Assembly (NCBI GenBank): GCA_947073515.1
Contig: CAMTMC010000030.1
Location: forward strand, 1 to 35,024
Length of the DNA: 35,024 bases
Reading direction: 5' to 3'
DNA from: an uncultured bacterium
GTDB taxonomy: Bacteria > Bacillota > Clostridia > Oscillospirales > Oscillospiraceae
The position numbers and the translations under genes are program-made. Under the pieces are notes generated by a model. That model had not been told where the DNA came from and ran no database searches. It worked only from the letters and a program-made list of their open reading frames with translations. Below, in pieces: positions 1 through 35,024 of the stretch (positions within the stretch are counted from its first letter, which is position 1; every line of letters starts with the position of its first letter).

Positions 1-489
1 CCCTCCCGGGGCCTGTTCGGCTACCGCAACGAGTTTTTGACCGACACCAAGGGCGAGGGCATCATGGCCTCCGTCTTCGACAGCTACCAGCCCATGAAGG
101 GGGAGATTTCCCGGCGCTCCACCGGCTCCCTGGTGGCCTTCGAGACCGGCGAGGCGGTGACCTACGGCCTGTTCAACGCCCAGGAGCGGGGCCAGCTCTT
201 CATCGGGGCGGGCACCCCCGTCTACGGCGGCATGATCGTGGGCGAGTGCCCCAAGGCGGAGGATATCTCCGTCAACGTGTGCAAGAAGAAGCAGCTGACC
301 AATATGCGGGCCTCCGGCTCTGACGATGCCCTGCGCCTGGTCACCCCCAAGGTGCTCTCCCTGGAACAGTGCCTGGAGTTCCTGGCGGACGACGAGCTGC
401 TGGAGTGTACCCCCGAAAATTTGCGTCTGCGCAAGCGCCTGCTGGACCACGGCGCCCGGATGCGGGAGGCGTCTAAGAAAAAGGGATAA
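1..489 (+). CDS. typA: TypA/BipA ribosome-associated GTPase, C-terminal part (5' truncated by window)
   Basis: This is an open frame from the first base to a TAA stop, giving about 162 residues of the C-terminal end of a translational GTPase of the TypA/BipA family. The segment begins inside the EF-G domain V-like region (SRGLFGYRNEFLTDTKGEG) and continues into the TypA-specific C-terminal domain, with the recognisable stretches RRSTGSLVAFETGEAVTYGL, GTPVYGGMIVGE and NVCKKKQLTNMRASGSDDA. The GTPase domain lies outside the window. TypA binds 70S ribosomes and assists ribosome assembly and stress adaptation. The TTG at base 37 is in frame but internal, so no start is visible here. The next gene begins 6 bases after the stop, suggesting co-transcription. 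Confidence 0.95.
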   Translation, partial: PSRGLFGYRNEFLTDTKGEGIMASVFDSYQPMKGEISRRSTGSLVAFETGEAVTYGLFNAQERGQLFIGAGTPVYGGMIVGECPKAEDISVNVCKKKQLTNMRASGSDDALRLVTPKVLSLEQCLEFLADDELLECTPENLRLRKRLLDHGARMREASKKKG

Positions 490-495
490 TATAAC

Positions 496-948
496 ATGGA
501 GCTGCTAAATGTGCGCTGTCCCGGCATACAAAACGGCAAGTTCCTTCCGGACCACACCGGCCGGGGGCGGGACCTGTCCCCGGAGCTGATTCTAGAAAAC
601 CTGTCCCCGGAGGCCGCCTCTTTGGCCGTCACCTTAGAGGACATGAGCCACCCCATAAAGAATTTCACCCACTGGGTGATCTGGAATCTGCCTGTTTCGG
701 ACCGCATCCCGGGGGCCATTCCAGCGGGGAAGACGATGCCCGGCGGCGGGGTGCAGGGGGTGGCCTACGGCCGCCACCGCTACGCCGGCCCCAAGCCACC
801 CAGGGGGAGGAGCCACATCTACCGCTTCACTGTCTACGCCCTGGACTGCTCCTTGGACTTGGGCGGCGGCGCAAGAAAGAAAACCTTCCTGCGGGCGGCG
901 GAGGGGCACATTCTCCAACAGGGCAACATTTTTGGCCGGTTTGAATAA
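496..948 (+). CDS. PEBP-family (YbhB/YbcL, Raf-kinase-inhibitor-like) protein
   Basis: This 150-residue protein belongs to the phosphatidylethanolamine-binding protein family of bacterial YbhB/YbcL type. Visible family marks are DLSPELILENLSPEAASLAV near the N-terminus, the ligand-pocket segment FTHWVIWNLP at about residue 56 and the GxGGxxYGRHRYAGPKPP loop around residues 90-105, followed by the HIYRFTVYALD strand. The length is normal for the family. There is no signal peptide, so it is probably cytoplasmic. It starts 6 bases after typA behind AAGGGAT. The physiological role of bacterial YbhB-type proteins is unclear, and none is inferred here. It ends at a strong hairpin terminator. Confidence 0.9.
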   Translation: MELLNVRCPGIQNGKFLPDHTGRGRDLSPELILENLSPEAASLAVTLEDMSHPIKNFTHWVIWNLPVSDRIPGAIPAGKTMPGGGVQGVAYGRHRYAGPKPPRGRSHIYRFTVYALDCSLDLGGGARKKTFLRAAEGHILQQGNIFGRFE

Positions 949-950
949 GT

Positions 951-994
951 AAAACGTTCCGTATTTTACAGGCTGTAAAGTACGGAACGTTTTT
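951..994. terminator. Bidirectional intrinsic terminator between the PEBP gene and XRE1
   Basis: Nearly perfect hairpin. The left arm AAAACGTTCCGTATTTTACA (951-970) pairs across a GGC loop with TGTAAAGTACGGAACGTTTTT, with one internal mismatch. There are T runs on the right and A runs on the left, so it can terminate transcription in both directions. The minus-strand XRE gene ends inside its right edge. A related hairpin lies at 1525-1555. Confidence 0.85.
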
Positions 995-1229
995 ACTCTT
1001 GCCGGTCCATGTGGGCTTCCTCAATCGATTTCAGAATCATATGGGGTGGAATGTCAAGGGCCTGGCCGATTTTGAACAGGGTCTCCAGGGTTGGGGCGCG
1101 CTCTCCCCGCTCCAGCTTGCTGTAATGGGTGCGGTCCAGTCCAGCCAGTCCGCTGAAAACCTCCTGCGTCATCCCCGCGCGCTCCCGGTATTCTTTCAGG
1201 ACTTTACCTACAATTTCAGGCTCTACCAT
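993..1229 (-). CDS. XRE-family HTH regulator (XRE1), single-domain
   Basis: A 78-residue protein that is essentially one Cro/C1-type helix-turn-helix. The five-helix core spans about residues 8-65, with the signature AGMTQEVFSGLAGLDRTHYSKLERGERAPTLETLFKIGQALDI. The ATG at 1229 is chosen over an in-frame start at 1298 because GGGGGGA lies about 7 bases upstream of it. No sensor or catalytic domain is attached. It is divergent from the small gene at 1349, and the 119-base gap carries a GAGGTCA-GT-TGACCTC palindrome, the likely operator. Autoregulation and control of the divergent gene are inferred from layout. Confidence 0.85.
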   Translation of the reverse strand: MVEPEIVGKVLKEYRERAGMTQEVFSGLAGLDRTHYSKLERGERAPTLETLFKIGQALDIPPHMILKSIEEAHMDRQE

Positions 1230-1280
1230 GATTAATCCCCCCAGTCTGCTATCAGAATAACAATGTAGTGGGAAATCTTC

Positions 1281-1296
1281 GAGGTCAGTTGACCTC
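1281..1296. promoter_or_regulatory. Palindromic operator candidate between XRE1 and RHH1
   Basis: GAGGTCA-GT-TGACCTC has 7-bp perfect arms and a 2-bp centre. The right arm overlaps a TTGACC -35-like hexamer (1289-1294) pointing at the small gene. The matching -10 (TATCAT, 1310-1315) has a short 15-bp spacer, so the promoter call is weaker than the palindrome. It is the only strong palindrome in the divergent gap upstream of both leaders. Confidence 0.6.
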
Positions 1297-1348
1297 ATTT
1301 AAAAAATAGTATCATCCTCTCATCACAGGATGGAGAGGTGTTCTGAAT

Positions 1349-1546
1349 ATGAAAACCGTCACGTTACAGATACCGGACTATGTATTTGACTTTTACGGCG
1401 AAATCGGTAAAAGGGCGGGCGGCCTGTCTCCGGAAAAAGTCATTGCCGGCTCTCTCTTTCAATTGGCTGGAGAACTGTCCCGCAACGCAATCCACACACA
1501 GGAAAAGGCAAATCAAATCAAATACCCCGTATTTTATACAGCGTAA
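1349..1546 (+). CDS. Small ribbon-helix-helix-like protein (RHH1)
   Basis: A 65-residue protein with no recognised name. Its pattern is a short amphipathic strand (KTVTLQIPDYV), helix 1 (FDFYGEIGKRAGG), a turn (LSPEK) and helix 2 (VIAGSLFQLAGELSRNAIH), as in MetJ/Arc/CopG ribbon-helix-helix DNA-binding proteins. It is clearly paralogous to the 56-residue protein at 1997-2167, sharing the P[DE][FY], FY, AGG, EKV and LAGELS-NA positions. The start ATG at 1349 follows GGAGAGG. The CCTCTC at 1316-1321 could pair with that ribosome binding site. The stop lies inside a downstream hairpin. The RHH assignment is a pattern judgement; a DNA-binding or antitoxin-like role is inference. Confidence 0.7.
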   Translation: MKTVTLQIPDYVFDFYGEIGKRAGGLSPEKVIAGSLFQLAGELSRNAIHTQEKANQIKYPVFYTA

Positions 1547-1555
1547 AATACGGAG
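1525..1555. terminator. Hairpin at the 3' end of RHH1, related to the one at 951-994
   Basis: Arms CCGTATTTTA (1527-1536) and TAAAATACGG (1544-1553) are perfect complements around a 7-base loop. The RHH1 stop codon (1544-1546) is in the right arm. The following bases are only moderately T-rich, so termination is less certain than at 951-994. Stem sequences of the two hairpins share CCGTATTTTA and the complementary TACGG half. Confidence 0.6.
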
Positions 1556-1611
1556 TGTCCTTATATTTGAGGGTAGGACTACGGAAACCACGCTCTAATT
1601 TGCGATACCTC

Positions 1612-1851
1612 TTATAGGCCTCTAAAGAATTCATCAAATGAATCGACCTGATAGATATCCTTTAATGCCCGCAACACGCTGACCCTTATGCTGTAATTAC
1701 CCAATTCCATTTGCGAAATGATCTCACGGCTTATATCAATTCCCATTAGTTGCAGTTTTGCGGCAGCCTTTTCCTGAGAAAGTCCCGATTGTTTTCTCAA
1801 ACGCCGCAGGTTCGCCCCAATTGAGATATCCTGTTTCAGCTTTTTTGACAT
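1612..1851 (-). CDS. XRE-family HTH regulator (XRE2)
   Basis: A 79-residue single-domain Cro/C1-type regulator. The HTH core covers about residues 13-75 with IGANLRRLRKQSGLSQEKAA, then an insert-bearing recognition region (LQLMGIDISREIISQMELGN) and RVSVLRALKDIYQV. The ATG at 1851 follows GGAGAG at a 6-base spacing; the upstream in-frame TTG at 1866 is unlikely. It resembles XRE1 only in fold, not closely in sequence. It is divergent from the small gene at 1997 and faces two copies of the same palindrome, TGGAAT-N6-ATTCCA, which are its likely operators. Confidence 0.85.
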   Translation of the reverse strand: MSKKLKQDISIGANLRRLRKQSGLSQEKAAAKLQLMGIDISREIISQMELGNYSIRVSVLRALKDIYQVDSFDEFFRGL

Positions 1852-1875
1852 CCCTATTCTCTCCAAAAAAAATTT

Positions 1876-1893
1876 TGGAATATATACATTCCA
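1876..1893. promoter_or_regulatory. Operator candidate O1, TGGAAT-N6-ATTCCA
   Basis: Arms at 1876-1881 and 1888-1893 with a 6-base spacer. It lies just upstream of the plus-strand -35 (TTGATT, 1897-1902) and over the probable -10 (TATATT on the minus strand) of XRE2. It shares its arms and spacing with O2; the centres are exactly 50 bp apart. Confidence 0.7.
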
Positions 1894-1896
1894 TTA

Positions 1897-1925
1897 TTGA
1901 TTTTAAATTATCGTTGTGGTAATAT
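1897..1925 (+). promoter_or_regulatory. Promoter of the small RHH2 gene
   Basis: TTGATT (1897-1902), a 17-bp spacer and TAATAT (1920-1925), directed at the gene at 1997. It is bracketed by the two operator copies, so binding of XRE2 would occlude it on both sides. Confidence 0.6.
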
Positions 1926-1944
1926 TGGAATGAATAAATTCCAA
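1925..1944. promoter_or_regulatory. Operator candidate O2, TTGGAAT-N6-ATTCCAA
   Basis: Arms at 1925-1931 and 1938-1944 (7 bp, extending the 6-bp O1 arms by one) with a 6-base spacer. It overlaps the expected transcription start of the RHH2 promoter. Confidence 0.7.
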
Positions 1945-1996
1945 AAGTGAAGGGAGGTATCAAATATTTGACAATATTGAGAAGGGGAGTCTCATT

Positions 1997-2167
1997 ATGA
2001 TAAAAAATATAACAATAGCGGTTCCTGAGTTTCTGGCCACCTTTTATGAGCAGGTAGGACAGCAAGCGGGTGGAATCCCTGTGGAAAAAGTAATGTCAGA
2101 CGCGCTGTTCAAATTAGCGGGAGAACTGTCGCTAAACGCGCTTCATAACAAAAATACGGATGGCTGA
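1997..2167 (+). CDS. Small ribbon-helix-helix-like protein (RHH2), paralogue of RHH1
   Basis: A 56-residue protein. The ATG at 1997 follows AAGGGGAG at a 7-base spacing and the TGA is at 2165-2167. The translation runs strand (KNITIAVPEF), helix 1 (LATFYEQVGQQAGG), turn (IPVEK) and helix 2 (VMSDALFKLAGELSLNALH). Over about 48 aligned residues it shares with RHH1 the proline after the strand, FY, VG/IG, AGG, EKV, LF-LAGELS-NA and the final H. The conserved core and matched context argue that this is a real gene despite its size. The stop is embedded in the terminator stem. Its function is unknown; the fold call and regulatory role are inference. Confidence 0.75.
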   Translation: MIKNITIAVPEFLATFYEQVGQQAGGIPVEKVMSDALFKLAGELSLNALHNKNTDG

Positions 2168-2190
2168 ATCACCAGCCATCCGTTTTCTTT
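2155..2190. terminator. Terminator after RHH2, shared with the rubrerythrin gene
   Basis: ACGGATGGCT (2156-2165) pairs perfectly with AGCCATCCGT (2174-2183) across an 8-base loop. It is followed by TTTCTTT and preceded by AAAAAT, so it can serve both converging genes. Confidence 0.85.
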
Positions 2191-2792
2191 CAAATCCAGG
2201 GCGACATCTCCACCCGTACAAAATACCCCTGGGGGTGGCGGCAGACAGGGCAGTGGGCGGGGGCGGCGGTGGACTCCACCACGAAGCCGCAGTGGAGGCA
2301 GGTCCACTGTACTTCCACCTCAGAGAAGAACAGCTGGTTCTTCTCCATCAAGTCGGCGAACTTCCCGAACCGGTCCCCGTGGGTCTTCTCCACCCGGGCG
2401 ATGTTCTCAAACAGCTTGCCCACCAGGGGGAAGCCCTCGGACATGGCGGTCCTGGCGAAATGGTCGTAATCGTGCTCCCACTCCTGATATTCGTTGTGCT
2501 GGGCGGCCCGGAGGTAGTCCAGCATCCCGGAATAGATGTCCACCGGGTAGGTGCCGTCCACCTTGACGGTCTGGCCGGCGCAGTCCTCCAGGGCGGAGTA
2601 AAACTGCTTGGCGTGGACCCGCTCCTGGTCGGCGGTGAACAGGAACACCCCCTGGAGCACCGCCAGCCCAGCCTTGTTGGCCACCCCGGCGGCGATGGTG
2701 TAGCGGTTCCTGGCCTGGCTCTCCCCGGCGAAGGCCCGCATCAGGTTCTCCCTGGTCTGGCTGTGGAGAAAGGCGTCAGTTTTGTCGGACAT
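2190..2792 (-). CDS. rbr: Rubrerythrin
   Basis: A 200-residue rubrerythrin, an anaerobe peroxide-reducing non-haem iron protein of the cytoplasm. The ferritin-like four-helix domain (about residues 5-155) has the di-iron ligand pattern: E24 in FAGESQARNRY, E57-x-x-H60 in ADQERVHA and a later glutamate plus VEKTH. The C-terminal rubredoxin-like domain has two CxxC knuckles (TCLHCGF and HCPVCR) for the electron-donating iron. Length and domain order are normal. It is convergent with RHH2. Its GC content is high, like the core genome, in contrast to the lower-GC genes on either side. Confidence 0.95.
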   Translation of the reverse strand: MSDKTDAFLHSQTRENLMRAFAGESQARNRYTIAAGVANKAGLAVLQGVFLFTADQERVHAKQFYSALEDCAGQTVKVDGTYPVDIYSGMLDYLRAAQHNEYQEWEHDYDHFARTAMSEGFPLVGKLFENIARVEKTHGDRFGKFADLMEKNQLFFSEVEVQWTCLHCGFVVESTAAPAHCPVCRHPQGYFVRVEMSPWI

Positions 2793-2887
2793 CGTAAAAA
2801 CCCCCTTATCATCAGTGGGCCTAGTATGTCCGGAAACCGTGTGGCTATGCGCCTTTGCTTTTCAGCGAGGAGGAGGAAAAGATTTTG

Positions 2888-2911
2888 ATGGAAACAGCTG
2901 TGACCATGTGA
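2888..2911 (+). other. Possible 7-codon leader ORF upstream of the Tdi1-like gene
   Basis: ATG-GAA-ACA-GCT-GTG-ACC-ATG-TGA follows a GAGGAGGAGG run about 10 bases upstream. It may be a leader peptide or chance. The same bases resemble the lacZ start region (see findings). Confidence 0.2.
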
Positions 2912-2945
2912 TATACTGGTAAAAATCCATCTAGTGGAGGTTGCC

Positions 2946-3488
2946 ATGTTATTCGATTCCTTTGCGCAAGATCAAGCAGCGTCACAAGAGTTGTGCGCTA
3001 AATATGGCTCCACGCTGCCATCCGCTTTATTAAACGCCTGGAAACAGTACGGATTTGGAAGTCTGCTAAACGATTATCTGAAAATGATAAATCCTGACGA
3101 ATATCAGGTATTGCTCCATGATAGCTATGTTTTAAGCAGTACTGCCATTCCAATTTTCGTCACTGCTTTTGCTGATTTTCTGACTTGGGAAAACGGTCGG
3201 TATATCCGTATTGTCAAGTACAAGGATGGTATATTTGAGGGCATCGCTTCGGGTTTTGATTTCTTTTGGGGTGATTTAGCCGACGGTGCTTTTGACGCAA
3301 GATTTTTTGAGCTTGCCGAGTATGAAGCGGCGGTGAAAAAATTGGGACAGCTTCAATTGGATGAATGTTTTGGATATACACCACTCCTTGGCTTAGGCGG
3401 GAGCAAAAAAGTGGACAACCTGCGAAAAGTAAAAATTAAGGAACATATTGACTTGATCGCACAGTCCGTCGGGAAAGTTGGAGTATGA
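2946..3488 (+). CDS. GAD-like / DUF1851 (Tdi1-type immunity-like) protein
   Basis: A 180-residue cytoplasmic protein. The N-terminal half fits the GAD-like domain: LPSALLNAWKQYGFGSLLNDYLKMINPDEY at about residues 25-55. The C-terminal half has the DUF1851 pattern of T6SS immunity protein Tdi1 (FADFLTWENGRYIRIVKYKDG, then a C-terminal LDECFGYTPLLGLGG). The ATG at 2946 is chosen for the GGAGG 6 bases upstream; an in-frame GTG lies at 2934. Family members neutralise DNase-type toxins or occur as orphan immunity genes, and no toxin gene is visible nearby. Codon use is AT-richer than in the flanking core genes, which suggests transfer. Confidence 0.75.
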   Translation: MLFDSFAQDQAASQELCAKYGSTLPSALLNAWKQYGFGSLLNDYLKMINPDEYQVLLHDSYVLSSTAIPIFVTAFADFLTWENGRYIRIVKYKDGIFEGIASGFDFFWGDLADGAFDARFFELAEYEAAVKKLGQLQLDECFGYTPLLGLGGSKKVDNLRKVKIKEHIDLIAQSVGKVGV

Positions 3489-3538
3489 TGGCTGTTCGCC
3501 TGCTTATGGTATTGTAATAAGCCCAACAAAGGAAGTAG

Positions 3539-3760
3539 GTGGGAACTGTGGGATTGGCGTATCTTTTCTTGTTTATTATGGCGCTTGGGGCAGCGGGGAC
3601 AGCGGCCGCTTTACTGACAGCGGCATGGAACATCTGGAAAAAGTCTCACTTCCAATTTTTGGCGATTATTCCCCTGCTCTTGGCTGTCCCTTGCGCTGCC
3701 GCAGCGTTTTACTTATTGGTAATCGTTTGGAGAGAACCGCCTTGGGGATTTCATTTCTGA
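3539..3760 (+). CDS. Small two-TM membrane protein, uncharacterised
   Basis: A 73-residue frame with two hydrophobic segments: about residues 5-27 (LAYLFLFIMALGAAGTAAALL) and 39-63 (FLAIIPLLLAVPCAAAAFYLLVIVW), separated by a short basic stretch WNIWKKSHF. The GTG at 3539 follows AAAGGAAG; GTG at 3548 is an alternative. No family was recognised. It lies 50 bases after the Tdi1-like gene on the same strand and may be co-transcribed with it. The real-gene call rests on the coherent membrane topology and ribosome binding site only. Confidence 0.5.
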   Translation: MGTVGLAYLFLFIMALGAAGTAAALLTAAWNIWKKSHFQFLAIIPLLLAVPCAAAAFYLLVIVWREPPWGFHF

Positions 3761-4031
3761 TAGGCTGGCTCATTGATCCCTGTTGCCTCCACAAACACCC
3801 GTTACCCTTGCGCCCCACCTCCGTTCCGGCTCCCGTCTGCGCCGTCCTCCTGCGCTGTCTGGGCGGTTTTGGCGGCGGGCTGGGTGTTCGTTCCCACGCC
3901 CTGCGCGGGGGCTGCGGCGGCGTTCCAGGCGGTCAAGCCCCCCGCCGCAGGCGGTGGGGCCCCCCATAAAAAAATCTTCTTTACAGGCCCTTCAAAACAT
4001 CTCTTTGCCTTGCATTTTTCCAAAGTTCTAG
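3761..4031. other. Intergenic region without a convincing gene
   Basis: A C/G-rich stretch. Several overlapping frames on both strands give low-complexity Ala/Pro/Gly/Arg proteins with no ribosome binding site, so none is called. The only structure seen is a GC-rich hairpin at about 3938-3961 (GCCCCCCGCC / GGCGGTGGGGC) without a T tract, followed by an A run. Confidence 0.5.
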
Positions 4032-4037
4032 TATAAT
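4010..4037 (+). promoter_or_regulatory. Promoter of pncB
   Basis: A perfect TATAAT at 4032-4037 with a weak TTGCAT at 4010-4015 (16-bp spacer), about 50 bases upstream of the pncB start. Confidence 0.55.
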
Positions 4038-4086
4038 AGGGCTGATAATGGGTGTCTTGTCACCCCCTGTAAGGAGGCTTTCTGTG

Positions 4087-5532
4087 ATGAAAGCAAAAAC
4101 CAACCTGACCATGCTGTGCGACTTCTACGAGCTCACCATGGCCAACGGCTATTTCCAGACCGGCCTGAAGGACCGTATCTGCTATTTCGACGTATTCTAC
4201 CGCTCTGTTCCCGACAAGGGGGGCTTTGCCCTGGCCGCCGGCCTGGCCCAGGTCATTGAGTACATCCAGGAGCTGTCCTTTGACCAGGAGGATCTGGACT
4301 ATCTCCGCTCCAAAAACTGCTTCAGCGAGGAATTTTTGGATTTTTTGAAGACCTTCCGCTTCACCGGGGACATCTGGGCCGTGCCCGAGGGCACTCCCGT
4401 CTTCCCCAACGAGCCCATACTGACCGTCCGGGCCCCGGCCATTGAGGCCCAGTTTATCGAGACTTTCCTGCTGCTCACCCTGAACCACCAGAGCCTCATC
4501 GCCACCAAGTCCAACCGCATCGTCCGGGCCGCCGAGGGCCGGCCGGTGGCGGAGTTCGGCTCCCGCCGGGCCCAGGGCTCTGACGGCGCCCTGCTGGGCG
4601 CCCGGGCCAGCTACATCGCCGGCTGTTCCGCCACCGCCTGCACCATGGCCGACCAGTGGTACGGCTCCCCGGCCACCGGCACCATGGCCCACTCCTGGGT
4701 GCAGATGTTCCCCGACGAGTACACCGCGTTCAAAACTTACTGTCAGCTCTACCCCACCAACGCCACCCTGCTGGTGGACACCTACAACGTGCTGAAGTCC
4801 GGCGTGCCCAACGCCATCAAGGTGTTCCAGGAGGTCCTGCTCCCCAAGGGGATCACCAAGTGCGCCATCCGCCTGGACTCCGGCGATTTGACCTACCTGT
4901 CCCAGCGGGCCCGCCAGATGCTAGACGAGGCGGGGCTGACCGAGTGCAAAATCGTGGCCTCCAACGCCCTGGACGAGTACATCATCCGGGATTTGGTGCG
5001 CCAAGGGGCCCGCATCGACTCCTTCGGGGTGGGGGAGAGGCTGATTACCTCCCGTTCCGAGCCGGTATTCGGCGGGGTGTACAAGCTGGCCGCCATTGAG
5101 GACGACGCCGGCAATATCATCCCCAAGATCAAGGTGAGCGAGAATCCCGCCAAAATCACCACCCCCCACTTTAAGAAGGTGTACCGCATCTTCTCCAAGG
5201 ACACCGGCAAGGCGGAGGCCGACCTGATCTGTCTCCACGACGAGGAATTCGACTTCACCCAGCCCCTGGAGCTCTTCGACCCGGGCGCCACCTGGAAGCG
5301 CAAGACCTTCACCGGCATCGAGGTCCGGGAGCTGCTGGTGCCCATCTTCCAAAAGGGCCAGCTGGTGTATGAGGTGCCCGACCTCCAGTCCAGCCGGGCC
5401 TACTGCCAGCGGCAGGTGGACGCCCTCTGGGACGAGGTCAAGCGGTTCGAGAACCCACACAACTACTATGTGGACTTGTCCCAGAAGCTGTGGGACATCA
5501 AGCACAGCCTGCTCAACCGCCACGAGATGTAG
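4087..5532 (+). CDS. pncB: Nicotinate phosphoribosyltransferase
   Basis: A 481-residue enzyme joining nicotinate to PRPP to give nicotinate mononucleotide, the salvage entry to NAD (Preiss-Handler pathway); cytoplasmic. Family marks are LCDFYELTMANGY at the N-terminus, the FGSRRAQG segment (about residues 157-164), GTMAHSW containing the histidine that is transiently phosphorylated, and AIRLDSGDL, a phosphoribosyl-binding segment. The C-terminal half carries the usual domain with CLHDE. The ATG at 4087 is preceded by AAGGAGG at 9 bases; the GTG at 4084 would also fit. It is monocistronic, between its own promoter and a strong terminator. Confidence 0.95.
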   Translation: MKAKTNLTMLCDFYELTMANGYFQTGLKDRICYFDVFYRSVPDKGGFALAAGLAQVIEYIQELSFDQEDLDYLRSKNCFSEEFLDFLKTFRFTGDIWAVPEGTPVFPNEPILTVRAPAIEAQFIETFLLLTLNHQSLIATKSNRIVRAAEGRPVAEFGSRRAQGSDGALLGARASYIAGCSATACTMADQWYGSPATGTMAHSWVQMFPDEYTAFKTYCQLYPTNATLLVDTYNVLKSGVPNAIKVFQEVLLPKGITKCAIRLDSGDLTYLSQRARQMLDEAGLTECKIVASNALDEYIIRDLVRQGARIDSFGVGERLITSRSEPVFGGVYKLAAIEDDAGNIIPKIKVSENPAKITTPHFKKVYRIFSKDTGKAEADLICLHDEEFDFTQPLELFDPGATWKRKTFTGIEVRELLVPIFQKGQLVYEVPDLQSSRAYCQRQVDALWDEVKRFENPHNYYVDLSQKLWDIKHSLLNRHEM

Positions 5533-5566
5533 ACGGGGCGGCGGGCCCGGGATTCCAGCCAAACAA

Positions 5567-5599
5567 GGGGCCGCGCGAAACGCGCGGCCCCCGGTTTTT
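5567..5599 (+). terminator. Terminator of pncB
   Basis: GGGGCCGCGCG (5567-5577), AAA loop, CGCGCGGCCCC (5581-5591), then CCGGTTTTTC. The 11-bp stem is perfect and GC-rich. Confidence 0.9.
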
Positions 5600-5612
5600 C
5601 ACAGGGAGACAT

Positions 5613-5643
5613 AAAAACCGCCCCACCCAGAGGGGTGAGGCGG
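5613..5643 (-). terminator. Terminator of secG
   Basis: Read on the minus strand, CCGCCTCACCCC and GGGTGGGGCGG form an 11-12 bp stem with small imperfections, followed by TTTTTAT. It sits 15 bases after the secG stop. Confidence 0.85.
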
Positions 5644-5657
5644 AATCAGGTCACCGC

Positions 5658-5894
5658 TTAGTGGACAATGCTCAGGGCCAGGGTCAGCACCACCCAGAGG
5701 ATCGCCACCCACTTGGTCATCTTGGCCAGCTTGGCGTCCACGCTCTTGGCCTTATTCTTGGACAGGAAGGTATCGGCGCCGCCGGCGATGGCGCCGGACA
5801 GGCCGGCGCTCTTGCCGGACTGGAGCATAACCACGGCCACAACGGCCAGGCCGCACAGCACCTGAATAATGGTGAGGATCAGATTCAGTGTCAT
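5658..5894 (-). CDS. secG: Preprotein translocase subunit SecG
   Basis: A 78-residue membrane protein of the SecYEG channel. TM1 is about residues 4-24 (LILTIIQVLCGLAVVAVVMLQ), followed by the hallmark SGKSAGLSGAIAGGADTFLSKNKAK cytoplasmic loop; TM2 is about 61-77 (MTKWVAILWVVLTLALS). The length and the GG-ADTFL motif are typical. It is a single-gene unit with its own promoter and terminator. Confidence 0.95.
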   Translation of the reverse strand: MTLNLILTIIQVLCGLAVVAVVMLQSGKSAGLSGAIAGGADTFLSKNKAKSVDAKLAKMTKWVAILWVVLTLALSIVH

Positions 5895-5956
5895 TTCTAC
5901 TCGTTCCTTTCAAGGCCCCGGGGGGCGTAAAATCAAAATCACCGAAATTATTTGTA

Positions 5957-5985
5957 AGCATACCACAGTTTCCCCTGGAATGCAA
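5957..5985 (-). promoter_or_regulatory. Promoter of secG
   Basis: On the minus strand, TTGCAT (plus 5980-5985), a 17-bp spacer and TATGCT (plus 5957-5962), about 63 bases upstream of the start. Confidence 0.6.
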
Positions 5986-6103
5986 GGGCCTGTGGAAAAA
6001 AATCAAAGAAATCTTCCTCAAACATGCCGTTTCCCCGCCGGCCCTGATTCGGCGGGGAAACAGCCTCCCAGTCAAAATAATCGAAAAAATGTTCGTTTTC
6101 CTC

Positions 6104-6132
6104 TTGACATTCTAGAACGCCTGTTGTATATT
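6104..6132 (+). promoter_or_regulatory. Consensus-like sigma-A promoter of the small TM protein gene
   Basis: TTGACA (6104-6109), a 17-bp spacer and TATATT (6127-6132). This is one of the strongest promoters in the window and leaves a leader of about 80 bases before the gene at 6222. Confidence 0.75.
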
Positions 6133-6221
6133 ATGTGAAACAGATGTTCTTTCGCCCGCAAAAGCCGGTGCTCGGGATACTCCGCCGGCCCCGCCGGGCT
6201 CATTCAGGAGGAGGGATCTCC

Positions 6222-6509
6222 ATGCGAATTTCGTACCACACCACTTCCAGCTTCATCCGCCACACCGGCAATCTGGTGGACCTGGGGGAGTACCGCCGCA
6301 AACTGGCCCTGTCCCAGTCTGACAGCCTGGCCCGCCAGCCCCAGCCCCGCCGCTGGGAGGCGGAAAAGCTCCCCGCCTTCCACCCCAAGGTCCTCCCCAG
6401 CCGGGGCCGTCCCAGTCGGGGGGAGCGCTCCGCCTGGGCTCTGGACACGGCCGCCAGTGTGGCGGTGATCGTGATGACCCTGGCCTTCCTTCTGTGGATG
6501 GCCCTGTAG
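6222..6509 (+). CDS. Uncharacterised 95-residue protein with one C-terminal TM
   Basis: No family was recognised. The first 70 residues are polar and rich in Arg/Ser/Pro/Gln, starting MRISYHTTSSFIRHTGNLVDLGEYRRKLAL; the end is a single hydrophobic helix (about residues 77-95, SVAVIVMTLAFLLWMAL). This is a tail-anchored topology with the bulk predicted in the cytoplasm. The ATG at 6222 follows AGGAGGAGGG; the frame is open back to 6135 but without a ribosome binding site. A near-consensus promoter and strong terminator make it a well-expressed single-gene unit. It precedes a cell-wall peptidase, but no functional link is shown. Confidence 0.75.
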   Translation: MRISYHTTSSFIRHTGNLVDLGEYRRKLALSQSDSLARQPQPRRWEAEKLPAFHPKVLPSRGRPSRGERSAWALDTAASVAVIVMTLAFLLWMAL

Positions 6510-6556
6510 CGTCCCCTATATATTGCGTCCCCTGGTGATTTAGACACAATTTAAGG

Positions 6557-6597
6557 ATAGAAGCCCCCCAGAACCTCTGGGGGCTTCTATTTTTTCA
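6557..6597 (+). terminator. Terminator after the small TM protein gene
   Basis: ATAGAAGCCCCCCAGA (6557-6572) pairs with TCTGGGGGCTTCTAT (6576-6590) with a 3-base loop and one bulge, followed by TTTTTC. Confidence 0.9.
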
Positions 6598-6640
6598 TAC
6601 TTTTTTTACAAAATAATCTGTAATTCCTGGAAAAAAGGAC

Positions 6641-6669
6641 TTGACGGAATGGAGAAAACTGTGTATAGT
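6641..6669 (+). promoter_or_regulatory. Promoter of the M23 peptidase gene
   Basis: TTGACG (6641-6646), a 17-bp spacer and TATAGT (6664-6669), about 70 bases upstream of the gene start at 6743. Confidence 0.7.
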
Positions 6670-6742
6670 GTTGTTACCGTTTTGTAACTCTTATTTCAAA
6701 CTTGTCATTTTTCTGCCAGATCCATCAAAAGTGAGGTACGAA

Positions 6743-8305
6743 ATGAATCAACTTCAGGAGCGGGCGCGCGGCCCTGTCCAGCGTGCCCCCAAATCGAATC
6801 ATAAAGACAAACAGCCTGAGGCCGCCCCCCAGGAGGCTGCCCCCAAGCCCCGTAAGACCGCCCAGGATTGGCTGGCCCAGTTCCAGCTGTGCTGGGCGGT
6901 ATTGAAGGAGTGGTCCCGCATCCACTCCCGCCGGTGGGCCCATGTCATCCACGGGGCGGCGGCGGGCAACCGGGCGGTGGGCCCGATCTCCTTCCTGCTG
7001 GTGGCGCTGGCCCTGGGCACCGCCCTCACCCTCACCACCCTGTATTCCACCAGCTACGCCGTCCTGGTGGACGGGGAGCAGGTGGGCGTGGTGGCCGACC
7101 AGGCTGTGGTCACCCGGGCCATCCAGACCGTGGAGGAGCAGGGCAGCGAGTTGCTCGGCTACCGGTATCAGGTGGACAATCAGGTGGATTACCAGTTCGC
7201 CCTCACCTTAAAAACCGACCTCACCCAGGAACGGGAGATCCGGGACTACTTCTATGAGCAGCTCAACGAGGTGAGCGACCATCTGCGCACCTATGAGGTC
7301 TCCGTCGACGGCCGGGTTATCGGGGTGGTCAAGGACGAGGAGTCCCTCAACGACATGCTGGACGACCTGAAGGAGCAGTATGTCAACGAGAACACTGTCT
7401 CTGCTGAGTTTGTGGAGGATGTGAAAGTGGGCTATGTCTACGCCGTGGACGATCTGATGACCATCGGCGAGATGGAGGAGGCCCTCACCGCCAACTCCAC
7501 CGGCGAGACCACCTACAGCGTGGAACGAGGGGATACCTTCAACGGCATCGCCTATATGAACGACATGTCGGTGAGCGACCTGAAGGCCCTGAACCCCGAT
7601 GTGGACATCAACCGCCTGATGATCGGCGACGTGCTCAACGTGAAGGAGGTCATCCCCACCCTGTCCGTCCAGACGGTGGAACACCAGGTGTACAACCAGC
7701 CTATTGAGTGCCCGGTGGAGGAGGTGGAGGACAGCTCCATGTACAAGGGAGACACCAAGATCCTCACCCAGGGCACCGAGGGGGAGGCCCTCATTGAGGC
7801 CGATGTCACCTACCTCAACGGCTACGAGCGGGAGCGGTCCGTGACCAGCTCCACCACCCTGCGGGAGCCCACCACCACCGTCAAGGCCGTGGGCACCAAG
7901 GAGAAGCCTAAGACCGCCTCCAAGGGCACCTTTATCTGGCCCACCAACGGCCGCCGGATCAACTCCTACTTCGGCAGCCGGAAGATTTTTGGCAGCTACA
8001 GCTACCACTCCGGCCTGGATATCGACGCCTCCTACGGCGAGACCATCAAGGCCGCCGACGGCGGCACCGTCACCTTCTCCGGCAGCAAGGGCTCCTACGG
8101 CAAGCTGGTTGTCATCCGTCACGACAACGGCATTGAAACCTACTATGCCCATAACTCCAGCCTGATTGTCTCCGCCGGGGAGAAGGTCTACCAGGGCCAG
8201 CCCATCGCCAAGGCGGGCAGCACCGGCCGCAGCACCGGCGTCCACTGCCACTTTGAGGTGCGGGTCCGCGGCTCCGCGGTCAACCCCCTGAACTATCTGA
8301 GATAA
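6743..8305 (+). CDS. Membrane-anchored LysM-G5-M23 cell-wall endopeptidase
   Basis: A 520-residue peptidoglycan hydrolase. Domain order: a polar cytoplasmic N-terminus, one TM at about residues 81-100, a 150-residue extracellular region, LysM at about 256-300 (TTYSVERGDTFNGIAYMN...LMIGDVLNV), G5 at about 308-385 (starting VQTVEHQVYNQPIE) and a C-terminal M23/LytM zinc peptidase. Zinc and catalytic residues are intact: H422 and D426 in HSGLD, H470 in YYAH, and H501-x-H503 in VHCHFEV. This architecture is common in clostridial hydrolases acting in growth or division. The ATG at 6743 follows GTGAGGT; the frame stays open upstream to 6641, inside the promoter. It is monocistronic. Confidence 0.92.
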   Translation: MNQLQERARGPVQRAPKSNHKDKQPEAAPQEAAPKPRKTAQDWLAQFQLCWAVLKEWSRIHSRRWAHVIHGAAAGNRAVGPISFLLVALALGTALTLTTLYSTSYAVLVDGEQVGVVADQAVVTRAIQTVEEQGSELLGYRYQVDNQVDYQFALTLKTDLTQEREIRDYFYEQLNEVSDHLRTYEVSVDGRVIGVVKDEESLNDMLDDLKEQYVNENTVSAEFVEDVKVGYVYAVDDLMTIGEMEEALTANSTGETTYSVERGDTFNGIAYMNDMSVSDLKALNPDVDINRLMIGDVLNVKEVIPTLSVQTVEHQVYNQPIECPVEEVEDSSMYKGDTKILTQGTEGEALIEADVTYLNGYERERSVTSSTTLREPTTTVKAVGTKEKPKTASKGTFIWPTNGRRINSYFGSRKIFGSYSYHSGLDIDASYGETIKAADGGTVTFSGSKGSYGKLVVIRHDNGIETYYAHNSSLIVSAGEKVYQGQPIAKAGSTGRSTGVHCHFEVRVRGSAVNPLNYLR

Positions 8306-8308
8306 GCA

Positions 8309-8351
8309 AAAAACTCCCTTTAGCCTCCTGCGGCTAAAGGGAGTTTTTTTC
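8309..8351 (+). terminator. Terminator of the M23 peptidase gene
   Basis: AAACTCCCTTTAGCC (8311-8325) pairs perfectly with GGCTAAAGGGAGTTT (8332-8346), followed by a T run. Confidence 0.92.
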
Positions 8352-8406
8352 TGTTTCATCCCCCAGGTCAGGATAAAACTTCATAATTCTTGAACTTTCA
8401 CACTCT

Positions 8407-8446
8407 AAAAATATCCCCGCCTATCAAATATAGGCGGGGATATTTT
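8407..8446 (-). terminator. Terminator of glyS (bidirectional)
   Basis: AAAATATCCCCGCCTAT (8407-8424 region) and ATAGGCGGGGATATTTT are perfect complements with a 5-base loop, 14 bases beyond the glyS stop on the minus strand. Confidence 0.9.
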
Positions 8447-8459
8447 AATTTATTTTGGC

Positions 8460-9896
8460 TTAATACGCCAGCCGCTCCTCCAGCCAGCCCTTCACCTGGT
8501 CGATGGGCAGGCGCACCTGCTCCATGGTATCCCGGCTGCGGATGGTGACACAGTGGTCGGCGGGGGTATTCTCGTCGCCCACGGTCTGGAAGTCCAGGGT
8601 GATACAGAAGGGGGTGCCCACCTCGTCCTGGCGGCGGTACCGCTTGCCGATGGACCCGGCGTCGTCGTAGTCCACCATAAAGGACTTGGACAGCTGCTGG
8701 TACAGCTCCTGGGCGGGGCCGGACAGCACCTCCTTCTTGGACAGGGGGAGGATGGCCGCCTTGTAGGGGGCCAGGGCGGGGTGGAGACGCAGGACGGTAC
8801 GCACGTCGTCCTTGCCGTTCTTGTCCTGGCCCACAACCTCCTCGTCGTAGGCGTCCACCAGGAAGGCCAGGGTCACCCGGTCGGCGCCCAGGGAGGGCTC
8901 GATGACATAGGGGATATAGTGCTCGTTGGCCTCCTGGTCGTAGTAGGTCTGGTCCTTGCCGGAGGTGCTCTGATGGGCCTTCAGGTCGAAGTCGGTGCGG
9001 GAGGCCACCCCCCACAGCTCGCCCCAGCCGAAGGGGAAGGTAAACTCAAAGTCGGTGGTGGCGTTGGAGTAGTGGGACAGCTCCTCCGGGTCGTGGTCCC
9101 GCAGGCGCAGGTTCTCCTCACGCATATTCAGCCCCAGCAGCCACTGCTTGCAGAAGTCCTTCCAGTACTTGAACCACTCCAGCTCAGTGCCCGGCTTACA
9201 GAAAAACTCCAGCTCCATCTGCTCAAACTCCCGGGTACGGAAGGTGAAGTTCCCCGGGGTGATCTCGTTCCGGAAGGATTTGCCCACCTGGCACACGCCG
9301 AAGGGCAGTTTCCGCCGGGTGGTGCGCTGGACGTTCTGGAAGTTGACAAAGATGCCCTGGGCGGTCTCGGGGCGCAGGTAGACGGTATTCTTGGCGTCCT
9401 CGGTCACCCCCTGGAAGGTCTTGAACATCAAATTGAACTGGCGGATGTCCGTCCAGTTGAACTTGCCGCAGGAGGGGCACACGATCTGGTGCTCATCCAC
9501 GAACTCCTTCATCTGGGCCTGGCTCATGGCGTCCACGCTGTGGCCCAGCTCAAAGCTGTTCTGCTGGCACCAGTCCTCAATGACCTTGTCGGCCCGGAAC
9601 CGCTCCTTACACTCCTTGCAGTCCATCAGCGGGTCGGAGAAGCCCCCCACGTGGCCGGAGGCCACCCAAACCTGGGGGTTCATCAAAATAGCGGCGTCCA
9701 GGCCCACATTGTAGGGGTTCTCCTGGACGAACTTCTTCCACCAGGCCCGCTTCACATTGTTCTTCAGCTCCACGCCCAGGGGGCCGTAGTCCCAGGTATT
9801 GGCCAGGCCGCCGTAGATCTCCGAGCCGGAGAAGATGAACCCCCGGCCCTTGCACAGGGCGACGATTTTTTCCATAGTTTTTTCGGTGTTTTTCAT
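8460..9896 (-). CDS. glyS: Glycyl-tRNA synthetase (dimeric class II type)
   Basis: A 478-residue class II aminoacyl-tRNA synthetase charging tRNA-Gly, of the single-chain homodimer type rather than the separate GlyQ/GlyS subunits. Visible marks are the N-terminal [23 protein letters not shown], motif 2 around [26 protein letters not shown], a CPSCGK-containing insertion and motif 3 in [14 protein letters not shown]. The C-terminal anticodon-binding domain ends with [13 protein letters not shown]. The ATG at 9896 has AAAGGAG 8 bases upstream; the GTG at 9905 overlaps that site. Expression is probably controlled by the T-box leader upstream. Confidence 0.96.
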
Positions 9897-9937
9897 GGTG
9901 GACACTCCTTTACAGTTATAGTATGCCCTCTCCGGGC

Positions 9938-9964
9938 CTTCCTTTCCTTAAAGAAGAAAGGAAG
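9938..9964 (-). repeat. Dispersed T/A-rich hairpin element, copy A
   Basis: Imperfect hairpin; on the plus strand CTTCCTTTC at 9938-9946 pairs with GAAAGGAAG at 9956-9964. In minus orientation it is preceded by GTTTTCTTTG, as in copy B. It lies between the T-box terminator and the glyS ribosome binding site. Confidence 0.55.
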
Positions 9965-10013
9965 CAAAGAAAACTTTGGCGTGAAGCCCCCGCTTCACTT
10001 CCGGCCCGGAACA

Positions 10014-10250
10014 GCAAAACGCCCCGAGCCTTCTTCTGGCTCAGGGCGAACAAAATTGTCCGTGGTTCCACCTGAATTTCCCCAGTGGGGACACTCAAAC
10101 CCGGTAACGGCGGGGGACCGGCGGGCCATTTCCTGCCCACGCTCCAGGGCGCCTTTCCCCCGCAGCCTCGGAGGATTCTCACCAACCATCCTCTCCCTGC
10201 TTCCCCGCTGTGAGGTACTGTTCCCTGTCGTTGCTTTGGAGTATACTGTA
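10014..10250 (-). promoter_or_regulatory. T-box riboswitch leader of glyS
   Basis: On the minus strand the conserved T-box sequence AGGTGGAACCACGG (plus 10060-10073) is directly followed by an intrinsic terminator. Its stem GCCCTGAGCC/GGCTCGGGGC occupies plus 10021-10046, with TTTT next to it (plus 10016-10020). About 170 bases upstream of the T-box form stem-I-like hairpins (for example the GGATGGTTGGTGAGAATCC arm). Uncharged tRNA-Gly would stabilise the antiterminator and let transcription reach glyS. I did not identify the specifier codon with confidence. Confidence 0.85.
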
Positions 10251-10256
10251 ACTGGT

Positions 10257-10285
10257 ATTGTATTACAGAACTGTCCTCCTGTCAA
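10257..10285 (-). promoter_or_regulatory. Promoter of the glyS T-box leader
   Basis: On the minus strand, TTGACA (plus 10280-10285), a 17-bp spacer and TACAAT (plus 10257-10262), at the upstream end of the T-box leader. Confidence 0.7.
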
Positions 10286-10463
10286 GCGGCGATTTCCGGG
10301 GAAGACCGCAAATAGCCCCCGCCTGGGGCAGGGGGCCGGCGGCTTCTCAGCAGATCTCATAAACGGCGGTATAGCCCCCTTTATCTCTCGGGCGGAAGAA
10401 ACGCTTATACAGCATCCTCCCAGGATACATCACCCAGGTTGGACACATAGTCTGCCTATAGTT
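10286..10463. other. Intergenic spacer without a recognised feature
   Basis: No supported gene, RNA or terminator is seen between the glyS promoter and the end of the exported-protein gene; only short weak inverted repeats such as ATAG-GCAGA-CTAT near 10449-10461. Confidence 0.4.
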
Positions 10464-11204
10464 TTATCCGGCAGGTGTAAAGTCCGCAGAAATCAGATCA
10501 GCGTAATCCACCAGAATCTGCCCGCTCCCGCTGGTCTTCACCATGCTGACCACTACGCCGTAGCTGCGGTTGAGACCAAGGCCGCTGATGGATGCGCCCT
10601 CCGTCTTGACAAGCAGTCCGGGAACCCAGCCCAACGATTGATTCCCGGCGTCAACAAAGCCCGCATTATAGAGCGCATTGCGATCTAAGGCAAAGGAAGT
10701 AACTGTCACACCCACATCGCGGTTCTCCTCATCTACCTGAAAATGATAGAAAGGACTCGTGGACCAGCCAGTCTCTGTCTCAGACGGAATCTTTCTGGTG
10801 GTCCGATAGTAAACAGAATTACTGCTTCGGGCAGCTTTCTCAGCTGCGCTGCTGCCGGCCAGCTCAGCCACGGTATATGTGTCAATAACCGGGATCGCCC
10901 ACTCCTCGGGGAACAGATCGTAGAACTCCGGCAGGCTCTCGACTTTCCCCGTATCGACATTGAATTTGCTTACCGCCCCGTCCACAGTCCACGCCTGGTC
11001 GCCGAAGATCAGCCTGTTTCTGGCCGCGTAGATTTCCGCCTGCCGCTCCGGCGAAGTGGAATCGTCGATCACCGCATAGGCCGTCGCCTGGATTTTTGCC
11101 TGCTCCACGGCTGTGGGAGCCGCCGCGCCACCAGTGGCGGAAACCATGGACACCATGCCAACCACGCAAAGCGCGGCAAGAATCAAACTCGTCAATCTCT
11201 TCAT
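10464..11204 (-). CDS. Exported protein of unknown function, 246 residues
   Basis: No family was recognised. A clear Sec signal peptide covers about residues 1-23 (MKRLTSLILAALCVVGMVSMVSA), with a likely signal peptidase I site after VSA. The mature part is about 220 residues, without further TM segments, cysteines or repeats. It contains YYRTTRKIPSETETGWSTSP and ends GQILVDYADLISADFTPAG. The ATG at 11204 follows AAAGGAG. It is the third gene of the minus-strand set led by the membrane XRE regulator, with a 96-base gap that might hold its own promoter. A surface or secreted role is inferred from the signal only. Confidence 0.75.
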   Translation of the reverse strand: MKRLTSLILAALCVVGMVSMVSATGGAAAPTAVEQAKIQATAYAVIDDSTSPERQAEIYAARNRLIFGDQAWTVDGAVSKFNVDTGKVESLPEFYDLFPEEWAIPVIDTYTVAELAGSSAAEKAARSSNSVYYRTTRKIPSETETGWSTSPFYHFQVDEENRDVGVTVTSFALDRNALYNAGFVDAGNQSLGWVPGLLVKTEGASISGLGLNRSYGVVVSMVKTSGSGQILVDYADLISADFTPAG

Positions 11205-11300
11205 TATATAATTCTCCTTTCTATCATTTGGGTCTGTTCTGTTGTTTTGGAACCACGCTTCTACGCAGTCATACGCATCCCCCCAATCTTAACCCCGGGT

Positions 11301-11762
11301 TTAATAATACACAAAACCCTTCACAGTAATCTCGTGAGAGGAATTGTTTCTAATTGCCAAGGTATAGTAACCCCGTTCATCGACTTCAATGGCCTTATTG
11401 ATAGAACCATTTTTTACTTGTATATAGTAGAAATAGCCGTCAGGGGCAATCACACCAAAATCCACACTGGCCGTCTTAGGTGAATAGATTGCATCTATGG
11501 TAACAATTTCTCCCGCTTCCAAAGGAAATTGATTGTCTTTCGATGCTACAATACTTCCAGAGGAAATTTTCATATCGAAAGATCCTGAGGCCCGATAAAA
11601 TTGATTGCTTTCCTCCCGCACATTGACAACCGCTTCCCGTGATAAGGCTGACAGCGGCACCGCGTCAACATTTGTCACAGCTTTTGCGGACAATGTAGCA
11701 GACCCAAAGACAAGCGCAAATATCATGATATATCGTGCTATATTTTTCTTCCTACTTACCAT
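11301..11762 (-). CDS. Exported small protein of unknown function, 153 residues
   Basis: No family was recognised. The signal peptide is MVSRKKNIARYIMIFALVFGSATLSAKA, cleavage probably after A28. The mature part is about 125 residues and beta-strand-like: alternating hydrophobic patterns (GEIVTIDAIYSP, ASVDFGVIAPDGYFYYIQV, EVDERGYYTLAIRNNSSHEITVKGFVYY) suggest a small beta-sandwich ending in a short exposed strand. The first 7 bases overlap the end of the XRE-TM gene, so the two are translationally coupled. This coupling makes it the best candidate partner of the regulator. Confidence 0.75.
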   Translation of the reverse strand: MVSRKKNIARYIMIFALVFGSATLSAKAVTNVDAVPLSALSREAVVNVREESNQFYRASGSFDMKISSGSIVASKDNQFPLEAGEIVTIDAIYSPKTASVDFGVIAPDGYFYYIQVKNGSINKAIEVDERGYYTLAIRNNSSHEITVKGFVYY

Positions 11763-12190
11763 ATTATTGGCAACTCCTCTACCACTGAAATATCAATTTC
11801 TTCCCTTTCCAGGCTCTTTATATTTTCTATACTCCTTTCTTTTGGTATAAGCATGGTAATCGCACAGATCAAAATCGCCGCCACACAGCACACAGAAAGG
11901 ATGATGTAGCGCATACGCTTAGAGCCTTTACCATCTTTTTTATCCTCCCCGCCGTGCTCTTTCTCCTTGTGTTCCTCCATCCTCTGTATTTTGCTCTCGT
12001 CATCCAATAAAGAGTCCACTGACACGTGATACAGTTGTCCCAATCGAGCCAGGTTCTCATATGAAGGCGTTGTGGTTCCTGCCTCCCATTTGGAAATCGT
12101 CTGCCGGGATATGCCTAACTCCTCCCCCAGCTCGATTTGGGACAGCCCCGCCTGTATTCTCAGGCGGGCCAATTTTTCATTTGTCTTCAT
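11756..12190 (-). CDS. Membrane-anchored XRE-family regulator
   Basis: A 144-residue protein. The N-terminal HTH (about residues 5-58: LARLRIQAGLSQIELGEELGISRQTISKWEAGTTTPSYENLARLGQLYHVSVDSLL) is followed by a highly charged linker (about 60-90), one TM segment (about 92-114, YIILSVCCVAAILICAITMLI) and an exported tail of about 30 residues with SLEREEIDISVVEELPIIW. The topology places the DNA-binding domain in the cytoplasm and a short sensor tail outside. ATG at 12190 has a better spacing from AAGGTG than the adjacent ATG at 12193. It heads the operon with two exported proteins. The leader holds an 11-bp phased repeat array, the likely autoregulatory site. Confidence 0.85.
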   Translation of the reverse strand: MKTNEKLARLRIQAGLSQIELGEELGISRQTISKWEAGTTTPSYENLARLGQLYHVSVDSLLDDESKIQRMEEHKEKEHGGEDKKDGKGSKRMRYIILSVCCVAAILICAITMLIPKERSIENIKSLEREEIDISVVEELPIIW

Positions 12191-12245
12191 CATTTCACCT
12201 TCATTCTACCAAATCACCCGAAAGGACTCAACCAACCTTGGTTTC

Positions 12246-12316
12246 CATCCGGGTTGCATCCTGGTTACATCCGATTTGCATTCAGTTTACATCCCTGTAA
12301 ATTTTATTTTACATCC
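12246..12316. repeat. 11-bp phased CATCC repeat array in the XRE-TM promoter/leader
   Basis: CATCC cores start at 12246, 12257, 12268, 12290 and 12312, with a one-mismatch CATTC at 12279. All are on an exact 11-bp grid; the slot at 12301 is degenerate. The wider unit reads GGTTRCATCC. The array begins just downstream of the minus-strand -10 and runs through the leader. Confidence 0.8.
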
Positions 12317-12318
12317 CC

Positions 12319-12327
12319 ATTATAGCA
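12319..12327 (-). promoter_or_regulatory. Extended -10 promoter of the XRE-TM operon
   Basis: On the minus strand TGCTATAAT, with TATAAT at plus 12319-12324. The -35 position falls in the terminator hairpin of the next gene and has no recognisable hexamer, so the extended TGn motif likely carries promoter recognition. Confidence 0.65.
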
Positions 12328-12329
12328 TA

Positions 12330-12355
12330 AAAAAGCGGCCCGGTGGGCCGCTTTT
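12330..12355 (-). terminator. Terminator of the MoxR/VWA operon
   Basis: AAAAGCGGCCC / GGGCCGCTTTT stem with a 2-3 base loop; on the minus strand a T run follows. It starts at the VWA gene's stop. Confidence 0.85.
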
Positions 12356-13554
12356 CAGCGTGTCAGCAGTTTCTTCATGCCCTCCTCCAGTCCGTCCACA
12401 GTGAGTGGGAACATGGGGAATTCCCGGGCGATCACGTCGTAAGTCTGGGCCCAGTAGGCCCCCCAGTCGGGGCGGCGGCTGGGGTTGAGCCAGATGGTAT
12501 GGCGGTAGCGGCCTTTCAGCAGCCGCAGCCAGTCCATGCCGCATTTAGGGCCGCTCTCCTGGCCCATGCGGCCGTAGCCGCCCCCCATCAGCTCATAGGG
12601 GGCCATCTGGGCGTCCCCCACAAAGATGGCCTTGTAATCGCTGGGGATGTTGCCCAGCACCCAGTCGGTGGGCACGGCGTTCCGGGTCATCAGGGTGGGG
12701 TCCCGGTACAGGTAGGAGTACACGCAGTTGTGGAAATAGAACACCTGTAGATCCTTAAAATGCCCGGACTTGTCCACCGCCTGGAACAGGGCGGAGCACA
12801 AATTGCTGTAATAGTCCATGGACCCGCCGGAGTCCATGAGCAGCAGCACCTTCACGGTGTTCTCCCGGGGGCGCTTGTACCGGACTTTGAGCACGCCGCC
12901 GTTGTCCGCGGTGTCTTTGATGGTGTTGTCCACATCGAACTCGGTAGGGGGGAGGTCCACCAGCCCGGAGAACTGCCTTAAATGCCGCAGGGCCACCTGG
13001 AACTGGCGGGTATCCAGGGTGTTGTCCCGGCGGAAGTCCCGGAACTTCCGTTCCCCGGCCACCCGGAAGGCCCGGCGGTACATGGACCGGCCCCCCACCC
13101 GGATGCCCCAGGGGGACAGCCCGGAGTTGCCAAACAGGGACATCCCGTGGGTGCCCACCCAGTAGGCCCCGCCGTTGTGCTCCTCGGTCTGCTCCAGCAG
13201 CCGCTCCCGGAGCATCTCCTCGATCTCCTCCTCGGTGAAGCCCAGGTTTTTCAGGGCCTGGATCTCGTTCCAGTTGGCGTACTCCGACAGGATGTCCGGC
13301 TTGTCCAACCACTCCAGCAGCTCCTGGGAGATCTCCTGCTGGAAGGGCACGTCCTTAAAATACTCCAAAAAGCTCCGGTCAAAGGCGTCAAAATCCGCCT
13401 CGCTCTTCACCAGCAGGCACCGGCACAGCTGGTAGAACCCCGTGAAGCTGGAGCCGTGGAGCCCCTTGTCCAGCCCCTCCATCAGGGCCATCCACTCGGT
13501 GAGGGAGACCTTCAGCCCATTTTTCCGCAATAAATACAAAAAGTTTTCAAACAT
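12355..13554 (-). CDS. VWA-domain (CoxE-like) protein
   Basis: A 399-residue cytoplasmic protein, partner of the MoxR-type ATPase encoded just upstream. The N-terminal half is helical, starting MFENFLYLLRKNGLKVSL. The von Willebrand A domain begins at about residue 225 with VKVLLLMDSGGSM and includes the second-loop threonine region (TDWVLGNIPSDYKAIFVGDAQMAPYEL). The MIDAS-like motif is DxGGS rather than canonical DxSxS. MoxR-VWA pairs act as chaperone-like remodelers of metal-dependent complexes or envelope stress factors; the target here is not shown. The ATG at 13554 has only a weak GGATG site; the frame extends to 13602. Confidence 0.88.
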   Translation of the reverse strand: MFENFLYLLRKNGLKVSLTEWMALMEGLDKGLHGSSFTGFYQLCRCLLVKSEADFDAFDRSFLEYFKDVPFQQEISQELLEWLDKPDILSEYANWNEIQALKNLGFTEEEIEEMLRERLLEQTEEHNGGAYWVGTHGMSLFGNSGLSPWGIRVGGRSMYRRAFRVAGERKFRDFRRDNTLDTRQFQVALRHLRQFSGLVDLPPTEFDVDNTIKDTADNGGVLKVRYKRPRENTVKVLLLMDSGGSMDYYSNLCSALFQAVDKSGHFKDLQVFYFHNCVYSYLYRDPTLMTRNAVPTDWVLGNIPSDYKAIFVGDAQMAPYELMGGGYGRMGQESGPKCGMDWLRLLKGRYRHTIWLNPSRRPDWGAYWAQTYDVIAREFPMFPLTVDGLEEGMKKLLTR

Positions 13555-13600
13555 AAAATCATCCGTTACAGATATACCTTGCCGTCTTGCGGCAGGTATC

Positions 13601-13638
13601 AAGTTCTTTTTGGTTCTTTTTCTTGAAAGAAAAAGAAC
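13601..13638 (+). repeat. Dispersed T/A-rich hairpin element, copy D
   Basis: GTTCTTTTTCTT (13613-13624) - GA - AAGAAAAAGAAC (13627-13638), a perfect 12-bp stem preceded by AAGTTCTTTTTG. It fills the gap between the MoxR gene and the VWA gene. Similar to copy C at 24866-24905. Confidence 0.65.
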
Positions 13639-14447
13639 TACCGCCAGTTGCGCCGCAGGGCGTCCATATCCTCGTTTTTCTTCAGCAGCACCCCCAGATA
13701 GGGCACCTCTTTCACGATTTTGTCCACATCAGCGCCCCCGTGCTGGAGGGCCTGGATCCAGTCGATGATCTCGCTGGTGGAGGGTTTTTTCTTGATTTGC
13801 GGCAGGTTCCGGATTTTGTAGAAGGCCTCCAGCACCTGGCCCAGCAATTTCTCCCCAATATCCGGGTAATGCACCCGCACAATCTCCGCCATCAGCTCCC
13901 GGTCGGGGAACTCGATGTAGTGGAACACGCACCGGCGCAGGAAGGCGTCAGGGAGCTCCTTCTCGGCGTTGGAGGTGATAATCACCACCGGCCGGTGGTT
14001 GGCCTTGACGGTGCGGCCGGTCTCCGGGATGTGGAACTCCATCCGGTCCAGCTCCCACAGCAGGTCGTTGGGGAACTCCAGGTCGGCTTTGTCGATCTCG
14101 TCGATGAGGAGGATCACCTGTTCCTCGTCGGTGAAGGCCTCGCCCAGCTTGCCCAGTCTGACGTATTTCTCAATGTTGTCCACACCCTGGCCGCCGAACT
14201 GGCTGTCGTACAGCCGCTGGACCACGTCGTAGACATACAGCCCGTCCTGGGCCTTGGTGGTGGACTTGATGTTCCAGATGATCAGCTTCTTCCCCAGGGC
14301 CTGGGCAATGGCCTCGGCCAGCATGGTCTTGCCGGTGCCCGGCTCCCCCTTGATGAGCAGGGGCTTCTGGAGCACCATGGCGATATTGGCCGCCCGGAGC
14401 AGCTCCTCCGAGGCCACATAGTTTTGACTTCCCTTAAATTCCTGCAT
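13638..14447 (-). CDS. MoxR-family AAA+ ATPase
   Basis: A 269-residue single AAA+ module. Walker A is GEPGTGKT at residues 34-41 and Walker B is ILLIDEIDKAD at about 113. A sensor-1 type segment PVVIITSNAEKELPDAFLRRC gives the arginine finger region, and a C-terminal lid helical domain follows. The ATG at 14447 follows AAGGATAGG. It precedes the VWA gene on the same strand, the standard MoxR-VWA arrangement in which the ATPase is thought to remodel complexes engaged by the VWA partner. The gap between the two genes carries a perfect A/T hairpin that could modulate read-through. Confidence 0.93.
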   Translation of the reverse strand: MQEFKGSQNYVASEELLRAANIAMVLQKPLLIKGEPGTGKTMLAEAIAQALGKKLIIWNIKSTTKAQDGLYVYDVVQRLYDSQFGGQGVDNIEKYVRLGKLGEAFTDEEQVILLIDEIDKADLEFPNDLLWELDRMEFHIPETGRTVKANHRPVVIITSNAEKELPDAFLRRCVFHYIEFPDRELMAEIVRVHYPDIGEKLLGQVLEAFYKIRNLPQIKKKPSTSEIIDWIQALQHGGADVDKIVKEVPYLGVLLKKNEDMDALRRNWR

Positions 14448-14646
14448 TTTCCTATCCTTCCCGGCCGTCCGGCCACAGTATTTTCCTGATTGTATCCTCT
14501 TTTTCCGGAAAAGGCAAGGGTATCTTGAGAATCCCCCGCCGCTGTGCTCTGCCGGCGGCTTCCCCCTTCAAAAGGGGTCTCTCACGGCCTCACCCTGGCT
14601 GTGGGATCATACACGCCAAGTTTTATTATTTTCATGACAAGTATTC

Positions 14647-14675
14647 TTGACGGCACGATCCCGCCGTGTTATGAT
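14647..14675 (+). promoter_or_regulatory. Promoter of the DUF6442-like / XRE pair
   Basis: TTGACG (14647-14652), a 17-bp spacer and TATGAT (14670-14675), about 60 bases before the first gene. The rest of the 14448-14737 gap shows nothing else recognisable. Confidence 0.65.
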
Positions 14676-14737
14676 ACCCTCACCGGGGGAGGTCACGGCC
14701 GGACTGGTACCGGGAAGTCTGAGAAAGGAACCTTCAT

Positions 14738-15049
14738 ATGGACAAAAACGAAATTTTAGAAAAAAGCCGCAAAGAAAATAAGGAGCAGGATGAGATGGAG
14801 CGAACCATCCGTATCGAAGGGGAATCCTTCAGCCTCGCTCTCACTCTGATGGTGGGAATCCTCCTGTATTCTTACAACAGGCTGCACGACCTGCCCTCCG
14901 ATACCATTTTTATCATGTTCTGGACCTCCTGCGTCAGCAACCGGCTTTACCGGCTGACCAAGCGGCGGGACACCTCCGACCTGGTCACCATGATCATATC
15001 CCTTGTCATCCTGGTGTTTTATGTGGTAAAATACTTCACACAGGGGTGA
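14738..15049 (+). CDS. DUF6442-like three-TM membrane protein
   Basis: A 103-residue protein: a charged N-terminus (MDKNEILEKSRKENKEQDEMER), then three hydrophobic helices at about residues 31-46 (FSLALTLMVGILLYSY), 53-68 (DTIFIMFWTSCVSNRL) and 80-98 (DLVTMIISLVILVFYVVKY). The N-terminal pattern and size match the DUF6442 family as I remember it; no alignment was run. It is 4 bases upstream of a small XRE gene, a frequent pairing in Firmicutes where the XRE protein controls the membrane protein. The ATG follows AAAGGAA. Its function is unknown. Confidence 0.75.
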   Translation: MDKNEILEKSRKENKEQDEMERTIRIEGESFSLALTLMVGILLYSYNRLHDLPSDTIFIMFWTSCVSNRLYRLTKRRDTSDLVTMIISLVILVFYVVKYFTQG

Positions 15050-15053
15050 TGGG

Positions 15054-15263
15054 ATGGACGACCAGCTGGTCTTAAAAAACCGACTTAAAGTGGCCCGGGC
15101 GGAGCGCTCCCTGTCCCAGGGGGAACTGGCCAAGCTGGTGGGCGTCTCCCGCCAGACCATCAGCTCCATCGAGACAGGGCAGTTCAACCCCACCGCCAAG
15201 CTGGCCCTGGTGCTGTGCGTCGCCCTGGATAAGAAGTTTGAGGAGTTGTTCTACTTCGATTGA
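15054..15263 (+). CDS. Small XRE-family HTH regulator
   Basis: A 69-residue single-domain regulator with RLKVARAERSLSQGELAKLVGVSRQTISSIETGQFNPTAKLALVLCVALDKKFEELFYFD, essentially the YgzD/YozG-type compact XRE protein. It starts 4 bases after the DUF6442-like gene and is probably co-translated with it. Such pairs usually autoregulate; no clear palindromic operator was seen at the promoter. Confidence 0.9.
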   Translation: MDDQLVLKNRLKVARAERSLSQGELAKLVGVSRQTISSIETGQFNPTAKLALVLCVALDKKFEELFYFD

Positions 15264-15290
15264 GCCCTGCGGCCGTTTAATGTTGCAATG

Positions 15291-15332
15291 AAAACGGGGG
15301 CGTTTCCTTTCGGAAACGCCCCCGTTTTGTGG
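15291..15332. terminator. Bidirectional terminator between the XRE gene and rnhA
   Basis: AAAACGGGGGCGTTTCC (15291-15307) - TTTC - GGAAACGCCCCCGTTTT (15312-15328), a perfect 17-bp stem serving both converging genes. Confidence 0.93.
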
Positions 15333-15335
15333 TTT

Positions 15336-15773
15336 CTACTTGAATTTCTGGCTCTCCGCCACCGCCAGCTCATCGCATCGGTTGTTGTACGCATTGCTGG
15401 CATGGCCCTTGACCCAATGTAAGTTGACTGTGTGGTAGTCGCACAGATCCAGCAGCCTTCCCCACAGGTCGGGGTTGAGGGCGGGCTTTTTGTCTGATTT
15501 GACCCAGCCTCTGGCCCGCCAGCCCTTGGCCCAGCCCTTGGCCAATCCGTCGATGACATACTTGGAGTCGGAGTAGAGCTCCACCTCACAGGGCTCTTTC
15601 AGGGCCTCCAGGGCGGTGATCACCCCGGTGAGCTCCATCCGGTTGTTGGTGGTCTGTCCCTCGCCGCCGGACAGCTCTTTTTTGTGGGCGCCATACATCA
15701 GGATGGCGCCCCACCCCCCGGGCCCCGGGTTGCCTGAGCAAGCCCCGTCTGTGTAAATGGTAACAGTTTTCAT
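15336..15773 (-). CDS. rnhA: Ribonuclease HI
   Basis: A 145-residue RNase HI, degrading RNA in RNA-DNA hybrids in the cytoplasm. All four acidic catalytic residues are visible: D in [18 protein letters not shown] in [11 protein letters not shown] in [16 protein letters not shown] and D in NNRCDELA near the C-terminus, with the catalytic histidine candidate in VKGHAS. The basic [11 protein letters not shown] handle region is present. The start is the ATG at 15773; the frame extends to 15818 but those residues fall in a structured region. It is preceded by an unusually structured non-coding segment. Confidence 0.95.
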
Positions 15774-15792
15774 AAATTCCCCAATCCCTCCC

Positions 15793-15987
15793 GCGTGAAA
15801 CCGACGTCTGGTAGTCATAAAAACGTCTCAAGGACATAACTGTACAGGTGTAACGGTAACTGGCCTGACAGTAAGCCGGGATTTGAACCCGGCCAGACGG
15901 GGCCCCGCCGTCTCCATGCAGGGTGCCAATTTGCCCCGGCACCTTGGGGCTTGACGTCCGCCTTTCACGCAACCAAACCATTACCGT
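15793..15987 (-). ncRNA. Candidate structured RNA / leader upstream of rnhA
   Basis: Three consecutive perfect 6-bp hairpins: plus 15875-15893 (GCCGGG/CCCGGC, loop ATTTGAA, which on the minus strand is a tRNA T-loop-like TTCAAAT), 15895-15913 (AGACGG/CCGTCT) and 15922-15943 (GGTGCC/GGCACC). Two long-range complementarities surround them: GCGTGAAA+GACGTC (15793-15808) with GACGTC+TTTCACGC (15953-15970), and AACGGTAACTGG (15852-15863) with CCATTACCGT (15978-15987). They cross, giving a pseudoknot or two alternative folds. The downstream arm ends about 20 bases before the rnhA start. It is not recognised as any RNA family I know; strand and function are inferred. Confidence 0.45.
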
Positions 15988-16046
15988 ATCCCATTCCGGC
16001 CGGGATTTCCAAAGCACAGGGGTACCCGCCCGGAAGATTTTTTCCA

Positions 16047-16075
16047 GGCATCCCCCGCCTCCGGCGGGGGATGCC
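16047..16075. repeat. Perfect 13-bp GC-rich hairpin
   Basis: GGCATCCCCCGCC (16047-16059) - TCC - GGCGGGGGATGCC (16063-16075), located 30 bases beyond the stop of the DIP1984-family gene. There is no T tract on either strand, so it is not a canonical terminator; it may act as an mRNA 3' stabiliser. Confidence 0.6.
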
Positions 16076-16104
16076 TCACCAGTCATAAGGGATTCGGAAC
16101 AGGT

Positions 16105-16560
16105 TTACAATAATTCTGTGGTCCAGTTCTTCTCCTGGATGGCCTCATCCAGTTCCCGCAGCTCCCGGGACAGGCTGTCCACCTGCTTTTGCAGTTCCCG
16201 CACGTTAACGGTACTCTTGATTTTAATCTCGCTGGCGCTGTGGCGGTGAACCAGGGAGCTGGCGTTATTCAAAAATCCCCGCAGGACACCCAGTTTTCCC
16301 TTCAGGCAGTCCCGGCGGGCCAGCAGGCCGGACAGGGTGTCCCCGCCCTCCAGCCTGGTGGTGTTGTTCGTCCGGTTGATGGCGGAGACCAGCTCCTCCA
16401 GCCGGGCGTAGTCCTCATCCAGCTCTCTCAGCAGCTCCGCCGGATCCTCGGCAGGCTGTTCGCCCTCCTGAACCTGGGCGTTGTTGTTCAGCCGGCTCTC
16501 CAGCTGGTGGATCCTCGTCTGCAATTCCGACCGCTGGGACAGGGCGTTTGCCAGTTTCAT
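16105..16560 (-). CDS. DIP1984-family protein
   Basis: A 151-residue, mostly helical cytoplasmic protein matching the DIP1984 (septicolysin-like) family pattern: MKLANALSQRSELQTRIHQLESRL-NN at the N-terminus, VQEGEQPAEDP at about residue 36, a central INRTNNTTRLE segment, LARRDCLKGKLGVLR, the conserved RHSASEIKIKSTVNV and a C-terminal IQEKNWTTELL. Heptad-like leucines suggest coiled-coil helices. The ATG at 16560 follows AAAGGAG. The biochemical role of the family is not established. It is 24 bases downstream of the DUF3829-like lipoprotein gene, probably in one transcript. Confidence 0.88.
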   Translation of the reverse strand: MKLANALSQRSELQTRIHQLESRLNNNAQVQEGEQPAEDPAELLRELDEDYARLEELVSAINRTNNTTRLEGGDTLSGLLARRDCLKGKLGVLRGFLNNASSLVHRHSASEIKIKSTVNVRELQKQVDSLSRELRELDEAIQEKNWTTELL

Positions 16561-16584
16561 GCTAAGGCTCCTTTCCAAATCCGG

Positions 16585-17631
16585 TCAGATGATGACGTTG
16601 TAGCCGTCAATCATGCTGCTGATCGCCTCATTCATCTTATTGAAGTCCTCTGCGTAATCCGTCCCCTCTGTCAGGTCAGTCTTCAGCCTGTTCACCCAGC
16701 TGAGAAGGGACTCCACCTTGTTGTTGTACAGCGCCAGGGAGTTGTCCCCGATGACGCCGGTAAAGCTGCTGATTTTAGAGCGCTCCTCCTCGTTGGCAAG
16801 GGCCCCGTTCAAATCCTCATAGGCGGTCTGGACCTGGTCAAAGAGGGGGGCCAGCTCCGCCATGTCGATCTCAGGCAGGACCAGCGGGTCCTCCGGGCCC
16901 ATCCCCTCGTTGGCCGCCTCAATCTGGACCCAGATCTGGTCCAAAATATCCTGGCTGGTGTGGATCATGGTCAGGGAGTGGTAGAGAACCATCTCCCCAT
17001 CCTCCAGCAGCTCGGCCCGGTCCTCGTCCCGGGTGGCGTTGGCCATCTCATTGATGGCGTCCAGGAAGTCCGTGTAATATGTGTCATAGACCTGGAGCGC
17101 CTGCCAGAGCTGGCTGTGGATCTCCGGGGCCCTGGCCAGATTGTCCTCCTCATAGTCGTCGAAGCTCATGTAGGAGGACAGCTCCTCCAGCGCCTCAATC
17201 ACCTGGATCATGCTGTCCCCCATCGCCTTGATGGCGGCGTCGGCCTTGGGGTAGGCCGGCTCCTCCTCGGCGTACTTCATCGCCTCCTCCACCGTGTAGG
17301 TCATGGCGGTGAAGAACTGGACGCCCTCCTTGATGGCGCCGTAGTCGCCGATGATAGAGAATTCCTCCGTATAATCCACATTTTCAAAATAAGCGGACAG
17401 GGCGGGCTCAATATCGTCATCAATGATATCGCTCACCTTCAGATAGGTATTATACTTGCTGTAATCCTTAGGGGGCTCGCTGGACACATCGCCGGAGGAG
17501 GAGGCGCCCCCGCTTTTCCCGCTCTCATCCCCGCTGCCGCTGCCATCGCCGCCGCTGGAGCAGGCGGACAGCAGCAGCGCGCCGCACAGGGCCAACGCAA
17601 CCACATTCAACCAACGTTTTTTCTGATTCAT
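16585..17631 (-). CDS. DUF3829-like lipoprotein
   Basis: A 348-residue exported lipoprotein. The signal has lipobox LLSAC with C24 as the acylated cysteine, then a Gly/Ser-rich linker to about residue 50. The mature part is acidic and helical: YSKYNTYLKVSDIIDDDIEPALSAYFE starts the domain and the end reads YAEDFNKMNEAISSMIDGYNVII. The pattern of a Tyr-rich start and long helices fits the DUF3829 (YiiG-like) lipoprotein family, whose function is unknown. It would sit on the outer face of the membrane. It begins about 70 bases after the gyrA stop and probably leads the transcript with the DIP1984 gene. Confidence 0.82.
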   Translation of the reverse strand: MNQKKRWLNVVALALCGALLLSACSSGGDGSGSGDESGKSGGASSSGDVSSEPPKDYSKYNTYLKVSDIIDDDIEPALSAYFENVDYTEEFSIIGDYGAIKEGVQFFTAMTYTVEEAMKYAEEEPAYPKADAAIKAMGDSMIQVIEALEELSSYMSFDDYEEDNLARAPEIHSQLWQALQVYDTYYTDFLDAINEMANATRDEDRAELLEDGEMVLYHSLTMIHTSQDILDQIWVQIEAANEGMGPEDPLVLPEIDMAELAPLFDQVQTAYEDLNGALANEEERSKISSFTGVIGDNSLALYNNKVESLLSWVNRLKTDLTEGTDYAEDFNKMNEAISSMIDGYNVII

Positions 17632-17702
17632 GACACTCGATCCTTTCTTTCTTTCAGTTTTACAGAAGAAGTCTCAAAGCCTGGTACTTACAGAACCGGT
17701 TT

Positions 17703-20249
<2,547 letters not shown>

Positions 20250-20281
20250 TGACTGTGTTCCTCACTTTTCAAAAATACAAC

Positions 20282-20893
20282 TCAGTCCTCGCTGTCGGGC
20301 TGCTGCCCATCGTGGGCCTTCCATTTACACTCCGTAATATTTAAATCTGTAAATACAGCTTGGAAGGAGGAGTCTTCCGGGGAACAGGCATAAATACCAA
20401 ACCGAATTCTGCCCTTACCCTCATGTATGCGGCACACCCGCATCTGCTGGAAGCTTACCCCGTCGGCGGAGCACTCCAGACAATAGTCGCTCTCCCGCCG
20501 GCTCAGCCGGTACCACATTGATTTCACGTCAGCGGGGATCACCGTGGTGGCCCAGTCGGAGTAGCCGTGATTGGTAACCACACTCCCAAGGTGCTGGAAC
20601 TCCTCATTTTCGTATTCTACAGATGCCTTCAACCAGTTTTCACTGTCCAGATACATCACAATTCCGCACTGGTCAAACCGGCGTCCGCTCTCCTGAAACT
20701 CAGTCTTTACAGAAAAGCTGAAAAACCGCTCCTCCGTCTCCATCTGAAAGACGGGGGCGTTGTCATTGCGGAAGTGGTAGTACGTTCTCTGCCACAGGTC
20801 TGTACGCGGATTTGTGACCACAACCAGCTTTCCGTTCTCTATCCAAAAGCCGCGGGGTTCCCGTGTCCATTGAAAGCTGTCCCAATTCACCAC
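20282..20893 (-). CDS. DUF1349-like (concanavalin-like) protein inserted between gyrB and gyrA
   Basis: A 203-residue cytoplasmic protein without signal or TM. The pattern WTREPRGFWIENGKLVVVTNPRTDLWQRTYYHFRND, followed by FFSFSVKTEF-ESGRRFDQCGIVMYLDSENWLKASVEYE and RIRFGIYACSPEDSSFQAVFTDL, matches the DUF1349 beta-sandwich fold (the yeast Ree1-related family). Activity is unknown; the fold is carbohydrate-binding-like. It starts 22 bases after gyrB and ends 32 bases before gyrA, so it is co-transcribed with gyrase. It is less GC-biased than the gyrase genes, consistent with later insertion. Confidence 0.82.
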   Translation of the reverse strand: MVNWDSFQWTREPRGFWIENGKLVVVTNPRTDLWQRTYYHFRNDNAPVFQMETEERFFSFSVKTEFQESGRRFDQCGIVMYLDSENWLKASVEYENEEFQHLGSVVTNHGYSDWATTVIPADVKSMWYRLSRRESDYCLECSADGVSFQQMRVCRIHEGKGRIRFGIYACSPEDSSFQAVFTDLNITECKWKAHDGQQPDSED

Positions 20894-20915
20894 GTTTCAC
20901 ACGCTCCAAACAATA

Positions 20916-22871
20916 TCAATAGTCCAGATTCACGGCGTACTTGGCGTTGCGCTCAATAAACTCCTTCCGGGGCTCCACTTTTTCCCCCATAAGGATGGTA
21001 AAGGTCTGGTCGGCCTGGACGGCGTCGTCCAGCTCAATCCGCCGCAGGGTGCGCTTCTCCGGGTCCATGGTGGTGTCCCACAGCTCATGGGCGTCCATCT
21101 CGCCCAAACCCTTAAAGCGGCTGATCTCCACCTTGGCGTTGGGGTTATCCCCCCGCAGCTCGGCGGAAATTTTATCCCGTTCCTCGGGGGAGAAGGCCAG
21201 CCGGGTCTGCTTGCCCCTTGTCAGCTTGAACAGGGGGGGGACGGCGGAATATACATACCCGTTCTCAATCAGGGGCCGCATAAAGCGGAAGAAGAAGGTG
21301 AGCAGCAAGGTGCGGATGTGCGCGCCGTCCACGTCGGCGTCGGCCATAATGATGACCTTGTGGTAGCGCAGCTTGTTCAAATCGAAATCGTCCCCGATGC
21401 CCGCGCCCAGGGCGGTGATGACCGGGGTGAGCTTGTCGTTGCCATAGACCTTATCCGCCCGGGTCTTCTCCACGTTGAGCATCTTGCCCCACAGGGGGAG
21501 GATCGCCTGGAAGCGGCTGTCCCGGCCCTTGGTGGCGGAGCCTCCGGCGGAGTCGCCCTCCACGATATAAATTTCCGTCAGCTCCGGGTTGATCTCATTG
21601 CAGTCCCGCAGCTTGTCGGGCATGGCGGCGCCTCCCAGGGCGGTTTTTCTCCGGATGGACTCCCGGGCCTTCCGGGCGGCCTCCCGGGCCCGGTTGGCCA
21701 TCAGGGCCTTGTCCAGGATGGCCCGGCCCACGGCGGGGTTCTCCTCCAGATAGACCTCCAGCCCCTCGGACACGATGGAATTAACCAGGGTGCGCATCTC
21801 GCTGTTGCCCAGCTTGGCCTTGGTCTGACCCTCAAATTGGGCCTCGGTGAGCTTGACGGAGATCACCACCGTCAGCCCCTCCCGGCAGTCGTCGCCGGAC
21901 ACCTTCTCATCGTCCTTCAGCATCTTGATTTTCCGCCCGTAGGCGTTGAGGGCGTTGGTCAGAGCCCGGCGGAAGCCCTCCTCGTGCATGCCGCCCTCGG
22001 GGGTGTGGACGTTGTTGGCGAAGGACACCATCACCTCGCTGAACCCGTCGTTGTACTGCATGGCCACCTCAGCCATGCTGTCCTCCCGGGCGCCGGACAT
22101 GTAGATCACGCTGTTGTGGATAGCGTCCTTGCTCCGGTTCAGGAAGGTGACAAACTCCCGGATGCCCCCCTCATAGCACATATCGTCCTCCTGCTCCTGG
22201 CCGGATCGGAGGTCTACCGTCTGGATCCGCAGACCGGCGTTGAGGAAGGCCTCCTCCCGCATCCGGGTGTGCAGGGTCTCGTAGTTATACTCCAGGGTGT
22301 CGAACATCTCGGGGTCGGGCTTGAAGGTGACTGTGGTGCCGGTGCGGTTTGTCTTGCCCACCACTGTCATCTCCTGGGTAATTTTTCCCCGGGAGAACTT
22401 CATCTCATAGATCTTGCCCTCCTTGTGGACCTGGACCTCCAGCCACTCGGACAGGGCGTTGACCACGCTGGCGCCCACGCCGTGAAGGCCGCCGGACACC
22501 TTGTACCCGCCGCCGCCGAACTTGCCGCCGGCGTGGAGGATGGTAAAGACCACCTCCAGGGCGGGCCGGCCGGTCTGGGGCTGGATGTCCACCGGGATGC
22601 CCCGGCCGTTATCGGTGACGGTGATAGTGTTGCCTGGATTGATGGCCACGGTGATATCGGTACAGTGGCCGGCCAGGGCCTCGTCAATGGAGTTGTCCAC
22701 AATCTCATACACCAGGTGGTGCAGGCCGGACTCACTGGTGGAGCCGATATACATGCCCGGCCGCTTGCGGACGGCCTCCAGCCCCTCCAGCACCTGGATC
22801 TCCGACCCGCCGTACTGGTGGTCGGTCTGGGTGGTGCTCAGCTCGTTTAATTCACTGCGTTCTTCCAACAT
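20916..22871 (-). CDS. gyrB: DNA gyrase subunit B
   Basis: A 651-residue GyrB. The GHKL ATPase has E56 and N60 in [12 protein letters not shown], the glycine-rich ATP lid [21 protein letters not shown] and a transducer domain. The TOPRIM domain has [12 protein letters not shown] and the metal-binding [14 protein letters not shown]. The C-terminus ends with the gyrase motif and [11 protein letters not shown]; no proteobacterial insert is present. The ATG at 22871 follows GGAGGT. The gap to remB shows a TATAAT on the minus strand (plus 22976-22981) without a good -35, so a separate gyrB promoter is possible. Confidence 0.97.
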
Positions 22872-22976
22872 AGTTTACCTCCGGTTTTATGGCTTGGATG
22901 AGGGTCAAGAGGGGAGGGGGAAGAAGGAGTTTCTTTCCTCTCCTCCCATGACTCTCAGTATTTTTTGAGGTTAATA

Positions 22977-23258
22977 TTATAAATTAAGGGAATTCCCACT
23001 TAAAGCGCCCCCCTCGATCCTGCCCCGCAGGGCCGTGGAGGACAGGGGGGAGATGTAGACCACCGGCTCCCCCCACCGGCTGTCCGCCAGGATAAAAGAC
23101 CGGGGTAAGTCCTCAGTGAGCCAGATGGCCCGGCCCTCCCGTTCCGCCCGCTCCAAAAACTCCCGGGTTTTAAAGGCCCAGCTGGCGTTGTCCAGATCAA
23201 AGATCCCCAGGATATCGCTGTATGGCACCACGGCGGATTTTCCCAGATGGATATACAT
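22977..23258 (-). CDS. remB: Extracellular matrix regulator RemB (DUF370, YaaB)
   Basis: A 93-residue protein of the DUF370 family found between recF and gyrB in many Firmicutes. The N-terminal core MYIHLGKSAVVPYSDILGIFDLDN is diagnostic, followed by TREFLERAEREGRAI and SFILADSRWGEPVVYISPLSSTAL. It is thought to be a DNA-binding regulator related to RemA (matrix and osmoprotection genes in Bacillus). The ribosome binding site GGAGGAAATTCC directly before the ATG overlaps the stop codon of the relic recF tail, showing the ancestral tight recF-remB junction. Confidence 0.92.
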   Translation of the reverse strand: MYIHLGKSAVVPYSDILGIFDLDNASWAFKTREFLERAEREGRAIWLTEDLPRSFILADSRWGEPVVYISPLSSTALRGRIEGGALSGNSLNL

Positions 23259-23269
23259 GGAATTTCCTC

Positions 23270-23353
23270 CTAAATCAGCCGCCCGCTCTGGATATGGAAG
23301 GCCCTTCCGCCCTCCAAACTCTCCAGCTTCTCCTCCTCGCAGCAGGTGATGAA
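23270..23353 (-). pseudogene. Relic duplicate of the recF 3' end
   Basis: On the minus strand this reads FITCCEEEKLESLEGGRAFH-I then QSGRLI and a TAG stop (23270-23272). The 21 residues from F to I are identical to the tail of the intact recF, but with 8 third-position synonymous differences in 63 bases; the relic has G or C at all 8, the intact copy A or T at 7. An in-frame TGA lies five codons upstream (plus 23366-23368), so it is not translated. Its position against remB and its GC3 suggest it is the native recF end that was displaced. Confidence 0.85.
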
Positions 23354-23477
23354 TTTTCCCACGGATCAGGCCCCGTGGGAGCCCTTTGGGATTAAAATCC
23401 TCAGGCGAAATAAATTCGCCCTCCGGAAATTCTCCGCCGCTTCCGCGGCTGCGAATTTACGGCGCGTTCGCGCCGGC
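23354..23477. repeat. Palindrome-rich spacer between the two recF tails
   Basis: 124 bp with five short hairpins: CCCACGG/CCGTGGG (23358-23379), GGATT/AATCC (23389-23400), GGCGAA/TTCGCC (23404-23420), GCCGC/GCGGC (23436-23449) and GGCGCG/CGCGCC (23461-23474). No coding capacity. It looks like a small non-autonomous palindromic element (REP/MITE-like) or a scar left by a larger element. Confidence 0.6.
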
Positions 23478-24590
23478 TCAGGTATTCATCACAATCGAAC
23501 CATTACGGATATGAAACGCTCTTCCACCCTCTAAACTCTCCAGTTTCTCCTCCTCACAGCAAGTGATGAATACCTGCCCGCCCCGGATACGGTTGAGGAC
23601 AAAGGCCTGGCGTTTTGGGTCCAGCTCAGACAGCACGTCGTCCAGCAGCAGCACCGGCCACTCCCCGCTCTCCTCCTGAAAAATTTCCCGCTGGGCCAGC
23701 TTCAGGGACAGGGCCGCCGTCCGGGTCTGGCCCTGGGAGGCGTAGGTCTTGGCGTTCTGCCCGCCGATGTCCACCAGCAGATCGTCCTTGTGGGGCCCGG
23801 ACAGGCACTGGCGGCTGTCCAGCTCCGCCTGGCGGTGCCGCTCCTGGTGTTCCAGCAGCTCCGGCAGAATCCCCCTGGGCTGGGCCATGGGGTCGTTTAC
23901 CCCGGATACCGTCTCGTAGGTCAGGCCCAACTCCTCCCGCCCGCCGGAAAACTCCTGGTGGATGGCCGGGGCGCGCTCCCGCAGACGCTTGATAAAGTGG
24001 GCCCGGTAGTGGATCAGGATGGCCCCGGTCTGGGCCATGCGGAGGTTGAAGTCGTCCAGGGTCTGGAGCAGGGAGGGGTTCTCCCGCCAGTCCCGCAAAA
24101 TCCGGGTCTTGTGGTCATACAGGCGGTTGTACTCCGCCAGCGCCTGGACGTACCTGGGCCGGAGCTGACAGATGGCGCTGTCCAGGAACCGCCGCCGGGC
24201 GGCGCTCCCCTCCCGGATAAGGTACAGATCCTCCGGGCAGAACAGCACTGTGGTGAGGATCCCGGCCAGCTCCCCGGCGGTTTTCAATCTCACCCCGTTG
24301 GAAAACAGCTGGCGGCCCCGGCCCCGGAACAGTTTGGCCTCCAGGGTAAAATCCCGGTCCCGGCTGAACACCTCCCCTTTAATAAAGGCGGAATCGGTGT
24401 CCAGCATAATCATTTCCCGGTCATACCGGGCCCGGTGGGACCGGGCGGAGGACAGGTAGGCGATCCCCTCCAGCAGGTTGGTCTTGCCCTGGGCGTTGTC
24501 GCCGTAGATCAGGTTCACCCGGGGGTCAAAGGCGGCCTCCAGGCGAGGGTAGTTACGGAAGTGGTCCAGCTCCAGCCCCTTGACGATCAT
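23478..24590 (-). CDS. recF: DNA replication and repair protein RecF
   Basis: A 370-residue SMC-like ATPase that loads RecA at gaps with RecO/RecR. Walker A is GDNAQGKT at residues 30-37, the ABC signature region is in ASQGQTRTAALSLKLAQ and Walker B is VLLLDDVLSELD at about 311-322, with the D-loop after it. The ATG overlaps the yaaA stop (ATGA). The last about 31 codons are AT-rich in third positions, unlike the rest of the gene, and a GC-rich copy of the same tail lies 124 bp beyond the stop. The protein itself appears intact. Confidence 0.95.
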   Translation of the reverse strand: MIVKGLELDHFRNYPRLEAAFDPRVNLIYGDNAQGKTNLLEGIAYLSSARSHRARYDREMIMLDTDSAFIKGEVFSRDRDFTLEAKLFRGRGRQLFSNGVRLKTAGELAGILTTVLFCPEDLYLIREGSAARRRFLDSAICQLRPRYVQALAEYNRLYDHKTRILRDWRENPSLLQTLDDFNLRMAQTGAILIHYRAHFIKRLRERAPAIHQEFSGGREELGLTYETVSGVNDPMAQPRGILPELLEHQERHRQAELDSRQCLSGPHKDDLLVDIGGQNAKTYASQGQTRTAALSLKLAQREIFQEESGEWPVLLLDDVLSELDPKRQAFVLNRIRGGQVFITCCEEEKLESLEGGRAFHIRNGSIVMNT

Positions 24591-24802
24591 GTGACCACAA
24601 GCTCCGTCTCGCCGTCGATCACCGCCCGGTCCCCGGGCCGCATTTTCTTCCCCCGCATGGAGCAGCGCTCGCCGTTGACGGCCACCCGGCCCTCCTGGAT
24701 GATGAGCTTGGCGTCCCCGCCGGTCTCCACCGCCCCGGCGAACTTCAGCAGATCTTGGAGCTTGATAAACTCGGTGTGTATTTTAATCTGGTGTGATTCC
24801 AT
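24587..24802 (-). CDS. yaaA: S4-domain RNA-binding protein YaaA
   Basis: A 71-residue protein consisting of one S4 RNA-binding domain: FIKLQDLLKFAGAVETGGDAKLIIQEGRVAVNGERCSMRGKKMRPGD. This is the small gene conserved between dnaN and recF in Firmicutes, implicated in ribosome maturation. It overlaps recF by 4 bases, so the two are translationally coupled. A start at 24802 (ATG) is the first in frame. Confidence 0.92.
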   Translation of the reverse strand: MESHQIKIHTEFIKLQDLLKFAGAVETGGDAKLIIQEGRVAVNGERCSMRGKKMRPGDRAVIDGETELVVT

Positions 24803-24814
24803 ATGGCCCTCCTT

Positions 24815-24842
24815 CTTCTTTTCTTTTGAAAAAGAAAAGAAG
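24815..24842 (-). repeat. Dispersed T/A-rich hairpin element, copy B
   Basis: CTTCTTTTCTTTT (24815-24827) - GA - AAAAGAAAAGAAG (24830-24842), a perfect 13-bp stem followed by GCAAAAACG. On the minus strand it reads GTTTTTGC then the stem, as in copy A. It lies between dnaN and yaaA. Confidence 0.65.
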
Positions 24843-24865
24843 CAAAAACGTGGTTTTTACGGAAA

Positions 24866-24905
24866 AGTTCTTTTTCGGTTCCTTTTTCTTACAAGAAAAA
24901 GGAAC
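24866..24905 (+). repeat. Dispersed T/A-rich hairpin element, copy C
   Basis: GTTCCTTTTTCTT (24878-24890) - AC - AAGAAAAAGGAAC (24893-24905), a perfect 13-bp stem preceded by AGTTCTTTTTCG. It is close to copy D and in opposite orientation to copy B, only 23 bases away. Confidence 0.65.
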
Positions 24906-24915
24906 AACCCCCCCG

Positions 24916-26022
24916 TTAATTGGCCTTCAGCCGCACTGGCAGCACCATATAGACAAAATTCTCCTCCCCCTCGGCGGGCAGGATGACGCAGGGGGCCACG
25001 CCGGTGGTGAACTCCATCCTCAGCTTTTCCGCCGGGGCGGCTTTCAGGGAGTCCATCAGGTACTTGTTATTGAAGCCGATCTCCAGCCCCTGGCCGTCCC
25101 CGCTGACCACGCAGCGGTCGGCGGCGTCGCCGATGGCGGTCTTTGTAGTGATATCCACCGCCCCGTCCCCAAAGACGCACCGCAGGGGGGACTTGAGCTT
25201 CTCGCTGATAATCAGGGACACCCGCTCGATAGAGGACAGCAGGGCCCGGGCCTCCACCTCAATTTTGATGGAGTTATTCCGGGGGATGGCGTTGCGGTAG
25301 GCAAGAAAATCCCCCTCCAGCCGGCGGCAGACCAGCACCGTGTCCCCGGTCTGGAACAGGATATGACGGGCGCCCTGGGTGACGGTAACGCCCTCCTCCC
25401 CGGAACAAATCCGCTCCACCTCACTGAGGGCGGAGCCGGGCACCACGAAGGAGAAGGACTCCGCGCCCCTTTTTTCCTCCACCGCCTCATGGCGCAGGGC
25501 CAGGCGGTACCCGTCCACAGACACGATGGTCAGCCCGCCGCTGTCCACCTCAAAGAGGGAGCCGGTATGGATGGGCCGGCTCTCGTTGTCGCTGACAGCG
25601 AAGAGGGTCTGGGCGATCATGGACCTAAGCGCCGGCTGGCCGATGGTCAGGGCGTTCTGCTGGTCTACCGTGGGCAGCTCGGGGAATTCCTCCGGGTCGG
25701 TGCCTAAAATATTGAACTCCGACAGGCCGCACTTGATATTGACGGTGTACCCCTGGGAGGAGAAGACCACCACGTCATCGGGCATTTTCCGGACGATCTC
25801 CCCAAACAGCCGGGCGGACAGCACCAGGGAGCCGGCCTCCGTGACCTCCGCCGGGACGGTGGCCTGGATCCCGGTCTCCAAGTTGTATCCAGTGAGGCGC
25901 AGGGTGGCGCCCGCCTCAATGAGGATGCCCTCCATGGCGGGGATAGAGCTCTTAGCGGCCACCGCCCGGGAAGTGACGGACACCGCGGCGGACAGAAGGG
26001 CTTTTTCGCAGGAGAATTTCAT
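24916..26022 (-). CDS. dnaN: DNA polymerase III beta subunit (sliding clamp)
   Basis: A 368-residue beta clamp of normal length with three repeated clamp domains. It starts MKFSCEKALLSAAVSVTSRAVAAKSSIPAMEGILIEA, and contains TGYNLETGIQATVPAEV in domain I. It ends in EENFVYMVLPVRL, the usual clamp C-terminus near the peptide-binding pocket. It encircles DNA and tethers the polymerase. It lies downstream of dnaA across an origin-type gap. Confidence 0.96.
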   Translation of the reverse strand: MKFSCEKALLSAAVSVTSRAVAAKSSIPAMEGILIEAGATLRLTGYNLETGIQATVPAEVTEAGSLVLSARLFGEIVRKMPDDVVVFSSQGYTVNIKCGLSEFNILGTDPEEFPELPTVDQQNALTIGQPALRSMIAQTLFAVSDNESRPIHTGSLFEVDSGGLTIVSVDGYRLALRHEAVEEKRGAESFSFVVPGSALSEVERICSGEEGVTVTQGARHILFQTGDTVLVCRRLEGDFLAYRNAIPRNNSIKIEVEARALLSSIERVSLIISEKLKSPLRCVFGDGAVDITTKTAIGDAADRCVVSGDGQGLEIGFNNKYLMDSLKAAPAEKLRMEFTTGVAPCVILPAEGEENFVYMVLPVRLKAN

Positions 26023-26265
26023 ATTGGATCCCTCCAGTTTTTTTCTCCCCGGAAGGGGAGGATCGGATTAAGGTCGTAATAGTACGCAGTAGGAAAAAAT
26101 GTTGTGGAAAAACGCCCCAATCCATTGCGGGGCAAGGGCTTCAGCCTCCACAGGGGCTGTGGGCAAATCGGGGCTGTTTTTTTGGAAATGTGGATATTCC
26201 AATTTTTCCACAATTTCCCCACGTGGAGCCCACAGGAGAGTGTGGAAAACGGGACGGGATCCGGT
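26023..26265. other. Origin region between dnaA and dnaN with DnaA-box-like sites
   Basis: DnaA-box-like nonamers: TGTGGAAAA at 26103-26111, TGTGGATAT at 26189-26197, TTTTCCACA at 26204-26212 and TGTGGAAAA at 26241-26249, plus a weaker TGTGGGCAA at 26158-26166. None is the perfect TTATCCACA. The dnaA-dnaN gap is the usual unwinding site in Firmicutes, and gene orientation switches nearby. The clearest A/T stretch lies near 26066-26102. Confidence 0.7.
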
Positions 26266-27579
26266 CTAGTACCGGTTGTTGATGTTGGTGGTGATGTCCT
26301 TGATGATCTCCGCCTTGTCCGGGTCGTGCTTCACCAGGTTCTCCACCCGGGACAGGGAGTTGAGGACGGTACTGTGGTCCCGGTTGTCAAACTCCTTGCC
26401 GATCTCCTTCAGGGACAGGTTGGTCATCTGCCGGGTGAGGTACATCGCGATCTGCCGGGCCAGAGAGATATCCTTGGAGCGGCCTTGTCCCCGGAGGGTG
26501 GCCGAGTCGATGTTGTAGAATTTACACACCTCATCGATGATCACGTCGGCGGTGGGCAGGATGTCGGACTTCTCCTTAAAAATGTCCTTCACCGCCCGGA
26601 TGACGGTCTCCTTGTTCAGGGAGTCGCCGATCAGGTCCTGATATGCCATGATTTTATTGACGATGCCCTCCAGCTGTCGGACGTTGGCGGTGATATTTTC
26701 CGCGATCAGCTGAATCAGAAAGTCGGGCAGCTCCATCCCCATACGGATGGCCTTGCTCTTGATGATGGCCATGCGGGTCTCGTAGTCCGGCGGGACGATG
26801 TCCGCCAGGAGCCCCCACTCAAAGCGGGTTTTCAGCCGGTCCTCCAGCCGGTGGAGCTCCTTGGGCGGCCGGTCGGAGGTGAAGACGATCTGTTTTTTCA
26901 GTTCGTACAGGGTGTTGAAGGTATGGAACATCTCCTCCTGGGTGGAGTCCCGGCCAGCGATGAACTGCACGTCGTCCATGAGGAAGACGTCCGCCCCCCG
27001 GTACTTCTCCCGGAATTCCTGGTTCCGGCCCTCCCGGATGGCGGCCACCAGCTCGTTGGTGAAGGTGTCTCCCTTGATATAGATGATCTTATACCCCGGG
27101 TGGTTCAAGTGGATGGTGTGGGCGATGGCGTACAGCAGGTGTGTCTTGCCCAGGCCGGACTCCCCGTGGATGAACAGGGGGTTGTAGCTCTCTCCCGGGC
27201 TCTCCGCCACCTTGCAGGCGGCGGCGTGGGCCAGCTTGTTGGACTTGCCCACCACGAAGCGGTCGAAGGTGTACTCCTCCGTCCCGGGCAGGAAATTGCT
27301 GTGCTTGCTCTTGTCCTGATAGCTGGACAGCTCATCCTCTGTGAGGACATTGACCTGAAAGTCGGCGGAAAACAGCTCGTGGAGCGCCTTTTGGATGTAA
27401 GTCACATAGCGGGAGGCGATGATGTCCCGTTTCAGCCGGGTGGGGCTGTACAGAATAAAGGTGTCGTCCTCCAGGGAGACGGGGACGGTGTCATCGAACC
27501 AGGTATTTAACGTGGTGGCGGTCATATCGGCCCCCATCAGATCCATCACTTTTTTCCACACTTCCTGGGCAGGGTTCAT
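26266..27579 (-). CDS. dnaA: Chromosomal replication initiator DnaA
   Basis: A 437-residue DnaA. Domain I is residues 1-80 (AQEVWKKVMDLMGADMTATTLNTWF), domain II is a short linker, and domain III AAA+ has Walker A GESGLGKT at 139-146 and Walker B DVFLMDDVQFI. Domain IV is the DNA-binding region with the DnaA signature RDHSTVLNSLSRVE after LSLKEIGKEF. The ATG at 27579 is chosen because AAGGAGGT lies 7 bases upstream; an in-frame start at 27636 is in the leader. It binds DnaA boxes to open oriC. It is divergent from rpmH. Confidence 0.97.
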   Translation of the reverse strand: MNPAQEVWKKVMDLMGADMTATTLNTWFDDTVPVSLEDDTFILYSPTRLKRDIIASRYVTYIQKALHELFSADFQVNVLTEDELSSYQDKSKHSNFLPGTEEYTFDRFVVGKSNKLAHAAACKVAESPGESYNPLFIHGESGLGKTHLLYAIAHTIHLNHPGYKIIYIKGDTFTNELVAAIREGRNQEFREKYRGADVFLMDDVQFIAGRDSTQEEMFHTFNTLYELKKQIVFTSDRPPKELHRLEDRLKTRFEWGLLADIVPPDYETRMAIIKSKAIRMGMELPDFLIQLIAENITANVRQLEGIVNKIMAYQDLIGDSLNKETVIRAVKDIFKEKSDILPTADVIIDEVCKFYNIDSATLRGQGRSKDISLARQIAMYLTRQMTNLSLKEIGKEFDNRDHSTVLNSLSRVENLVKHDPDKAEIIKDITTNINNRY

Positions 27580-27808
27580 GGGCGGACCTCCTTCGGTACT
27601 GTGCCGGTCCCATAGAGGACCGGAGCAAATCTTCAAAGCGCCTTCCCCGTTGGGCGGGGAAGGCGGCGGTGTTGTCAGTTTACTGGGAAAACGGGCCGCT
27701 TCCGGTTTTTTAGGGGAATCCTGTCAGGGGAGTATGGGGAAGCGGGCGGCTCTTTTGTGGTGTTTGGGTGGTAAAACTGGATCAACAAGGTGAAACTTCC
27801 ACCTTTCT

Positions 27809-27837
27809 ATTATACCAAAAAACGGGATATCCGGCAA
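27809..27837 (-). promoter_or_regulatory. Promoter of dnaA
   Basis: On the minus strand, TTGCCG (plus 27832-27837), a 17-bp spacer and TATAAT (plus 27809-27814). The leader to the dnaA start is about 225 bases. Confidence 0.7.
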
Positions 27838-27974
27838 GGATTTTCCGCTATATTTTTATTTATAATGTATCCCTGAGGAGAGGCAAAAGTTGTGGATTAG
27901 GGGACTTAAGGCTACAAGATATTGCGTGTCACAAGAAACAGGGAAAAAAACGGGCATATCAGGCAAAAATGTGG

Positions 27975-28004
27975 TTGACAGGGGCCGGTTCCATCCGTTA
28001 TAAT
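27975..28004 (+). promoter_or_regulatory. Promoter of the rpmH operon
   Basis: TTGACA (27975-27980), an 18-bp spacer and TATAAT (27999-28004). Both hexamers are perfect consensus, as expected for a ribosomal-protein promoter. Confidence 0.8.
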
Positions 28005-28147
28005 GGGGGGCGTATTTCTGGGAGAAGGCGGGTTCCCGCCCTTTCCCCAGACCGGGCCCCTTGGGCCTGAGACAGCAGACCGCAGCCCGTCCGGGCTGTT
28101 GTTGGGCCGGGAGAGCCGGCTTGAGTTCAAATGAGGAGGTGTCCCCC

Positions 28148-28282
28148 ATGCTTCGTACCTATCAGCCCAAGAAGCGCCAGCGCTCTAAGGAGCACGGCTT
28201 CCGCAAGCGTATGGCCACCCGCAACGGCCGCAAGGTGCTGGCCCGCCGCCGGGCCAAGGGCCGTGCCCGTCTGACCCACTAA
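28148..28282 (+). CDS. rpmH: 50S ribosomal protein L34
   Basis: A 44-residue L34: [20 protein letters not shown], then [23 protein letters not shown]. Very basic and of normal length. The ATG at 28148 follows AGGAGGTG at a 7-base spacing. It is the first gene of the rightward origin operon. Confidence 0.98.
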
Positions 28283-28434
28283 GGGGAGGTTCCCTGATCT
28301 GGGATGAGACAGCGGGCAGAGGACACAGTGGACATAGATCGCGCAGAAGGGGCGTGGGAGCAAATTCCCCCGCCCTATATGTGCATCCGCACCTTTTTGA
28401 CAGTACACCGCCCCAGGCGGTGGAGGAGGATCTT

Positions 28435-28788
28435 GTGAAGCACACCGTCTCCCTGAAACAAAATCATGAGTTCCGCCGGCTGTATCGAAAAGGGAAAAGC
28501 GCCGTGTCCCCCTATTTCGCCGTGTACTGCCGCAAGACCAACCGGCCGGTCAGCCGGCTGGGCATCACCACCGGGGTGAAGCTGGGCAACGCGGTGAAGC
28601 GCAATTATGCCCGCCGCCGGGTCCGGGCCCTGTACCGCGCCAATGAGGAACAGCTGCTTCCCGGCTACGACATTGTGGTGGTCGCCCGGACAAGGCTTCT
28701 CCATGGCTGTTACGCCGACCTGGACCGCAGCTTTCTCCAGCTGATGAAAAAGCTGGGAATGTCCGCCCCCAAGGGGGACAGGCCTTGA
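28435..28788 (+). CDS. rnpA: Ribonuclease P protein component
   Basis: A 117-residue RnpA that aids the RNase P RNA in tRNA 5' maturation. The core marks are [53 protein letters not shown] (the conserved RNR-type basic helix) and [10 protein letters not shown]. The GTG at 28435 is chosen: GGAGGA lies 6 bases upstream and the alignment starts there; the frame is open upstream. There is a 152-base gap after rpmH without a clear terminator. It overlaps yidD. Confidence 0.95.
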
Positions 28789-29003
28789 AAAAGCTGCTGC
28801 TTTCCGCCATCCGTTGGTATCAAAATTCCATCTCCCCCCTGCGCCCCCCCTGTTGCCGGTTTATTCCCACCTGCTCGGCCTACGCCCTGGAGGCAGTGGA
28901 GAAATACGGCGCCCTCAAGGGGGGGTGGCTGGCCCTGCGCCGGGTGATGCGGTGCCACCCGTTCCACCGGCAGAAGTCTATCCAGTACGACCCCGTGCCA
29001 TAG
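28785..29003 (+). CDS. yidD: Membrane protein insertion efficiency factor YidD
   Basis: A 72-residue protein with the YidD signature: [53 protein letters not shown]. The conserved cysteines (CC, C, C) are present. It starts with TTG at 28785 overlapping the rnpA stop, with AAGGGGG about 8 bases upstream. It assists YidC-dependent insertion, consistent with yidC being next. Confidence 0.95.
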
Positions 29004-29057
29004 CCGGGCGCGCGTGCCGGCCTTTTGCCGCCTATCCATATTTGCGGAGGTAATGTT

Positions 29058-30515
29058 GTGGGTATCATTCTAAAACCCTTTGCCTGGCTGTTGCTGTTTT
29101 TCTATAACCTGTTCAGCAGCTACGGCCTGGCCCTGATTTTATTTGCCATTGTCATCAAGCTCATTCTCTTCCCCGTCACCCTGAAGAGCAAAAAGAGCAT
29201 GATCCAGACCACCATGCTGTCCGGCAAGATGCAGCAGCTGCAAAAGCAGTACGGCAAGGACCGGGAGCGCTACAGCTTAGAGGTACAGAAGCTCTACGAG
29301 CGGGAGAAGGTCAACCCCATGGGCGGCTGCCTGTGGTCCCTGATCCCCATGGTGGTGCTGATCGGCCTGTACGGCATTATCCGGGAGCCCCTCACCTACT
29401 TTATGAGCCTGTCCGGCGAGCAGATCCAGCTCCTGGCTACCCAGCTGAACTGGACGGAGGTGGCGGTTTCCAGCGGCTGGGTCAAGGCTGATCTCATGGC
29501 CAAGCTGGTGGAGCAGTTCAACGCCGGGGAGATCGCCGGCACTTTCCAGACCGGCGCCTATAACCAGCTCTATCTGGTGTCTATGATTACCAAAGAGAAC
29601 CTGGCCTCCCTCCAGGCCGCCCTGGGCGAGGCCGGCCAGAACCTGTTCGTGCTGAATTTCAAGTTCCTGGGGATGGATCTGTCCAAGATCCCCACCGTCG
29701 CTTTCTGGAAGCCCGGCGGCTCCATTCTCTTGTTCCTGCTGCCCCTGGTATCCACCGCGGTATCCTTCCTGTCCATGAAGGTCTCCATGGCTACCAACCA
29801 GATGAACAAGCAGGAGAAAAATGAGCAGGCGGACCGCACGAACAGGATGATGTTGTGGACGATGCCCCTCATGTCCCTGTGGATCGGCTTCACTGTCCCC
29901 GCCGGCCTGTCCATCTACTGGATCGCCCAGTATTTTATCACCATGGGCCAGGAGGTCATCTGCGGCAAGATGCTGAAGAAGGACTACGAGGCCGCCCGGG
30001 AGGAGGCCGCCCGCCGGGACAAGGAGGAAAAAGAGGAGGAGAAGCGCCGCAAGGAGGAGGCCCGTCTGGAACGGGCCCGCCGCCTGGAGGAGGAGAAGAA
30101 GAACCGGGGTAAAAAGAAGCCCGCCCAGAGGAAGGACGACGAGCCCGACCAGGAGGGTGTCAACAAGGATGACAGCCGGGAGGGCATCCGGGCCTATGCC
30201 CGGGGCCGGGCGTATATCCCCGACCGCTTTGGCGGTGTGACCCCCTATGTAAACCCCAACGACCTAATCCAGGCCCAGCTTCAGGCCCAAGCCACCGGCA
30301 AGGGCGGGAAGAAGGCCAAAAAGGGGGAGGTTAAGGAGGAGCCCGGACAGGAGCGGAACCCCAAGCCTGCCCAGGAGGCTCCTGTTCAGGAAGCCCCCGC
30401 CGCTCCCCCTGAGGAGGCCGCTCCCGCCGCCCCCGCCCCTGAGATGGAGACCATCGAGGTAGAGGTGGAGGAGATCGAGGTGGAAGTGGCTGAGGATGAG
30501 GATAAGGAGGTCTGA
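29058..30515 (+). CDS. yidC: Membrane protein insertase YidC with a long charged C-terminal tail
   Basis: A 485-residue YidC/Oxa1 insertase. The N-terminal hydrophobic segment (about 1-35) leads to LFAIVIKLILFPVTLKSKKSM, where K34 occupies the usual conserved groove arginine position. MGGCLWSLIPMVVLIGLYGIIREPL, GGSILLFLLPLVSTAVSFLS and IGFTVPAGLSIYWIAQYFITMGQEV follow. No lipobox is seen. After about residue 310 comes a tail of about 175 residues, first Lys/Glu/Arg-rich then Ala/Pro/Glu-rich, ending in a Glu/Val-rich acidic repeat, much longer than typical SpoIIIJ. The GTG at 29058 follows GGAGG. It overlaps jag. Confidence 0.95.
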   Translation: MGIILKPFAWLLLFFYNLFSSYGLALILFAIVIKLILFPVTLKSKKSMIQTTMLSGKMQQLQKQYGKDRERYSLEVQKLYEREKVNPMGGCLWSLIPMVVLIGLYGIIREPLTYFMSLSGEQIQLLATQLNWTEVAVSSGWVKADLMAKLVEQFNAGEIAGTFQTGAYNQLYLVSMITKENLASLQAALGEAGQNLFVLNFKFLGMDLSKIPTVAFWKPGGSILLFLLPLVSTAVSFLSMKVSMATNQMNKQEKNEQADRTNRMMLWTMPLMSLWIGFTVPAGLSIYWIAQYFITMGQEVICGKMLKKDYEAAREEAARRDKEEKEEEKRRKEEARLERARRLEEEKKNRGKKKPAQRKDDEPDQEGVNKDDSREGIRAYARGRAYIPDRFGGVTPYVNPNDLIQAQLQAQATGKGGKKAKKGEVKEEPGQERNPKPAQEAPVQEAPAAPPEEAAPAAPAPEMETIEVEVEEIEVEVAEDEDKEV

Positions 30516-30517
30516 TG

Positions 30518-31543
30518 ATGTTAAAGTGGATTGAGACCACCGGCCGTTCTGAGGAGGACGCCATTTCCGCCGCCCTGTTTCAGCTGGGCCTGGAACGGGA
30601 CGACGTGTCTGTAGAAGTGATTGAGCGGGCCAAATCCGGCTTTCTGGGCTTTGGCAGCAACCCGGCCAAAGTGCGGGTGAGCTATGAGGAAGAAAACGGG
30701 GTGCCCCGTCACCGGAAAAACTTGCTGGAGGAGCCCGTCCTGGCCGCCGCCTCTGTGAGCAAGCCCAGGGCGGCCGCCCCGTCGGAGGAAGAAAAGATCC
30801 TCCCCGCCGCCCCGGTGAAAAAGCCCGCCCCCCAGCCGGAGAGGAAGCCCTCCCAGCCCCAGGCCCCTGTAGAGGAGGAGACCATCCTGGCCGCCAAGCC
30901 GGGCATGGCACCCCCGCGGCCCAAGCAGAGACCGGAGCAGCCCCGCCCGGAGCGGGCCCCCCGGCCCCAGCGGCAGCCCCGCCGGCCCCGGGAGGACAGC
31001 CGCCTTCAGGACGGGGACGAGGTCATTATTGGCAATACGCCCCGGCCTGAGCCCGTCACCCTGACCCCCGCCAGCCCTGAGGACCAGCGGGCCGGCCAGA
31101 TCTCCGCTTTCCTCACCGGCCTGATGTCCCATCTGGAGATCCAGGCGGAGCCCCAGGTCTTTGTTACCGGGGAGGGCAACTATAAGGTGGTCCTCCAGGG
31201 GGAGAACCTGGGCGCCATCATCGGCCGCCGGGGGGAGACTCTGGACGCCATCCAACAGCTCACCAGCTATTCGGTGAACCGGGGCCAGGCCAAGCGGGCC
31301 CGGATTCACATCGACGCCGAGGGCTACCGGGCCAAGCGGGAGGAATCCCTTCAGCGCCTGGCGGTAAAGGTGGCGGGTAAGGTAGTCAAGTACCGGAAGA
31401 ACATGACCCTGGAACCCATGAACGCCTATGAGCGCCACGTGATCCACACCGCCCTCCAGGACTATTCCGGCGTGTCCACCTACTCCACCGGGGTAGAGCC
31501 CAGCCGCCGTATTGTGGTGGCCTACGCCCCCAACCAGAAGTAA
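30518..31543 (+). CDS. jag: RNA-binding protein Jag/KhpB
   Basis: A 341-residue protein. The Jag-N domain (about 1-55: WIETTGRSEEDAISAALFQLGL, AKSGFLGFGSNPAKVRVSY) is followed by a long Pro/Ala/Glu/Arg linker (about 56-190). Then come a KH domain with the GxxG loop in GAIIGRRGETLDAIQ and an R3H domain (EPMNAYERHVIHTALQD) with the R-x3-H pair. It binds RNA with KhpA and influences cell elongation and division in Firmicutes. The ATG at 30518 is 7 bases from AAGGAGG; the ATG at 30515 overlaps the yidC stop. The linker is longer than in Bacillus. Confidence 0.93.
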   Translation: MLKWIETTGRSEEDAISAALFQLGLERDDVSVEVIERAKSGFLGFGSNPAKVRVSYEEENGVPRHRKNLLEEPVLAAASVSKPRAAAPSEEEKILPAAPVKKPAPQPERKPSQPQAPVEEETILAAKPGMAPPRPKQRPEQPRPERAPRPQRQPRRPREDSRLQDGDEVIIGNTPRPEPVTLTPASPEDQRAGQISAFLTGLMSHLEIQAEPQVFVTGEGNYKVVLQGENLGAIIGRRGETLDAIQQLTSYSVNRGQAKRARIHIDAEGYRAKREESLQRLAVKVAGKVVKYRKNMTLEPMNAYERHVIHTALQDYSGVSTYSTGVEPSRRIVVAYAPNQK

Positions 31544-31545
31544 GG

Positions 31546-31579
31546 AAAAAGCGGAAAGGGTATCCCTTTCCGCTTTTTT
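31546..31579 (+). terminator. Terminator of the rpmH-jag operon
   Basis: AAAAAGCGGAAAGGG / CCCTTTCCGCTTTTTT stem with a 3-4 base loop and T run, directly after the jag stop. Confidence 0.93.
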
Positions 31580-31599
31580 ATCGGGAAAGGAGTTCCACT

Positions 31600-32919
31600 A
31601 TGCCAACCCCGCTCTATGACGCGCTGAAGCAGTACGCCGCCGCCCGGCCTTTGCGCTTCCATATGCCGGGCCACAAGGGGGCTTTCCTGCCCGCCCCGGA
31701 GCTGGCCCCCCTGGCCCCTCTGGATGTGACAGAGATCCCCCCCACCGGCAACCTGTATGAGGTGGGGGAGCCCTTTGACTCCGCCCAGGGCCTGTGGGCG
31801 GAGGTATTCGGCTTTGCGACCTGCCAGTTCCTCACCGGCGGCTCCACCATGGGCATCCACACCGCCTTGGCCCTGTGCTGCAAGCCGGGGGAGAAGGTGC
31901 TGCTGGACCGGAACTGTCACCGGGCGGCCTTTAACGCCCTGGCCCTGCTGGACCTGGAGCCGGTATATCTGGAGCGCCCCTGGCTGGAATCGGAGAATCT
32001 GATCGGCCCCATTTCTCCCGATGCTGTGGAGAAAATGCTGAACCTCCATCGGGATCTGAAAACAATTTATATTACTTCCCCTACATATGCCGGAGTGTTG
32101 TCGGATATCCCCCAGATTGGCCGGATGATACACGCCCGTGGTGGAAAACTTTTTGTAGACGGCGCCCACGGCGCTCACCTGCCCTTCCTGGGTGTGGACG
32201 CCTTCCAGGGGGCGGACGCGGTGGTGGTCAGCGCCCACAAGACCCTCCCGGCCATGGGGCAGAGCGCCCTGCTGTTCGCCAACGGTTTTGACCCGGCCAT
32301 GGTACGGCGCAGGGCCAGTGTCTACGGCAGCTCCAGCCCCTCCTACCCCATGATGGCCTCCATGGATCTGGCCCGTCAGTGGCTGCTGGACAGGGGAGCG
32401 GAGGCCTACCGTCAGACCGCCGCCCAGGTGGCCCGCCTGCGGGAGGACTACCCCTCCCTCAGCCGGCCGGACCTGTTTTTAGATCCCACCCGCTTCACCC
32501 TCAGTGTCCAGGATGGCCCGGCTTTCACCCGTGCCCTGGAGGAGATGAATATTTTCCCGGAGATGGAGGACGGGGGCCATGTGGTGTTCATCTGCACCGC
32601 CCAGGACCGGGAGGAGGACTTCTCCCAGCTGAGGGCGGCGCTGGATCAGCTTCAAGATGGGCTGGGCCCCTGCCCGCCCATCCCGGCCCCGCCTCTGCCG
32701 GAGCGGGGGCTCTCCCCTCGGGCGGCCCTCTTTGGGGACAGTATTCCCCGGCCCCTGGAGGACTGCCAGGGTGAGATCTCGGCGGGACAGATCGCCCCTT
32801 ATCCTCCCGGTGTGCCGGTGGTGGCCCCCGGGGAGGTCATTGGAAAAAAAGAACTTTCCTATTTGCGGAAAATAGGGTATAATATGAGGTCAGAAGCCCG
32901 TGTGATCCTCCCTAGGTAA
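31600..32919 (+). CDS. Orn/Lys/Arg decarboxylase-family PLP enzyme (YaaO/SpeA-like)
   Basis: A 439-residue fold-type I PLP enzyme. Visible residues are the entry RFHMPGHKGAF, GGSTMGIHTAL for the phosphate, H107 in DRNCHRAAFNA that stacks on PLP, D187 and H190 in FVDGAHGAHL, and K214 in VVSAHKTLPAMGQSALL for the Schiff base. It lacks the N-terminal wing domain of large inducible decarboxylases, as in YaaO and short SpeA. The C-terminal domain is retained (ISAGQIAPYPPGVPVVAPGE). The substrate among arginine, lysine and ornithine cannot be told from sequence. In Bacillus yaaO lies near tmk-holB-yaaT, as here. Confidence 0.93.
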   Translation: MPTPLYDALKQYAAARPLRFHMPGHKGAFLPAPELAPLAPLDVTEIPPTGNLYEVGEPFDSAQGLWAEVFGFATCQFLTGGSTMGIHTALALCCKPGEKVLLDRNCHRAAFNALALLDLEPVYLERPWLESENLIGPISPDAVEKMLNLHRDLKTIYITSPTYAGVLSDIPQIGRMIHARGGKLFVDGAHGAHLPFLGVDAFQGADAVVVSAHKTLPAMGQSALLFANGFDPAMVRRRASVYGSSSPSYPMMASMDLARQWLLDRGAEAYRQTAAQVARLREDYPSLSRPDLFLDPTRFTLSVQDGPAFTRALEEMNIFPEMEDGGHVVFICTAQDREEDFSQLRAALDQLQDGLGPCPPIPAPPLPERGLSPRAALFGDSIPRPLEDCQGEISAGQIAPYPPGVPVVAPGEVIGKKELSYLRKIGYNMRSEARVILPR

Positions 32920-32950
32920 AATTTCCGGCTAAAACCTGGGAATTTTCCCC
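32918..32950 (+). terminator. Possible weak terminator after the decarboxylase gene
   Basis: AAAATTTCC (32918-32926) pairs with GGGAATTTT (32938-32946) with one G-T pair; only CCCC follows. Read-through into holB is likely. Confidence 0.35.
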
Positions 32951-33015
32951 GAGGAGCCCGGATCTGTAGAATCAAACATCATCCGCCCGGCGAGGGCGAG
33001 GAATTGAGGCATTTG

Positions 33016-33942
33016 ATGGAACTTTCAGCCCTGGCAGGCAACAGCCGTGTCAAAGATCAGCTCTCCCGCCGGACGGGGGGCCGGGAGCTGTCCCACGCCT
33101 ATATTATCTCCGGTCCCAGCGGCTCCGGCCGGCATACCCTGGCCCGGCTGCTGGCCGCCGGGATGCTGTGTACCGGGGCAGGAGAGGCGCCCTGCGGGAT
33201 CTGCGTCCCCTGTAAGAAAGCCCGCCGGAACCTTCACCCGGATATGATCACCATCACCGGCCCCGGGGAGAATAAACCCATCACGGTGGATCAGGTTCGA
33301 TCCCTCCGGGCTGACGCCTATATCCGTCCCAACGAGGGGGAGCGGAAGGTCTATCTGCTGGAGCGGGCGGACCAGATGAACCAGTCCGCCCAGAACGCCA
33401 TGCTGAAACTGCTGGAGGAGGGCCCCGGTTACGTGGCCTTTCTCCTGTTGGCTAACAACCCCGGCGGCCTGCTCCAGACGGTGCGCTCCCGGTGTGAGGA
33501 GCTGGCCATGGCCCCTCTCACCCCCCGGGAGTGTGAGAGCTGGCTGTCCGCCCGGTTCCCGGACAGGCCCCCGGAGGAGCTGCGGAGGGCCGCTCTGGAC
33601 TGCCAGGGCGTTTTAGGCCGGGCTCTGGAGCAGCTGGAGGCCGGGTCCGGCGTCCAGCTGGCCGTCCAGGCGGGCGCTCTGGCCGACGCCCTGGAGAGGG
33701 CCGGGGAGCTGGAGCTGTTTGAGGCGGCCATGGCGCTGGACAAGAGCGGCCGGGAGGAAGTGATTGCCCTGCTGGAGGGCCTGGAGAGCGAATTGGGGCG
33801 GCGGATGGCCTCCTCTCCCCGCCGGCAGCGGCTGTTCCGGGGGGTAGAGCTGGCGCGGACCCTCCGGGAAGCGGCCCAGCTCAACACCAACCCCGGCCAG
33901 CTGGCGGGCTGGTTGTGCGCCGGTATGTTTGACAAGGATTGA
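33016..33942 (+). CDS. holB: DNA polymerase III delta' subunit
   Basis: A 308-residue clamp-loader subunit. The AAA+ module has a degenerate P-loop GPSGSGRHT (Lys replaced by Arg), a zinc-binding cysteine set (LC, CGICVPC), NAMLKLLEEGP and the SRC motif in VRSRCEEL. The C-terminal half is a helical collar domain. It works with DnaX and delta to load the DnaN clamp. ATG 33016 has GAGG 6 bases upstream; TTG 33004 is an alternative. It is followed by ricT, as in Bacillus, but tmk and its usual neighbours are absent. Confidence 0.92.
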   Translation: MELSALAGNSRVKDQLSRRTGGRELSHAYIISGPSGSGRHTLARLLAAGMLCTGAGEAPCGICVPCKKARRNLHPDMITITGPGENKPITVDQVRSLRADAYIRPNEGERKVYLLERADQMNQSAQNAMLKLLEEGPGYVAFLLLANNPGGLLQTVRSRCEELAMAPLTPRECESWLSARFPDRPPEELRRAALDCQGVLGRALEQLEAGSGVQLAVQAGALADALERAGELELFEAAMALDKSGREEVIALLEGLESELGRRMASSPRRQRLFRGVELARTLREAAQLNTNPGQLAGWLCAGMFDKD

Positions 33943-33998
33943 AAAGCCGAACCCCGTATTGGTCCTCTTTCGGTTTTCAGATAGAAGGAGATTTCCCT

Positions 33999-35024
33999 AT
34001 GATTGAAATTATCAGCGTCCGCTTTAAAAATGGCGGAAAACAATACTACTTCAACCCCAACGGCATGGAATTCCAGCCAGGGGACGGGGTGATTGTAGAG
34101 ACTTCCCGGGGGGCGGAGTACGCCCTGTGTACCCAGGGCAATACCCCCATCGACGAGATGGAGCTCACCGCTCCCCTGCGCCCGGTGGTCCGGGCCGCCA
34201 CTCCCGAGGATTTGAAGGCCATGGAGGGCAACGCAGAGCGGGAGAAGAAGGCGTTCGCCATCTGCCAGCGGAAGATCGCTGATCACGGGTTGGATATGAA
34301 GCTGATCAGCGCTGAGTACAGCTTTGACGGGACAAAGGCGCTGTTCTTCTTCACCTCCGAGGGGCGTGTGGACTTCCGTGCTCTGGTGAAGGATTTGGCC
34401 AGCACCATCCACGCCCGGATTGAGCTGCGGCAGATCGGCGTCCGGGACGCTGCCAAGATGCTGGGCGGCCTGGGGATCTGCGGAAAACCCTTCTGCTGCT
34501 CCCAGTTCCTGGACGAGTTCCAGCCGGTGTCCATCAAAATGGCCAAGACCCAGAACCTGTCCCTGAACCCCACCAAGATCTCCGGCACCTGCGGGCGGCT
34601 GATGTGCTGTCTGAAATATGAGCAGGAGGCCTATGAGGATCTGGTGAAGCACGCCCCCAAGCAGGAGTCCTTTGTGGAGACCCCCGATGGGGCAGGCACT
34701 GTTTCCAGCGTGAATCTCCTCCGTGAGACTGTCCAAGTCCGGCTGGAGTCCGCCCCGGAGACCCCTAAGTGTTACCACAACTGCGAGCTGTGCGTCATCC
34801 GCAGCGGCAAGGGCAAGCGGCCCGAGGGATACGTGGAGCCCCCCCTGTCCGAGCTGGCTAAGCTGCGCCGCCAGACGGAGGAGGACTCCGCCCCCCTGAA
34901 TGAGGAGTCCGCCCTGTCCGCCGCCCTGGAGGCCGCCTTCCCCAGCCGGGAGGGCCGGGACCCGGAGCAGCCCCGCCAGCCCCAGGAGGAGGACCGGCAG
35001 CGGCCGGGCCGGCGGAACAACCGC
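33999..35024 (+). CDS. ricT: PSP1-domain protein RicT (YaaT), 3' end beyond window
   Basis: An open frame of 342 codons from ATG 33999 to the last base, with no stop. AAGGAG lies about 8 bases upstream. The PSP1 domain covers about residues 1-220: IISVRFKNGGKQYYF, GDGVIVETSRG, DFRALVKDLA and RIELRQIGVRDAAKMLGGLGICG. The cysteine sets GICGKPFCC and GTCGRLMCCLKYE are conserved in RicT, which with RicA and RicF forms a complex containing iron-sulfur clusters that affects RNase Y and sporulation in Bacillus. The tail past about residue 275 is Pro/Glu/Arg-rich and probably disordered. Confidence 0.95.
   Translation, partial: MIEIISVRFKNGGKQYYFNPNGMEFQPGDGVIVETSRGAEYALCTQGNTPIDEMELTAPLRPVVRAATPEDLKAMEGNAEREKKAFAICQRKIADHGLDMKLISAEYSFDGTKALFFFTSEGRVDFRALVKDLASTIHARIELRQIGVRDAAKMLGGLGICGKPFCCSQFLDEFQPVSIKMAKTQNLSLNPTKISGTCGRLMCCLKYEQEAYEDLVKHAPKQESFVETPDGAGTVSSVNLLRETVQVRLESAPETPKCYHNCELCVIRSGKGKRPEGYVEPPLSELAKLRRQTEEDSAPLNEESALSAALEAAFPSREGRDPEQPRQPQEEDRQRPGRRNNR

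Follow-up and report, generated by a model that had tools for sequence, protein, structure and literature searches.

The closest functional parallel known to us for the arrangement reported here is provided by the tail-replacing endonuclease inserts of fungal mitochondria. In the sections of the published account that deal with atp6 of Allomyces and with atp6, atp9, cox2, and nad3 of Glomus, inserts encoding LAGLIDADG or GIY-YIG endonucleases are described to carry replacement C-terminal ends, the native end being left downstream and the two ends differing much more in DNA than in protein (PMC3630166). A second parallel is provided by the IS200/IS605 family. According to the part of the literature concerned with target recognition by IS608, the cleavage and target site is recognized through pairing with a 4-nt guide that lies 5′ of the base of the hairpin; the pairing takes place between DNA strands, the target sequence is kept on the left flank, and the donor site is precisely sealed on excision (PMC5934647).

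Here, we analyze a stretch of 35,024 nucleotides (the window) from an uncultured bacterium of the Oscillospiraceae (contig CAMTMC010000030.1 of assembly GCA_947073515.1), in which the recF gene has a doubled 3′ end. The doubled end is one copy of a family of elements of about 200 bases, apparently mobile, found in gut Oscillospiraceae. Like the fungal inserts as described above, the locus has an in-frame replacement end upstream and a displaced native end downstream. Unlike those inserts, the present elements contain no endonuclease ORF (the one at recF is only 217 nt long), and they are found at dozens of bacterial genes and at a phage gene, mostly with a segment complementary to the site. 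The features of the locus are as follows.

24590-23478, minus strand: open reading frame of recF (from the ORF list; gene name from the initial annotation)
23577-24590, minus strand: recF body, upstream of the element site (ORF list, alignment of relatives' DNA, protein relatives)
23563-23576, minus strand: A, the 14-nt target segment, CAGGT followed by ATTCATCAC (perfect inverted repeat with 23479-23492)
23493-23571, minus strand: XL, the replacement recF tail, in frame (65-nt repeat part at 23507-23571)
23479-23492, minus strand: A′, the guide-like reverse complement of A (inverted repeat)
23355-23478, minus strand: core of the element, conserved and structured (dispersed repeat, alignment, covariation)
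23460-23475, minus strand: core hairpin HP2 (folding, covariation)
23427-23458, minus strand: core hairpin HP3 (folding, covariation)
23399-23426, minus strand: core hairpin HP4 (folding, covariation)
23357-23380, minus strand: terminal hairpin HP5, outside the covariance model R1; the right junction of the element comes after it
23355-23571, minus strand: putative mobile unit of 217 nt, composed of the last 9 nt of A, XL, A′, and the core
23270-23354, minus strand: XR, the native recF tail, displaced and ending in a TAG stop of its own (repeat, relatives' tails)
22977-23258, minus strand: next ORF, called remB in the initial annotation (ORF list), whose ribosome-binding region adjoins the XR stop

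The direct repeats at 23507-23571 and 23290-23354 (minus strand) are 65 nt long, identical at 57 positions, and spaced by 217 nt. Our alignment confirms the observation of the initial annotation that the end of recF occurs twice: over 21 codons XL and XR encode the same residues and differ at 8 positions, all third-base and synonymous, with A/T at 7 of 8 in the functional copy and G/C at all 8 in the downstream one. Beyond the shared stretch the two ends diverge, XL running into HIRNGSIVMNT and XR into HIQSGRLI, such that RNGSI of the former corresponds to QSGRLI of the latter. XR continues into the start site of the next ORF, and its stop (23270-23272) overlaps by one base the GGAGGAAATTCCATG that starts this ORF. 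A further feature, absent from the initial annotation, is a perfect 14-nt inverted repeat (23563-23576 and 23479-23492) that brackets the functional tail. Its second arm, A′, provides the codons for the terminal VMNT of recF and two of the three bases of the stop TGA (23478-23480), and the junction lies after the fifth base of A, between 23572 and 23571 (offset of 5). Since the repeat spacing equals 217 nt and tandem units of the same kind occur at other loci, we infer a unit of this length, within which no ORF is listed.

The identity of the two tails can be judged from the relatives, to which the recF body is roughly 78-86% identical in DNA. XR is nearer than XL to 52 of the 55 comparable recF tails of relatives, with 2 ties and 1 reverse case (there are 56 distinct tails, the last of which could not be anchored). 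Moreover, the recF loci retrieved from 29 relatives each have one tail only and contain no core over the stretch retrieved, and among 64 genus genomes searched a match spanning the recF tail and the core is listed in the own genome only. The comparison of relatives' recF ends that the initial annotation had suggested is thus in line with its view that the downstream copy is the native end and that an element lies behind a replacement tail at the recF 3′ end, an inference that is right in kind. Its claim that the tail came from elsewhere is right only in part; in the rest of the family, XL is as species-specific as XR, so that donors from the same species or a close one are probable. For the recF XL, the relatives' recF tails did not yield a donor. 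Nor did relatives with an integrase-bearing element between the two tails, which had also been predicted, come to light, the 29 relatives being without a core.

The same anatomy is observed throughout the family. We surveyed 100 loci with 108 cores, searching flanks of 300 nt to the left and 330 nt to the right of the core, and the typical order is A, the gene end XL, A′, the core, and the second gene end XR. Direct repeats (at least 30 nt with at least 70% identity) flank 100 of the 108 cores, which places the doubling at recF beyond chance. With the element sequence masked, the repeats are found for 94 of the 108 cores, versus 11 of 200 randomly paired flanks, the latter matches probably including pairs from the same gene. 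The right copy begins 30-45 nt past the core in 73 cases.

These data also bear on the origin originally proposed for the locus, i.e., integration at the recF 3′ end of a larger, integrase-bearing element that was later reduced to a scar of 124 bp. Such a history would explain the presence of both a replacement tail and a displaced native tail. However, the 124 nt are found again at numerous genes and in numerous species, as a core that is conserved and covaries, and at 100 of the 108 cores the second tail is found within 330 nt, leaving no room for an intervening integrase gene. The proposal is already contradicted by these results, and we consider it barely credible.

The 8 cores lacking a long repeat comprise four without any repeat and four with a short one. 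A longer form of the element may be present at these cores, for 7 of which the sequence covers 300 nt per side. When an autonomous long form was sought, the sole outcome was a related family of repeats located beside tRNA or tmRNA genes. This related core, seen at eight loci (L072, L095, L106, L118, L128, L134, L070, and L127, from genomes G026, G019, G023, and G012), has a conserved left flank, mostly with CGGCCTTCTGGCCGG, a terminator-like hairpin downstream, and mostly no tail duplication; ARAGORN finds tRNA genes at six of the loci, a tmRNA gene at L070, and none at L127. It possibly represents an ancestor or a sister class. A separate case is the 3′ end of fusA in one genome (L133, G051), where A′ and the core are present, the right-hand tail is undetectable, and a deletion derivative is a possible explanation. 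In other genera, 20 loci hand-picked from the best-scoring matches contain 22 cores, of which 18 have a long repeat and 11 reach an A/A′ score of at least 9.

The next question is whether the two tails behave as coding sequences. A confident reading frame could be assigned at 74 of the 100 repeat-bearing loci. The element is in the sense orientation at the gene 3′ end in 67 of these, with a stop codon 20-60 nt ahead of the core model in 51, and antisense in 7, which are taken as gene 5′ ends on the basis of protein matches to lepA, era, a copper ATPase, and a racemase. The codon comparison was made for 61 sense loci (1194 codons), excluding antisense copies, inner tandem copies, and unsure frames. 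XL and XR are found to differ by 168 synonymous and 34 nonsynonymous codon changes, the neutral expectation being 29% synonymous. Polarization with other species assigns 52 synonymous and 9 nonsynonymous changes to the XL branch and 49 and 9 to the XR branch, 34 and 8 being unresolved. At 59 of the 61 loci the XR frame is intact and terminates no more than 6 codons away from the XL stop, 7 of the 61 having gaps in the tail alignment; the two failing loci (L090 and L078) have an XL stop assigned to a position within the core, probably by a frame error. The earlier argument that synonymous-only differences must predate the joining of the tails therefore holds over 61 loci. The mostly synonymous change and the intact frame indicate that XR is no drifting relic; judged from codon changes, it served as a functional end of the gene until a short time ago or occasionally does so even now. 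Neutral decay of XR is not supported, given the 49/9 synonymous excess and the 59 intact frames.

The two tails of one locus are on average 94.1% identical, whereas between species the identities are 79.7% for XL-XL, 79.6% for XR-XR, and also about 80% for XL-XR (65 pairs, with the right tail taken 25-50 nt past the core). Hence, XL and XR as a rule derive from a single species or from closely related ones, and not from a distant donor. As the XL tails of different species resemble each other no more than the XR tails do, XL as cargo generally carried between species is not supported. In comparison with XR, XL tends toward A/T (116 vs 81 synonymous positions, 35 vs 18 loci).

It is important to consider here an alternative in which a miniature element transposes with a long target-site duplication, as IS1634 and IS1549 do, or in which the gene end is duplicated in tandem, the downstream copy then decaying neutrally. 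The much higher similarity of the tails within a locus than between species is what a host duplication predicts, and XL and XR are identical at 6 of the 74 confident loci. However, neutral decay predicts mostly nonsynonymous changes, in disagreement with the polarized XR branch and the preserved frames, and A′ and the fixed junction offset are left unexplained. This alternative is thus considered unlikely.

Turning to the complementary segments, an exact A/A′ match of at least 10 nt is present at 57% of 105 loci, compared to 2.1% of 1000 cross-pairs, and 30% of the 105 loci have no exact match of at least 8 nt. The junction, i.e., the start of the right-hand tail, lies 3-7 nt into A at 56 of the 72 loci that have a repeat and an A/A′ score of at least 9. 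The part of A preceding the junction pairs with the part of A′ adjoining the first hairpin. Where A′ is detectable, the arrangement is therefore like that described for IS200/IS605 elements, with a guide beside the hairpin foot pairing with the site ahead of the junction. It differs from the 4-nt guide described for IS608 in that A′ is mostly 10-21 nt long and varies from gene to gene, and in that roughly 55-115 nt of host gene separate site A from guide A′. For a given gene site at which species differ in A, a matching difference in A′ is seen in 35 of 40 comparisons, and in another 24 A′ varies while A is constant; the helix ends were chosen by similarity, which favors matches, and pairs within a gene family are non-independent. 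Among the A/A′ mismatches, A opposite G is the commonest type (12 of 34), and it is common to three genomes at the response-regulator site.

A guide complementary to the two joined flanks is also characteristic of group I introns, which in addition have a conserved U at the splice site. The element could accordingly be a small intron-like unit with A′ as the internal guide, the spliced mRNA using XR and the unspliced one XL. As both mRNA forms would be used, both tails would stay under selection, in line with the constraint found above, and A′ is indeed complementary to both sides of the junction, mostly by 4-7 nt on the exon side. However, before the junction G is favored at the second base (41 of 56) and the third base (34 of 56), with no preference at the base immediately preceding it (T at 10 of 56). 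Group I introns are much larger than the core, and no Rfam intron match is obtained at recF. In addition, at the 7 antisense loci the RNA of the element would lie outside the mRNA of the gene. The differences at these loci are mixed overall (23 synonymous and 13 other, counted irrespective of where the start codon lies); era has 3 synonymous and no other, and lepA 7 and 1, the one being apparently before the ATG. Splicing is on these grounds improbable.

The recF core is matched at 23391-23475 by the covariance model R1 with 98.9 bits, and this copy is without the first hairpin that is present in the other seven aligned copies of its genome. A DNA search of the own genome with the 124-nt core gives 10 matches including itself, and the covariance model built from eight copies gives 13. 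Across the genus, the core is matched in 36 of 61 genomes searched (E 0.001), with up to 43 copies per genome, and across the family Oscillospiraceae in 69 of 250 genomes and 44 of 106 genera (E 1e-5). In being short, dispersed, palindromic, and non-coding, the elements are similar to REP/REPIN and other non-autonomous palindromic repeats, although we know of no REPs with gene ends or target-complementary guides. Near-identical cores are found at the same gene in different genomes or in tandem neighbors, which indicates that the element exists as gene-specific lineages. Between clearly different genes the best listed core identity is about 89%; the core pairs labeled different by the script at 96-100% are tandem neighbors in separate clusters, and the tRNA-side repeat family was left aside. 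The own genome (G000) has 13 copies, and six of the genomes that best match its recF (G016, G005, G002, G030, G036, and G003) have none; this genome may have been invaded recently.

The pairing of the core is strongly conserved. In an alignment of 108 cores (103 distinct), 98.1% of 2331 cells are paired and 311 cells show double-sided changes; sliding the pairing partner abolishes the pairing, and five covariation measures are unmatched by any of 500 shuffles, which ignore relatedness among the cores. G-U pairs account for only 21 of the 2331 cells. RNA helices usually accept more wobble pairs, and the constraint may thus act on a folded DNA strand. A search of Rfam with the region 22900-23700 gave weak, unrelated matches only (best E 0.058), with no intron and no HEARO.

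The scarcity of wobble pairs is relevant to another possibility, namely that A′ and the core form a guide RNA for an IscB-, TnpB-, or Cas9-like nuclease that cuts empty alleles. The guide is located directly 5′ of a structured scaffold and the junction has a nearly fixed offset inside the guide duplex, as would be expected for such a system. However, the 21 G-U pairs next to the 311 double-sided changes are fewer than is usual in RNA, occupied alleles retain the full A, and the families tested are missing from several element-rich genomes. IscB is found in 2 of 61 genus genomes and TnpB in 18 of 64, with no TnpB match in G027, G011, G038, G008, and G019, which together with the lack of a HEARO match at recF sets the elements apart from the OMEGA systems. 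RNA-guided homing is thus regarded as quite unlikely.

Other candidate partners are distributed similarly. Reverse transcriptase is present in 27 of 61 genus genomes, with no match in the element-rich G010, G008, G019, and G038, which distinguishes the elements from retroelements and retrons. The Y1 transposase family, which serves IS200/IS605 elements, is matched in 25 of 64 genomes and lacks a match in the element-bearing G000, G010, G008, G031, G019, and G043. RT, IscB, TnpB, and Y1 are therefore all rejected as partner, each being missing from several element-rich genomes; a distant or extragenomic Y1-type enzyme may nevertheless be conceived.

The reading that we favor, and consider rather probable on the basis of these sequence comparisons, is that of a gene-specific, non-coding mobile mini-element that is paired by its guide, homes or excises, and keeps the gene alive with its own tail. 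The unit would consist of the 3′ part of A, the gene tail XL, the guide A′, and the hairpin core. A′ would pair with A in the conserved end of one given gene, which would place the junction just inside A, 3-7 nt from its start at most loci; with the unit inserted at this point, XL would complete the gene in frame, and the native XR would stay downstream. The locus anatomy can be read as such a simple insertion. Elements would then circulate among the same or close species, either through homing into alleles that lack them or through precise excision followed by reinsertion, with XL and XR being two functional alleles set side by side. If the unit were removed precisely, the native gene would regain XR as its end, and this would account for the maintained coding capacity of XR; break-repair homing into empty alleles would leave identical traces. 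The anatomy, its recurrence, the core structure, the junction offset, and the coding constraint on both tails are observed directly, and mobility, targeting by pairing, and circulation within species are deduced from them. The weakest step is the last one, namely that the pairing possibly acts on single-stranded DNA by analogy with IS200/IS605.

A number of results count against the mini-element. None of RT, IscB, TnpB, and Y1 is present in all element-rich genomes, a host-made duplication would give the same pattern of tail identities, the relatives' tails contain no donor for the recF XL, some loci are without an A/A′ match, and the antisense loci are mixed. Furthermore, A is intact in occupied alleles, so self-targeting is unexplained unless the tandems are its result.

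Signs of mobility come from such tandems. Two cores are found in tandem at 8 of the 100 loci, and one tandem at secA has a middle tail of mosaic composition, drawn from both outer tails. Similarly, two viral contigs that are identical over 1170 upstream bases have one and two units, respectively, at the end of the terminase gene. No near-identical empty phage was found among the 80 viral-contig loci kept. The phage site is the KEHDHAMDE segment of the terminase large subunit gene (L249/L263, L250/L264, also L266 and L270).

No description of such elements was found in the full-text literature, the coverage of which is incomplete, and a family of tail-replacing, guide-bearing mini-elements is apparently undescribed. 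If the mini-element reading is right, a widespread minimal selfish DNA uses base pairing to target conserved regions of essential genes and repays with the missing gene end, and an unrecognized targeting machinery is implied. The ends of recF, infB, lepA, fusA, secA, and tsaD may then combine two alleles in a chimera, a point of importance for phylogenetic work and for annotation, and the doubled ends offer a natural test of bacterial homing cycles. We suggest more tentatively, giving it somewhat less than even chances, that the elements form a categorically new class, i.e., ORF-less homing units, each with its own 10-21-nt guide that matches the conserved end of a single housekeeping or phage gene and with a working copy of this gene end, served by an enzyme that acts on folded DNA strands. 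The host could then not easily escape by mutation and would lose nothing on insertion, which would make the elements a natural counterpart of the home-and-rescue gene drive.

The targets are mostly housekeeping genes. They include recF, infB, tsaD, pta, response regulators, fusA, alaS, uvrB, glucose-6-phosphate isomerase, and lepA, which is targeted at both ends at different sites, and further dGTPase, trmFO, asnA, xpt, rsmG, secA, leuS, era, polC, aspS, argH, pyrF, formate-tetrahydrofolate ligase, and the phage terminase; some of these names (e.g., secA, leuS, polC, and asnA) rest on partial proteins below the NCBI curated cut-off, and 3 of the 30 target proteins scanned gave no match. Different species share the same target site, and segments A like those at tsaD and infB are also encountered in other genera, as matched by the A sequence and not by gene identity. 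Finally, the lepA regions of the own genome (L006, G000:C59) and of a second genome (L052, G058:C111) are about 99% identical while their recF genes are only about 81% alike, the near-identity being due to either a recent transfer or a MAG binning error.
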